A stretch of DNA of 64,000 nucleotides, from the NCBI RefSeq assembly GCF_038396675.1, contig NC_088933.1, positions 41,562,501 to 41,626,500 of the forward strand. Direction: 5' to 3'. Below, in pieces: positions 1 to 64,000 of the stretch. The position numbers were made by a program, and so were the translations under genes. Under the pieces are notes generated by a model, which saw nothing but the letters and a program-made list of their open reading frames with translations, did no database searches and was not told the DNA's origin. This DNA is from Hydra vulgaris. Its lineage: Eukaryota; Cnidaria; Hydrozoa; Anthoathecata; Hydridae. Within the stretch, counting starts at the first letter, position 1; each line of letters starts with the position of its first letter.

Positions 1-1240
1 TAGTAGCTTCTAACTTATGTTTACTTTTAAAAGCACAATTTTAAAGAAAACATCGAAAACCTCGTTATACAATTCTTTAACAGCTATTTGTTATTTGACC
101 ACTAATATTTATGTATTCAATTTATATCTTGCAGACAAAAACCTAAAAAACTTCTTAACTATACCCTAAACTCCAAAATATGAATCTTGTTTAGCATGGT
201 TGCTGTGTAGAAAAAAAGTTAAGCGTGGTATTTCCAGAGCCATATGGTAGATTTAAACATCAACGTCTTGATTGTAAGCCATGTGTGCTAACACTAATCT
301 ACAGCGGCTTTATATTTACTAAGCTTCACAAAAAATCTTCTTTATTAAGAAACGGTTATAATTTATTGCATTAAATTAAAAACATGCTGAGACAATTTTG
401 TATTTAAAAAAAATCATATAAACATTATCATGACAATTAAGTTATTCAAAGTTGGCTATATAAATGTTGTAAACTAGTATTGATGTAACGTGTAATAAAC
501 TTTTAGCAGTTATAATTATTTTAAAACTAGTAAATGAGACAGATAAGAATGAGTTTTGTTCTTATCTTTAAGGCCTGTTCTTTCAAAGTGCATATATATT
601 TAAAACATATTTTCTCATTAAATGAGAGAACATGTTGTAAACTTGTATACCCTTACTAATATGAACTTAATGTTGTAAACTTGTATACACTACACAAAGA
701 CAAAGCCGAATTCAAGACTGAGGTGTCTAGTTAATTTTAACAGTATTTATTTTTGCTTGACCTACTTTCTTACTGTAAAATAGATTGTAAAAAATTGTAT
801 TTAAAGTCTCTGCTTGTGGCCTTGAGCTCAGTATCAACATATATTTGCAGCTTTATGTAAATAGTAACATAAACTTTATAAAATAAAGATTAATATATCA
901 TAGTTGCTTACTTGTTGTTACAAAAATCTACTTTCAAATATGCAAATAAGCTTTTAAGATCAATTATCTGATATTGACAAGATCTTAATAATTTGGTCTT
1001 AATAGCTTGCTTGGATATTTGGGAGGAGAATTTTTTAACAAAAAGTAAACAACTATGATATGTCTAATATAGATATATAAAAAAACGAGCAATCTGTTGT
1101 ACTTTGAAATTTAATTAATAAAATTTTTTTTCTTTCATAGACGTTTACCTAATTTGCACTTACATTTTAGTCAATGTATTATAATAACAGTTTTTTTAAC
1201 TTGCAATGTGGTCTAATTAAAGTACCTAAATATTACATTA
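1..1240. other. AT-rich non-coding stretch
   Basis: No coding region, RNA gene or clear mobile element can be supported here. The only structure seen is a 19-bp sequence (ATGTTGTAAACTTGTATAC) present twice, at 632-650 and 670-688. Confidence 0.5.
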
Positions 1241-1261
1241 TTGGAACGTAAAAACATTCAA

Positions 1262-1745
1262 GATTTTGTACACGTCATTTGTAAGACCTCATCTCGAAAC
1301 ATTTTCTTCAGCATGGAATCCTTATAGAAAAAAAAACATGTAAAATCTTGAAAAAGTTCAAAAACGAGCTACTAAACTAGTGTCTGCTTTAAGTAAACTT
1401 AATTATGAATGAAGACTCAAAGTTCTTGGTTCAACTACCCTTAAAGATAGAAGAATAAGAGGAATGCTAATTGATTACTTTAAAATTTCCAATAGCTTTA
1501 TAAAAGTAAACTGGCAGGTCATAATAATTAAACCACACTGGCATCAGCTCCAAGATCCTGCAGGAGCAATTAGAAATAATCAACACCCCATCAAGCAAAC
1601 CAAGATTAACATTTGTCAAAGATAATTCTTCTTTACTAATAGAATCGTTTCATATTGGAATCAACTACCGAAAGAAGTTGTCAAGGCTGATAATGTCTTC
1701 CAATTTAAAAATAGACTTGATAAACACTTGTCATCGTGATACCAA
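1262..1745 (+). pseudogene. LINE reverse transcriptase C-terminal remnant (CR1/L2-like)
   Basis: Translation in one main frame gives the typical end of a non-LTR retrotransposon ORF2. The block YTSFVRPHLETFSSAWNPY is followed by NLEKVQKRATKLVSALSKL and, near 1630-1735, FFTNRIVSYWNQLPKEVVKA. Such blocks follow the polymerase palm in CR1/L2-type elements. The frame is broken by in-frame stops (after KKNM and after LNYE) and by at least one indel. No polymerase catalytic motif remains, so this is a 5'-truncated dead copy. The exact clade is not resolvable from so short a piece. Confidence 0.75.
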
Positions 1746-1992
1746 TATTGAAAAACAATTGGACTGCCATAGTCTACAAATTATTTGTTAGATTCACAGA
1801 ATATTATTCTGTAGCAGTTGTACCTATAATAATCTATAATAATAATAACTTATTTATAATAAAAGATTTATAAAAGCTAAAATCAAACTTATCAGTTGAA
1901 TCACTAATTTAAAAAATCCCATTTATCCACTATTTATTGGTATTGCTCCAAGATAGATTAGCATGTATGTTTAGCTGTCTTGTATCATCAGA

Positions 1993-2400
1993 TTGGATCC
2001 TGTAAAACTTTTGAATTCGCTCAAGGGAGCCCGTCGTAATCTTATCTTGACACAATTTGAGGCGACAATGCTGTGGAAATTAGTGGAAATCTTTCAGCCT
2101 TTTGCCGAGGCTAGATATTTGTTGCAGGGTGATAGTTATTCAACAACAGAATGTGTTGTGCCTTCAGTTGTTGGCCTGCATAAGTGTCTTAACACACTCA
2201 GTTTAACTGTCGAGTATCACACTTCACTTGTTTATGATCTGTTAAGTTCCTTGTGTGACAGATTGGGTGGCTTCTTGCAGAATGACAAAATTTTCCAACA
2301 GGTAACAAAATCAAAAAGAACCCAAATTTTTCTTCAATGTTTTATCTTATGGCTTCAGCCTTAGATCCTTGTTATTCATTACTTTGGCTATAGAAAAAAC
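1993..2400 (+). pseudogene. hAT (ZBED-like) transposase, N-proximal fragment of the outer hAT relic
   Basis: An open stretch of about 120 codons resembles the middle of hAT/ZBED transposases: a leucine-rich helical segment with FQPFAEARYLLQGDSYSTTE, followed by VVPSVVGLHKCLNTL. After a frameshift near 2330 the hAT-like phrase MASALDPCYSLLWL is readable. The likely continuation, the hAT dimerisation region, lies at 11265-11700 on the same strand. The intervening 8.65 kb is bounded by inverted repeats and carries unrelated genes, so I infer that this hAT copy was split by a later insertion. The open frame begins with TTG, not ATG. No target duplication or TIR of this outer hAT was found. Confidence 0.55.
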
Positions 2401-2444
2401 CCATCCTGGACCAGATGTAGCGTAGTCAAAATAGATTAAAAATG

Positions 2445-2521
2445 GGGTAAACCTGGACAAAATTTATAAAAAGCAGTGTTTGGTATCATTAGATGCGTAA
2501 TATTTTGTACTTTAAGCAGGA
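2445..2521 (+). repeat. Left terminal inverted repeat of the 2445-11097 element
   Basis: It pairs as an inverted repeat with 11021-11097. Conserved blocks in order are GGGT-AACCTGG, TAAAAAGCAGTGTTT and a weaker match around GTAC-TTTA. Confidence 0.7.
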
Positions 2522-3279
2522 ATAAATCCAACAAATAACTAATTGGGGAGAAAAAGTTATCCCTATTTTACCTTGGGTCACTATTTTATATTTTTGACAA
2601 TATTATAATTTTATGGAATTCCTAATTATGCTAAGTTTGATTATTATTGTTAATTTATATCAATAAAATATAAGTTTGTATAATTTGTTTTTAATTCTTA
2701 GCAATATATAAAATAAATTTTATTTATTTATTTAATACAGGTGATCTGGTACCAAGTTTAACAAGCAATATAACAAGTTTTTGTAATACTGGTACCTTTC
2801 TTTCAGGCCTTTTTTTCTATTTTTTCTATTTAATGCATAATAAATAAAAATATACCAAAAAAAAAATGTCAAACTTTAAATTTTTTGTACAAATATATTG
2901 AGCATTGATCATTTTCTGACCCATTAGTACTAATGCGCAAAATATTTCTTTAGAAATAGGCATGCAAAATTATTTAAAAGTACGAAAAAATGGATGACGA
3001 TATTTGCATTATCTATAAAGAAACGGCCAACGCTACGCTTATTTTTGTGGAAGAAAGAGGAACAAAAACTATATTTGAGTTTTCAAAGCGTAGAACTGAT
3101 TCACAACTAACTAACTTTTTGAACGGAAAAACCAGTATCAAGGTTCATTCTGTCTGCATAAATAATTATACAAACAAGAAAAGGTGGTCAACCACAGAAA
3201 ATCCTTTAAAGAAAAAACGTAAGCTACGCTTCGAAGTAAGTTGTAAATGAAATGTCAATTCGGTTAAAATGCTAATATA

Positions 3280-3347
3280 TAATATAAATGTACAGAGGTA
3301 TATGGCAAAGGAGTAATATAAATGTACAGAGGTATATGGCAAAGGAG
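3280..3347. repeat. 34-bp exact tandem duplication
   Basis: Two identical adjacent 34-bp units (3280-3313, 3314-3347) sit just downstream of the exon 1 splice donor, inside the presumed intron. Confidence 0.9.
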
Positions 3348-3427
3348 TAATAAAGACTTTTAATAAGTACTCAGTAGTAATAGTAAAAACAATAATTATT
3401 AAGTTTTTTTTGAAAAAGCTATTTTAG

Positions 3428-3592
3428 GTGCTCCCAGAAGTCCTTACGGTCTTATCACAGAGCATCGCGGGAGAGCATTTAACAAGAAGTTCACGCCTCC
3501 TTCCGTACCAATATTGCTTGATGGGCTAAAGCTGGCATTGAACCGCGGACCTCTGGGTTCTGAGCCAGAACTCTATCCACTGCGTCACGCCT
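3428..3592 (-). mobile_element. tRNA-derived SINE, copy 1
   Basis: Read on the minus strand from 3592, the head has an A-box-like TGACGCAGTGG and, about 45 bp on, a B-box-like GGTTCAATGCC. These are pol III internal promoter elements of tRNA origin. The body (GCATTT, CACAGAGC, GGTGCTCC at the tail) is shared with copies at 9206-9372 and 52676-52797. It sits in the presumed first intron of the degenerate gene. Confidence 0.65.
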
Positions 3593-3946
3593 GCTCTAAT
3601 TAAGAACTTGGTATAATTAGGAATAATTGAATAATTAAGAACTTGGTATAATATAATAAATTGTAATATAACTTATTTATTGTTTGTATATCTGATTAAA
3701 CGTTTTTAGATCAAATTCATCTGTTTTAAAATCTGGTCGTAGGTGAGGGTAGTAAACAAAAACTTAATACACTGTCACAAAACATTGATAAACTTTACAT
3801 TTATTTTGAAGACGCAATGTATCGACAACGTGTATATGCGTACAAAATATGACAACGTGTGATATGCGTACAAAAATGATTGAACTTGCAGGATCTGATG
3901 ACAAAGTTTATTCGATGAAACAAATGAAAAGAAAGTTAGAGCTTCG

Positions 3947-3954
3947 ATATGGTA
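3947..3954. repeat. Target-site duplication ATATGGTA (left)
   Basis: It is identical to 8265-8272. Eight-base duplications are characteristic of hAT insertions. Removing the element and one copy restores the flanking reading frame across the site. Confidence 0.9.
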
Positions 3955-4101
3955 TAAGTATCGGCGTTACCGCACCGTCGGTAAAAATGCGTAAATTTGC
4001 TTAATTAGCACGTTAATATTGCGTAAAAATTACCGCGGTAATTTTTACCGCGGTTACCGAAAAACTAAAAAGTATTTTTTAAATTGCTTTTTGTAATTCT
4101 A

Positions 4102-4560
4102 TTAGTAAATTTTACAGTTACAGTTATTAATAAAAAATTTATCAACAGATATTTCATCATTTGCCTCAAATAAAATATTTGCAAACTCAGATGCTCTCTG
4201 TTTATTTTTTTCCTTCTCTTTCCAATTCGACAATTTTTGATCTTTTTTACTTCTACTTTGCTTTTGCTGGAATGTCATTGGAATAAACAAAGAGATACTT
4301 TTAGTTTGGTCTTCACCTTGGGTTCCTTAATACCCATCTTGTTGAGCTAGAGTCCTTTGACTCTCTTGAGTATCTAACTGTAGCTGTTGTTGCTCTTTAG
4401 GTTCAGGACCAGTTTGAGTGTCTGATAGAGTTGGAGAAGCCTTTTCAGATGCACCTATTTTTTTAGTTTCAGTTTGATGTGATTTTCCCTGTTGGTAAGT
4501 CTTCTTATTTGGTGGTGTGACATGTGTTAATTCATATGGCTCTCCTTTGCAAGTTTTTTC
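4102..4560 (-). CDS. Q/K-rich coding-like stretch in the hAT 3' region (uncertain)
   Basis: Downstream of the transposase stop on the minus strand the sequence reads as low-complexity, charged protein for about 150 codons: EPKEQQQLQLDTQESQRTLA, then after one stop KSISLFIPMTFQQKQSRSKK and a hydrophilic tail with SDEFANI-like composition ending FEANDEISVDKFF. There is no ATG at the start, so it would have to be an extra exon or a second ORF. Its last ~57 bp (4092-4148) recurs almost exactly at 7052-7108 inside the transposase intron. I recognise no domain. It may be untranslated sequence that is open by chance. Confidence 0.3.
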
Positions 4561-6587
4561 CTAATCGTTGAGGTTAGAAGGAACCCTCGGGTAATTTTGA
4601 CTCACAAAAACTAACACGTTAGTGTTTCTGGTCTTACGTTATGTCTAAAATCAGAAACCGTCCTACCTCCTACTGAAAACATTCTTTCTGATAAAGCAGA
4701 AGTCACAGGTTTAGCCAAGTAACTTCTAGCCAGACCACCTACCAAAGGTAACTCATTTTTATTTTGCTTCCACCATTCCAAAGCATCCATATCCCTTTTA
4801 GATCATGTCTGATACTTTTCAAATTCAAACATCAAGGGTGGCTTGAGCTTTGATTGGCTTGACTGTGAAGTCCCAGGGCATTGCGTTGAAACCTGCCTCC
4901 TGTTTTTCAAAAACTCAAGGTCCACTGGATCCATAGTTTCGTCAAGATCTGATGCTTCTAGCGAAGTATGATTGTCAACCAATGACTCGTAGAACTGGAT
5001 TGTGGTTGGGTGATTGTCAACCAATTTCTTGATAGTGGCTTCCCTCCCTTTCTCACTTTTTGCATTATTTTTTAGTGTATATCCTCTATAATCTGGGTGC
5101 GGAAGTGAACCCATAGTATTTAATTCCAACGCCATTATGAGGTCAACCTTTCTCAAATTCTTCCATGAAATTGTGTAGGCACTCTGCAACTTGATGGTCA
5201 CACTCTTTAGCATCATTTACGGTTCTTCTGCAAAGCATGTCGAGATTTAATATGTCTTTTTGAACTTTATGCATAATCACCTATTTTTCAGAAGACCAGG
5301 AATCAGAGCATCGCTTACATTCTGACAGAAACGGAAAATATTGTAAATACTATTAAACTCTAACTGATCTGGAATCAAACTTTGAAGATCTGGTTTGTTT
5401 CGAGTTTCGAGAGCAACCAGTAAACCAGCCTTCAATCTGAGGATTGACTTGAGCATCATAAAGTTAGAATTCCATCTCGTTACTATTGGCTGAATGATCT
5501 TAATGTCCTGCAAGTCCAATGAGCTTCCTTGAGGGTCCTTTAAGCAATTCCTTTACATTTCTTAGTTATAGCATTAGTTCCTTCTGATTTTTCTACATCC
5601 TTTATTAAGCAAGTGTTGAGCAGATGATCGGCACAGATTAGATGATCACTGATCTCTTTGCTTTCCGTGATTGCTTTCTTCATGTTGGTTGCAGCATCAG
5701 TAACACCCACTTTGTAAAGGTCTTCCCTCTGAAGACCAGGAAATTGAGAAATCATGAGGTCTATTCCCTGTGCAAGCAAAACTCCTGTATGTCTCCCAAT
5801 AAAGTTTTGGCAATTTAAAGATAAGTTTTTGAGTTCAAAGTCTTTGGTAACATAATGCAATGTAAGGAAGACGAAGGGATCACCATTTCTTGCAATCCAT
5901 TCATCTGTAGTGAAAGTTGCCATTGCGCAATGCGGGACTTGTGTCTCAATTTGCATTTTTACATCACGTCTTAGATTGCGATAAATCATTGGCAGCTTGT
6001 ATTTAAATAAGGTGGTTGGACTTTTTAGAATGGCATGTGGACAAAGATAGTTCAGCAGCATTTTGAATCCAGCAGTTTCAATAACGTGAAATGAGAGGTT
6101 AAAGAGAACTAGTGCAAGGGTTAGGATGGTATCAAATTTCAACTGTTTTGCACTTTGTGAAGTTTGCTTTATGGTTTCAGTAAATTCGTCCATTTTTGTT
6201 TGATGACTTGATGATGCACCATATGGGAGTCTATCAAGCCTTTTGTTTTTTATTAATAGGACCAAAATATCCTCTTATGGTACTGGACTTATCATCCTCT
6301 GCTTGAGCATTCCTCTTTTCTCGAAGTTTCTTCTCTTTAATTTCATTATAGACTTTTTCTATCTGGTAAAAACATAGCGGATTGCAGGATCTGAAAGAAA
6401 ATAGTGGAGTTATATATGTTTAAAAGGATGTGAATTACAATGTTTAAGTAGTAGATAGTTCATAAAAAGTAAATACATGAACCATAAGACACATTAGCGT
6501 GTTTTGAATAATTCAAAATATATTTTTTTAACAAAAAATTTTACTCAGAAATAACGGGTTTTCGTGGATTTTACCGCATTTAGACAA

Positions 6588-7690
6588 AGTTACTGGAGTT
6601 TAAAATAACTGATTTCAAAATGTAACTGGATAGCTATATACGGATAATTATTTGAAGCCAGTTTTGGCCTTTTAAGATGGCTGCGGATATAAGGAACGGC
6701 TATATGAAAATTAAGAAACTGATGAAAATCAAGTTTATAACTTATGCTTAAATATTGATAAGTTTCAAATAAGTGTCTATTTTTTTGTTTAGCATAGGAT
6801 TTTTTTCATAAGAATAACGGAATATAACATATTTACATAAATTTCAAATATAAATATTTTTTTTATTTAACAAAACATATTCTTACAACAACTTGTTGTA
6901 TATTAATTTCTGTTTTTGTTTTTTAGAATAAATATAATAAAATAAAAAACAAATTCTCAGTAAAACTAAGTACGAGTTTTAATTTTAGTTTTTTTAATAG
7001 TAGTGAAGAAAAAGTATTAGTTAGCTTGTGCAGAAATCTCAAATTTAAAATAATTGTAATTCTATTAGTAAATTTTACAGTTACAGTTATTAATAAAAAA
7101 TTTATCAACATTATTTAAATAAATTATATAATAAGCATTTATTATATAATTTATGTACCTTTTAGTTCCTAACTACCCAAGGCTTGTGCTAGAAGGTTAG
7201 TAACACAACTGCATGATGTGTTATTAAAAATAAAAAATTTGTCAAAATCGTAGGTAGACACAACTGCCGCTTACCATGCAGTTATGTTATCAACCTTCAA
7301 GCATACTGCATTGGGTAACTAAGAACTAAAAAGTACATAAATTATTCATAAATAATAATTTAATCGTAAATTGCACTTAAAAAGTATATCGAATATTTGG
7401 AACTTTAATATTTAAATTAATAAATTCTTTAATTGTCTAATTTTTTTTTAATCATATCATTTCTTTAAACTTTTTAAAAATTTATTTCATTGTCTTGTTT
7501 TTCTTTCAAAACTCTGTTTATTTATTTTCTTTCATATCACTGTAAAATCTTATAAGATGTACATCGTTCACCGCTAAAAGCTTTGATCGCCGTTATCTTG
7601 GGAGGCCAATTTTGGCTTCAATTTTTTTTCAAAAAAAAAGAATACGCTATCCAGTTATATTTTGAGATCAGTGGTTTAAAATATACTAAT
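6588..7690. repeat. Non-autonomous inverted-repeat element in the hAT intron
   Basis: About 90 bp at 6588-6690 (AACTGGATAGC, then GAAGCCA-TTTTGGCC) reappears inverted at about 7590-7690. The two arms enclose roughly 900 bp with no coding potential, all within the transposase intron. This fits a nested MITE, or a hAT-derived element with long TIRs. The boundaries are approximate. Confidence 0.55.
7115..7372. repeat. Inner foldback element nested in the intronic repeat
   Basis: The arms, about 100 bp each, are diverged inverted copies. TTTATGTAC, TTTTTAGTTC, AACTGCATG and GAAGGTT occur in mirrored order around a centre near 7240. It is a palindromic MITE-like unit, the innermost layer of the nest at 2-11 kb. 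Confidence 0.6.
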
Positions 7691-8373
7691 TTATAGTAAG
7701 AGTAATTTATTATTTAACACTTACTTTAAGTGAGCTTTAACTTCACCTTGAGACATTTTAATCACTTTTTTGCACTTATTGCACTCAGCAAATTCTGATT
7801 TTTCTGAGCCAGAGATGTTATCCTCTTCTCTTTCAAGCTTAGTAAAATAATTCCAAAGAGACATAATTTTTTCAAGATAGTTTGATTTGATAGTGGTTTT
7901 GGTATACTAATCAGATCACTGAAGTTAGAATATTGAGACTGTTAGTCTTTCTTGACTTTTGTCAAGCTTGTATAGGAGGCTAGTTTAATTTTAGGATGTA
8001 GTTAATTATTTAACAACTTTCTGACTTGATAAAAACAAAGTAATTTTTTACGCTATTTTAACAATAATTACCGCTTTTACTAACTTTTATCATAAATTAC
8101 CGGAATTACCGATTTTTACCGTTTTTACGCATTTTACGAATTTTTACCGTCTTCTGTAATAAGAAAGCGTAAAAATACGTAATACGCGTTTTACCGCATA
8201 CAGTAAAAACGCGTGTAACACGTTTTACCGCATTTTACCGAAATTTTTTTACCGCCGATGCTTAATATGGTAATGATATTGTATATGTAAAAAGCGATGG
8301 AAAACCAAACCTCATTTGTTTTAAAGATACCGCAAATTTCATAATTCATAAGTCCATAAAAGAAATGCCGCAA

Positions 8374-8548
8374 GACAATATAAGTGAATGTGAAAGACAA
8401 AATAAGTGAATGTGAAATACAACATAAGTGAATGTGAAAGGCAACATAAGTGTATGCGAAAGAAAACCAAAGTGAATGTGAAAGACAGCATAAGTGTATG
8501 TGAAAGACAACATAAGTGTATGCGAAAGACAACATAAGTGAATGTGAA
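8374..8548. repeat. 22-bp minisatellite, about 8 copies
   Basis: The unit AAGTGAATGTGAAAGACAAC plus AT is repeated with small variants (GTGTATGCG, AAATACAAC). It lies inside the former coding sequence: the codons before (ISECE) and after (ECEKIIKTAAKLIKVEI) match each other, so the array seems to have grown from one coding segment. Confidence 0.85.
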
Positions 8549-9205
8549 AAAATAATTAAAACAGCTGCAAAGCTTATAAAAGTCGAAATAAATGCTTAAA
8601 ACTTTAATACCAAAGAGTGCCTTTCAAACTTAGATATTGAAAATTATCACGATAGCTTAACTCCTCCTTTTTGTCTTTTCACGAGAGTTTTGATAAAAGA
8701 CAAGCTAAAGCAATCCTCAATAGTTCAAGCAATTACAAAAGCTGTAAGGCCAAGATCATATATACCATCATTGCTGTTTGGATTGGGTGTAGAAGTAGAT
8801 ATAATGTTTGGCTCTAAATGGTTAATAAATCAGCTATTCAAACTAGGATTTTTAATTAGTCCGTCCGAGGTAACTCAACACAAGCAGTTGTTAGGAGTGA
8901 AGAAAAACACACTTCAGTTGTTAGAAGTGAAGAAAAAGCAATCGATGTGTCACTTAAAGGATCTTTTACCCTATAGATAGCTGACAATGTTTACCTTAAC
9001 ATGTGTACTATTGAGGGTAAAGATACACTGCATGGCATAGGGATTATTGCAGTTGGTACAAAAGATCTAAATCAACCTTTGAATACACCAACTCGAATTA
9101 AAAGAGTAACAGGAGTGCACTCCCAGAATAAGATCCCAATTCTTTTGTACAATACTCCAGAAGTGTATTGTTTGTCTAAAATCATAATTCAATTTTGGTA
9201 TTTAG

Positions 9206-9372
9206 GTGCCCCAAGAAGACCTAAAAGTCTTGTCACAGAGCACCGCGGAAGTGCATTTAACTAGGAAGTTCACGCTTCCTTCCTTACCGTGACGCAAAAA
9301 TATGTCCAGAGTTCGTTTCAAACCTGGTTTTCCTGCTTATAAAGCAAGCAACCTAACCACTGTGCCACGGCC
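9206..9372 (-). mobile_element. tRNA-derived SINE, copy 2
   Basis: On the minus strand from 9372 the head shows A box TGGCACAGTGG, a perfect match to the tRNA A-box consensus, and B-box-like GGTTTGAAACG about 45 bp later. The body and tail match copy 1 (CACAGAGCACCGCGG and GGTGCCCC on the plus strand). It interrupts the degenerate conserved gene between its 9.16-kb and 9.5-kb coding pieces. Confidence 0.7.
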
Positions 9373-11020
9373 GTTGTCATATATAATCAAGCCTATTTAA
9401 TTTTTATATAATCCTATAAATTTTTATATAAACCTTTATATAATCAAGCCTATTCCTCACCTTCAACCATACTTTTATCTACTGGAATTACGTGTGGCAT
9501 TTATTAAATATATTTAGTTCAATTAAAAATAGACCACAATGGAGCTGTTTTATGCAAAAGCATCAAAAAAGTGAAAATCATCCACCAAAAAGTGACATAT
9601 TTATGCTCCCTATTATCAATATTATTCCATCAGATAAAAACTGTACTTATTCTACATAGATGTTTGTAAAAAATTAGGCTGAGGCTTTAGGTGTTTCACC
9701 AAGTGTAACATTTGACCAACCTTTATGGATAAAGGCATTTGAAATTGCAAATTCCCAAATCTTGGTATAGTTGTTCGTTTAGGGGGTTTTCATACTTTAA
9801 TGAGTTTATTTAGATCAACTGGGACAATCATGAAGATTCAGGATTTGAAAGACTATTAGAACCAATATATGCAAAGAACTCAATATGCCATATAATTTCT
9901 GGGAAAGCAATAGCACGAGCACTTTGTGCACACTTTTTAGTTGAGTCGACCCTGACAACTAGAAGGTTTTGAAGCAACATATGGTTTATCTGCTCTTGAT
10001 TAAATCCATCAAGACTTAGTTAATCAAATTATAAAAGTAGTAGATGTCAACAAATCTTCAATAATTGCAGTAGTAAAAAAACCACTGGATAAACATAAAG
10101 CTTATTTAGAAGAACAGTCAAAAACAGCCAAACTCTGGATTCAGTATCTTTATTATGTAGCATCATCAAAAGGATAGTACGAACAGAAAGGAATGGTAAC
10201 TGGGATGAACATTTAGACGCTATGAGACTATTGCTTAATCCTTTTGCAGCAACAGGACACATTAATTATGCTAAAAGCGCAAGTTTATACCTTCAAAAAA
10301 TATAATCCTTACAGTTTGAACACCGCTTACTATATGTGCATTTTTGCAAGACCGGATATCATTGTATCAGAAGAAGTAATCGTTATTGGGCAGGTTTATG
10401 CTAGATTTAGTCATAAAGCAAAGTATGATGAAAGCGATTAAAAGAGGAGAGGCCAACGCATGGCTGAGGTATGAGGCAGAGGAGAGCTAACACATGGCTG
10501 AGGTATGGCCACAAGTACTAGAGATCTTTGGGTCAATACTATCCATGAGTGTGCATCAGTTCATGCAGCAATGACAATAGCCACCAACCAAGATAATACA
10601 ACCAGTCTGCAACACACAGAGTGTGGTGATGCACGACAAACTGGGGATAAAAGAGATCTCAAAGTTATAATAGAACAACTTGGTTGGTATGACCCATTCA
10701 ATTGCTTAGACCAAAGACTGCGCTGCATTTTTACGTGATTAACTGCCGCTGAAAGTGATGGTATAAACTGTGAGGGGGCATGTCCCCCCTGCAACCCTAC
10801 TTTTCTCTCCCTTCCGGTGTCGACTACCATGCATAGTAGTACTTTTTAATTCCCTATATTTGATATTTATCATTTTTGATGACATATTAATAAATAGAAA
10901 AACCATTTCGACATTTAGTGTTTGTTTTTTTTAATGAAATTTATTACGTTATTACACAAAAAGTTATTGCGACAAAAAATAGTCTAATAGTTGAGCCTAA
11001 GAAAAAATTTGGTAAATTTT

Positions 11021-11097
11021 TCAGCTAAATGTACATAAAATTGCGGTTCTAACAATACTAAACACTGCTTTTTACAAGTATTTTCCAGGTTGACCCT
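11021..11097 (-). repeat. Right terminal inverted repeat of the 2445-11097 element
   Basis: On the minus strand it reads AGGGTCAACCTGG, then TAAAAAGCAGTGTTTAGTAT, matching the left end in order and spacing. Confidence 0.7.
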
Positions 11098-11264
11098 CAA
11101 GTTGTCTACACTAATGATGTCAAAAGATTTGTTGTGGTTTGAAGATTAGTATATTATATTCTAATAATTTCGTTATACTTTTTCAGTTTTAAATAGATTT
11201 CACTTTTGGTTTTATGCTTTAAATTGTCAGTATTGATTTTTTGCTCTCATAAACAAAAGAGGTT

Positions 11265-11700
11265 TTGACCATTTCAGCCAAGTCGCAAACCACAAATTTC
11301 GCTCAAGATTTATTGACACCTACAACACAAGAGGTGGAGATTCAAAATCATCTGGACCAAAATAACGAAGTTGCTAGTAGTGACGTGACTCTTTTAAGCA
11401 GACATAAATCAACACTTTTGCATCATATGCAAAATCTCGTCAAAGAACTGAACAGCAAACAGAATGTTGTTTGATTGTCACCAACCAATGTCGCTCCTGC
11501 TTTCATGGAAAAATGGTTTTAATTTCTTCGAGTACATATGGAGAAAAGGCATGGTTGAAAGCACAATCTGTCAAATATTACAATATTATGAATCTTCTGC
11601 TAGAGTGGCTTTTCTCTATTTCAGCTTCTTTTACACCATTAGTGTGCGTATTCAGCCAGGGTGATATATTTATGCAACCGAATTGTGCAACTGGGTGATG
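11265..11700 (+). pseudogene. hAT transposase C-terminal fragment (outer hAT relic)
   Basis: After a plausible splice acceptor (ACCATTTCAG ending at 11277) the sequence reads a hydrophilic linker ending HHMQNLVKELNSKQNVV. A second frame from 11471 contains WLKAQSVKYYNIMNLLLEW and LFSISASFTPLVCVFSQGD, which resembles the hAT C-terminal dimerisation domain (family pattern: YLxIPASSxxSERxFSxxG). It is on the same strand as the 1993-2400 fragment and probably the other half of the same gene. Frameshifts and the loss of the SER motif indicate a relic. The assignment rests on pattern similarity only. Confidence 0.45.
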
Positions 11701-12280
11701 AGATGTTGTCATCTCTTGTATATTTGAAATGTAATAGTGATCTGTTAACCATGATTTTAGAAAACATTTTTAACTTATCACAATGTGTATTTTGTTAATA
11801 CTAGGATTAATTAACATGTTATATAATTTGTGAATTCAGGCAAATGTGAACTCAGACAAAGGTGTATCACCTTTGTCAGTTTTACTTCTTACGTATAGTC
11901 CTTAAAGAAAATATGTTAATCCTACCTTTTTTTGTAACTAGAGTAACATGTCTTCTACATGTTCTTAAACATTTTTTATTGGCATTTTTTTTTCAATAAA
12001 AAAAAAGTTTTGTATTGTTAAAATAGTTTTTTGTTTGTTATTATTACTGTTTTCAGTTTTTATTAAATATATATTTTTTGTAGACTGCAATTATACATTT
12101 TTCGATAGTTAAACCTCAAAACCTAGTGTTTAACTTTTTATTCATAAACTATAAGACAAAACATATTAGGAACTACAAAGTATAAGGATTTTAAAATTGA
12201 AGACAATAAAAAAATCAATAACAAGCAAAAGCTGTTTTAAGATAAATTGTAATTTTTTTTATTAATACATTTCTACTTCT
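11701..12280. other. AT-rich non-coding stretch
   Basis: Nothing supportable was seen. The sequence is AT-rich with short homopolymer runs. Confidence 0.5.
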
Positions 12281-12569
12281 ACAAAGGCTGTCGGCAGACA
12301 TTGTAATATACAAAGGCTGTCGGCAGACATTGTAATATACAAAGGCTGTCGGCAGACATTGTAATATACATAGGCTGTCGGCAGACATTGTAATATACAA
12401 AGGCTGTCGGCAGACATTGTAATATACAAAGGCTGTCGGCAGACATTGTGATATACAAAGGCTGTCGGCAGACATTGTAATATACAAAGGCTGTCGGCGA
12501 CATTGTAATATATAAATGCTGTCGGCAGACATTGTAATATACAAAGGCTGTCGGCAGACATTGTAATAT
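12281..12569. repeat. 29-bp minisatellite, 10 copies
   Basis: The unit is ACAAAGGCTGTCGGCAGACA plus TTGTAATAT. There are ten head-to-tail copies, nearly identical; one lacks a single base and a few carry point changes. The GC-rich core stands out from the AT-rich surroundings. Because 29 is not a multiple of three and the unit lacks stops on the minus strand, three overlapping minus-strand frames stay open. These are not taken as genes. Confidence 0.95.
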
Positions 12570-15060
12570 ATATTACTTTAGTATTGTAGTTCTAACTTAG
12601 TAGCAGTACTTAGCATAAACGAAAAAGTATGTTAGATATGCATCATATTAGATAGTAAACAAACTTAAAGGGTTACTTTAAGTAGTGCTCACTTGACATC
12701 TGGGATAATTGTATATTGTCATAATACCATTAAACTATATTTTCAAAATACAAAAATGTTTTAAGAAAGACCAATAAAGATATAATAAAAAATATTTATT
12801 GATTTGCAATTTTGTTATATCTTTTTATAGATTTTTTTTTTTGCTTTTGTTTTTTTAATCTTTGCTTCCAAAAAGAAGGTGAAAAGATAAAGTTTATAGA
12901 GCAAGATAATGATTAACAGGTTACTTAAAATATTCCAAATTATATGAATTAGGAAAACAAGATGAAGGAAGCAAATTCTAAAGAACTGATTTTTGAGGAA
13001 AAAAACCCAGATGTATAAGAATTTTTACTCTGACAATTCCTAAGCACTAAGGAAAAATCACAGTAAAAGGATGAGACTTAATTAAATGACAAAAATGAAC
13101 TTTAGTAGATGGCACAAGCTTTAGTAGATGACGCTAGGTCTTTAGAGCACTACCCATTGTAGTATTTATAGAAAAGAGAAGCAACATTAGGATGATGTGA
13201 TAATGGTTAGAGGTTGGCTGCAAGAGCAGGTTTAACTATGTTTACATAATAACATATTTACATGTTAAAGGCTTCGTATTTTTTCCGCTTTCTTAAAACA
13301 ATCCTCTGCTTTTCTCTTGTTCTGTTCAAGATCTTCTACTTGCCATCATCTTTATAAACTAATAATTTAATAATTGATCATAAATCCTTAATTGGCCTTG
13401 ACATCTTTAACATTGACAAGATTATCTATTTTTTTCTACAAAAATTACATTTACTTCTTCTAAGTAATCTTAAACAATTTAGTAAAGGAAAATGAAGCAA
13501 GATCTGGCCAAAACACACATCGATTGATTGATGTACTTTAATAAAATGCATACATTTTTTTTAATACAACCTTCTCATTAAATTATTTTATCGATTGCTA
13601 GACCGTTTCTTCAGATTAAGATTTTCAAAATATCTTTGTTTATATAATATACCTTTCTTATTTATTTTATAATTGTTAGTTCGACATGGAAAGTTTTCTT
13701 TTTTTTTTCATTTTCTTTATTTTTTTATTGACTTTCTTTTTATGATTTTATGAGTATGCGATTATATTTATGAACTGATATTTTAAATTTACAAGCTGCG
13801 ACACTCCATCATGTTGATCAAATATTAACTTTAAAGCTTTAACTTTTTTCTGGCGATTTTAATAGCTATTTTGCGAAATCGATGGCTTCTAATATGGTTT
13901 TTCATTTGCATGTTGGTTATAGGTGTTTACTTGAGGTTAGTATCATTACTATTTGTAAATATCCTTGATGTAAGATCTTTTATTTAGAATAAATTTGATT
14001 TGATTTGATTTGATTTGTTGAATAAACAATATTTTAATAAATATAATATGTTGTATAGTGATTGAAACTTGTCCAAACGGCAGTGAACATTATACGTTAG
14101 TATGTAATATTAATTAACAATGCCAGTGATGGTTAGTGATATTTGTTAAATACAGGAAAAAATTTTCATGTTGATTTTCTGGTATTTAAAAAACTATTTT
14201 TAAAACATTCAAACAATTATCATACTTTATGTATTAAATAATATGTAATGTTGAATATATTAAATTATTAATGTACTCAATAACATTTAGTAACATTATA
14301 TGAATTTAATAGCATTATATGAAACACTCAATAACATTTAATAACATTATATGAATGAACATAACACAAAAAATAAAAAATTTTATTCAAGATTGAAATA
14401 CAACTCTTCTCTTACCATAATATATTATCAAATTACTTCTTTTCTCTTACCATATTTATATCTATTTTCTGAATTTGTTGCAATCATCAAGTGTTACCAA
14501 TTCTTTAACAGATCACAGAGATCTTGACATCCTGAGTCGACAGTTATTATTTTAGCCTCATGTTACTATAAATATATTTTGGTATCATTGTTGCTTTAGT
14601 AATAGCCAATGATATGCAATAGTGTGAATTAGGCGATAACATGTATCATTTAAGTAAAAGTATGGTTTTTCTTAAACTAGAGAGTAACCATAAAATTTTA
14701 TCAAGAAAAAAAGATTTAAAAACAATTTTAAACAGTTAAACCAAAAAAAACTATCTATTTATAATAATACTGAACTTAATACTGCCCCTTTGAGCGATTT
14801 TTACCCAGAACCCTTGACAGCCATTGCTGTAATGGCGAGAAAGTGTAACAGCGCTTTTTTTATTAATCGCAAACGAAAATATATTTTTAAACGAAGGCGT
14901 ATCTTTAAACGAAACTGTATGTATAGTGTATTTTTATTATGTATGTTATATCAAGTTTTACAGTTTTACTTGCATTGCAACAACGTCCCAATTATCTTAA
15001 TGTATAACATTTATTTCTGTTAATACAGCCTTTTGTTTTTAAATAATTTTAAAATTTTTA
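12570..15060. other. AT-rich non-coding stretch with a LINE 3' tail
   Basis: No gene is supported. At 13945-14020 the sequence TGTAAGATCTTTTATTTAG followed by four GATTT units resembles the 3' tail of a LINE. A locally repeated AATAACATT-TAATAACATTATATGAAT block is present at 14277-14355. Confidence 0.5.
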
Positions 15061-15070
15061 GTAGTAATTG

Positions 15071-15140
15071 CTAAAGTGGCCGATTGGTTAGCGCTCTGAT
15101 GCTCTGAGGTGGAGATCGAGGTTCGAGTCCTATCCCCTTT
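15071..15140 (+). ncRNA. tRNA-like sequence (pseudo-tRNA or SINE head)
   Basis: It contains an A-box-like segment TGGCCGATTGGTTAGCGC (from 15077) and a perfect B box GGTTCGAGTCC (15120-15130), with tRNA-like spacing. AAAGTGG upstream could pair with CCCCTTT downstream as an acceptor stem (6 of 7). The T-stem pairs poorly (about 3 of 5) and an A-rich tail follows, so a SINE head or tRNA pseudogene is more likely than a working tRNA. No anticodon is assigned. Confidence 0.45.
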
Positions 15141-15641
15141 AAAAAAACAAAATAAAATACTTTTAAAAGAGAACTATGAAGTTGTTTTCTATTGAATTTT
15201 AAAAATTTAAAAAAAATTGAAAAAAAAAGCAAACTTGCCACTCAATGCAACTAAAACATGGTACACGTTTTTCCAAACAAAAATATAAGTTTCTTCATTT
15301 ACAATGTATGTAAGAATTTTCATCAAAAAGTATGACATATTTGGTATGTCTGGAAAGATTATTTTAACCACTATTATAATCTAGTAAAAGTATTGCTACT
15401 ATAAAAAATTATCCAGCGTAGTTATATTTAGAAAAGATGTAATTTTCAACATAAAGCACCTTGGGGCTTGGCTATTGATAAGTCTATGGATTTAATTTAT
15501 TCATATAATCACGTATTGGTGTTTTTTTTTCAATGAATGTAACGTGACATTTATAATCAGACATTATTTAGGAAAATTATTTATAAAAAACCATTTTCTT
15601 ATGATAATTGAAACAATTATTTTCATTACAACACCTAAATG
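15141..15641. other. AT-rich non-coding stretch
   Basis: No gene or repeat structure could be supported. Confidence 0.5.
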
Positions 15642-16569
15642 AGTATGTTTAACAGTTAGATTGAGATAATGGTGGTGATAATTTTTCTACAAAAGTCGTT
15701 TTTGCATAAATAATCAAACTTTTAGCCCCATTCAAAAAACTGTTTTCAGTATTAGTATCATTTTTTGAAATAATCAGGACTAATTCGGCCATCTTGAAGA
15801 AATAGTTTATTCCATTCAGAAGCGTAAACAATTAAAAAACAGACGCGGTAAACTTTATAAACAAGTTTTTATATTTTTATTTAGTTACATATTTTTTTAA
15901 TTTTTGATTTTATATTTTTTTGTGTTTTTTGGTTTTATATTTTTTTGTGTTTTTTGGTGTTATATTTTTTTGTGTTTTTTGGTTTTATATTTTTTTGTAT
16001 TTTTTGTTTTTTTATTGTTTAGCCATTGTGCGGAAAGATATCGAGAATTAGGTAAGGTTTAAAAAATTAATATATTTAAAGATAATGTTCAAGATTAGTT
16101 AAAAGTATTTTGTAAAAAAAGATTTTATTTAAGAGAAAAATATATAAAAAAATTACAGGACTTTTACACAGACACCACTTTTACACAGACACCACAATCA
16201 CTTCAGATAACATTTATATGTTGAAAGTATATATCACAAATTAAAAGCTGGCAGTAATTGTCTAATCATAAATAACAATATTTTTATTTTAAAAGAAGCT
16301 TTGCAGAGAACAGGAGGTCTTTAGTAAACATTCAGTTCTGAATAACGAGCCGTTAATTAAGCTCATATGTTTAGATTTAGTTTTCCGTTCTCTACTTGGC
16401 AAAATACATTATTAATACAAAAAAGTAGAATAAGTCCGCAGTGTTTCTACGGACATGATTATTATATTTCAAAGTAATAATAATTCTGATATTCCTGATT
16501 AATACCCTGATCACTGCCATTGGGTCAATTTTTATATTGCTAAACGTGTGGTGGCATCTGCAGTTCTAT

Positions 16570-18491
16570 ATTGCACTCATGATGGTTTGAGTGAGTGTCA
16601 ACAGCAGTTGTGAAATAAGGTTTTTCTCCCATAAATTCGCTGTTTCAATCAAGAAGATCGAATTTATCGTAGAAAAATATTTTTGGGGTGTCAAGGAGTT
16701 ATATACATGTTTAAAATACTCCCACATTTTAACAGAAGGAGGTCAGCAGGCAACGATGTGGATATTGTTCTCGGATTTACCACAAGATTTGTATTTGTTA
16801 CTTTTAACAATCGGTTGCCTTGAGCTTTTGGCAAGCAAGGTCACAGAAGGTAGACTGTTGAATAAAAATTGATAGACGGTATTTTGTATTGGTCCGCATG
16901 TGTAGAGGTAAAGTTGTTTTTCCAAATTTGGGTCCACGGCATTGGGCCCACAGCATTTTTTAATTTGTTCCAGAAAAATTATGCTGGCACGACTATGTTT
17001 TTGTTTTATGCCACTTCTTAGTAAAAGTTTTTTATTGATTTTAGGGGGATATTAAAGATGGACCCGTTTTGCCTAATTTGTCATTCTTGCGAATTTCGGT
17101 AATTGACTTGTTCCACTGTTGATTTTTTTCCAAATTATACAAAAACTTTGAAGGTTTTTCTCTTTCTTTGATTAATTTTTGTTTTGTGCAAATAAACGCT
17201 CCTGGAAACTGGAGCAATAGAAGAGCATTGCGTTTTTCTTTGATGCTATCTAAGTTCGGGTTTGCGCTTTGTCGCTCCAGTTGGATTTTGTTTTCAATCT
17301 TTTTGATGTATTTTTTTTTGTTTTTCGCACTTTCATGCATCGATATATGTTGTAATTCAGCCCTAACAAAAAGTTTGCAGCCGTCCCATCATTTTAAAAT
17401 TGAGTCAAACACACTAAAAAAAAAAGGTAGAAATTTCTACCTTAGGGTAGGATATGTGATATACCCTTGGTAAGGTATAATTTTCTACCTTTTAAGGTAG
17501 AAAATTATATTAAAAAACAATTATTTGTTATACAATTTTCTAACTTAAAGGTATAATTTTCAACCTTATAAGGCATAAAATTATACCTTACTAAGGGTAT
17601 ATCACATATCCTACCTTAACTAAAAATTTCTACCTTTAATTTTTAGTGTGTAGGACTGTTTTTTCTTGAATCAAGAGTTCAATTTTTTGCTTATGCTCTT
17701 CTATTTCCAAAAGAGAACATTTTAGTTTCCAGTATCCTGGTCCTATCCTAGTTTTACAAAAATTGACGGTTTTTGTTACGAACTCGTGGTCGCAAAAGGG
17801 GTCAGTAAGAATTTTGGTTTATGTTGTTTTTTTGGCGACTTTCTTAGAGCAGTAGTTTCGGTCGAGTCTACACTTTGCCTTTTGATTTAGCCGCGTGACT
17901 TCTCTTATATTGGGGAATTTAGAACGAAAAACATTAACTAGGTTATACTTACCTTGGAAGACCCCAAGTTCATCGATGCAGTAAGTGTGCCGTAATATTT
18001 GCTTCAATGCCGTTGATGCTGTAAGTGTGCCGTAATATGCCGTGTTTGTGCCTTCTGTGTCGAGAGCGAGGCTTTCAACCAGGTTGAAAACCTCCGGCCA
18101 ACAGAACGGTTAGTCCTGTGTCCTGCGAGAAGTCTCCAAGGTCGCCAAAATATAGGCGCCTTTCTCTCGGCACATTGGGAGCGTAAATATTCAACACATG
18201 CGTTTCGTGTTCATCAATTTTTTATCATGACGTTTAATATTCTTCCGTTATTGTCACTTTTTAGTTTATTCAAAGAAACGTTGGATTCAGAGAAAACCGC
18301 CACCCCACAACTGTTATGAATTGGACCAGAGTTCCAAATAGACTCCCCTGTTTCACAGTAGAAGGTCTGGATTTTGTTTCCTGAAAGAGGATAAGATCGA
18401 AGGTGGACTTTTTGAGGAACCCGAAAAAATTGTCGCGTTTGTCTTGGTCTTTTAGACCATTTGTGTTGCACGTTAAAATATTAATAGCCAT
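16570..18491 (-). pseudogene. LINE ORF2 remnant (endonuclease plus C-terminal pieces), left copy
   Basis: It begins at ATG 18491 with MAINILTCNTNGLKDQDKRD and LILFQETK, the N-terminal blocks of an AP-type endonuclease (the catalytic Glu is in QET). Frameshifts follow; FQGKYNLVNVFRSKFPNI and RLNQKAK are readable at 17830-17960. At 17050-17340 comes the linker with KQKLIKEREKPSKFLYNLEK, a motif typical of L1/Tx1 ORF2 between endonuclease and polymerase. The polymerase itself is missing. The C-terminal part near 16600-16950 encodes CKSCGKSENNIHI, a degenerate zinc knuckle. Parallel blocks in the plus-strand copy confirm the identity. Confidence 0.75.
17410..17650. mobile_element. Palindromic MITE, 241 bp
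   Basis: The arms begin CACACTAAAAA and then share AAAGGTAGAAATTT, GTAGGATATGTGATATACCC and AAGGTATAATTTT in mirrored order, so the whole unit folds back on itself. It is inserted in the LINE left copy; the corresponding site in the plus copy (about 22575) is empty and reads GGACTGTTTTTTC-type sequence continuously. The flanks do not show a clean target duplication. Confidence 0.85.
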
Positions 18492-18929
18492 GACCGAGTT
18501 AATTAGCTTTCGTAAATTGAAAGCTTGTATATCTTAAACATATATATAATAATTCTACAACCTGACATAACAAACACAAATATATAAACCTTAACCTCAA
18601 TGCCCGAGTTTTTGATTTAACTGCATTATTACGAACATACGGATGCACTGGACCATTACATTTCACACAGAAGCGCGTTCAACAACAATGCGGATATTAA
18701 CAGTTTACGTGCTGATTAAAAAATAGAACGTACGTTTTTTTAGAATAAAACGTAAAAGAATCGCGAACTTATAAGGATTTTAGAACTAAAATAAAAAAAG
18801 TTTAATATATAGGAAAAGAGAAATTTAAGAAAAAAGGAATTACAAAATAAAAAAGAAAATCTTTCGACATCTTTATCGCACAATTTAAGGCATCGTAATC
18901 TTATCGTTAACATTGCAACACTCAAAGTT

Positions 18930-19852
18930 CGTCACATTCTGTTTTAATATGTCGTTACGGTGACCTAAATTGTAGCGTGGGGGATTTTTCGAAAGCTCTA
19001 TCAAAATTAAATTTATTATGCTACGTCTGGGGTGTAACAAGACATTATAATCATCGATACTTTAAACTTGTTGTCAACAACGTCAGTAAAGCATCCGAAT
19101 TTCGTGAGACTGAAATTATTATTAAAAACCTTTCTCTTGCAATTACTCAAAAGTTTGTTTGCCACATTCATGTACTGGTGCAAAATATACCTATCGGTGT
19201 CCTATTAAACTTAGGTTCAACTGCTCTAACTACTTCAGGTAAACACTTTGTTGCAGGTAGAGGAATCTTTGAGTTTTTTTGCTGCTAAAAGGTTAAGGTT
19301 CACAGAGAAAATATACTATCAGGTAATCTAGTAATTATAATCAAAAACTAGTAAATCCCGCACATTAACCCGTTGCCAAGATATCAAAATATACACACTA
19401 AGATAAAAGACACAACGCACAACCTCAACATAGCACAAAGTTTGTAAACTTAAGTACTCGAGCAAGCTCTGAAGTTCTATCAATTGAAACCTCAGAAAAA
19501 GTACCAACAAATGATTTAGAAAGTTTCCACAACACACAAACAGAAGAGTTAAAGACTTTGGCAGAAAATGGCGAAACAACAAACCATGTTGAAAATGAAG
19601 ATCGTAACGTGGAAACAAAAACATCAAGTAGGAAAAGATCCAAAAACTAAATAGAAAACAGTTTCAAATAAAATAAAAGTAGCAATGAAATTTCCAGCGA
19701 AAAAAACTCAGAATTTTCAAACAAAGAAAACTTAGTGGCTTCTTATTAAAAAGAAAAGACGGACACAGATGTTTTAATCGACGACGAGCAAGATTTAAAT
19801 TTAAATATTGACAGCTATAATGCCTTAAACTGTGCGGAGAAGAAATCGTAAG
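18930..19852 (+). pseudogene. LINE ORF1 protein remnant, right copy
   Basis: The translation matches the better-preserved ORF1 at 25990-27164 block by block: CRYGDLNCSV, LLCYVWGVTRHYNH, LAITQKFV then HVLVQNIPIGVLLN, GSTALTTSGKHFVAGRGIFE, and a hydrophilic C-terminal part with TSSRKRSKN and TDTDVLIDDEQDLNLNIDSY. ORF1 proteins of Tx1-like LINEs bind the element RNA, so this is presumably the RNA-binding partner of ORF2. It is broken by a stop after FEFFCC (19286-19288), frameshifts near 19300-19440 and a stop at 19648. The start is missing or diverged upstream of 18930. Confidence 0.7.
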
Positions 19853-20927
19853 ATTTTATTTATTGTTTCTATCCTTTTTTAAAATCTTCCTTATTTTTTA
19901 AACTCTTTGTTTTTTTTTCTATTCTCAAATCTGTATAATTTTTCGATTCTTTTAAGTTATATTCTAAAATGCACGTTCTACTTTTAACTAAGCGCATAAG
20001 CTGTGGTAATCAGTATTGCTTTAGACCGCGCTTTTGTGTAAATTTTTATGGCCTAGTGCGTCCTTCTAATAGTATTACTAAAATGGACCTTAATATTTTA
20101 CCCAAAAGCATGAACTACTTAGTATTAAATCAGCTCAAACAAAAACTCGTGCCTAAGGTTAAGGTTTATATGTTTGTGTTTTTTACTTAAGGTTGTAGAA
20201 TTACTATATATATGTTTAAGATATACGAGCTTTCAATTTACAAAAGCTGATACACTCCGTCATGGCTATTAATATTTTAACGTGCAACATAAATGGTCTA
20301 AACGACCAAGACAAACGCGACAATTTTTTTGGGTTTCTCAAATAGTCCACCTTTGATCTTGTCCTCCTTCAGGAAACAAAATTCGGACCTTCTACTGTAA
20401 AACAGTGGAGTGACGAATGGACCGGCGAGTCTATTTGGAACTATGGTGCGAATCATAACAGTTATGAGGAGGCGGTTCTCTCTAAATCCAACGTTTCTTT
20501 GAATGAACTAAAAAGGGACAATAACGGAAGAATATTAAACGTCATGATAAAAAATTGATGAACACAAAACGCATGTGTTAAATATTTACGCTCCCAATGT
20601 GCCGAGAGAAAGGCGCCTATATTTTGGCGACCTTGGAGACTTCTCGCAGGACACAGGACTAACCGTTCTGTTGGCCGAAGATTTTCAACCTGGTCGAAAG
20701 CCTGGCTCTCGACACAGAAGGCACAAACACGGCATATTACGGCACACTTACGGCATCGACGGCATCGATACAAACATTACGGCACACTTACTGCATTGAT
20801 GAACTTGCGGTCTTCCAAGGTAAGTATAACCTAGTTAATGTTTTTCATTCTAAATTCCCCAATATAAGAGAATTCACGCGGCTAAATCAAAAGGCAAAGA
20901 GTAGGCTCGACCGAAACTCCGAATCAC

Positions 20928-21877
20928 AGGGTTCTATACTTGGACCTTTACTTTTTTTACTATACATAAATGATTTGTCTTCAACATCAAACCTATTACA
21001 TTTTATTTTATTCGCAGATGACTCGAATCTTTTTTATTCTCACAAAAATATTAAAACACTTTCTATAGTAGTTAATAAAGAATTAAATAAAGTAAATAAA
21101 TGGTTTGTATGCAACAAATTGACTTTGAATGTTCAAAAAACTAAATTTTCTCTTTTACACAAACCAAGCAAAACAAAAGAAATACTACGTATTCTTCCCA
21201 ATCTTTTGATGAATAAAACTAACATCAAAAGGCAAATATCTGTAAATTTTTTAGGTGTGAACTTTGATGAAAATCTATCTTGGAAAGTTCATATAAATTC
21301 TATAGAAAAAAAAATCTCAAAAAATATTGGCATGATCTATAGAGTTAAGCCACTCTTAAATTTTAAGTCCTTAAAAAGTTTATATTTTTCCTTTATACAT
21401 TGTTACTTAACATTCGGCAACATTATGTGGGCAAGTACTAATCACACTAAGCTAAAAAAACTTTATAGCAAGCAAAAACATGCTGTTAGAATCATATTTG
21501 GAGCTGCTAGAGCAATTCCATGTGAACCTCTTTTACGTGAAATTGGTGCCCTGAATATTTTCAAACTTAATTTCCATCTTGTTCTACAGTTCATTTATAA
21601 AACAAAATATGGACTCTCCCCCAAAATATTTGAAACTTATTTTAAAGAAATACATCATAAATATGCTACAAGATTTTCCGCAAACATCTTTGTTATACCA
21701 AAATCGTATTCTAAACAAAATTCTCCATCAATTCAGAATCGCAGACCACTTTTGTGGAAAAGATTCCCAAACATTTATTCCGGGAAAAAAAAGTCTCTAC
21801 ATCAGTTCAAAACTGATTCAAAGCAGTTTTTATTAAACACATATTTTGATTTATACTATTATAAGTCTTTCTTTTAA
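20928..21877 (+). pseudogene. Reverse transcriptase C-terminal half of the nested LINE
   Basis: This is an uninterrupted frame of about 316 codons. It starts at QGSILGPLLFLLYINDL and runs through the catalytic FADD box (ILFADDSNLF), NVQKTKF, FLGVNFDENLSWKVHINSIE, the thumb-like KSLYFSFIHCYLTFGNIMWA, SKQKHAVRIIFGAA and the C-terminal RRPLLWKRFPNIY, to a stop at 21875-21877. No internal stop or frameshift is present, so the insertion looks young, but 5' truncation removed the endonuclease and the first half of the polymerase. A related, more decayed fragment lies on the minus strand at 40139-40650. Confidence 0.85.
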
Positions 21878-22004
21878 AAATAGATCAGATATTTTAAAAA
21901 CTGAAAAACAAGGTAATTTTTCCTTGTAATCATTAAAAAAAGTTAAAATTTTTTGACAATAACCGTTATCAAAAATCACATTTTCTCGTTTTTTATTTTT
22001 TTTT

Positions 22005-22010
<6 letters not shown>

Positions 22011-22086
<76 letters not shown>
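22011..22086. repeat. (TA)n microsatellite, about 38 units
   Basis: It is a pure TA alternation in the 3' UTR of the nested LINE, followed by a poly-T run at 22104-22122. Confidence 0.95.
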
Positions 22087-22090
<4 letters not shown>

Positions 22091-25000
22091 TATTATATAT
22101 TCACTTTTTTTTTTTTTTTTTTACCCAATCTATTCATGATATTATGTATTTAACGATATCTTACTTTATATTTTATAAATTTTTTGTAAACATTCATTCC
22201 ATTTTTACTTTTATAATATATATTCTTGAAAAATTATAAATTGTAACACGGTGCTCGGCGATAAGGCAAATCAATGCCTTCTTCTTGCTCCGGCCATTAA
22301 CTTAATTGTAAATTTATGGAAACTTTTATATTTATTAAACGGCAAAATATAATGTTAAATAAATAAAAATAATCTACTGCCTTAAAATAGTCGCCAAAAA
22401 AACAACATACACCAAAATTCTCACCAACCCCTTTTGCGACCACGAATTCGTGACAACAACCGCCAATTTTTGTTAAACTAGGAGAGGACCAAGATACTGG
22501 AAATTAAACTGTTCCCTTTTGGAAATAGTAGCACATAAGCAAAAATTGAACTCTCGATTCAAGAAAAAACAGTCCTATAACTCAATTTTAAAATGGTGGG
22601 ACGCCTGGAAACTTTTTGTTAGGGTTGAATAACAGCATATATCGATACATGAAAGTGCAAAAAACAAAGAAACACATCAAAAGGATTGAAAACGAAATCC
22701 AACGGGAGCGACAAAATGCAAACCCGAACTTAGATAACATCAAAGAAAAACGCAATGTTCTTCTATTGCTCCAGTTTCCAGGAGCGTTTATTTGCACGAA
22801 ACAAAAATTAATCGAAGGAGAAGAAAAACCTTCAAAGTTTTTGTATAATTTGGAAAAAACTCAACAGTGGAACAAGTCAATTACCGAAATTCGCAAAAAT
22901 GACGGCACACAGACTAGTGAACCAGGTGAAATACTTAACTCCCTGGTTTCATTTTATAAATACTATCTCACCAAAACTAAATTATGCAAAGACAGCCAAA
23001 AGTATGTCTTGTCACACATCGCTAAACATTTAAGTGATGATGAAAACCAAATTTTAAATACCCGCTTATAGATTGCGCAGAATTTAAAAATCTACTTAGT
23101 TTCATTTTATCTATAGACCAAGAAAACGCGTTTGACAAAGACTATTGTGCGTTTCTGCTGCAAACTCTCCAAAAATTCAATCTCGGAGAAAATTTTGTAT
23201 CTTTTTTTAGCACCCTATATTCAGAAGTTTTAGCATCTGTTCTGAATTGCGGTTCCTTGTCGGTCTTCTTCCCTACGGAAAGAGAAGTCAGACAAGGCGA
23301 CCCTCTCTCTCTTTTGCTGAACTTTTATGTCACTGAAGCTCTTGCTTTGGTATTCAAAGCGGATAGCAGAATAGAGGGTTTCCCACTACCAGGAACGCCG
23401 AAACTCTCTTAAATTACAGCAATACGCAGACAATTCGAATTTTTTTGCCAGGGACGTAAAATCTGTTCGCTATATTTTCAAAAAACTAAGACTGTTTGAA
23501 AAAGCAAGTGGTTCAGTGATCAATGCCTCAAAAGCCAAGGGTCTCGCTCTTGGAGGTTTTGATTCTAAAACGTACCGAGAAATGGACGACATAGAGTTTA
23601 CTCTATGTCATCAAATTTTGGACAATAACACCAGTTTCAAAATATAGGGTGTTACTTTTAAACCATGCTGAGTGAAACTGAAAATTCTAACTGGTTAGTA
23701 ACCCTAAAAAAAGTAGAGAAAAAATTCTAGTTTCTGGGATTTCGTACTTTATCATTTAGGGGAAAGACTATATTGATAAATACGCTAGTAATGTCAAAAG
23801 TGTGGTTTCTGGTAAACGTGTTGCCTATTCCCGATTGGGTAATAGAACGATTACATAAAAATATTTTCAAAAATTTGTGGCAAAAGATCAATTTCAATCC
23901 GGTCAAGAGAGAGACTCTTTTCTTACCCGTCAAAAGCGGGGGTCTCGGAATTTTATCTCCAAAAAAGCAAAGTCTTGTACTTCGCCTCAAAACGCTTTTT
24001 CAACAGAAAGAATGCGGAGAAGATAAAACTCACAATAATTACTACTTTCCAAAGTATTGGTTAGCAAGTTTATTTCTAAAATTTACGAACCAAAAGAAAA
24101 AAATTTTCTCAAACACTGGGACAACAAAACGTCTTAGTACTACAAAACAACAATTGAAATATAAGGCAAAAACGGGTCTCTCTTTAACATCCCCCTAAAA
24201 TCAACAAAGACCTTTTACTTAAAAGTGGCAAAAAACAAAAACATAGTCGTGCCAGCAGAATTTTTCTAGAACGGTTCAACAAAAAAAACGCTGCGGACCC
24301 AATGCCGTGCACCATAATTTGGAAAAACAACTTTACCTCCACGCATGAAGATCGACACAAAATTTGCTCTACCAATTTTTACACAACAGTCTACCTTCTA
24401 TGTCCTTGCTTGCTAAAAGCACAAGGCAACCGATCGTTAAAAGTAACAAATGCAAATCTTGCGGTAAATCCGAGGACAATATCCATATCTTTGCCTGCTG
24501 ACCTCCTTCTGTTAAAATATGGGAGTATTTTAAACATGTATATAACTCCTTGACACCCCAAAGATATTTTTCTACGATAAATTCGATCTTCTCGATTAAA
24601 ACAGCGAATCTATCGGAGAAAAACCTTATTTCGCAACTGCTGTTGACACTCACTCAAACCATCATGAGTGCAATATAGAACAGCAGATACCACCACACGT
24701 TTAGCAATATAAAAATTAATGCACTAGCTCGTTTTTTAGAACTGAATGTTTAGTAAAGACCTTTTACAACAAAAGTATTGTTATTTATGATTAGACAATC
24801 ACTGCCAGCCCTTAATTTGTGATATATACTTTCAACATATAAGTGTTATCTGAAGCGATTGTAACGTGGTGTCTGTGTAAAAGTCCTGTAATTTTTTTAT
24901 ATATTTTTTTCTTAAATAAAATCTTTTCTTACAAAATACTCTTAACTAATCTTGAACATTATCTTAAAATATAATAATTTTTTAAACCTTACCTAATTTT

Positions 25001-25326
25001 TGATATCTTTCCGCACAATGGCTTAACAATAAAAAACCAAATAACACAAAAAAATATAAAATCAAAAATTAAAAAAATATGTAACTAAATAAAAATATAA
25101 AAACTTGTTTATAAAGTTTACCGCGTCTGTTTTTTAATTGATTTCGCTTCTGAATGGAATTAATTTTTTCTAGATGGCCGAATAAGTCCCGATTATTTCA
25201 AAAAGTGATACTAATACTGAAAGCAGTTTTTTGAATGGGGCTAAAAGTTATGATTATTTATGCAAAAATGACTTTTGTATAAAAATTAACACTACCATAG
25301 TTTATCTCAATCTAACTGTAAAACAT

Positions 25327-25985
25327 ACCTATTTCGCAACTGCTATTGACACTCACTCAAACCATAATAAGTGCAATATAGAACAGCAGATGCCACCATA
25401 TGTTTAGCAAACCAAAAATTGATTTAATAACAATGATTAGGGTAATAATCAGGAACATCAGAAATATTATTACTTTGAAATATAATTAACCTGTCCGCAG
25501 AAACACAGCTGACATTTTCTGTCAATATTTTGGTATTAAGAATGTTTTTTGCCAAGTAGGGAATGGAAGTCTGAAACTAAACATATGAGCTATAATAAAA
25601 CAACGGCTCGAAGCAAGATTTGCATGTTTTGTAAAGATTTCCTCTTCTATGCAATTTTTTTTATTTTATGCAACAAAGTTATTGTTACTTATGATTAGAC
25701 AATCACTGTCAGTCCTTTTTATTTTATGATATATAATTTTAACATTTTAACTTATATATTTATAGTGTTCGTAACGTAAAGTTTGTTTTAATTGTTGTAA
25801 TAAAAATTTGTTTTTCTTCAAAAAACTCATCTTTTAACTTATTTTGAATATCTTATTCTAAAACTTTATCTAAACTCTCGATTACTTTCCACACAACGGC
25901 TGTAAAATAAAAATACAAAAAATACAAAAAAATGTAAAAAAAATAAATAAATAATAGAAAGTATATTTATATATGAACAGTTGTA
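25327..25985 (+). mobile_element. 5'-truncated Tx1/L1-like LINE 3' tail, third copy
   Basis: It repeats the 3' UTR of the right copy starting at TTTCGCAACTGCTATTGACA and runs through GATTAGACAATCACTG to an A-rich end. It retains a segment (25430-25620: AATCAGGAACATCAG, GTCCGCAGAAACACAG, AACATATGAGC) that is present in the left copy but deleted from the right copy. It therefore derives from a different source copy and is not a simple tandem duplication of its neighbour. Confidence 0.7.
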
Positions 25986-25989
25986 AAAC

Positions 25990-27164
25990 TTATATAATGT
26001 AAAACCTTATTATTATTATAACCTGAGTTAGTGCAATTTTATAAAATTGTAAATAATAATTTTTTATAAAAAAAAAATAAAAATAACAATTGTAACCTTC
26101 AAAGTTAAGAATTAATTCTTGGTCGTCTATAATAACACCGTCTGTATCCATCTTATTTTTTCCAACCAATACCAAGATATTTGTTTCTTCAGTTTCAATT
26201 CCGCATGACCATTCACTGCTGCTTTTTTTAGGATTGAAAGAGTATTCTGCCTTATTATTTGCCCTTTTTTTCACGATATTTTTGTTTCCTTGCTTTCCTC
26301 CTTTTATTGTTTATCAATTACGTTTGTAGTTTCGTTGACTTCAATGTCGGTCTCCACAATTTCGGTTTGTGCACTTGTCAATGTTTGTTCTTTATTCGAT
26401 GGTATACTTATTTCAATAGAGACTTTTTCTGAAACCTCAACATTTGTCGGTGTGGTTGAATTTTCAGATTGTTGGTATGATTGCGGTTGCCCGTTGTGCC
26501 TATACCTCAACGTGTGTCCATCAATGTTTTGGTATCTTGGTAACGGATTAAGGTGGGGGTTTTGCCAATTCTTGATAACAATAATAACTTTTCCAGTAAA
26601 CATACTTTTACCATGAATATTTACTTTTTGACAACTGAAGGATTCAAAAACACCTCTCCTAGCAGCGAGATATTTTCCTAACGTAGCTAAGGCAGTCGAA
26701 CCTCTATTAACTAACAGGCCGATAGGTATATTTTGAACTAAAACATGGACACTTCGAATAAACTTCTGGGTAATTGATAATGTAACATTTTTGATAACTA
26801 TTTCTGTTTCAAGAAAATCATTTATTTTACTCGGATTGCTCACGACAAACTCAAAGAAACAATTGTTGTAATGTCTAGTAACACCCCAGGCGTAACACAG
26901 AAGATTTTTCTTGGCAAGAGTTTCTAAAAAATCTTCAACACTGCAGTTTAGATCGCCATATCTACAGAGCAATATAGGATAAGCTTCGTTAAATGATATA
27001 AATTTAAAAATTCCCAGATTGACTTTACCAGTTTTACTACAGCTTCCAGGCGCCACCACGTTGGCATATCTTTTAGTCATTTTACACAATGAATCAAAAC
27101 TTTTTTCCAAATTTCCAATTAAACCTATTGTTAACATATAAGAATTTTCTTCTTGATGAAGCAT
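25990..27164 (-). pseudogene. LINE ORF1 protein, best-preserved copy
   Basis: ATG 27164 opens a 286-codon frame to a stop at 26304-26306. The same frame continues with two more stops through KKRANNKAEYSFNPKK and a C-terminal acidic segment ending in DQELILNFEGY. Blocks LLCYAWGVTRHYNN, LSITQKFIRSVHVLVQNIPI, GSTALATLGKYLAARRGVFE and INNWQNPHLNPLPRYQNI-like sequence are shared with the plus-strand ORF1 at 18930-19852. The N-terminal half looks globular and the C-terminal half is Ser/Thr/Glu-rich and probably disordered. I recognise no named domain. It is presumably the RNA-binding ORF1p of the Tx1-like LINE; no ORF2 follows on this strand, so the copy is a fragment. Confidence 0.7.
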
Positions 27165-27204
27165 ACCTTATTAACACAAATAGAGCTGTTAGTTTTTTGT
27201 GTTT

Positions 27205-27325
27205 TTTCCGTTAATGAGTTTTTATTCCGTTAATGTGTTTTTATTCCGTTAATGTGTTTTTATTCCGTTAATGTGTTTTTTTCCGTTTTCGTTTCCGTGT
27301 TCGGTTAATGTGTTTTTTTTCCGTT
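27205..27325. repeat. Short tandem repeat, ~20-bp unit
   Basis: The unit TTCCGTTAATGTGTTTTTAT is repeated about four times with length variation, and degenerates towards 27325. Confidence 0.85.
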
Positions 27326-27544
27326 ATCAAAATCCTTTAATTTTACAAACTCGTTTTGTTTTTATATAAGTAGTAAACTTTAATTGACATTTGGTTTCTT
27401 TTATTTTTATAACAATAATTTAAAAGTAACGTAAGTTACTTTTAACTTATTGTTATGAAAACAATTAAATCTTTGAGCACTAAGTCAATACAAATAGCAA
27501 TTATGGCTTCAGTAATGTATTAAGATGAATACTTTTTGTTGTAA

Positions 27545-27552
27545 GCTCATTG
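27545..27552. repeat. Target-site duplication GCTCATTG (left)
   Basis: It is identical to 30725-30732. Eight bases fits P-superfamily insertion. Confidence 0.95.
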
Positions 27553-30500
27553 CACGGCTATCTAAAACACAGGCCTATTAATCGTGCAAACCGTAAAAAT
27601 AACTGGAGGCCGATTAGTAAAAATTTAATTTAGGCTTTACTTTGATTTATAAAATTATTTTAACAAATTACAATTGTTATCTAATTTGTCTACTAAAGGC
27701 ATACTTATTTTATATTTATTGAAGAAAAAATATTACCAAATTTCAATGAAACATAATTTATTCAAAAGAGTTTTATATAAGTCAAACAACAAAAACAACA
27801 CAAGTTTTAATTTAATCACTCAGTTTTGAAATTTTTTGAGCTGGCTCCTTGTAAGAGCGTGGAGTGTTTAGCTTTGAATAATTATTTAAAAAAATATTTG
27901 ACAAAATTTTACAAATTTTTTCAAACACTTATTATTTTACAATTTTTTTCATACACTTATTATTCATACACTTATTATTATTTCATACACTTACTATTAT
28001 ACATTTCATACACTTATTATTATACAATTTTTTTCATACACTTATTATTTCATACACTTATTATATTATTATACAAATTTTACAACTTTTTTCATACACT
28101 TATTATTCTTAAAATAACCAAAAAAAAAATTGTTGATTGATTGAAAGTAGTATGATAAGGAATGCAAACAAACTGGCAAAGTCATATCCAGTGCAATAAA
28201 AAGTATATAACAAAAGAAAGTAAATTGACTTAAAATGTCAGTTGGCTTTGTTAAACCACCTCTATTTAAGTCTAAGAGATAAGCACCATACTCATTACAA
28301 TATGAATATGTATCAGTGTCAAGATCTTCATAACCAATCTTAAATTGAAGGTAACCAGCAATGTATACTAAAGCCATTTTAACAGAGTCAGTTAAACTAG
28401 ACTCTACTATTTTCAAAGAATCAAATATTTCACTTTCCTTTTGTGTTAGTTGCCTCTGACAGTTCATGCAAGTATGACCAACATAAAGCTCACGAAAGTC
28501 TGAATCATATTGTAAAAGTAGTTTTGAGTGCTCAATTTTAGTTTTTTCTAAAACTTGTTGAACCGAAATAAAATAAGCACCACCAGCACCTTGACGTAAC
28601 TTACTAAATGCCTTTTCAATAGGGTCAGATGTAAAGTCACCAAGTTTTACAAATTCATGTGATGTACTTAACAAATATTTTGCTAACTCAACTAGTCCTT
28701 TTAAGGTATGGACTATCGCTTTAGATGTTTCAACAGTCAATGTTTTAATTCTATTTTTTCTATTATGGCAATCCATATCTTCACAGATTTGTGATAATGA
28801 AAGTATCTGTTGCAGACGAAGATCATCAGTCGAATTTATGACAGAGCGCAATGGGTCTCTTAACCTTTTATCATCACCCAGTTTGTGAACATTAATAATT
28901 TTCCATGCGTCTATAAACATTTTTAGAAATACAACAGTTCCTTTAACATTGGTTTGGTCTATTTTAGGATGTGTTGATAAGGCAGAAAAAGTTTCATCAC
29001 AAAAAACTCTCAAACACAAAGAAACATTTTGTCGCTCAACAGGTTTTGGAAAGATAGAAGCTGTATTTAAACGTGAAAGAGTCACAAGTGTCTTACTTTC
29101 TAAGTTGTAAAGGTTCTTAAGATCACTCCACCTTGCAACTAAATTATCATCATCATCCTTAAATTGAATTTCTTGTGTTTTTTCAGTAATCCAATTATTT
29201 CTTATGTTTTTCCATATATGAACATAATCGTAAAGTAAAAAAATGTTATTTTTAGTCAGCCATGGTTTCTCTTCTAAAGTTTCAAAGAGAGAGAGAAAAA
29301 CTTTACATTGACTTTATTATTGTCACATATAATCGCAACACAACTTCCATTTGCATTTGAAATTGATCCAAGTATAGAATCAACTACTTCATACTGAAAA
29401 TCTGAATCAAGACAACATACTGGAATCATGCATACTATAAAAGTGGGTCCACCAAAAAGACATTTAATCATAACAGCTAACATTGTTTTTGCTAATTTGT
29501 CTGGTTGATTAACAGATTTCCCAAAAAGTTCTCCACCGTGATAAGTTAATGAAGCTTTAACATATACTTCATCAACTATTAAAATGCACTGTCGTTGTCG
29601 GTTAGTAAGTTTGCAAAAAACATGCAAAATAAATTCATCATTGTTTAATTTTGAAGCTTTTGATGTCAATTTTAGTAGAGTAGAAACACTGGGAAGCTGA
29701 TAATCATTGCGAATTCGCTTATAAAGTGCTCTTGAAACAGAAAAATATTCAAAAGCTCGAACAATAGTGTTTGAAGAATACAGTAAGATCTCCAATACTT
29801 AAGACTTTCATAGAAGATAAACTTTCTACAATAACTTGTTTTTTTATCGATAACTCAATATTAGTCAAATATCTTATAGCTTCAGCCAAATTCGACCATT
29901 TGTCTAAAATAGTTACATGATTTTTTGACAAACTTGTTACATAGCATAAGCATCCACAATGATACGTCTCATATTTTAATTTAGAAGAAAGATTTAGTAT
30001 GAACCTATAAAAAATCAAATAAGAAAATCAGTAACAATTAATTAAATTTTTTTTTATAAATTTATAATAATTTAAAGAAAGCTTATCTTACTTTGGTAAA
30101 CCACAGTAAAATTCAGTTGATTGAAAACAAATTTTTTCATCACATTTGTAGACAACTATACACTTTAATAAATCTTTTGGGATTTTTTTTTGGTAATGAA
30201 TAATCGCATCATTGAAATTCAAAGAGTCCATCGCTTTAAAAGTTTCAAGTTGATCAGCTTGTACACTTCTTGCACCAGAAGTTGATGAAGTTGTAATTCT
30301 TGACTTTGGAGGTGCAGTTGGTACAAGGCTGGACTTAACACAATTAAAAATAGAAGGTGGAGAAGAGGGTCTTTCCTTGCCATAAACATTTATTTTTTTG
30401 AAATTTATAGGCCAGTGTTCAAAACATACAACAGTGTATTTGCTATCAGGAATGTTGCTTCTTGGAATAGCAGATAGCCACTTTCTACGATCTTCTGGAT

Positions 30501-30724
30501 CTTTTGGTAATCTGTAAACAGCACACTTTTTTTATCTGTTAAATAATTAGTAGAGCAATTCGCAACACAACACTTTAAAGGCATAATAAGTCTCAATAAA
30601 TATTTTTTCTTCTTCCAATTTTAAGCAACTATATTTAACCATCGGCAAATATTAGTGAGTTAATCGGCCTCCAGTTATTTTTACGGTTTGCACGATTAAT
30701 AGGCCTGTGTTTTAGATAGCCGTG
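27553..30724 (-). mobile_element. P-element-type DNA transposon, 3172 bp
   Basis: It is bounded by 64-bp inverted repeats that are identical base for base (27553-27616 and 30661-30724, beginning CACGGCTATC) and by perfect 8-bp target duplications GCTCATTG. It encodes a THAP-domain transposase on the minus strand. Perfect TIRs and duplications imply recent insertion, yet the transposase frame already has a few indels. Confidence 0.95.
28069..30584 (-). pseudogene. THAP-domain P-element transposase, near-complete
   Basis: ATG 30584 starts MPLKCCVANCSTNY, the first Cys pair of a THAP zinc finger. After a one-base shift near 30530 the finger completes with LPKDPEDRRKWLSAIPRS, VVCFEHW and the PSIF box. 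Exon 1 ends at 30092 (GTAAGA) and an 87-bp intron (30005-30091) is removed in phase to give CGLPK-FILNL. The catalytic part has LIVDEVYVKASLTYHGGELF, ICDNNKVNVKFF and, after a second shift near 29285, YDYVHIWKNIRNNW, then SDPIEKAFSKLRQGAGG. These match the P/THAP9 transposase layout. Shifts near 30530, 29790 and 29285 disable it. It would bind its ends and excise or integrate the element. Confidence 0.85.
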
Positions 30725-30732
30725 GCTCATTG

Positions 30733-31361
30733 CAAAAAAATATATATATTTTACAATTCAATAGTTCATTCAATGTTTCAATTCATTCAATTTTACAATT
30801 TTATAATTCATTCCAACAGTTGGAATCCAACTGCTTTTAAAAGAAACATATTTTTTTTAAATATACCAACACAAATGTATTAAATTGTAATTAGTTTCAT
30901 AAATATTGTCAAACAAGCACTTCAAGATATTTTTGTAATTACATTCATATATCTCCTGCAAAACTGTCATAACAGACGCTTTGGTTGTTTTGTTATTATT
31001 TTCGAATTCTTTGTTTGCATAAATTAAATACTAATAAGTAAAAAGTTGTTCGGTTTGCCACTAACAACCAATCGGATTTGTTTAAAACTATCGCCTTTTT
31101 TTTACGAGTTTGTTTGTTCCATGCCTGAGTAGCTGCGAACTAAACTTTTTTCGAACGCAGTAAGGGGATTAAAATAAAATGTTTTTATAAGAACATGATT
31201 AAAATTTTAATTTTATATTTAAATAAATCATTTTTATCAACTTAATTATTTTTAAAAATAATAAAAAGTTAAAGTTACATAATATTAGGATAATAAAGAA
31301 ATTTAAAGTTTCTTAACTATTTTACAACGCCTCCGTTAAACATTGAAAACCGAGTGCTCAA
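30733..31361. other. AT-rich non-coding stretch
   Basis: No gene is supported. Repeated ATTCATTCAATTTTACAATT phrases are visible at 30750-30815. Confidence 0.5.
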
Positions 31362-31366
31362 CAATG
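31362..31366. repeat. Target-site duplication CAATG (left)
   Basis: It matches 34727-34731. Five-base duplications are characteristic of Transib and RAG-type transposition. Confidence 0.75.
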
Positions 31367-31404
31367 CACAGTGGGCCAGAATGCACTTTTACTGGACAAA
31401 ATTC
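31367..31404 (+). repeat. Left terminus: heptamer, 22-nt spacer, nonamer-like motif
   Basis: CACAGTG (31367-31373) is followed by 22 nt and then ACAAAATTC (31396-31404). CACAGTG is identical to the consensus heptamer of V(D)J recombination signals; the nonamer consensus is ACAAAAACC, so the match there is 7 of 9. Confidence 0.6.
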
Positions 31405-31846
31405 ATAACTAATTTAATATTAGAGCTATATTCACTAAAATTAGTATGAGTACTAATATGATGTCTGCGCTTTTTATGAAGGTAATATTTTTTTATTTCG
31501 TTGCTATGGATACCTTTATTTTGCTTAGCAACAACCTACTTTTGTTATCTGCAGATATTTTATAAGTGCTATATTCACTAAATTTGGCATGAGTACCAAT
31601 ATGAGATCACACTTCTTACAAAAGTGATAATTTTTTAAATTTAGTTGTTATGGATACTTATATTGCTTAGTTACCGGATACTTTCCTTAGTTACAAAGTG
31701 GTAAATTGATATTTGAATATCTTATCGGATTTTTGACCCACCTATATTGAATAAAAATTGAGTATTTAGGTAAATAATGTTTTAGGAATAATAAAAGCAA
31801 AAAATAGTGCAAGAAAACGTTATCAATTTTAAATTACATCAAAAAA

Positions 31847-33826
31847 TTATAAAACAATAATATCGTTTGAAGATTGTTTAAGTAATTGTAAAACATCTGA
31901 AGGAAATGCTTTATGATTTGTTTGGTGTGATGTTGATTTACGCAATGATGAAATAACAGGATCACTGGAAACTAGGAGTCTATTGATAAGATCAGTATTT
32001 GTTGCTTTTCTGGATGTTTTTCGGCTGAAATTTTCGCGATAAGATTTAAAGTTTTTATTTCTAGCCTCTTGAGCTTCCTCTGACATAAGTCCGATGGGTA
32101 ATGTAAGGCTTTTAATTATGTCATGTCCATGTATCAATACTTTGTGAACTGATTGAACCATGTAATACCATGGATAAAGGGACACATATAGTCTAAAAGT
32201 GTCAAAACAATAATCCTTGAACTTTAAGCAGTCTATTTCATATCCTGAAGAGAGCGTTACCAAGATAATGTAAAATCTGAATATAAGGTTTTGGTCAATA
32301 CCCAGAATTTCAGCTGTTTGTTCATATGCTGCAAAAGCACGCCTTGAGGTATTGCCATCATTACTTGTTCCAGAACCACCACTTTTAGGGAAATCAACAA
32401 CAAGTCCCATTTTGTTCATAAAATCAGTCTGAATCTTTTGTTTAGCTACAGATGCCTTTTCTTTGTGTTCTTTAGATCTTGCTTGCCACTTTCTTGTTTC
32501 TTTTTTATATGCAATGTGCAATAACATCTCAAAAAATCGAATCCCTGCATGAAGACTGGAAAGACCATATTTGAACTCTCTGTTAGTATAATCTATATTA
32601 AGGATATCAAGACTATTCATATTTTTTGGAGAGACACCACACACTGAACAGCATTGGTATGAGTTATTTTTTTCAGATAATATTGTTTGAACCTTCCCAT
32701 TAATCATTGTAAGTTCAATAATACAATTCACTTCAATAGAAGATCCGCAAAACTCTAATAAAATCATACCCAAGCTTTCTATCTCACTTTTAATGTACTG
32801 ATCTTCTTCAATCACAGATTCCTTGGATTCCATTTTGTATGCAAATCTTATGGGTCTACAATAGGCTGTGGAGGACGACTTTTGATTTCTCCAAATAGGC
32901 ACCTTTTCGTTGCTGTTGTTAAATCCAGTCAAATCCAATGGGACAAGACAAGTAATAAATAATGATTCTTCGCGCTTTAAATCTCTGTTAATGTCGGGTT
33001 CTGATAAAACTTGTTTATAAATGCTTTGGCCAGTAGCACCATCAAAACCAGCCTTACACGTTAGTGTCATTGTTTTTATTGCTTTGTCGTTCAATATCAA
33101 GTGCCTTAGCACAGGTTCCTGAACTGCACAGATTCTTTGCAATGTATGAGTCATTAAATCTTTTAAAGGAACTGAAGCTGAATAGTCCTCCACTGTTATG
33201 TTTGCAGGATAACATTTCAATTTTGCATCTCTGACATCATTGTAAGCGGGGTAGATGTTATATTCTTTCTCCAAGGCTCCGCCTCAAATCAATTGATAGG
33301 AAGCTTTTGTCAGACTTGCATCAATTATTAAAGCCAGTGCTTTGTCTGCTGAATATTTAGTTGCTTTATCTGTATTTGATATATTTAAAACATTCTTGGC
33401 AGCAATAACAACAGATTCATCTCTAAATTTTTTATTAGCAGAAAAAAATAATTCATTGGATGAATGAGATTCAATTTAACAAGATACACGCCGTTTTTTA
33501 GTTTTATTAGAACTATTATCAAATGCAACTGGTTTTCGACCACGTCTACTTGCAGTTGGTTCATTGTCTTTTTTTCTGACAATTAAATATTCATTAAGCC
33601 AGTTCACAAACTTCTTTTCAAAATTTTTCACAGTATAGTTTGCAGATTTCCACTTTTTTTTATACAAGTAAACAAATCGTTGAACAGCATGTCTAAAATC
33701 AACGTCTTAAAAATCAGCAAATTTTGGCTGAATAAATTTTAATATATCTTCAGTAATATTTTGTTTTGAAATACTAAGATTGTTTTTTTGGAGAAAATTA
33801 TGAATGTCTAAGTTTAACAAAACCAT
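31847..33826 (-). pseudogene. Transib/RAG1-like transposase (660 codons, three in-frame stops)
   Basis: ATG 33826 to the stop at 31847 is one continuous frame, interrupted only by stops at codons 40 (TAA), 117 (TAA) and 181 (TGA). A basic segment GRKPVAF, then KTKKRR, lies near codon 100. The core has FDGATGQSIYKQ (Asp about codon 262, matching the first RAG1/Transib catalytic Asp), TMINGKV (Asn about codon 376 where I expect the second Asp), a CCSVC zinc-binding pair, SSLHAGIRFFE, KWQARSKEHKE, GGSGTSNDGNTSRRAF and, near codon 575-600, VHKVLIHGHDII then LPIGLMSEEAQEARNKNF with the candidate catalytic Glu. Order and spacing follow the RAG1 core. This copy is inactive. Confidence 0.8.
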
Positions 33827-34697
33827 ATCTAAATAATTATTGTAACAAGTATTTTGTATTTAAAAGTAAAATGTTATAATATATATGCCGCCTGGACTAC
33901 TAATACTTGTTAGTAATTAAGTTACTACAAGTTTTAGTAATTAAAATTAAAAGTAATTAAATTACTGTCAGTGTTAGTAATTAAATTACTAACAACTACC
34001 GAAAATATGTTGTTGCTATGTTATGCAAAGTAAGGTATCCATAGTAACCAAAAAAAGTTAACCTCATAAGAATTCTGAATCTCATTTTAATACATACCCC
34101 CAATATTGTGTATTAAGCGCAAGTAAAATACTGTTAAAACAACGTTAATGTAAAAATGAGTTGTTGCTATGCAAAATTTAGTACCATAGCAACCAAGTTA
34201 AAACATACATAAAATCTGAACGGGGATTTAAGGGGACGAGCAATCAATTAAAACTCGATTGAAGCATCATATAGCTCAAATAAATATAAGACAACACATG
34301 GCAAATTGTGGTAATTATTAGTTATTGTGCGGCAAAAAATAAGTTTCTTAAGAAATTTTTTTTTTTAATCTGTGAAATTCAAAGTATAACTGAGATAACA
34401 TGCTATGACAAATTTATTTCACACATTGGTTTTTCTTATCTCTAAATACTCTAGAACAACATGTACTAATTTTTTGTTTCAAAAACGTAGATGTAATTGA
34501 AATATAACACAACATTGATGTCACCGTTAATTACTTATATATAATTTTTTTTTTTTTTTATTTTATCTCGTTATTCAAATGCTTAGAGTCCTGGTAACTA
34601 AGGGATTTAATATAAATAAATTATCAATAGATTTCTCCTAATATATGTAGATACTAAAATTAAATAGGTTTTCAAGATTAGACAACTAAAATTTTTC

Positions 34698-34726
34698 CCA
34701 TTTTGTCCACCTACTGGCCCACTGTG
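34698..34726 (-). repeat. Right terminus: heptamer, 13-nt spacer, nonamer-like motif
   Basis: On the minus strand CACAGTG (34726-34720) is followed by 13 nt and then ACAAAATGG (34706-34698). The spacing differs from the left end (22 nt), giving a 23/12-like asymmetry. Confidence 0.6.
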
Positions 34727-34731
34727 CAATG

Positions 34732-35964
34732 ACAGAATTTAGATAACTATCAAAATAGTAATATAACCGTATAATATTAGAAGAGTCAACTCGAACCGTT
34801 ATTAACTGATAATGCACGAGGCATGATGCACGCGGTAAGGTTATACAAACCAAAAGAAGTACATTTTTAGAATCTTTTATTATTATTATCATATATTATA
34901 TAATTACTAAATATACTTTTATTTATAAAAAACCGCAATATAAAAAATATATACACTTTTATTTATAAGTAGTATGTATTTTTTAATCCGTTTTTGAAGT
35001 TACTAAAGTTTTATTTTTAAAGTTTTACTTAATGAAACATTCTGTTTAGTAGGTGATGTATTAAATCTTGTCAGGCTGTTAATTTAAGAGGTTAAAGATG
35101 ACCTTATTTTAAATATAAGTAAGTTGTTTTTTATTTATTTTTGTTGGTTTTAAACAATTTTATGTCAGATATCAGGTATTCAATCGTATTTCTTATGAAT
35201 CTAACTATTTAGTACAGTGTTATTGTCTGGGGTCGTTGATATTCAGGTTAGATTTTATTAAGTTAAATTTACTTTAAAAGAATCTTTTAAATTTCCTTTA
35301 TAAAAAATTAACATTTACTTTTTTTTCAGTTTTTTTCAATTTCAAATGTCGTTTCTTTTTTTTTTTTAATATTCAGTTATGTTTTTAAAAAATTTTTGTT
35401 GAAAAGATTGTGTTTCTACACTAAACACCATCAAAATTATAGCCAGTAGAACAAGCAAAATATTAAGGCGGAGGTGTACTTGATTAATGTGTAAATAAAA
35501 CGATGATTTATTTTAGCCGTTTTTTAATTAAAATCAACTATGATATGCCACCATCCCCTAACCCCGTCAATCAAGTACACCACGGCCAATATTAAAATGA
35601 TTTGCTGCTGTGACGGTGTTTATGATTATCAATATGTCAAAATAAATTTTTATTCCCAGTTAAGCTTTTGGGAATACTTTAAATTACAGTGAACAATTTT
35701 CAAATTTATCAACAATAATCACTAAATTCGGGGGTAAAGTACTTACAATAAATTCGTAAAAAAATCAATTGTTCACTGTTTATGTTAACCGATCTGTCCT
35801 TATCTGTTCGTGAAAACATTAATGTTTATAATTAAAAGAATTGCATTTTTAATAAAAAGAAACATTTTACTTTTTTTTTTTTTGTTATTGTTATTTTACC
35901 TTTATTATCTTATGATGAATATTTTTCATGTTTAAGTTATTTTTCATGTTTAACTCGAAAAATT
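34732..35964. other. AT-rich non-coding stretch with two short hairpin units
   Basis: No gene is supported. At 35686-35779 a 94-bp unit has 13-bp inverted ends (ACAGTGAACAATT). GTGTACTTGATT at 35474-35485 is inverted at 35569-35580. Both could be tiny MITEs. Confidence 0.5.
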
Positions 35965-36860
35965 ATGTGCTCTACCAGCCATACTTGGCAATTCCCAATT
36001 GCCAGCAAGAAATGTTTTGCACACAGAATCGCACTTTCTCCATTGCATAGTATTAGTTTTAATTACAAGTTAGGTGATTGTATTCTAGATTGGTCATCTA
36101 ACCCAAAAGATCTTGGAGTAATTATGGACTCCCGCCAAAACTACAAAAAACACATTGCCAGAGTCATTCATGTAGCAAATACTATAGCATACCTAATCTT
36201 GAAATGCTTTAAAACTTGCAATCCTATTATATTAGTACGTGCATTTTCCACTTATATAAGACCAATTATTGAATATTGCTCTCCAGTTCGGTCGCAACAC
36301 CAAACTATGTTAATTAAATCTATTGAAAATATTCAAAAACGATTGACAAAAAAATTGCTAATATTAGTTGTTTAAGCTATTCTAGCCGTTTACAGCTGCT
36401 TGGTTTGGATTCTCTGGAGCTCAGACGTTTAAAACATGATTTAGTTATATGTTTCAAAATTATGCATAATTTGGTTTGCATAGATAAAAACTTGTTTTTT
36501 CGAAATTAACAATAATAAATATACCCGTGGTCATACTTGTAGCATTCGCAAGCAACGATGTCAACTCGACATTCGCAAATATTGTTTTTCTCAACGAGTT
36601 GTAAATATCTGGAATAATCTGACAACAGAAGCTGTATGGTGATAACATTTGTATTTTTGAAAATAAAATAAAATCGTGCAATTTTAATAAACATTGTCCC
36701 TAAAAAGTAAATGAATGAAATCTTGAATGTGTCTATTTTAAACTATATTTGTTCCTATGTATTTTGTTTTCTTATTTAAGGGCATATTGTCAGTGTCTAT
36801 TTATTGGACCTGTATGTCCTTTAGAACATGTAATTTTAAATTTGTTTTAATAAATCTTTA
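35965..36860 (+). pseudogene. LINE reverse transcriptase C-terminal remnant (CR1-like) with 3' UTR
   Basis: The first frame reads DLGVIMDSRQNYKKHIARVI, YLILKCFKTCNPIILVRAFS and TYIRPIIEYCSPVRSQHQ, then IENIQKRLTKKL. After a frameshift near 36370 it continues SRLQLLGLDSLELRRLKHDL and, later, DIRKYCFSQRVVNIWNNL. This is the post-palm C-terminal region of CR1/RTEX-type ORF2 proteins. The remainder to 36860 resembles a 3' UTR with a TTTATTTATTTATA-like tail. The catalytic FADD box is absent, so it is a 5'-truncated, frameshifted relic. Confidence 0.75.
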
Positions 36861-38066
36861 TTTATTTATATTTTGCTTTGCTATTATTTATAAATAAATT
36901 GATTTAAAGTTAATACATGTGGTGTATTTTTTTTTTTTCGAAAAAACTTATTAGTTAGTGACATAAAATTGACTAATTGTATAAATCGTTAAGTAGAATG
37001 CCAAGAATATATATGGCGGTTATTGTTGCTAAGGGTGATTAATAGGCAAGTAAACTACAAATTAATCTAACTAATCTATACTAATTTTATTTGCAAACCT
37101 AATAAATAGGAAGACAACATATAATGCAGGTAGATATTGTTTTCAGTTTTTCTCCCAATAGATAATTAGGCTTTGATATCTTATATCAAAAAATATAACC
37201 ATTCGAATTGTTATGGACAGTAGTGTATTTACCTTTATTTTGGAACCACAATCTGTAATGATTTGTATTTTATCTATGGGAACGAAAGTCTATCTAACAT
37301 GTAATCTTCAAGTTCTTTAATTAGTAATCAGTATTGTTATAAAGTAGATTATATAAAATTTTACAGATTAACTTTTACTTAAAAATTTCATAGCGGCAAT
37401 ATCTCTTTGTTTTATAGCATTTATATGCCGTTTTATAAAGTTCTATAAGTCTTCTGTTTATTAGGCAGTGTTGAAAGATGATACAATATGCCAAAGCAGT
37501 TGAAGTGCTTCGCTTGGGTTCAAATCCAATTTTCTAGAAAACAAAGAAAAACATTTCTAAAGGCCTATAGATATTATATACATTACATATATATAAAGAT
37601 ATTGTATACTATAACAAACGAAAGATAGAGAATTTTTTTAAACGCTTTTTGAAATTTCTAAAGACATCAAAACACTGTCGGAAATTTGTTGGGCACACGT
37701 CGTGATAGAGATACTTATGTTTTAGGTAATTAAATAAGACTGCGCGTTAAACACACATTAAAGAGACAATTTTCTTTCTTATTAAAAAAACATTTACATG
37801 CAAACTGAAATTTGAAAATTGCAGAGAAACAGATCAATTCAATTTATTTTACATGCCTAGCTCCCCATTACCCGTTTTACTAGTTCTCAACTGCTTTGCA
37901 AACAAATATTATTTTAATGAGAAGGTAAAAGTTTTACTATAGACTCTTTTTCGTTAAATGTTTCACAATCGTCAGTTTAAAATTATTTATATTAAGTGCC
38001 TAACATATTCAGTTAGGTAAATTTGGGCATTAAATAGAGATCATTTTGGCATCAAAGAGACGATTT
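36861..38066. other. AT-rich non-coding stretch
   Basis: No gene is supported. An isolated B-box-like GGGTTCAAATCC at 37515-37526, flanked by a weak 4-bp stem, may be a decayed tRNA-derived sequence; no convincing A box was seen. Confidence 0.45.
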
Positions 38067-38517
38067 CACAGGTCAACAACAATAAAAAATTTCTGGTGCT
38101 ATTTTATGGTATTATCATATTTTTTATGGTATTTTCATAGAGATTTTAAAAATGTAATTCGTTTGAAATAAAAATATGTACTTTTTGTATTATTGCTAAA
38201 AAAACATTTAGTTACAATTTTTTTAAGAGTCTTTAGCATTTTTTTACATATATTGTCAATATATTTTAAGGTAAAATATTTATGTTTTCTAAAATCTTTA
38301 TGAGAATACGCTTCTTTTGAGACCCAGGATGACATACTTTTAAATAACCTTTTTTCGACAATATTAGGGAATTTACCCCAAATACTAAAGATTTGAACCC
38401 AAATATGATGAAATGATGAAAAATATTTGTTTGCATATTTAAAATCAAAATGATAAATGCTATACAAAAACAAATTGTTTTCTCGGCACCAGAATTTTTT
38501 TTTGTTGTTGACCTGTG
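38067..38517. mobile_element. MITE with ~32-bp terminal inverted repeats, 451 bp
   Basis: The ends begin CACAGGTCAACAACAA and share AAATTTCTGGTGC-type sequence in mirrored order (38067-38099 and 38485-38517). The interior has no supported coding capacity. No clean target duplication is visible. Confidence 0.75.
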
Positions 38518-38571
38518 TTTTCTTTCTTGCGTTTTTTTTGTAGTTAACTTCAGAATTTTTTATTCTAAATA

Positions 38572-38665
38572 AATATGGATTTTGATCTAAGTTTACGGAG
38601 AATATGGATTTTTATAAGCTCTAAGTATACGGAGAATATGGATTTTGATCTAACTTTACGGAGAA
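38572..38665. repeat. Imperfect tandem repeat, three ~32-36-bp units
   Basis: The phrase AATATGGATTTTGATCTAA then TTTACGGAGA recurs three times with one variant unit (TTTTTATAAGCTCTAAGTATA). Confidence 0.8.
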
Positions 38666-40107
38666 GGTGGACTTTTATTTTTGCTCATAATCAATTGTTC
38701 ACTAAAAAATATTAGAAGAAAAAAAATTGGCAAAGTCAATGTGGAATAGAGTTTCTCCGTTTAGGAGAAACACAAACTATTTATAAATCTCTTATAAAGA
38801 TCCACTTATACTTATATAAGATATACTCTCATAAGACCTGTATACGGAAAGGTGCGCATGTTAATTTTTTTTTCTAATTCTGTCTTGACCCACGCTTAAA
38901 GCAATTTATTTAGAAGTTTTTAGAATGATTTTATTTTACCAAATAATATTAAAGTTAATAAGAAATGATCAGTGTGGAATAAATAAATATAGAAATGGGC
39001 GGTTTGGTAAAAACCCGTATTTAACTGGTTCGGAAAGCTAGGTTATGTATGTAAAGAAAAAGTATATAAAAGGTTGGTCTGGAATAGACTTACAAAGGCT
39101 CATATTTTTACGGGTCCGGTCAGCTGAAACCTTTTATACCGATGGTAATTATTTGAAACGTTTCAAGCGGGTATTTTAAATATTATTTAGACAGGCAATA
39201 ATATCCAATGGGCGATTTACGCAACTGCTACCGTAATGTTTAATGTTTTTTAAGGTTACTTATAATATAATTTTTTATTTTAGCTTTTTAGCTTTAAGAA
39301 GTAAACATTAAGTATAGTTTTTCTATATGTATATAGCTATTTTTCTACCACTTACAACAAAATATTGAATAAAGAATAAGTATAGAAAAGGTCGATGTGG
39401 AATGAATGAAACCAAGACCCTTCTTTTACGGGTCATGACAGCTAGTTATAAAAAAATTTTTTTTTTAAAATACGTTTTTACAACTACATTTTACTTACAA
39501 TTTTTTCACATCGTAATAAGCAAAATATACTTCCGTTACAAAAGATTATATTTAAACAAATACTAAAAAAAATATATTTAACAGAAAAAATAACACTCAG
39601 TTAAGAAAATAATAATATTATGAAGGACTTCTTAAGATTATATTGTTATAGGGAACTCGTAGAAGACTGAATAAGTCTTATCATCGAGAACATTCTTGCA
39701 ACATCAAGAACAATCTTATCATTGTGATTTTTATGCACAAATATTTTAAATATTATTGTGATAAAATTTTTTTTTTTTCTTTTATTATTTTTTTTGTTTT
39801 TTAAATGTTTTTTAGATTTATATAATCCGACTTTTCTCACGTTGTAAGTTGTTTTAGTTCAAATTTTGTTCAAATTTTTATTTATCATGTGAACTAGGAC
39901 AATTCTATGTAATTATCTATATTAAGAACAAGATTTTTAAGTTTTGACTTTTAAGAAAGTATATTGCCAGGAAGAGTAATTAAGGTGAATTTCGGAATTA
40001 ATTTGTTATATGAATAGGGGTCGCAATAAGAGATAGAGAATTGAGAGTTTTTTGTTTTTTTTTCGGGGTAGGATAAAGTTACAAGTTGCTCTAGTGTTAA
40101 ACTTATT
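38666..40107. other. AT-rich non-coding stretch with diverged direct repeats
   Basis: No gene is supported. Related phrases GTGTGGAATA/GGTCTGGAATAGA/GATGTGGAATGAATG and TTTTTACGGGTC recur at 38740, 38970, 39080 and 39400, suggesting an old duplicated unit. Confidence 0.45.
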
Positions 40108-40138
40108 GGTAATTGAATAAAATTTTAATTATATTCAA

Positions 40139-40650
40139 TTACCAATAAAAAAAAATTGGATTAGTACCTTTACGTTTCACAAAAAATAAGTTTTTTGTGA
40201 AACGTAAAGGTACTAATCCCATTTTATATTTTAGCATAAATAGTATATTAGCATAGATATTGATTTGATAAATGTTCAGCGCTTTCATTTCTTTTAATAG
40301 AGGTTTAATATGTGTATGTTTGTTTTTATGATATATAATTGTAGAAGCATGTTTCTGCCGTCGATAAAGAGACATTAATTTTGTCTTGTGTGTGCTTTCC
40401 CAAGCAATGTTAGCGTATGTAAGATGACTATGTATAAACAAAAAGTAAAGGATTTTTAATTTTTGTTGTGACAAAAATGGTCTAGCTTTGAAAAGCAAAC
40501 TAAGATTTTTAGGTATTAGAGTGATGATAACCTCTATTTGGGCTGTTCATGAAATATTTTTGTCTCTAACCACTCCAAGAAATTTAATTGTTTGGTTTCT
40601 TTCAATATTGTTGATATCGATATTTAGAGAGGAAAGAATTGATGGAAGTG
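40139..40650 (-). pseudogene. LINE reverse transcriptase fragment, minus strand
   Basis: The minus-strand translation gives TIKFLGVVRDKNIS (about 40590), a stop, then NLSLLFKARPFLSQQKLKIL, YFLFIHSHLTYANIAWESTH and YRRQKHASTIIYHK. These align by eye with the C-terminal part of the nested LINE at 20928-21877 (FLGVNFDENLSW, SLYFSFIHCYLTFGNIMWA, SKQKHAVRII), so it is an older member of that family. The fragment ends at its 3' side in a perfect foldback (40158-40219). An internal stop and the missing polymerase core show it is dead. Confidence 0.7.
40158..40219. repeat. Perfect 29-bp hairpin, 4-nt loop
   Basis: The left arm 40158-40186 (starts GGATTAGTACCTTTACG) and right arm 40191-40219 are exact reverse complements around TAAG. 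A second, smaller hairpin (arms ATTGGTAATTGAAT) sits immediately to the left at about 40107-40146. Confidence 0.95.
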
Positions 40651-40659
40651 CCTTTTTTT

Positions 40660-41190
40660 TGTAGCTTTGAATGAAATAAAATATATTTAGTTATTTGTAC
40701 GTTTATTGATAACTTATTAGAGCTCACGGTTGACTTTGTCAAAAAGGTCATCTTAAATAAATTGTTTTGAGTAAATCTGGAATTATTTTAACTTGCTTTG
40801 TGTAAAATTATTAATTGTTTTAAGTAAATCTGGAATTAGTCCCGTTGATTGCAAATCTAAAGCCGGTTTGAATCCATCGGTCAATGTGAAAAGATTAATG
40901 ATCTTGACATGAAGGGAAGTTGCAATAATGCTGGTTTTGTTATCCTCGCAAGTTAGAAATGAGATTCAGTTGGCCAATTCTTGTATAAAGAAACACAGAA
41001 GCATCTCAAATTTAAAGGATAGTTTAGCTAGATGAAAGCATTCTGGCAGATTTATAAGATATTTCTTTCTCGCTGGTTGCCATGAGATCAATCTAAAATT
41101 TATTTTTAAACACAAATTCACTTGCATTTAATATAAACATTAAGTTTTAAAACCTTAAAAGTGTTATTATTTTTTTCTATGGAGTTTTCA
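40660..41190. other. Non-coding stretch
   Basis: No gene is supported. AAATTGTTTTGAGTAAATCTGGAATTA is duplicated in diverged form at about 40757 and 40810. Confidence 0.45.
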
Positions 41191-41199
41191 AGTTTCCAT

Positions 41200-41515
41200 T
41201 AGGGATGTACCAAAATTCTGTTCCAACCGGAATTCCGGCTGGAATATGTGATTCTTATTAAATAATGTTCCGGCCGGAATTACATTATTTCAGCGGGAAT
41301 GCCAAAATTTATACACGCTCTAGTATATATTATGATTATATAAAATTTGTAACCTCCTCAAATTGAGGGAGGTTCAACCTTTGTATGGTCATATTTTTTG
41401 AACACTGTATTTTTTTTGAAGGGGTTAAGTATAAACATAAAAATGTTTTGGAGTTTTCTCTATGTCCGGAAGTTAGCTATCTCAAACACCAAAAAATCCC
41501 GTATCCGCCACTGTA
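41200..41515. repeat. hAT-like MITE remnants (TTCCGG-rich unit and CAGTGGCGGAT unit)
   Basis: At 41200-41320 the motif TTCCGG/CCGGAAT recurs around TTAGGGATGTACCAAAATTC, a pattern seen in hAT subterminal regions; a further piece is at 41672-41700. At 41338-41515 lies the right half of a family also found at 52244-52674 and 56031-56345. It shares ATATAAAATTTGTAACCTC, AGCTATCTCAAACACCAAAA and a terminal CCGCCACTG. Confidence 0.6.
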
Positions 41516-41716
41516 GTAATTTACTGCGAATAAAATGACATTGTGTTTGTTAAGAATTTTGTGTTTTTTACCTTGGTTTACCTTTAGTTCTTCATTTAAT
41601 TGTAGTTCAATGATTTATTTAATTTAATTTACACAGTCTATGCCATGTTTTTTTAAAAAAAGTAAAAAATAAATTCCGGCATTCCGGCCTGAAATAATGT
41701 AATTACCCAGCTCTAT

Positions 41717-42050
41717 GTGTACCTGTCAGAGCGTAAGACAGTAGAGTGTACTAAAAAAGTTGCCTTTTTTTTATTTGGTCTAAATAGCTACTTATTGTAC
41801 AAGCTTAACGCTAATGAATGTAAGCCCATGTCTAGAATAAGTTTTATGATGGCAATTGTGAAAAGTTTAGCTGCAGTGTATCAATCAGTAAAAGTAGGAA
41901 CAAAAAGACAAACATCCAGGAAGATGGAAGTGCTAGAAGTACTATTGTGCCATATCCACTTCCTCAACACACAGCGATTAACAATCAGTTTAGGTTCAGA
42001 AAGAAAAATAAAACATGTCGTTGGGCACCAAACCCGTGTTCGAACCAGTA
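41717..42050 (+). pseudogene. piggyBac transposase C-terminal fragment
   Basis: The frame reads [54 protein letters not shown] and, further on, NTQRLTI and [12 protein letters not shown]. The first part is nearly the same as the end of the piggyBac element at 48837-50656 ([18 protein letters not shown]), so both come from one family. It is the region after the catalytic core, before the C-terminal cysteine-rich domain. It is cut on the right by a (TA)n array. Nothing upstream of 41700 continues the protein. Confidence 0.65.
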
Positions 42051-42052
42051 TA

Positions 42053-42182
<130 letters not shown>

Positions 42183-42279
42183 TATTTTAAATGAAAAAAT
42201 ACAACTTTATAATGGAACTTGAAGTTTTATGCCATTTGGCAATCATCAGCCATATTATATGATAGGTCAGAGCCTGTGT

Positions 42280-44192
<1,913 letters not shown>

Positions 44193-44214
44193 TATATATT
44201 TTGCTAAACTAAGT

Positions 44215-45537
<1,323 letters not shown>

Positions 45538-46441
45538 ATGCCGCAATACTACAAAAGTAAACTAAACTTAAAACTATTGTATGGAACAAGCTCTGAAGAA
45601 GATATAAAAAAAAGATATAGAAAGTCACATTAAAGGCATGAGTATTCGGAAAACTGCTGATAAGAATAAAGTCAAAAAATTAACATTGCATGATCACATT
45701 AGAAAACCAACCTTAAAGAAGATTGGAGGCCAGACAGTTATAAGTAAAGCAGATGAGATTCTCATTGCTCAAATGCTAGAAGCTGTTGCTGATTGGCTTT
45801 TTTCTATTGGAAGATTAGAAGTTAGAATGATGGCTTTTGATTTCCTCAAAAATTGTAATAGGTCAAACAGTTTCAATTTGCAGATACCTGGAAATGACTG
45901 GTTAAATTCTTTTAAGAAACGAAACAATATTTCTGGCAGAAAGGTTTCTAATATTAAACAATCGAGGTCAAAGTTAGGAGTAAAAATTATAAATAATTTT
46001 TTGGATGAGTTTGAAAAAACTTATGAATCTCTTGCTGATGTTCAACCTTCAAACATATTTAATTTTGATGAAAAAAACCTTTTAGATAATCCTGAAAAAA
46101 AGTTTGTTTTAGTACGAAGAGGAAGACGACGTGTGGAAAACGTTCAAGAACATAGTAAAACTTCAATATCTATTACTTGGCATGGCTCTGCTTCAGGAGT
46201 ACTACAACCACCTATGGTAGTTTATAGAGCATCAAGCTTTTATAAAGGTTGGGTATTAGGAGGGCCACAGGGAACAGTATACAGTTGCACAAAATCAGGT
46301 TGGTTTGATATGGAGACATTTGCCAAGAAGTTTGAAACCTGCTTCTTGCCGAATGTTTAACATTGGAATGAAACCAGGCTTCCTTTAGGAGATAAATTTG
46401 CCTCTCATTTTAATCCAGACATTATTAAACTTGCTAAATAG
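45538..46441 (+). pseudogene. pogo/Tigger-like transposase, truncated
   Basis: ATG 45538 starts MPQYYKSKLNLKLLYG with EEDIKK, the start of a psq-type helix-turn-helix. A slip in the A-run near 45605 moves the frame, which continues DIESHIKGMSIRKTADKNKV, the second helix-turn-helix with WLNSFKKRNNIS, and the DDE domain: SNIFNFDEKNL (first catalytic Asp), SKTSISITWHGSASG, TKSGWFDMETF, a stop after CFLPNV (46360), then LPLGDKFASHFNPDIIKLAK with the second catalytic Asp. It ends at TAG 46439-46441, before the third acidic residue, so it is truncated as well as frameshifted. The protein would bind and mobilise its own pogo-type element. Confidence 0.85.
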
Positions 46442-46732
46442 CATACCCAGTAAACGCACAAACTTCTATTAAACGTCAAAATAACGTTGCGGCAAATCGT
46501 TCAGATTTGGTCGATTATCCGTTTGCAATGAAATCCAGATTAACGTTTAGAACAAACGTCCATAAAACGTTGATATTCAAGCGTATTTTAGTCGTCTATT
46601 ATAAGATTATTATACGTATTTAAAGCGTTTAGATTTTGTCTAATTTAGGTTTAAATCTTGTCTAATTAACGTATATAGAGCGCTTAGATTTAGTCTAAGT
46701 AAAAGTATATTAAACTTTTACATTTGACTCTT
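46442..46732. repeat. AACGT-rich MITE-like segment
   Basis: It starts CATACCCAGTAAACGCACAA directly after the pogo truncation. It holds many AACGT/ACGTT motifs in both orientations and repeats of TTTAGATTTAGTCTAA and TTTAAATCTTGTCTAATT. No coding was seen. It may be a non-autonomous element that ended the pogo copy. Confidence 0.45.
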
Positions 46733-46895
46733 TTAACACGTTTGGTGCTGAGCTATTTTAAACTACGCTATATTTCTTCGCCAAACCATAATGTCTGCAT
46801 AATGATTAATTTTTGCCGAGACTGTTTTACTTGGTTTCATTCGTTTTACTCGTAACACCGTAATGAGTATAACTCATTGCGGTGACTAGTAATAT

Positions 46896-48518
46896 AGCTT
46901 ATTTGATGATATTGAAGATTCGGATTTATTTTTCGTTTATGCTATTACGTCTTTGAGCTTGACTGAATCAGAATCAGGTTCTGAAGATAATAACAAAGAA
47001 GAAAGTAATGACGACCAATTAGCAGACGTTTATCTGGCAGCCACTGCAGAGGATTTTTTAATGCCCCCAAAAAGAGCTAGAACAACGCGTGGTCTTACTT
47101 ATAGACAAAATCAAAACAAAGCTCCACAAGTAGATCTAATAAGAAATATTTTACCTGACGAAACAACTTCTGAAAAAAATCCATCTAAAAATTATAACCA
47201 ATGAAAGATGAGCGAATTAATGAGCGAATTATGTAAAACAAATTCAATTTACTGCCGATCCTGGTTTGAAGATAAACATGGAGAGCAAGAAACCATTGGA
47301 TTTCTTTAGAATATTTGTTAGAGAAGAGCTTATAAACACTATGGTAGTTAAAACTAATCTCTACACGTTTTAAAGATTGGAAACCAATAAACTCACAAGA
47401 TGTGCAGCAGTTCCTTGGAGTTCTTCTTCATATGGTATGCATCAAATTGCCATCCTTAGAACACTACTGGTCTAAGAACAGTCTCAATATATTTTTCCTT
47501 CTTTTCTACAATAATGCCTCAAAATAAATTCCAACTAATGTTACGGTTTTAGCATTTTATTAACAATGAAGATTCGGGTAGTGGACGCTTGTGTAAAACT
47601 GTTGGACTTCTCGATCACTTAAATAATACAATGGAGAATATCTCCTGTCCTAATAAAAATATATCAGTCGGTTAATCAATTGTGCTTCGGAAGGGACGTC
47701 TTGTATTCAGGCAGTATGTGAAAAATAAAAGACAAAAGTATGGCATCAAGATCTATAAGCTTTGCGAACCAGATGGTATTGTACTAAAAGTAAAAATCTA
47801 CTCTGGCAAGGCAACTCTCAATAAAAATTTGTTGGGTCAAACGGGAGCTATTGTTTTAGATTTAATGGGAGAATTTCTGGGAAAAGCTTATCACCTGTAC
47901 ACCGACACCTTTTACAAATCCTTTGAATTAACAAAGCACATAATAAATCAAAAAACATACATTTGCGGTACTTTAATAACTGACCGAAGGTCAAATCCAA
48001 AAGAATGTAGAAAAGCAAAATGAAAACAGGGAGTCGTTATAAGCAGAAGCAGAGAGGGTGTAGTGGTTGCTAAATGGAAAGACAAAAGAAACGCGCTAAT
48101 GATTAGCAACTTGCATTGTTTTAAAATGATTGAAGTGACAAATAGGAGAGGAGAGAAGAAAATGATACGCAACATTATTGAAAATTACAACCAATATATG
48201 CCAGGAATAGATAGGGCGGATCAAATGGTATCATATTATGATTGCCTAAGAAAGACAGTTAGATGGTATAAAAAAGTTGCACTTCATCTTTTTGATAATT
48301 TTTTGTTTAACTCTTACTATCTAAGCAGCAAATATGGAGTGTAAGACAATAAAGAGATAAAACAATTTCCAAACCTTATTGAGTCTGCTCTAAAATAAAA
48401 CGTAAAGAAACACGATATGAATGTGCTGTTTGTGAAAATAGACCTCCGTTATGTATTGGTGAATGTTTCAGAAAGTATCATTCAAAAGAACAAGTTTACA
48501 CTTTAATTTTCATGAAAT
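46896..48518 (+). pseudogene. piggyBac transposase, degenerate full-length
   Basis: The N-terminal acidic region (DDIEDSDLFF, SGSEDNNKEESNDDQLADV) is followed by PPKRARTTRGLTY. Frameshifted pieces give a CSSSLEFFFIW-like region and VGLLDHLNNTMENI. The catalytic core is clearer: KGRLVFRQYVKNKRQKYGIK, LMGEFLGKAYHLYTDTFYKS (a catalytic Asp in TDTF), CGTLITDRRSNP, VVVAKWKDKRNALMISNLHC, and NQYMPGIDRADQMVSYYDCL (the last catalytic Asp in GIDRAD). The first Asp motif is lost: the frame shows a stop just before SIVLRKGR (about 47672). The end has a piggyBac cysteine-rich domain, YECAVCENRPPLCIGECFRK then YHSK. Many stops and shifts: inactive. Confidence 0.8.
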
Positions 48519-48718
48519 AAAATTAAAACAATATCAATACTTTACTTCTATCTGTTTTAAGCTATTTTTGTCTTTATCCGCATATAAATTAGGTTCCCGG
48601 GATTTTTTTTTAAAACTTAAATTTAATCTTTTCTGAAAATCAACTGTGAAGCTAAGGGAAAAAAAATGAACAGACAAAGCCAATCATGCACAAACATTAT
48701 TTGAAAGAAGTTGGTATA

Positions 48719-48787
48719 ACTACGAGTTTACTCGTAGTTGGCAAACTCAGGACTACTACGAGTGTACTACAAGTACACTCGTAGTAG
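48719..48787. repeat. Two perfect hairpins at the right end of piggyBac 1
   Basis: The first is 48719-48738, with 9-bp arms ACTACGAGT around TT. The second is 48753-48787, with 16-bp arms CTACTACGAGTGTACT around a 3-nt loop. Both share the core CTACGAGT. Confidence 0.95.
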
Positions 48788-48852
48788 GCAGCGAACAGGT
48801 TAAAGTTTAACCATTTTACATTTTTCGAGTTTTTAACCCTTAGAGCGTGACG

Positions 48853-48905
48853 AGCCACGATCGTGGCTATATCGTCAGAGCGCGAAAAGCCACAATTGTG
48901 GCTTT
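48853..48905. promoter_or_regulatory. Paired palindromes in the piggyBac 2 left end
   Basis: AGCCACGATCGTGGCT (48853-48868) and AAAGCCACAATTGTGGCTTT (48886-48905) are perfect palindromes sharing AGCCAC/GTGGCT arms. They begin 16 bp from the element end. Their position suggests transposase binding sites, but that is inference. Confidence 0.55.
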
Positions 48906-48967
48906 AAAATTGGTCTTTGAAACTATAACTTTTTACAGCAAAACATCTTTTGGGATACTGTTTTTTT

Positions 48968-49103
48968 TTATATTTGGCATTATTTGGCAATATTTGGCAT
49001 TATTTGGCAATATTTGGCATTATTTGGCAATATTTGGCATTATTTGGCAATATTTGGCATTATTTGGCAATATTTGGCATTATTTGGCAATATTTGGCAT
49101 TAA
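48968..49103. repeat. 11-bp minisatellite (22-bp higher-order unit)
   Basis: TATTTGGCATT alternates with TATTTGGCAAT about 12 times without error, ending in TTAAAAATGAG. It stays open as a protein frame but has no coding support. Confidence 0.95.
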
Positions 49104-49361
49104 AAATGAGTGTGAATAAAGTTGTATAGATGTTTGAGAGTTTACATACAGTGAATAAAGTTGCATGGATATACAGTGAATAATACAGTGAATAAAGTTG
49201 CATGGATGTTTGAGAGTTTTACCAGCGAAGAATTTTTAGGTTCCAGTGATGACAGTGTGTTGTGATGAAAGCCCGACAACTTTAATTTAAAAATTGTATA
49301 CACTATTATTTAATACAAATATATCAACTAGTATGATAATATGGAGTTTTTTATTTTAATT

Positions 49362-50419
49362 TTTATGTAGACTTCAGTTCTGGTGGCGATGTTAATGTAG
49401 ATGATGTTAGTGGTAATATTTTAGATGATTGGGTATTTGTTCTAGGAGATGACCATGGTCCTGATGTTGTTCACTTTATTAGTGAATCAGGACCCAAGCA
49501 CTCAATTTCACGTGAGTCTAAGTCTATTGAATATCTTGACTTGTTTTTTACTCATAAGATTTTAAAAATTATATAATAAATTTTACTAATAATTATGCCG
49601 ATACATGGATTCAAAATAATCAACAACATTTGAGGTCCTATCCAGCATTAAAAGGTCATGGATTAAACAGGGAAAGACCAATCTTTTAGAGATAAGAGCT
49701 GTCCTTGGAGTCGTAATCAACATGGGTCTCATCAAAAAAGCTAATCTTAAACTGTACTGGGATATAAGTCATCCTTGTGCATCTACTCCCTGGTTTTTTA
49801 CCCTGATTTGTTACAAAATGAAAGACACCAAATCTGCGTCAATATATTCCAAACAAACTTAGGTATTGACTATTATTATACTTCTCCTCAACTGTTATTA
49901 GATCTATATGCTCATCAGACCTCTGCAACATGCATAGTGAGAGTCAACAGGAAATGCCTACCAGAAATCTGCATTAAATTAAAAAGCAAGGAGGTTAGCC
50001 AATATAGAAAAGGTCCTTTGTTGTGTGTGGCATACCAAGATGGTAAAAAAGCCGTTATTACTATCTACTGTTGCCGAAGCAGGTTTTACTGAAATGCATA
50101 ACGGAAGAGGATATATATTTTTATGAAACCAAATGTTGTTGCCCTTTACAAAAAAAAACCATGAGCGATGTAGATTTGGGTGATGCACAGCTCTATGTGT
50201 ACTTGTCTGAGCGTAAAACAATAAAGTGGACAACTAAAGTTGCTTTTTTTCTATTTGGTAGGGCAATTTTAAATAGCTATTTATTGTATAAGCTTAATAC
50301 AAATGAATATAAGCCAATGTCAAGAATAGATTTTATGATGGCTACAGTGGATAGTTTAGCCGGAAATTATTTTCCAGTGAAAGTAATTCGAGTCCGCACA
50401 AGTTGGCAGTATCAGTTAT
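49362..50419 (+). pseudogene. piggyBac transposase relic of element 2
   Basis: Pieces in changing frames: SSGGDVNVDDVSGNILDDWV and DHGPDVVHFI (49375-49470); an insertion-domain start near 49600-49760 (NQQHLRSYPALKGHGLN); LLDLYAHQTSATCIVRVNRK then CLPEICIKLKSKEVSQYRKG, corresponding to the CGT-R-NRKGLP region; VAEAGFTEMHNGRG and, in another frame, KTMSDVDLGDAQL with the last catalytic Asp region; finally [20 protein letters not shown] and KPMSRIDFMMATVDSLAGNY. The first two catalytic Asp motifs are absent, indicating an internal deletion. It cannot be active and would depend on another copy for movement. Confidence 0.75.
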
Positions 50420-50660
50420 AAGGTGTTGGAATTCGTACAGCCTGTTTTTCTAATTATCACACAAAAGTTGTGCGTTAAAATCATTAAACTGCTTTTAATC
50501 TCATATAACCTACAAAAAAATAAAGTTCAAAAATTATTGTTTTGTTGTTTGTTTTTTTGTTATGCTTTGTTCTGGGTTTTGTTTTGTTTTTTGCCGATTT
50601 TTTTTTTTGTTGAACTTTTCTGAACGGCGTTTGAATTTTATTGAGCGCTCAAAGGGTTAA

Positions 50661-51888
50661 GGGCATTTTCAAACAATCGACGCGAATAGAAATTCACAAA
50701 TCATTAACTATATAATAACGTTATTACAAATAATTGAAGGTTTTTTATCTATACCTATTGTGCGCGATTTTTATTACAATTATTTTTTTTAACTGGTGGT
50801 ATTTAAGAAACGCACAAATAAGTTATAAAATTAAAAAAACTTGGTCATTAAACACAATAGCGTTGAGGTTCAATACTCAGCAATTATAAATTTGTTAGAT
50901 GCCTTTGATCATATACAGTTCACCCATTTCAAGCCCTGGCTATTTAAATGGGGTTTGTACAAGATTAGATATGTTTCCTGGCCGACCATTACTCTTGTTA
51001 ACCTCCTGCCTTCATGTGGGAAAACCTCATATAGCCATAGCCGTAAACTAAACTATTAAGCCGGAGAATAAACTATTTATATCATAAAACCATGAAAGGT
51101 AAAAAATTATAAGGTAAAGATAAAACTAATTCACTTTAAAATACCTTTTTGCAAAAGCAAAATATTTGACTTTCCTTAAAACCAGTAGAAATATAATAAA
51201 AATGAAATCAATAGCTCTTAGATTTTATCTTGTCAAAATTAAATGTAATAAGTTTTTCGCAGTGTCAATTTAAACTTTATTTTATCTACATTGCATTGTT
51301 TTTAGTGTACACTTTTAAGATTAGCAAGGATATTGACAGATGTATATTGAGCCTGCTGCAGAGGTGAAATTTAAATCATGGTAAAACCACAAAGTTGTTT
51401 GGTGTGGGCGTTAGCATCATTTGACCGAGATCGCAACATAAAAATGGTAAAAAGTTCTGTATTCAAAAACAAAAGGAAGTCCGAAAAGATGTAAAAACGG
51501 ATAAAATCAAAGCTGAAATCATTCTATAAGCAGTTTTTTGTTTAAAAAGACCAGCCACTAGGTCTTGAGTTGTATATTTCACCAGACTACTGGTTAATTT
51601 TTGATATTCTAGGTTATAGCTTGAAAAAATGCCTACGTATGAGACTCCCTCAGAATTTTTCGATAAAATTGTATCCAAATAAATAGTTGCTAACAACTCT
51701 TCAGAACTCAGAGCAAAATCTTTTGATCATAGTTTAAGAAATTTATTTCTCAAAATAAGAAAGATATTTCTTGTTTTTAAAAATGAATTGCTGGGTAGGA
51801 TATTTATTTTCTCAAATAAGAAACGTATTTCTTGTTTTAAGTTAAATATTACGTAATAAAAAGTTTAATTTTGCTATGCTTACAGTAA
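50661..51888. other. AT-rich non-coding stretch
   Basis: No gene is supported. A B-box-like GGTTCAATACTC at 50868-50879 has no convincing A box. Confidence 0.45.
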
Positions 51889-52040
51889 ACTTATTCAAGA
51901 TAATGTAGAGTGTGTGATGAGCCTTGAGAAGCTTCAAAAGCTACTTCAAATAAAGAGTTCTTGTAAAGAACCATTAAAAAAGAAGAGTGGATTCAAGGAG
52001 CTTCGGCGACTGCTTTCTTGCTTTCTCGTTATTGAATGAT
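51889..52040 (+). CDS. Possible orphan exon
   Basis: A TATGCTTACAG acceptor-like site is followed by 50 codons reading KLIQDNVECVMSLEKLQKLL, then a Lys-rich KSSCKEPLKKKSG and a hydrophobic end LRRLLSCFLVIE before TGA (52038-52040). Composition looks protein-like and there is a terminal stop, as in a last exon. No partner exon was found on either side and I do not recognise the sequence, so it could be a TE fragment or chance. Confidence 0.25.
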
Positions 52041-52243
52041 TCTAATAATTTCAATTTTGATACAATATAGGTATACAAACTCTAAACCTTAAAAGTACAT
52101 TTAAAAATTATTATTTTACATATTTTTTTGAGATATTTGTCTTAAGCTGAAAATTTATACGTATGTAAATATTTATTGTACATTTGCAACGTTTAAACGC
52201 CGAATTCTGAAACAATTTTGCTTCAGAAACAAGAGATCTGTGG

Positions 52244-52674
52244 CAGTGATGGATTCAGCATTGATGTTTGAGATAGCTAAAAGTCATGGCGCAAACTCTA
52301 AACATTTGAATGTTATACTTATGTCAAATAATGATGCTTTTTAAAAAGTTGCAATGATTGGAGGCTGGGAAAAAAAAAAAAGGCCTAAATTTTATCCTCG
52401 CTGCCCCAAAAGATTTTAGCAACAAGTTGATGAAATATTTTTTTTTGCTATTCTAAACTAAATTTATATTCATCGATAAATTTTAAGTATCGTTTTACAA
52501 TCTCTAAGCGTTCAAAAATTATGAACATATAAAATTTGTAACCCTCTAAAATTAAGGGGGGATTAAACTTTTTATGGTCTTAATTTATGAACGCTGAGAG
52601 GTAATATTTTGTTTGGAGTTTGCGCCATGTCTGTTAGCTATCTCAAACACCAAAAAATGCTGGATTCTAACCTG
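52244..52674. mobile_element. hAT-like MITE, 431 bp, copy of the CAGTGGCGGAT family
   Basis: The ends are inverted: GTTTGAGATAGCTAA then CATGGCGCAAACTC at the left matches the inverted GAGTTTGCGCCATG then TTAGCTATCTCAAAC at the right. The interior phrase GGCTGGGAAAAAAA then GCCCCAAAAG is shared with 56031-56345, and its right half with 41338-41515. Confidence 0.75.
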
Positions 52675-52675
52675 A

Positions 52676-52797
52676 TCTATGGTTCAACGCCTACTTTAGG
52701 ATTTTTTTGACATAAAGCAAGTGTAAACTTCCAAGTTAAATGCATTCTGCGGAGCTCTGTGATGCGACCATTAGATCTTATTGGAGCACCTAAAACA
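52676..52797 (+). mobile_element. tRNA-derived SINE, copy 3 (5'-truncated)
   Basis: B box GGTTCAACGCC at 52681-52691, then the same body as copies 1 and 2 in the opposite orientation (AAATGCATTCTGCGGAGCTC, GGAGCACC at the tail). The A box is missing. Confidence 0.6.
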
Positions 52798-53386
52798 ACC
52801 ACAGAAAAAATATGCATATATATTTTTGAATCACATTAATACGTTTTGATCTAGTTTAGCTTACTACAAAATATTGAAAGTCCTTTACCCAATCTTTAAA
52901 GGAAACCATTTTGGGTTTGGATTTGTTTGATCCAAGGCTCTAGTAATTTTAAAAAAACATCATTTGATAAAATAATGTGGTAAAATCATAAAGTTTGTTG
53001 TATAACTAGAAAAAAGCGTAAAGATCAACAAAAAATCACTTTAGCCAAAGGTTGATTTATCTAATCATCTTGATTTATCTAATCATCATGATTTATCTAA
53101 TCAGTGAAAAATAGGTACAACATATTTCTTAGATTAATAAGCGCAGTGTTTTTTTTGGTACAGTAACACATTAAGAAAAAATTGTTGAACAAATTAACTA
53201 GATTTGACATCCACATATATTTGCGCCAATGCTTGGAAATCGCTCTTAATTTAGTCAAAAATCATAAAAAGCGTAACTTTGAACAATCGGCGCGAATACT
53301 TCTATAAAAAAATAATAAAAATAAAAAAATTTCTCATATAAATATGACCTCAACGCCATTCATTAGCCACTCCGCAAGAAAATTGG

Positions 53387-53388
<2 letters not shown>
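52798..53388. other. AT-rich non-coding stretch with a short tandem repeat
   Basis: Three copies of TGATTTATCTAATCATC-type 18-21-bp units lie at 53046-53104. Nothing else is supported. Confidence 0.5.

Positions 53389-53460
<72 letters not shown>
53389..53460. repeat. (TA)n microsatellite, 36 units
   Basis: Uninterrupted alternation. Confidence 0.95.
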
Positions 53461-53462
<2 letters not shown>

Positions 53463-54349
53463 TCAGCCCCGAATACAAGTGTCGTATTTGATATTGCGTT
53501 TAATTGAGAAATTTGCATTCAAAGTTTAAAGTACAAAATCTCTTTATGTAAATTTAACTACTGTTGAAATTTAACAAATTTGACCAAAATCAAGTCTTTG
53601 TTTAAATTGTTAAAAAAAAACAAAAAAAAACGACTTCCCCGTAACTTAGAGCACTGTTTTTAAAATACGACAAATGTATTTCGAAATCAGAAAATTTTGT
53701 CGGAATGCAATTGTTAAAGATGCAATTAATTTGATAGCAGGTGTATTAAGTTTAAATTTACTCATGTTGTAACTAAAAATGACTTAAAACTTTAAAATAA
53801 TTTTAGTTTTACTGCATTTTATTCCATTGCATTTTTTTCTTTAATTCATTCCCAGTAACCAATTTATCGGCAATTTAGAAATATACGGTTTTTACTCTGC
53901 AAGCTTCTTATATAGAAATTAATAAGCTTCTTATACAAATAAACTTATTAACAAATTGAGTATGATATAAGGTTTCACTTACTCAATTTATAAATAACTA
54001 AATATTAAGAGTTTTTTTTTTTTTTTTTATTGCATTTGCATTAAGCAATTTTTAATAATATTATTCATTTTCGAATAATAAAAAAATAAAATGACTAATT
54101 TATCACACATATCTTTTGATTTGTCAGTGAAAAATTATATAAGTTAAACCTTAAAATGATATAAATAAGTTAAACCTTAAAATATAAAAAAAAATTTCCA
54201 TTCTTGTACCTTTTTTTTTACAATAAAGAAATAAATATATACAATGTTTATTAAAATATTTTACTATGTGATATATTTAATTGTTCAGACTTAAAAAGAC
54301 TGTAACTTAAAAAGAGTATTATAAAATTCAAGATCATCACCAACAAAAT
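53461..54349. other. AT-rich non-coding stretch
   Basis: No gene is supported. A ~24-bp direct repeat (ATATAAGTTAAACCTTAAAAT) occurs twice at 54137-54183. Confidence 0.5.
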
Positions 54350-55420
54350 ATTTTACCATTGACTCAAAATCATTATTTTTTTATCTGAGAGCAAAAAACG
54401 TGTCAAATCATTTTTTAATGGAGGAAATTCTTTCAGAACTTTCTGTTTATTCTTTCTCTGAGAGGTACTTTTTATCAATCTTTCTTCAATGAACAGACCT
54501 GAGAACGATTTTTTGAATTTAATATGAAAAGGAAGATGTTTTTCATGACGCATTAGTTTTACTTTTGCAAAAGGAACTTTATGGAAATATAAAAGCTTGG
54601 AAGCAAGTTTGAAGTTTTTTAAGTCATCTTTGTACATTTGTAGTTTTTTCAATAGATGATAGTAATTTGAATAAGGTAGGAGGACTGTAAATCTCATAAT
54701 GTCTTAATTTTTTCTCAAACGCACTATGCGCAGTGTCAATATTCTGTACTGAACTATGACCAGGTTCGATATACTTCTGTTCAGTAAGTGGTATTCCGTT
54801 TTCATTTTGAAAATTTTTTATCGCTATAGACACAATTGAGTTCTAATTCTAGGGAATACAGGAATGAGACCAATTATAAATCAATTAACTGATATATTAG
54901 GACTTCAATAGTTTATATAGGCAACTTTCAAGTTCATTTGTTCTTCTACCAGCCAATAGATTCATTCCAAAGTGCACAATAAGTTTTGTTATTCAATAAA
55001 CAGTGGGCTGTGAAATTATGGCAATTTAGTTTTCGCTTATAATAGAATGCAGAAATATTAGCAATTCGAAGGGGAAAGACTTTTTCTAAATCCAAAGTTA
55101 TAACTGCTGTTGTTTTGTAATCTCAATTTTCAACTTTAGCTAGGTCACATTTTCTTTCTTGTCTAGTTAATAGTTTACTCTCTCTAAGCTGCAGTATTTT
55201 TTGATCATTTTCTTTGTTTTTATACACTTGGCATAAATCACACAAATTTTTTTTGGTTTATGAAATGCTAAATTAAACTATGTATTAAAAGTTGAATAAA
55301 AAACAACTTTTTTTACATTCAACTCTGGGTAAGCTTGTGTAAAAAACATTTTAATTGTACATGAGTTAAATCAATGACGACTCTAAATATTTTTTGTTAG
55401 TATTCTGTCTGCAATAATGT
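54350..55420 (-). pseudogene. Relic of a transposase-like family (KPKK / YYKRKL / EPGHS type)
   Basis: On the minus strand, in shifting frames: TQAYPELNVKKVVFY, LAFHKPKK then DLCQVYKNKEN, LLTRQERKCDLAKVEN, AVITLDLEKVFPLRIANISA, FYYKRKLNCHNFTAHC, YCALWNESIGW, then KNFQNENGIPLTEQKYIEPG, HSSVQNIDTAHSAFEKKL and YSPPTLFKLL. The order (HKPKK-C-C, DLQ-VL, YYxRKLxxHNFT, EPGHxxxxxDxxHxxxE) is one I know from a large invertebrate family of uncharacterised, transposon-associated proteins; this is from memory and unverified. The conserved D, H and E positions look like a nuclease fold. Stops and frameshifts throughout show it is dead. No TIRs were found. Confidence 0.5.
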
Positions 55421-56030
<610 letters not shown>

Positions 56031-56345
56031 GGCGGATCCAGGATTTTTTGATCTTTGAGATAGCTAACTTCCAGACATGGAGCTAACTAACCAAACGTTT
56101 ATATGTTTATACTTATATCAAATCATGAGGGTTTGCAAAAAATTGCGATGGTTGGAGGCTGGGAACAAAAAGGCCCCAAAATTTTTGCAACACCTGCCCC
56201 AAAAGTGAGAGGAATAAGTTGGTGAAATACTTTTCGAACTATTCTCAACTAGACTTATATTCATCGATAGTTTTTAAGTTTCATAGCATTTTTTCTCAGC
56301 TTTCAAAAATTATGACCATATAAAAATTACAACCTCCTCAAATTA
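56031..56345. mobile_element. hAT-like MITE, second copy of the CAGTGGCGGAT family
   Basis: It begins GGCGGATCCAGGATTTTTTG and TTTGAGATAGCTAAC, with the interior GGTTGGAGGCTGGGAA and GCCCCAAAA, then TCAAAAATTATGACCATATA, matching 52244-52674. Its ends merge into flanking (TA)n arrays, so the termini are lost. Confidence 0.7.
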
Positions 56346-56350
56346 AACTT

Positions 56351-56409
56351 CATATATATATATATATATATATATATGAAGTTTAAATATATATATATAT
56401 ATATATATA

Positions 56410-56458
<49 letters not shown>
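56351..56458. repeat. (TA)n microsatellite, compound
   Basis: Three TA blocks separated by TGAAGTTTAAAT and a C. The left block forms an inverted repeat with GAAGTTTAAAT on both sides. Confidence 0.9.
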
Positions 56459-56464
<6 letters not shown>

Positions 56465-56990
56465 GTATACAAGGTATAATTGTCTATTGAATCTTTATTA
56501 GAGATCTCTGTTAATTTAAAAAATATATTACAACTACAACTACATTTATGTATATCTCCACAATTTATAGTATAAAATATCTAATAAAATTATATTGCAT
56601 TCAAAATTTATATGGAAAAATAAAGAAATGTAGTTCTTCTATTAGTATGAAGAAGTTCGAATTTATTGATTTCATATTAAAGTTAAGTAAATACTCGTGG
56701 TCATGAGCTCACAAAATAAACTTTTAAAGGAAAAGTATTTTGCTTATTTGATTACCGTTTATAGTCCATATTTGTTAATTAATTTTATTAATCTAAATAA
56801 AAAGATATTATTATAGAGCTATATAGTTAAACTTTAAGTTAATATTCGATAAATATAACTAAATAGTTATAGTCATCGAATAAGTTTTTTAGCGTAAAAA
56901 TTGACAACTTTCTAACCATGTTTTTTTAACCATTTTGAAAATATCTTCCTGCATGCGTTAAGTAACACACGGAGAAGAGAACAAACCTCC
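56459..56990. other. AT-rich non-coding stretch
   Basis: Nothing supported. Confidence 0.5.
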
Positions 56991-56995
56991 TTTGG

Positions 56996-57128
56996 ATGCA
57001 GACGTCCAATGGACGTCCAAGGACATACTACTTTGGACGACAAAAGACATACTATTTTGGACTTGCACGAATAGACCTAAACGGTGCGTCCTATGGACGT
57101 CCAAGGACATCCTGTGCCCATTGGGATG
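56996..57128. repeat. GGACGTCC-rich palindromic repeat segment
   Basis: GACGTCCAATGGACGTCCAA, then TTTGGACG / TTTGGACTTG variants, then CCTATGGACGTCCAAGGACA, ending CCCATTGGGA. Four or more copies of TGGACGTCCAAGGACAT-like units lie in both orientations. It is MITE-like, distinct in GC content from its surroundings, and has no coding. Confidence 0.7.
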
Positions 57129-57291
57129 CTATTTAATGTAACTTTTTCTACTTTAGAAAAAGTGCAAAAACGCATAGTAAACATAGTTGATCAAAATATA
57201 AAAATAAAAATTCTCAAGACGTGATATATCACCAGGGAAAGTAATTAGCCCCAAGTATATTTTGTTTTAAATATCTCCGGACAGTCCAAAG

Positions 57292-57470
57292 ATGGTGACA
57301 ATTGAAGAAAAATCAAACTTTGTATCAGAAAAAACGTCAAAAAAAGTAACTGCTTTCTTTGACATTTTTGAAGAGAAAGCTGAAGAGTATTTTGCACCCT
57401 TAAATAAAAGAGCAAAATTATTATCATTGAATTGCTTTACTGGAAGTCTTTTAGAAGCTCAGAAAAGCTA
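57292..57470 (+). CDS. Short coding-like frame, unknown
   Basis: The frame reads VTIEEKSNFVSEKTSKKVTA, FFDIFEEKAEEYFAPLNKRA and LNCFTGSLLEAQKS to TAG. It is hydrophilic, helical in character and without low complexity, unlike neighbouring spurious frames. There is no ATG or clear acceptor at its start, and I recognise no family. It could be an exon or TE fragment belonging with the frame at 57636-58001, which has a similar charged composition. Confidence 0.25.
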
Positions 57471-57635
57471 GAAACTTTTAAAGAAACTAAAATATATTGC
57501 ATTGGTAAAACTGTAATTGTAGGAATTCATTACTAAAATACATCTATTGTTATCATTACAGATTTTAAATACAGCTTCTATTGGAGCAATTTTTTTACCA
57601 TAATAAACCATAATAAAAAAGGAATAAGATTTATT

Positions 57636-58001
<366 letters not shown>

Positions 58002-58327
58002 TGGCAAACCAAATTTTATCTAAAACATTACTATGTTAGTCCCAAAGAGCTACTCGCATTCCCATATCAGCACATATGACAAAGAAGATATTATATGTTC
58101 AGTCAACATTAGCTCCAGTTAACCTCTTATTCTCCACAACAAGTACCATTATTGCAAATGTTCACACAAGCTTTTTACCTGAAATTACTGAAGATTTATT
58201 TTTCTTACACGACGCTTGACTGAAATGTGAAAATATGTAACGAAGTATTTAAACTAGCTAATAACCATAAATATATGTTGCTATATCCGTATTTATCAAT
58301 TAGGCATATAGAATATGGTGCTGCATG

Positions 58328-58515
58328 CATTGACGTAGCGAGGGTCGTAATCGCCTACGATCAAAATGACTAAAAAGAGGCCTTTTTATAACTTTTACAA
58401 CAATTATATTTTTTATATTATAAAGTACCTTTTTTTCTCGTATTTTTTTGACGTCCACTGAACCACTTGCATCCGGAGCCAAACCTCGTTAGACACCCCT
58501 TAGTTACGCTACTGG
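58328..58515. repeat. Possible hAT-like MITE
   Basis: CATTGACGTAGCGAGGG at the left resembles the inverse of CCCCTTAGTTACGCTACTGG at the right, the TIR pattern of CAGTGGCGTA-type hAT MITEs. Diverged; no clean duplication. Confidence 0.4.
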
Positions 58516-59029
58516 CGGCATATATAATAAGGTATGGCTTGAAATTCTTTATTTAAACTAGTTAAATATATAGAGAGATTTTAAAATCAGAAAATAAATT
58601 TTTTATCTACACAAAAGTCTCTGTTATAAGCTAATTAAGCTGATTAGCTTCAGTTTGAAGCTGAAGTTGATCGCTAAAATTTAATTTGTTACACTTTTTA
58701 CTATAAAGTTCAAGATTAAAGGTTTAATTAAGTTTATATATTTTTTTAGATATGTAATTTTACAGTTTAATATCTTTAATTTTTTTCTTTATTACAGCTT
58801 ACACCAAAATTAGATGTAGTTGATCACGCAAGAGATGCTTGAAGAAGTAATTTTTACGACATTGGAAAAACTTTTGATTCGTAAGAAACCGTCTTGACAA
58901 ATTATGATTATAACGATACATAAGTAAAGTTTAAAAAGTTAGTCATTTTTATTTTACAAAACTGTTTTAACGCTTTTTTTATTTGAAATAAACAAATAAA
59001 AATTTTTGATTTGCTGTTATGTGTACTTT
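58516..59029. other. AT-rich non-coding stretch
   Basis: An acceptor-like TTTATTACAG at 58789-58798 precedes LTPKLDVVDHARDA and a stop. This is too short to call an exon. Confidence 0.4.
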
Positions 59030-60215
59030 AAGAGTAGCTTTTATAAACTCCACAATTTCTTTAAATGATTTAGGTAATTAGTTAATTGACTCGATTCGTA
59101 AGTTGTTTTCACTCAATGAAGTAGTTAGATAAAAAAGTCGTTGATGCTCTTTTATAAGGCTTTGAATAAGTGGTATCATCTAAGGCTTGGGATCAACAAG
59201 TGTTATTGCTCTCAGAGGTTAGCAGCTGTCTTGAGCAGAGAGTATAGAATAATAAAAACAGTTGGAAGCAGTTTGTATTTCATACGATGAGTCAACTAAG
59301 ATTTCAAGATTGGTACATCGTATCAACGAAACAGTGTCAGCAATTCTACCTGACCGGTAAACAACCCTGCGGTAAACTGGGCTAGTGGATTTATAAAGAT
59401 TTAGAGGAGGCTGACTAACTACAACTAAGTGATCTGAATTACCGAAACTAGGAAAGGTATTGGACAAATAGCATTTAGGACCATTATTTAAGATGATGTC
59501 AAGAAAAGCTGATTTTTGGGGAGGATGTTCATTAAGGTGAATGAGTTGGTGAAAACGACAAATAAAATCAATTGGGCAGCCATTTAGATCCCCTCCAAGA
59601 ATTATTAGTGTTTTGTTGCCCAATTTACACCTAGTTATGGCTGGCTAAATAAGTTGTGTGAGTTGATAAGATGCATTGCGCTGCTCACTTTGAGACTATA
59701 CTGGAATATAGGCACATATTACTAGACAGGAGGAGTATTATACGAGGCAGGTATTTAGAGTATACAAGAGCAATTATTAATTCACTTTCTTGTTTAGACA
59801 CTAAGCTTGACGCATGGTCGGTTATTAATTTTATTTGTTCTATTTTATCTGGGTATTTTTTGTTTATAAAATTAGACCCTGTGGCTCAGTTCTTATGTAA
59901 ATTTTATTATTGATTTGGGAAAGAATAGTTTGCTTAACATTATAGTTTAGCAAAGTTTTGGTTAGACAGGCAATGTCAATGTTAGAATCTGTAAGAGATC
60001 GATTAAAAATTGTGATTTTGTTACAGAGTGAGAGCATATTAGTTGTGCAGGTGGTTGGTAAACGAGTGGTGTTGATACTAGAGCAAGTTGGTTGGCATGG
60101 AGCGAGGAGTAAGGGCGCCGCGGATTTTGACGATTGCTTTATCACGGATGTTCCAGTGAAAGGGTGAATTAGCGTTATCAATTCGAAGTATTACGTGGTT
60201 TCAATTTGATACGGT
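59030..60215 (-). pseudogene. LINE ORF2 N-terminal part: AP endonuclease and polymerase start (L2/CR1-like)
   Basis: On the minus strand: MLSLCNKITIFNRSLTDSNI then DIACLTKTLL (where the family has TETWL, so the catalytic Glu appears replaced by Lys), QTILSQINNKIY then RTEPQG, frameshifts, NKTLIILGGDLNGCPIDFIC (GDxN motif), QKSAFLDIILNN and FGNSDHLVVVSQPPL (SDH motif). These are AP-endonuclease landmarks. After a stop it reads DPKP-MIPLIQSLIKEHQRLF, the linker before the polymerase. The polymerase itself is absent, so this is a 3'-truncated or deleted copy. It differs from the Tx1-like and nested LINEs. Confidence 0.75.
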
Positions 60216-60623
60216 AGTGATATCATCAACTTTTTAGAGTATAACATCACACTCTGAGCACAGGATGAGATCGTTTTTTGATACCACAAGTTTTTCATGT
60301 TATGATATCAAATTTCAGTTCAAGTTGAGAAACTTTTGTGAATTCATTTTGATCTCATAAATGTATCATGTTATGGTATTACAGATCTCGTAATATGAGA
60401 TCATTATGATATAACTATACTATCAAATCGCTGACTGGGAGATGAACAAGACATGTAATGCAAAACATATTTATGAAGCAACACTTATTTTTGGCAAAAT
60501 AATCTGAACCATACAACAAAAAATAGAATTATAGAGTAAAATATAAAAATATTTTATGGTTAAACAGTTTAACTGTTCCCTAATGCCCGTACCAAAATGA
60601 ATTAAAGCAAAAGTTTAAATAAA
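60216..60623. other. Intergenic region between LINE and host gene
   Basis: ATGATATCA / TGATATCAT and GAGATCATTATGATAT motifs recur in both orientations at 60215-60425, suggesting a decayed inverted-repeat element. No gene. Confidence 0.4.
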
Positions 60624-60629
60624 TTTATT
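60624..60629 (-). terminator. Candidate polyadenylation signal AATAAA
   Basis: AATAAA on the minus strand, about 87 nt after the stop codon of the host gene. AT-rich surroundings make chance occurrence possible. Confidence 0.4.
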
Positions 60630-60715
60630 GTTAGTGTTCTTTCAAATTGTTCTAAATATAATAAATTGAAGATGTTATAATTATTAGAACATCAAAATTA
60701 TAAAAAATATGAAGA

Positions 60716-63700
60716 TCATGTTTCATGAAAAAGCAACTGGCAAACATCTGACAATGTTGAAAGCATGCAACGCCCACGTGCACGCAAAATTTCAATTGCA
60801 ACATTCACAAAGTTGTTTTTTGAATTCTTATTTAATAAACTCTTATTTTCACATCCGATAAGCTCGTTATTAAAGGAATTCTGCATATTTTCATTAATTA
60901 TACTACTTGAAACTTCTTTTTGATCAGAAGAGTTTTGAAAATTTCTGAGAAATTTATGGTACGCTTTTTTTCCTTTTTTAGTTAAGAAAAACAGTCCCCC
61001 GGATAAAACAAAAAGTTGAGCAATGACGTTATAATCTGACAAATTATATTCCAAACTAGGAAGAACGAGTGAGCTTTGATTAATAAATATGCTTTGACCA
61101 CGCCGTAGACGTGGTGCAAACATGTGTAAGCTGACACGGTGATTTCTTTCTATTGAACGAAAGATTGGAATTAACTCATTTGCTTCAAAAGAACTAATCA
61201 CAACGTAGGTCGCACAGTCAGAATAATACTTAGGAGCCACAGCTATTACCCAAGATATTTCAAAGAGAAAATCATCACCTCTATTGGAATCTTCAATAAC
61301 CATAGTGAACTCATTTGTTACCAACAAGTTACGACTCCAACCACTTATTGGCATCAACTTAGAAATTCGATATGTATTTTGAAAAATTTTATTAATAGGC
61401 AAAATATCAACAAGATTTCCATAATTTATAACACCAGTTTCGACTAGGTCTCTGATTTCTTTTGACAATTTTGGTTTATGTGGACTTTGACGATCCGGAC
61501 GTTCAACCTGGCGTTCTTCTTCCAGTTCAGCTTCAAGTTCCCGTTCTTGCTCTTCGTCAAGAATATTAGCAAAACTTTTATTTTTAGATAAATATTGGTT
61601 GCATCGAGAAATGATATTTGCACCAAATGAGGTTAGGGTTTTTACAAAAATGTCGTTTACTCTATTGTTTTTCTTTAACAAATTAATATGTTTATTTAAA
61701 CTATTCTCAATAATTTTTGGAATATATTCTAATGATCGAGATCCTCCGTAAAAATTTTCTAGATAGATTACTTCGTCTTCAGAACACCTATTACCAAGTT
61801 TTTGAAGACTATCTAATATTAAACTTCCTTCATAACTTTTATTTTTAAACATAGATAACTCAGCAGCTTCCTTTATAGCATAGCGAATACCTTGGAAGGA
61901 CCAATGTAAAAGTCCAACGCGAATAGTATTACAGCTGTTATTAATTGCCCATTTTAGGATATCAGTAGCGTCTGGGATTCTGTTTGAATTATTCATTTGA
62001 CGTACAATAGACATGTGGACATCTTTTGAGGCATAGAAATAAACGCTATGTCCATTTCCCAGCAATCTCATACGCATGCATGCTTGAACAAGGCGGTCTT
62101 TTGTAAGTCCTTTACCCAACGTAACACAAGCAACAGCGTTTATGGGAAACTTTAAATCTGTTCCCCTAGTATGAATATCATCAAGATATATGACACATCT
62201 ATTAAGTTTGTGACAGTACGGAGAAACAGAAAGTAAAGAAGTACGACCTTTTCTATCACAAACCATTAATCTATCTTCCGTGTCAAAATACACTGCTGCA
62301 GACACTTCAGAAGGTAAAGAAATTTTAAGCCATTCAAGAGCAACTTTTTTATTGTCCATCTTCAACATTAGCGCACCTACATCAATTAAAACACAAGCTT
62401 TTGTTTCAATTAGCGTCTTCAAAATACATTTATCAATAGTATCTACACTCGAACTTATGTGATAATAGGTTTTATTTTCAGGTTGAAGTAAAAAGCTTAA
62501 AACCATAGCATTTGTTCCTGACAATTTAGACAAATCTTTTTGCGTAATGGTCAATGGAAATAGCAACTGCAATTCATTTGTGCCACTGAACCCGGTAGTG
62601 TAGTTTTTATTCTCAGATCCAAGCTTATTTTTTAAACATAGATCCCACGCTGATGTTGAAATCTTAGTAGGAAATTGCTTTGCTTCTCTTGGATAAACTA
62701 CTTGATTTAACCAAAAGTTTACGACACTCATGCTGTAACTTAATAAAGAATATAACTTTTTTTTTTGTTCAATGTTGTCTAGATTAACTCCATTTAATTC
62801 GCGCAAATTGTTGGGCACATTATCAATCCCGATAGCTTTAATCCATTGTCCATATTCAACTTCTTTGTTTGCACCTTTATCTAAATAAAAAAATACCTCA
62901 TCTAGCTGACTTTCACTAAGGCCACTCATATAGTAACTTATTTGAGTCAAAATGATAGCAATATCAGGATGACCAAAGTCAGTTCTTTCGACAGCAACAT
63001 CTTTAGCACGAAATGGTACAGCCATTTTTGAATTTGTGTTTGATAGACTAATACCAAAATTAACTCTCCAACGTTTTTGAAGTGCCATGTGTAAAACTTC
63101 AAAGAGAAGTATGCCACGTAAAATTAATAACTCTTCCTTTAAAACAGTATTCTTATTAAAAAGTTTGGATAAACGCTTGTTCATATCTGTATCACTAATG
63201 TCGTTAGAGGTAATAAATAATCTAGCAAGTTCTTTATCACTTTGTTTTAACTTTGCTGCTACTGAAACTTGTGGAACTTCATTATTAAGAATTGAATCAA
63301 CAATTAAGTAACACATGTCTTTATACATTTTCTCGTTGTTGCTAAGAAAACGAATATGTGAAAATGAATCGTATCGAGTATTGTCAACATAATATTCAAT
63401 GTAGTTAGCTCCATACTTGTTAAATATTTTTTCCCCAAATTTATTAACTAATTTTAAAACTGCTTGAGAAATTATCCACCTCAGTTCACCACTGTCAATA
63501 AGTAACTGTTCACCAAGCGTGTAAACAACCTGGAATTTAACATTTAATATTTCATCTGCTTCATCAAGGATATCACGAATATGTTTCTGAAGCCAACAAC
63601 GCAATTGATAAAAATAATTTGCAAAATTAGATTTTTTGCGGAAATGCTCCAATGTTTTTAAATTAAGAGATAAGCGGTATTCTGGTGTTGTCAACATCAC

Positions 63701-64000
63701 ACCACGCTTCAAAAGACACTCTTGGTGTATTCTTAGCATTTTTAAAGGGTTGAAGTTTAAAGCTCTGCGACATGGCACTATGTAAACTCGTCTGTTGAGA
63801 AGCCCACCAAGTTTATCCACAAGTAGTTCAAAATTTGTGTTTAAAAGAGAACGTAATACAGTTACTCTAACAACGTGCTCCGATGTAGCTAAAGAAACTG
63901 CAAGTAACGGAACAATAACACTGGTTTTTCCTTCTCCCATGTTTAACTGTTGAACAAAGTTTTCATTTGCATTTATCATGCTCTGGGCAACATCAATCTG
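60716..64000 (-). CDS. DUF3638/DUF3645 large ATPase-like protein, C-terminal part (5' incomplete)
   Basis: This is one frame of at least 1094 codons, open through the right edge: QIDVAQS precedes the Met at 63979, so the true start lies outside. Counting from that Met: Walker-A-like NMGEGKTSVIVPLLA at 13-27, TTPEYRLS at 97-104, Walker-B-like DILDEADEIL at 136-145 with VKFQVVYTLGEQ (DUF3638 hallmarks), FGHPDIAIILTQISYYMSGL near 335 (DUF3645), YLDDIHTRGTDLKFPINAVA near 600 and QACMRMRLLGNGHSV near 630, resembling helicase motifs V-VI. An acidic coiled segment lies near 810-825. Family members are multi-thousand-residue eukaryotic proteins, some annotated as ubiquitin hydrolases; function unproven. 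No stop, frameshift or intron in 3.28 kb. It is the only intact host-like gene here. Confidence 0.9.
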   Translation of the reverse strand, partial: QIDVAQSMINANENFVQQLNMGEGKTSVIVPLLAVSLATSEHVVRVTVLRSLLNTNFELLVDKLGGLLNRRVYIVPCRRALNFNPLKMLRIHQECLLKRGVMLTTPEYRLSLNLKTLEHFRKKSNFANYFYQLRCWLQKHIRDILDEADEILNVKFQVVYTLGEQLLIDSGELRWIISQAVLKLVNKFGEKIFNKYGANYIEYYVDNTRYDSFSHIRFLSNNEKMYKDMCYLIVDSILNNEVPQVSVAAKLKQSDKELARLFITSNDISDTDMNKRLSKLFNKNTVLKEELLILRGILLFEVLHMALQKRWRVNFGISLSNTNSKMAVPFRAKDVAVERTDFGHPDIAIILTQISYYMSGLSESQLDEVFFYLDKGANKEVEYGQWIKAIGIDNVPNNLRELNGVNLDNIEQKKKLYSLLSYSMSVVNFWLNQVVYPREAKQFPTKISTSAWDLCLKNKLGSENKNYTTGFSGTNELQLLFPLTITQKDLSKLSGTNAMVLSFLLQPENKTYYHISSSVDTIDKCILKTLIETKACVLIDVGALMLKMDNKKVALEWLKISLPSEVSAAVYFDTEDRLMVCDRKGRTSLLSVSPYCHKLNRCVIYLDDIHTRGTDLKFPINAVACVTLGKGLTKDRLVQACMRMRLLGNGHSVYFYASKDVHMSIVRQMNNSNRIPDATDILKWAINNSCNTIRVGLLHWSFQGIRYAIKEAAELSMFKNKSYEGSLILDSLQKLGNRCSEDEVIYLENFYGGSRSLEYIPKIIENSLNKHINLLKKNNRVNDIFVKTLTSFGANIISRCNQYLSKNKSFANILDEEQERELEAELEEERQVERPDRQSPHKPKLSKEIRDLVETGVINYGNLVDILPINKIFQNTYRISKLMPISGWSRNLLVTNEFTMVIEDSNRGDDFLFEISWVIAVAPKYYSDCATYVVISSFEANELIPIFRSIERNHRVSLHMFAPRLRRGQSIFINQSSLVLPSLEYNLSDYNVIAQLFVLSGGLFFLTKKGKKAYHKFLRNFQNSSDQKEVSSSIINENMQNSFNNELIGCENKSLLNKNSKNNFVNVAIEILRARGRCMLSTLSDVCQLLFHET

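Follow-up and report, generated by a model that had tools for sequence, protein, structure and literature searches.

Transib transposons with one short-spaced and one long-spaced end in the genome of Hydra vulgaris

The origin of the requirement for a short and a long signal in V(D)J recombination is an unsettled question, and RAG1, one of the proteins of this recombination, is thought to descend from the Transib superfamily. Our study concerns a window of 64 kb of Hydra DNA (C14:41562501-41626500) in which an initial annotation had noticed a RAG1/Transib-like element with a V(D)J heptamer at both ends, followed by an ACAAAA-type word at two different distances. This locus raises the question of whether such an asymmetry belongs to the transposon family as a whole and what it may have to do with the 12/23 rule.

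The element in the window and its copies

A complete Transib transposon of 3360 bp spans positions 31367-34726 of the window, with a CAATG duplication at either side (Table 1), and the supposition that it is a cnidarian element fits the host, Hydra. The exact heptamer CACAGTG was seen at 31367 and 34726, and ACAAAA follows it after 22 nt at the left end and after 13 nt at the right end, as the initial annotation claimed; the words common to both ends are longer than claimed, namely 13 identical tip bases, CACAGTGGGCCAG, and the 10-mer TGGACAAAAT, located at offsets of 19 (left) and 10 (right) past the heptamer. In other words, a linker of 13 bp (left) or 4 bp (right) joins the 13-bp element at the tip of each end to the 10-bp element TGGACAAAAT. 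The two exact matches of CACAGTGGGCCA in the 64-kb window are the ends of the element themselves, and no further copy of the element was found within it. Shared words of at least 10 nt within nt 14-50 of both ends occurred in 37 of 20000 base shuffles and in 82 of 19245 random interior pairs; the chance that a 10-mer is shared by the ends of one element is small, yet not negligible. The ends are RSS-like in that the heptamer is identical and the asymmetric spacing is real and conserved, but their spacers are 13 and 22 instead of 12 and 23, each off by 1 bp, and their nonamer-like words match the nonamer only in part, at 7/9 and 6/9 positions.

Table 1. Features of the Transib element, in window coordinates
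Feature	Position	Strand	Remark
Left target-site duplication copy CAATG, 5 bp	31362..31366	.	Sequence
Left-end heptamer CACAGTG (3' end with respect to the transposase)	31367..31373	+	Intact in 37/40 copies
Left-end spacer, 22 nt	31374..31395	+	Kept in 39/40 copies
Left nonamer-like ACAAAATTC, 7/9 vs ACAAAAACC	31396..31404	+	Overlaps TGGACAAAAT at 31393-31402
Transposase frame, 659 codons + stop	31847..33826	-	HzTransib match over open 475-aa part
Right nonamer-like ACAAAATGG, 6/9	34698..34706	-	Overlaps 10-mer TGGACAAAAT common to both ends
Right-end spacer, 13 nt	34707..34719	-	Kept in 39/40 copies
Right-end heptamer CACAGTG (5' end with respect to the transposase)	34720..34726	-	Intact in 40/40 copies
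Right target-site duplication copy CAATG	34727..34731	.	Sequence

The open reading frame list gives a single long frame on the element's minus strand, and because no second long frame is listed, we find no RAG2-like gene within the element. The open 475-aa part of this frame in the window copy matches HzTransib (PDB 6pqn) at E=3e-99 with 43% identity, so that the label RAG1/Transib-like holds as far as it means Transib-type, but not in the sense of a RAG1/RAG2-type element. The putative catalytic residues of the Hydra transposases were assigned with the help of the HzTransib alignment. All three motifs of the catalytic acidic triad are present in copy L002; the window copy is very likely dead, because its frame is interrupted by in-frame stops at codons 40, 117 and 181 and its second catalytic Asp is replaced by Asn. 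A Pfam search with the window transposase returned a sub-threshold match only (Kei1, E=0.055), and RAG1 was absent among its solved-structure matches at E up to 1, where the sole other match is attributable to chance. The CTT1 motif C-x2-C-x3-GH-x4-C, in the wording of PMC7204232, was absent in 10 of the 10 Hydra frames tested, at least three of which (L069, L045 and L057) are incomplete at the C-terminus. A loose GRP-type pattern occurs in eight of these ten frames (GRKP in the window family, GRP in L061, L063, L069 and family B, and GWP in L064) and was not matched in L062 or L075. A profile of six Hydra N-termini, compared with solved structures at E up to 10, gave no match to the RAG1 nonamer-binding domain; its only match was HzTransib, starting past the GRP-type motif, and the HzTransib PDB chain itself starts past the stretch that bears this motif in the Hydra transposases.

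The genome searched comprises 911,502,276 bases in 15 contigs, and the AEP haplotype of Hydra has been described as 912 Mb in 15 chromosomes, with CMC-Transib among its putatively active elements (PMC12220107). The best 40 of 1931 candidates were scored, and the family copy number is therefore a lower bound: at least 40 copies, the window copy included, are about 99% identical to the window element, 39 of them end to end and one from base 6. Divergence between copies averages 1.02% (range 0.68-1.31; 780 pairs, 40 copies). The full 659-aa frame up to the shared stop is present in 16 of the 40 (L023 left unscored), and a frame of at least 650 aa, open from stop to stop, in 20. The initial annotation had proposed aligning the copies, and in this alignment both spacings are conserved in 39 of 40 at each end: the ACAAAA spacing is 22 at the left in 39 copies and 21 in one, and 13 at the right in 39, with a point change in the motif in the remaining one. 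The heptamer is intact in all 40 copies at the right end and in 37 at the left. Perfect 5-bp target duplications flank 32 copies, and at 61% G+C, against 24-37% for the window in 2-kb steps, they are GC-biased, as in Transibs. The asymmetry therefore already existed in the element that transposed, and did not arise afterwards in the window copy alone. It is important to consider that the 40 copies represent one burst, and therefore their agreement alone does not show function; since conservation among near-identical copies is a weak test, diverged families were used instead.

Several other observations were made in the window. GTTGCWATG repeats lie inside the element towards both ends, at 31500, 34012, 34163 (+) and 34185 (-), four of them within its 3.4 kb as against four in the remaining 60.6 kb, and one pair of 110-bp direct repeats, 79% identical, lies close to its left end. 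Among its neighbours are broken frames at 28069-30531 (-), which we take to resemble a THAP-domain P-element-type transposase, and what are presumably a Tc1/mariner-like fragment at 43113-43676 (-) and a CENPB/pogo-like transposase fragment at 45608-46360 (+). A long GAT-type repeat at 57468-58001 gives poly-Asp and poly-Ile frames on opposite strands.

Spacer classes in the genome and in related families

Ends were counted genome-wide with the two-part pattern CACAGTGGGN{4,24}GNCAAAA, which detects only ends with exact CACAGTGGG and GNCAAAA. It gave 2891 matches (1441+1450), compared with 9 for the reversed pattern. Spacers of 12-13 account for 1149 matches (reversed control, 0), spacers of 14-20 for 113 (control, 3) and spacers of 21-24 for 1611 (control, 2), with 18 remaining, by subtraction, at 7-11 or 25-27; thus, 2760 of the 2891 (95%) belong to one of two tight classes of spacer length, which differ by about one helical turn. 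These counts are of matches, not of ends, since an end with two CAAAA words may count twice, and they are influenced by how many copies the window family has. On inspection by eye, the 113 matches with intermediate spacers include ends in which a 12-bp-spaced word is followed by another CAAAA. The first 99 matches listed, one overlapping duplicate row having been excluded, comprise 53 distinct sequences, and 50 of these 53 belong to the two classes.

The pairing of ends was tallied in C1:0-48 Mb among listed places only, with 37 rows added from the 12-13 listing and 41 from the 21-24 listing, and with rows of spacers 10, 15 and 19 dropped. This gave 174 listed ends of the two classes, with 86 distinct sequences (28 short and 58 long). 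They form 50 inverted pairs less than 6 kb apart, 46 of them short/long, four long/long and none short/short; besides these, three neighbouring listed ends are on the same strand and none are divergent. The 50 pairs represent eight end types, 35 of them being of a single type (the window family and close kin), and because they come from so few families, the lack of short/short pairs is weak as a pairing rule. Two identical 12-spacer Transib-like ends were also observed in tandem, 69 bp apart, at C1:35055734 and 35055803 (+).

Relatives were sought with the RAG1 model PF12940 (24 matches) and with the HzTransib sequence, for which the best 95 of 7418 first-look candidates were scored and all 96 reported matches were significant. 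Judged by these candidates, Transibs are apparently very numerous in the Hydra genome. According to PMC4411706, autonomous Transibs as a rule occur singly or in small numbers, and the Hydra genome is an exception. A single 475-aa query, suited to close relatives only, yielded 10 and 13 pattern-matching stretches in other genomic and in viral contigs, respectively, none of them confirmed.

Three related families, whose core pieces are mostly 48-72% identical to the window family, are asymmetric as well. In family B (48-51% identical by BLASTP), 9 of 20 loci have a 3' end with a spacer of 22, and 2 of 4 stretches have a 5' end with a spacer of 12; its copy L042/L065 has both ends and a matching duplication, CTAGG, and its copy L057/L067 has both ends with flanks that do not match. 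L069, whose tblastn pieces show 55% and 72% identity, combines spacers of 24 at the 3' end and 13 at the 5' end with a perfect 5-bp duplication, GGCTG; its ends, at 104 and 3102, both carry an identical ACAAAACCT after the spacer, and the 11-bp difference is that of 12/23. L070 (pieces 48-55% identical, one N-terminal piece 26%) has spacers of 22 at the 3' end and 12 at the 5' end, with a perfect 5-bp duplication, TTGTG. In all four families with a mapped transposase (window, B, L069 and L070), the short end is the 5' end. The two-part end signal, heptamer plus [ACG]CAAAA, thus has a gap of 12-13 at the transposase's 5' end and of 22-24 at its 3' end in four families. Shorter or partial elements are also asymmetric (L071, 12/22; L072, 22/13; L074, 24/13).

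Symmetric families exist in the same genome: L061/L062, which are one family, and L063 are 22/22, and L076, with a degenerate second word (ACAATT) at one end, and the short element L073 are 23/23. The left end of L063 has TCAAAA already at 9 and the conserved CCAAAAGTC at 22. Duplications match at four of five bases in L061, L073, L074 and L076, and a CAC/GTG search located no ends for L064/L075 or L077/L078. Identity to the window family is 38-42% for L061-L064. According to the initial annotation, one spacing at both ends of intact relatives would refute its reading; this is what we find in the more distant Hydra families, but not in the three closest ones found.

In a phylogeny built from the core of the transposase (441 columns, 15 tips, WAG+F+G4), one branch, read from the Newick string since the re-rooted listing places its label shifted, separates the window family, L069, B and L070 from the rest (SH-aLRT 99.5, UFBoot 100). 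On its other side lie L061, L062, L063 and L076, which are symmetric; L064, L075, L077 and L078, whose ends were not located; and HzTransib. The placement of L070 inside the asymmetric side is weakly supported (49.1/68). Because the tree parts the four asymmetric families from the symmetric ones and HzTransib, one change of end architecture would suffice for the sampled Hydra families with located ends. The tree is compatible with either state being the older: HzTransib as outgroup would favour symmetric ends first, whereas for Subgroup I Transibs PMC9435367 argues that asymmetric TIRs are ancestral.

Weighing the explanations for the asymmetry

We consider it probable that the window element is a decayed member of an autonomous cut-and-paste Transib family that has multiplied recently and has two-part short and long ends, which we propose to be a productive pair. 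The caveat in the initial annotation, that ACAAAA could recur by chance in AT-rich DNA, has in its favour the low G+C of the window and a probability of 0.2-0.4% for a shared 10-mer in one end pair; it fails against the genome-wide counts (2891 matches versus 9 for the reversed control, and 1149 versus 0 at spacers of 12-13), by which chance is refuted and its probability made practically nil. A 9-bp deletion at one end could instead have hitch-hiked in a lucky active copy, leaving a spacing difference without function, as one recent burst of 40 copies about 1% diverged would permit. This account is improbable, given that B, L069 and L070 share the short 5' and long 3' layout despite diverged spacers and that intermediate spacers of 14-20 make up only 113 of 2891 matches.

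That the window element is a RAG-like (RAG1L-RAG2L) transposon which lost its RAG2L would explain the common heptamer and the 5-bp duplications, but we regard it as very improbable: HzTransib is the best match among solved structures, with RAG1 missing from these matches at E up to 1, CTT1 is absent from the ten Hydra frames (some incomplete), and the element has one long frame. A far stronger contender, to which we give somewhat less than an even chance, takes the asymmetry as the ordinary end polarity of a DNA transposon, piggyBac-like and with no link of descent to 12/23, the second word being a subterminal transposase site, placed differently at the two ends so as to order assembly. ProtoRAG has spacers of 27 and 31 (PMC8289069), and therefore RAG-like asymmetry is not always one turn. 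Against this stand the combination of an RSS-like heptamer and an ACAAAA-type word in a transposase superfamily thought to be ancestral to RAG1, and published Transibs with spacers near 12/23 (PMC8355894).

If the ends are indeed a productive pair, the catalytic core of the transposase would bind the heptamer, and its N-terminal DNA-binding part would bind the CAAAA word as a second contact, possibly via the stretch with the GRP-type motif and basic residues. With a spacer difference of 9-11 bp, about one helical turn, this second site would remain on the same DNA face, and synapsis would be productive between a short and a long end, as it is for ProtoRAG and for 12/23 pairing in V(D)J recombination. 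ProtoRAG works better with an asymmetric pair than with symmetric pairs (PMC8289069), and native piggyBac needs an asymmetric end pair to complete transposition in cells (PMC7351741); by analogy with both, a function of the asymmetry is plausible and would not be special to the RAG lineage. On the other side, PMC7204232 proposes that in invertebrate RAG-like elements the outer 15-17 bp matter most and asymmetry has relatively little effect, and symmetric long/long Transibs have also spread in the Hydra genome. Homology of the nonamer domain is stated for Transibs in PMC9435367; the Hydra N-terminal profile gave no RAG1 match.

Relation to known elements and to the 12/23 rule

Most Transib families have symmetric TIRs (PMC8289069), and PMC8355894 describes one group with symmetric spacers of 20-22 bp alongside the 12/23-asymmetric Transib5 of Drosophila and Transib2, N1, N2 and N3 of Anopheles. 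Asymmetric TIRs are present in all Subgroup I Transibs, and both kinds occur in Subgroup II (PMC9435367). The view of the initial annotation that the ends of known Transibs resemble the 23-type signal is thus right for most published families and overlooks the asymmetric ones in print. For these insect Transibs PMC8355894 cites its reference 8, presumably Kapitonov and Jurka (2005). As judged from sequence, the window element is an asymmetric Transib that lacks CTT1, as Subgroup II Transibs do, and the asymmetric kind is already described elsewhere in Transibs. Hydra Transibs are named in a legend of PMC9435367 (e.g. HvuTransib-7_HMp); in the text passages searched, we found no account of their spacer distribution.

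HzTransib, from Helicoverpa zea (host according to PMC8355894), has a homologous transposase over most of the 475-aa frame but differs in its TIRs, reported as symmetric and with little or no nonamer similarity (PMC8289069). The asymmetric insect Transibs likewise carry a heptamer and a nonamer-like word with spacers within 1 bp of 12 or 23 (PMC8355894); they differ in host, and this comparison is by description only, not by end alignment. Subgroup II Transibs have CTT2 instead of CTT1 together with both symmetric and asymmetric TIRs (PMC9435367), and no CTT1 was seen in the ten Hydra frames tested, some of them incomplete; the Hydra families show both kinds of spacing. In AanRAGL of Aureococcus anophagefferens, a 4/13-bp spacer separates elements of 13 bp and 10 bp in the TIR (PMC9435367), the same lengths as in the window element, although the sequences are different, it carries RAG2L and its host is an alga. 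The vertebrate 12RSS and 23RSS share with the window element the identical heptamer, the ACAAAA core and short and long spacers about one helical turn apart, but the latter has spacers of 13/22, only partial nonamer agreement and no RAG2. The short-5'/long-3' arrangement might be a working joining rule in Hydra Transibs and an architecture inherited in common with RAG-like elements, given that the AanRAGL layout of 13 + 4/13 + 10 equals that of the window element, in which case the 12/23 rule would be a retained transposon trait that predates the recruitment of RAG2; on the sequence comparisons made here, we hold this to be unlikely.

Taken by itself, the Hydra finding does not establish a transposon of this kind as the source of the 12/23 rule. 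Its meaning lies in the fact that both conditions occur in a single animal genome, 22/22 or 23/23 ends in some families and 12-13/22-24 ends in one group. Because open transposase frames are present in the asymmetric window family and in the symmetric L061 and L063, there are naturally matched pairs of protein and ends with which the influence of spacer asymmetry can be assayed in the absence of RAG2. The value of these elements is that symmetric and asymmetric families form a natural series within the same genome, on which the origin of the 12/23 rule can be examined.
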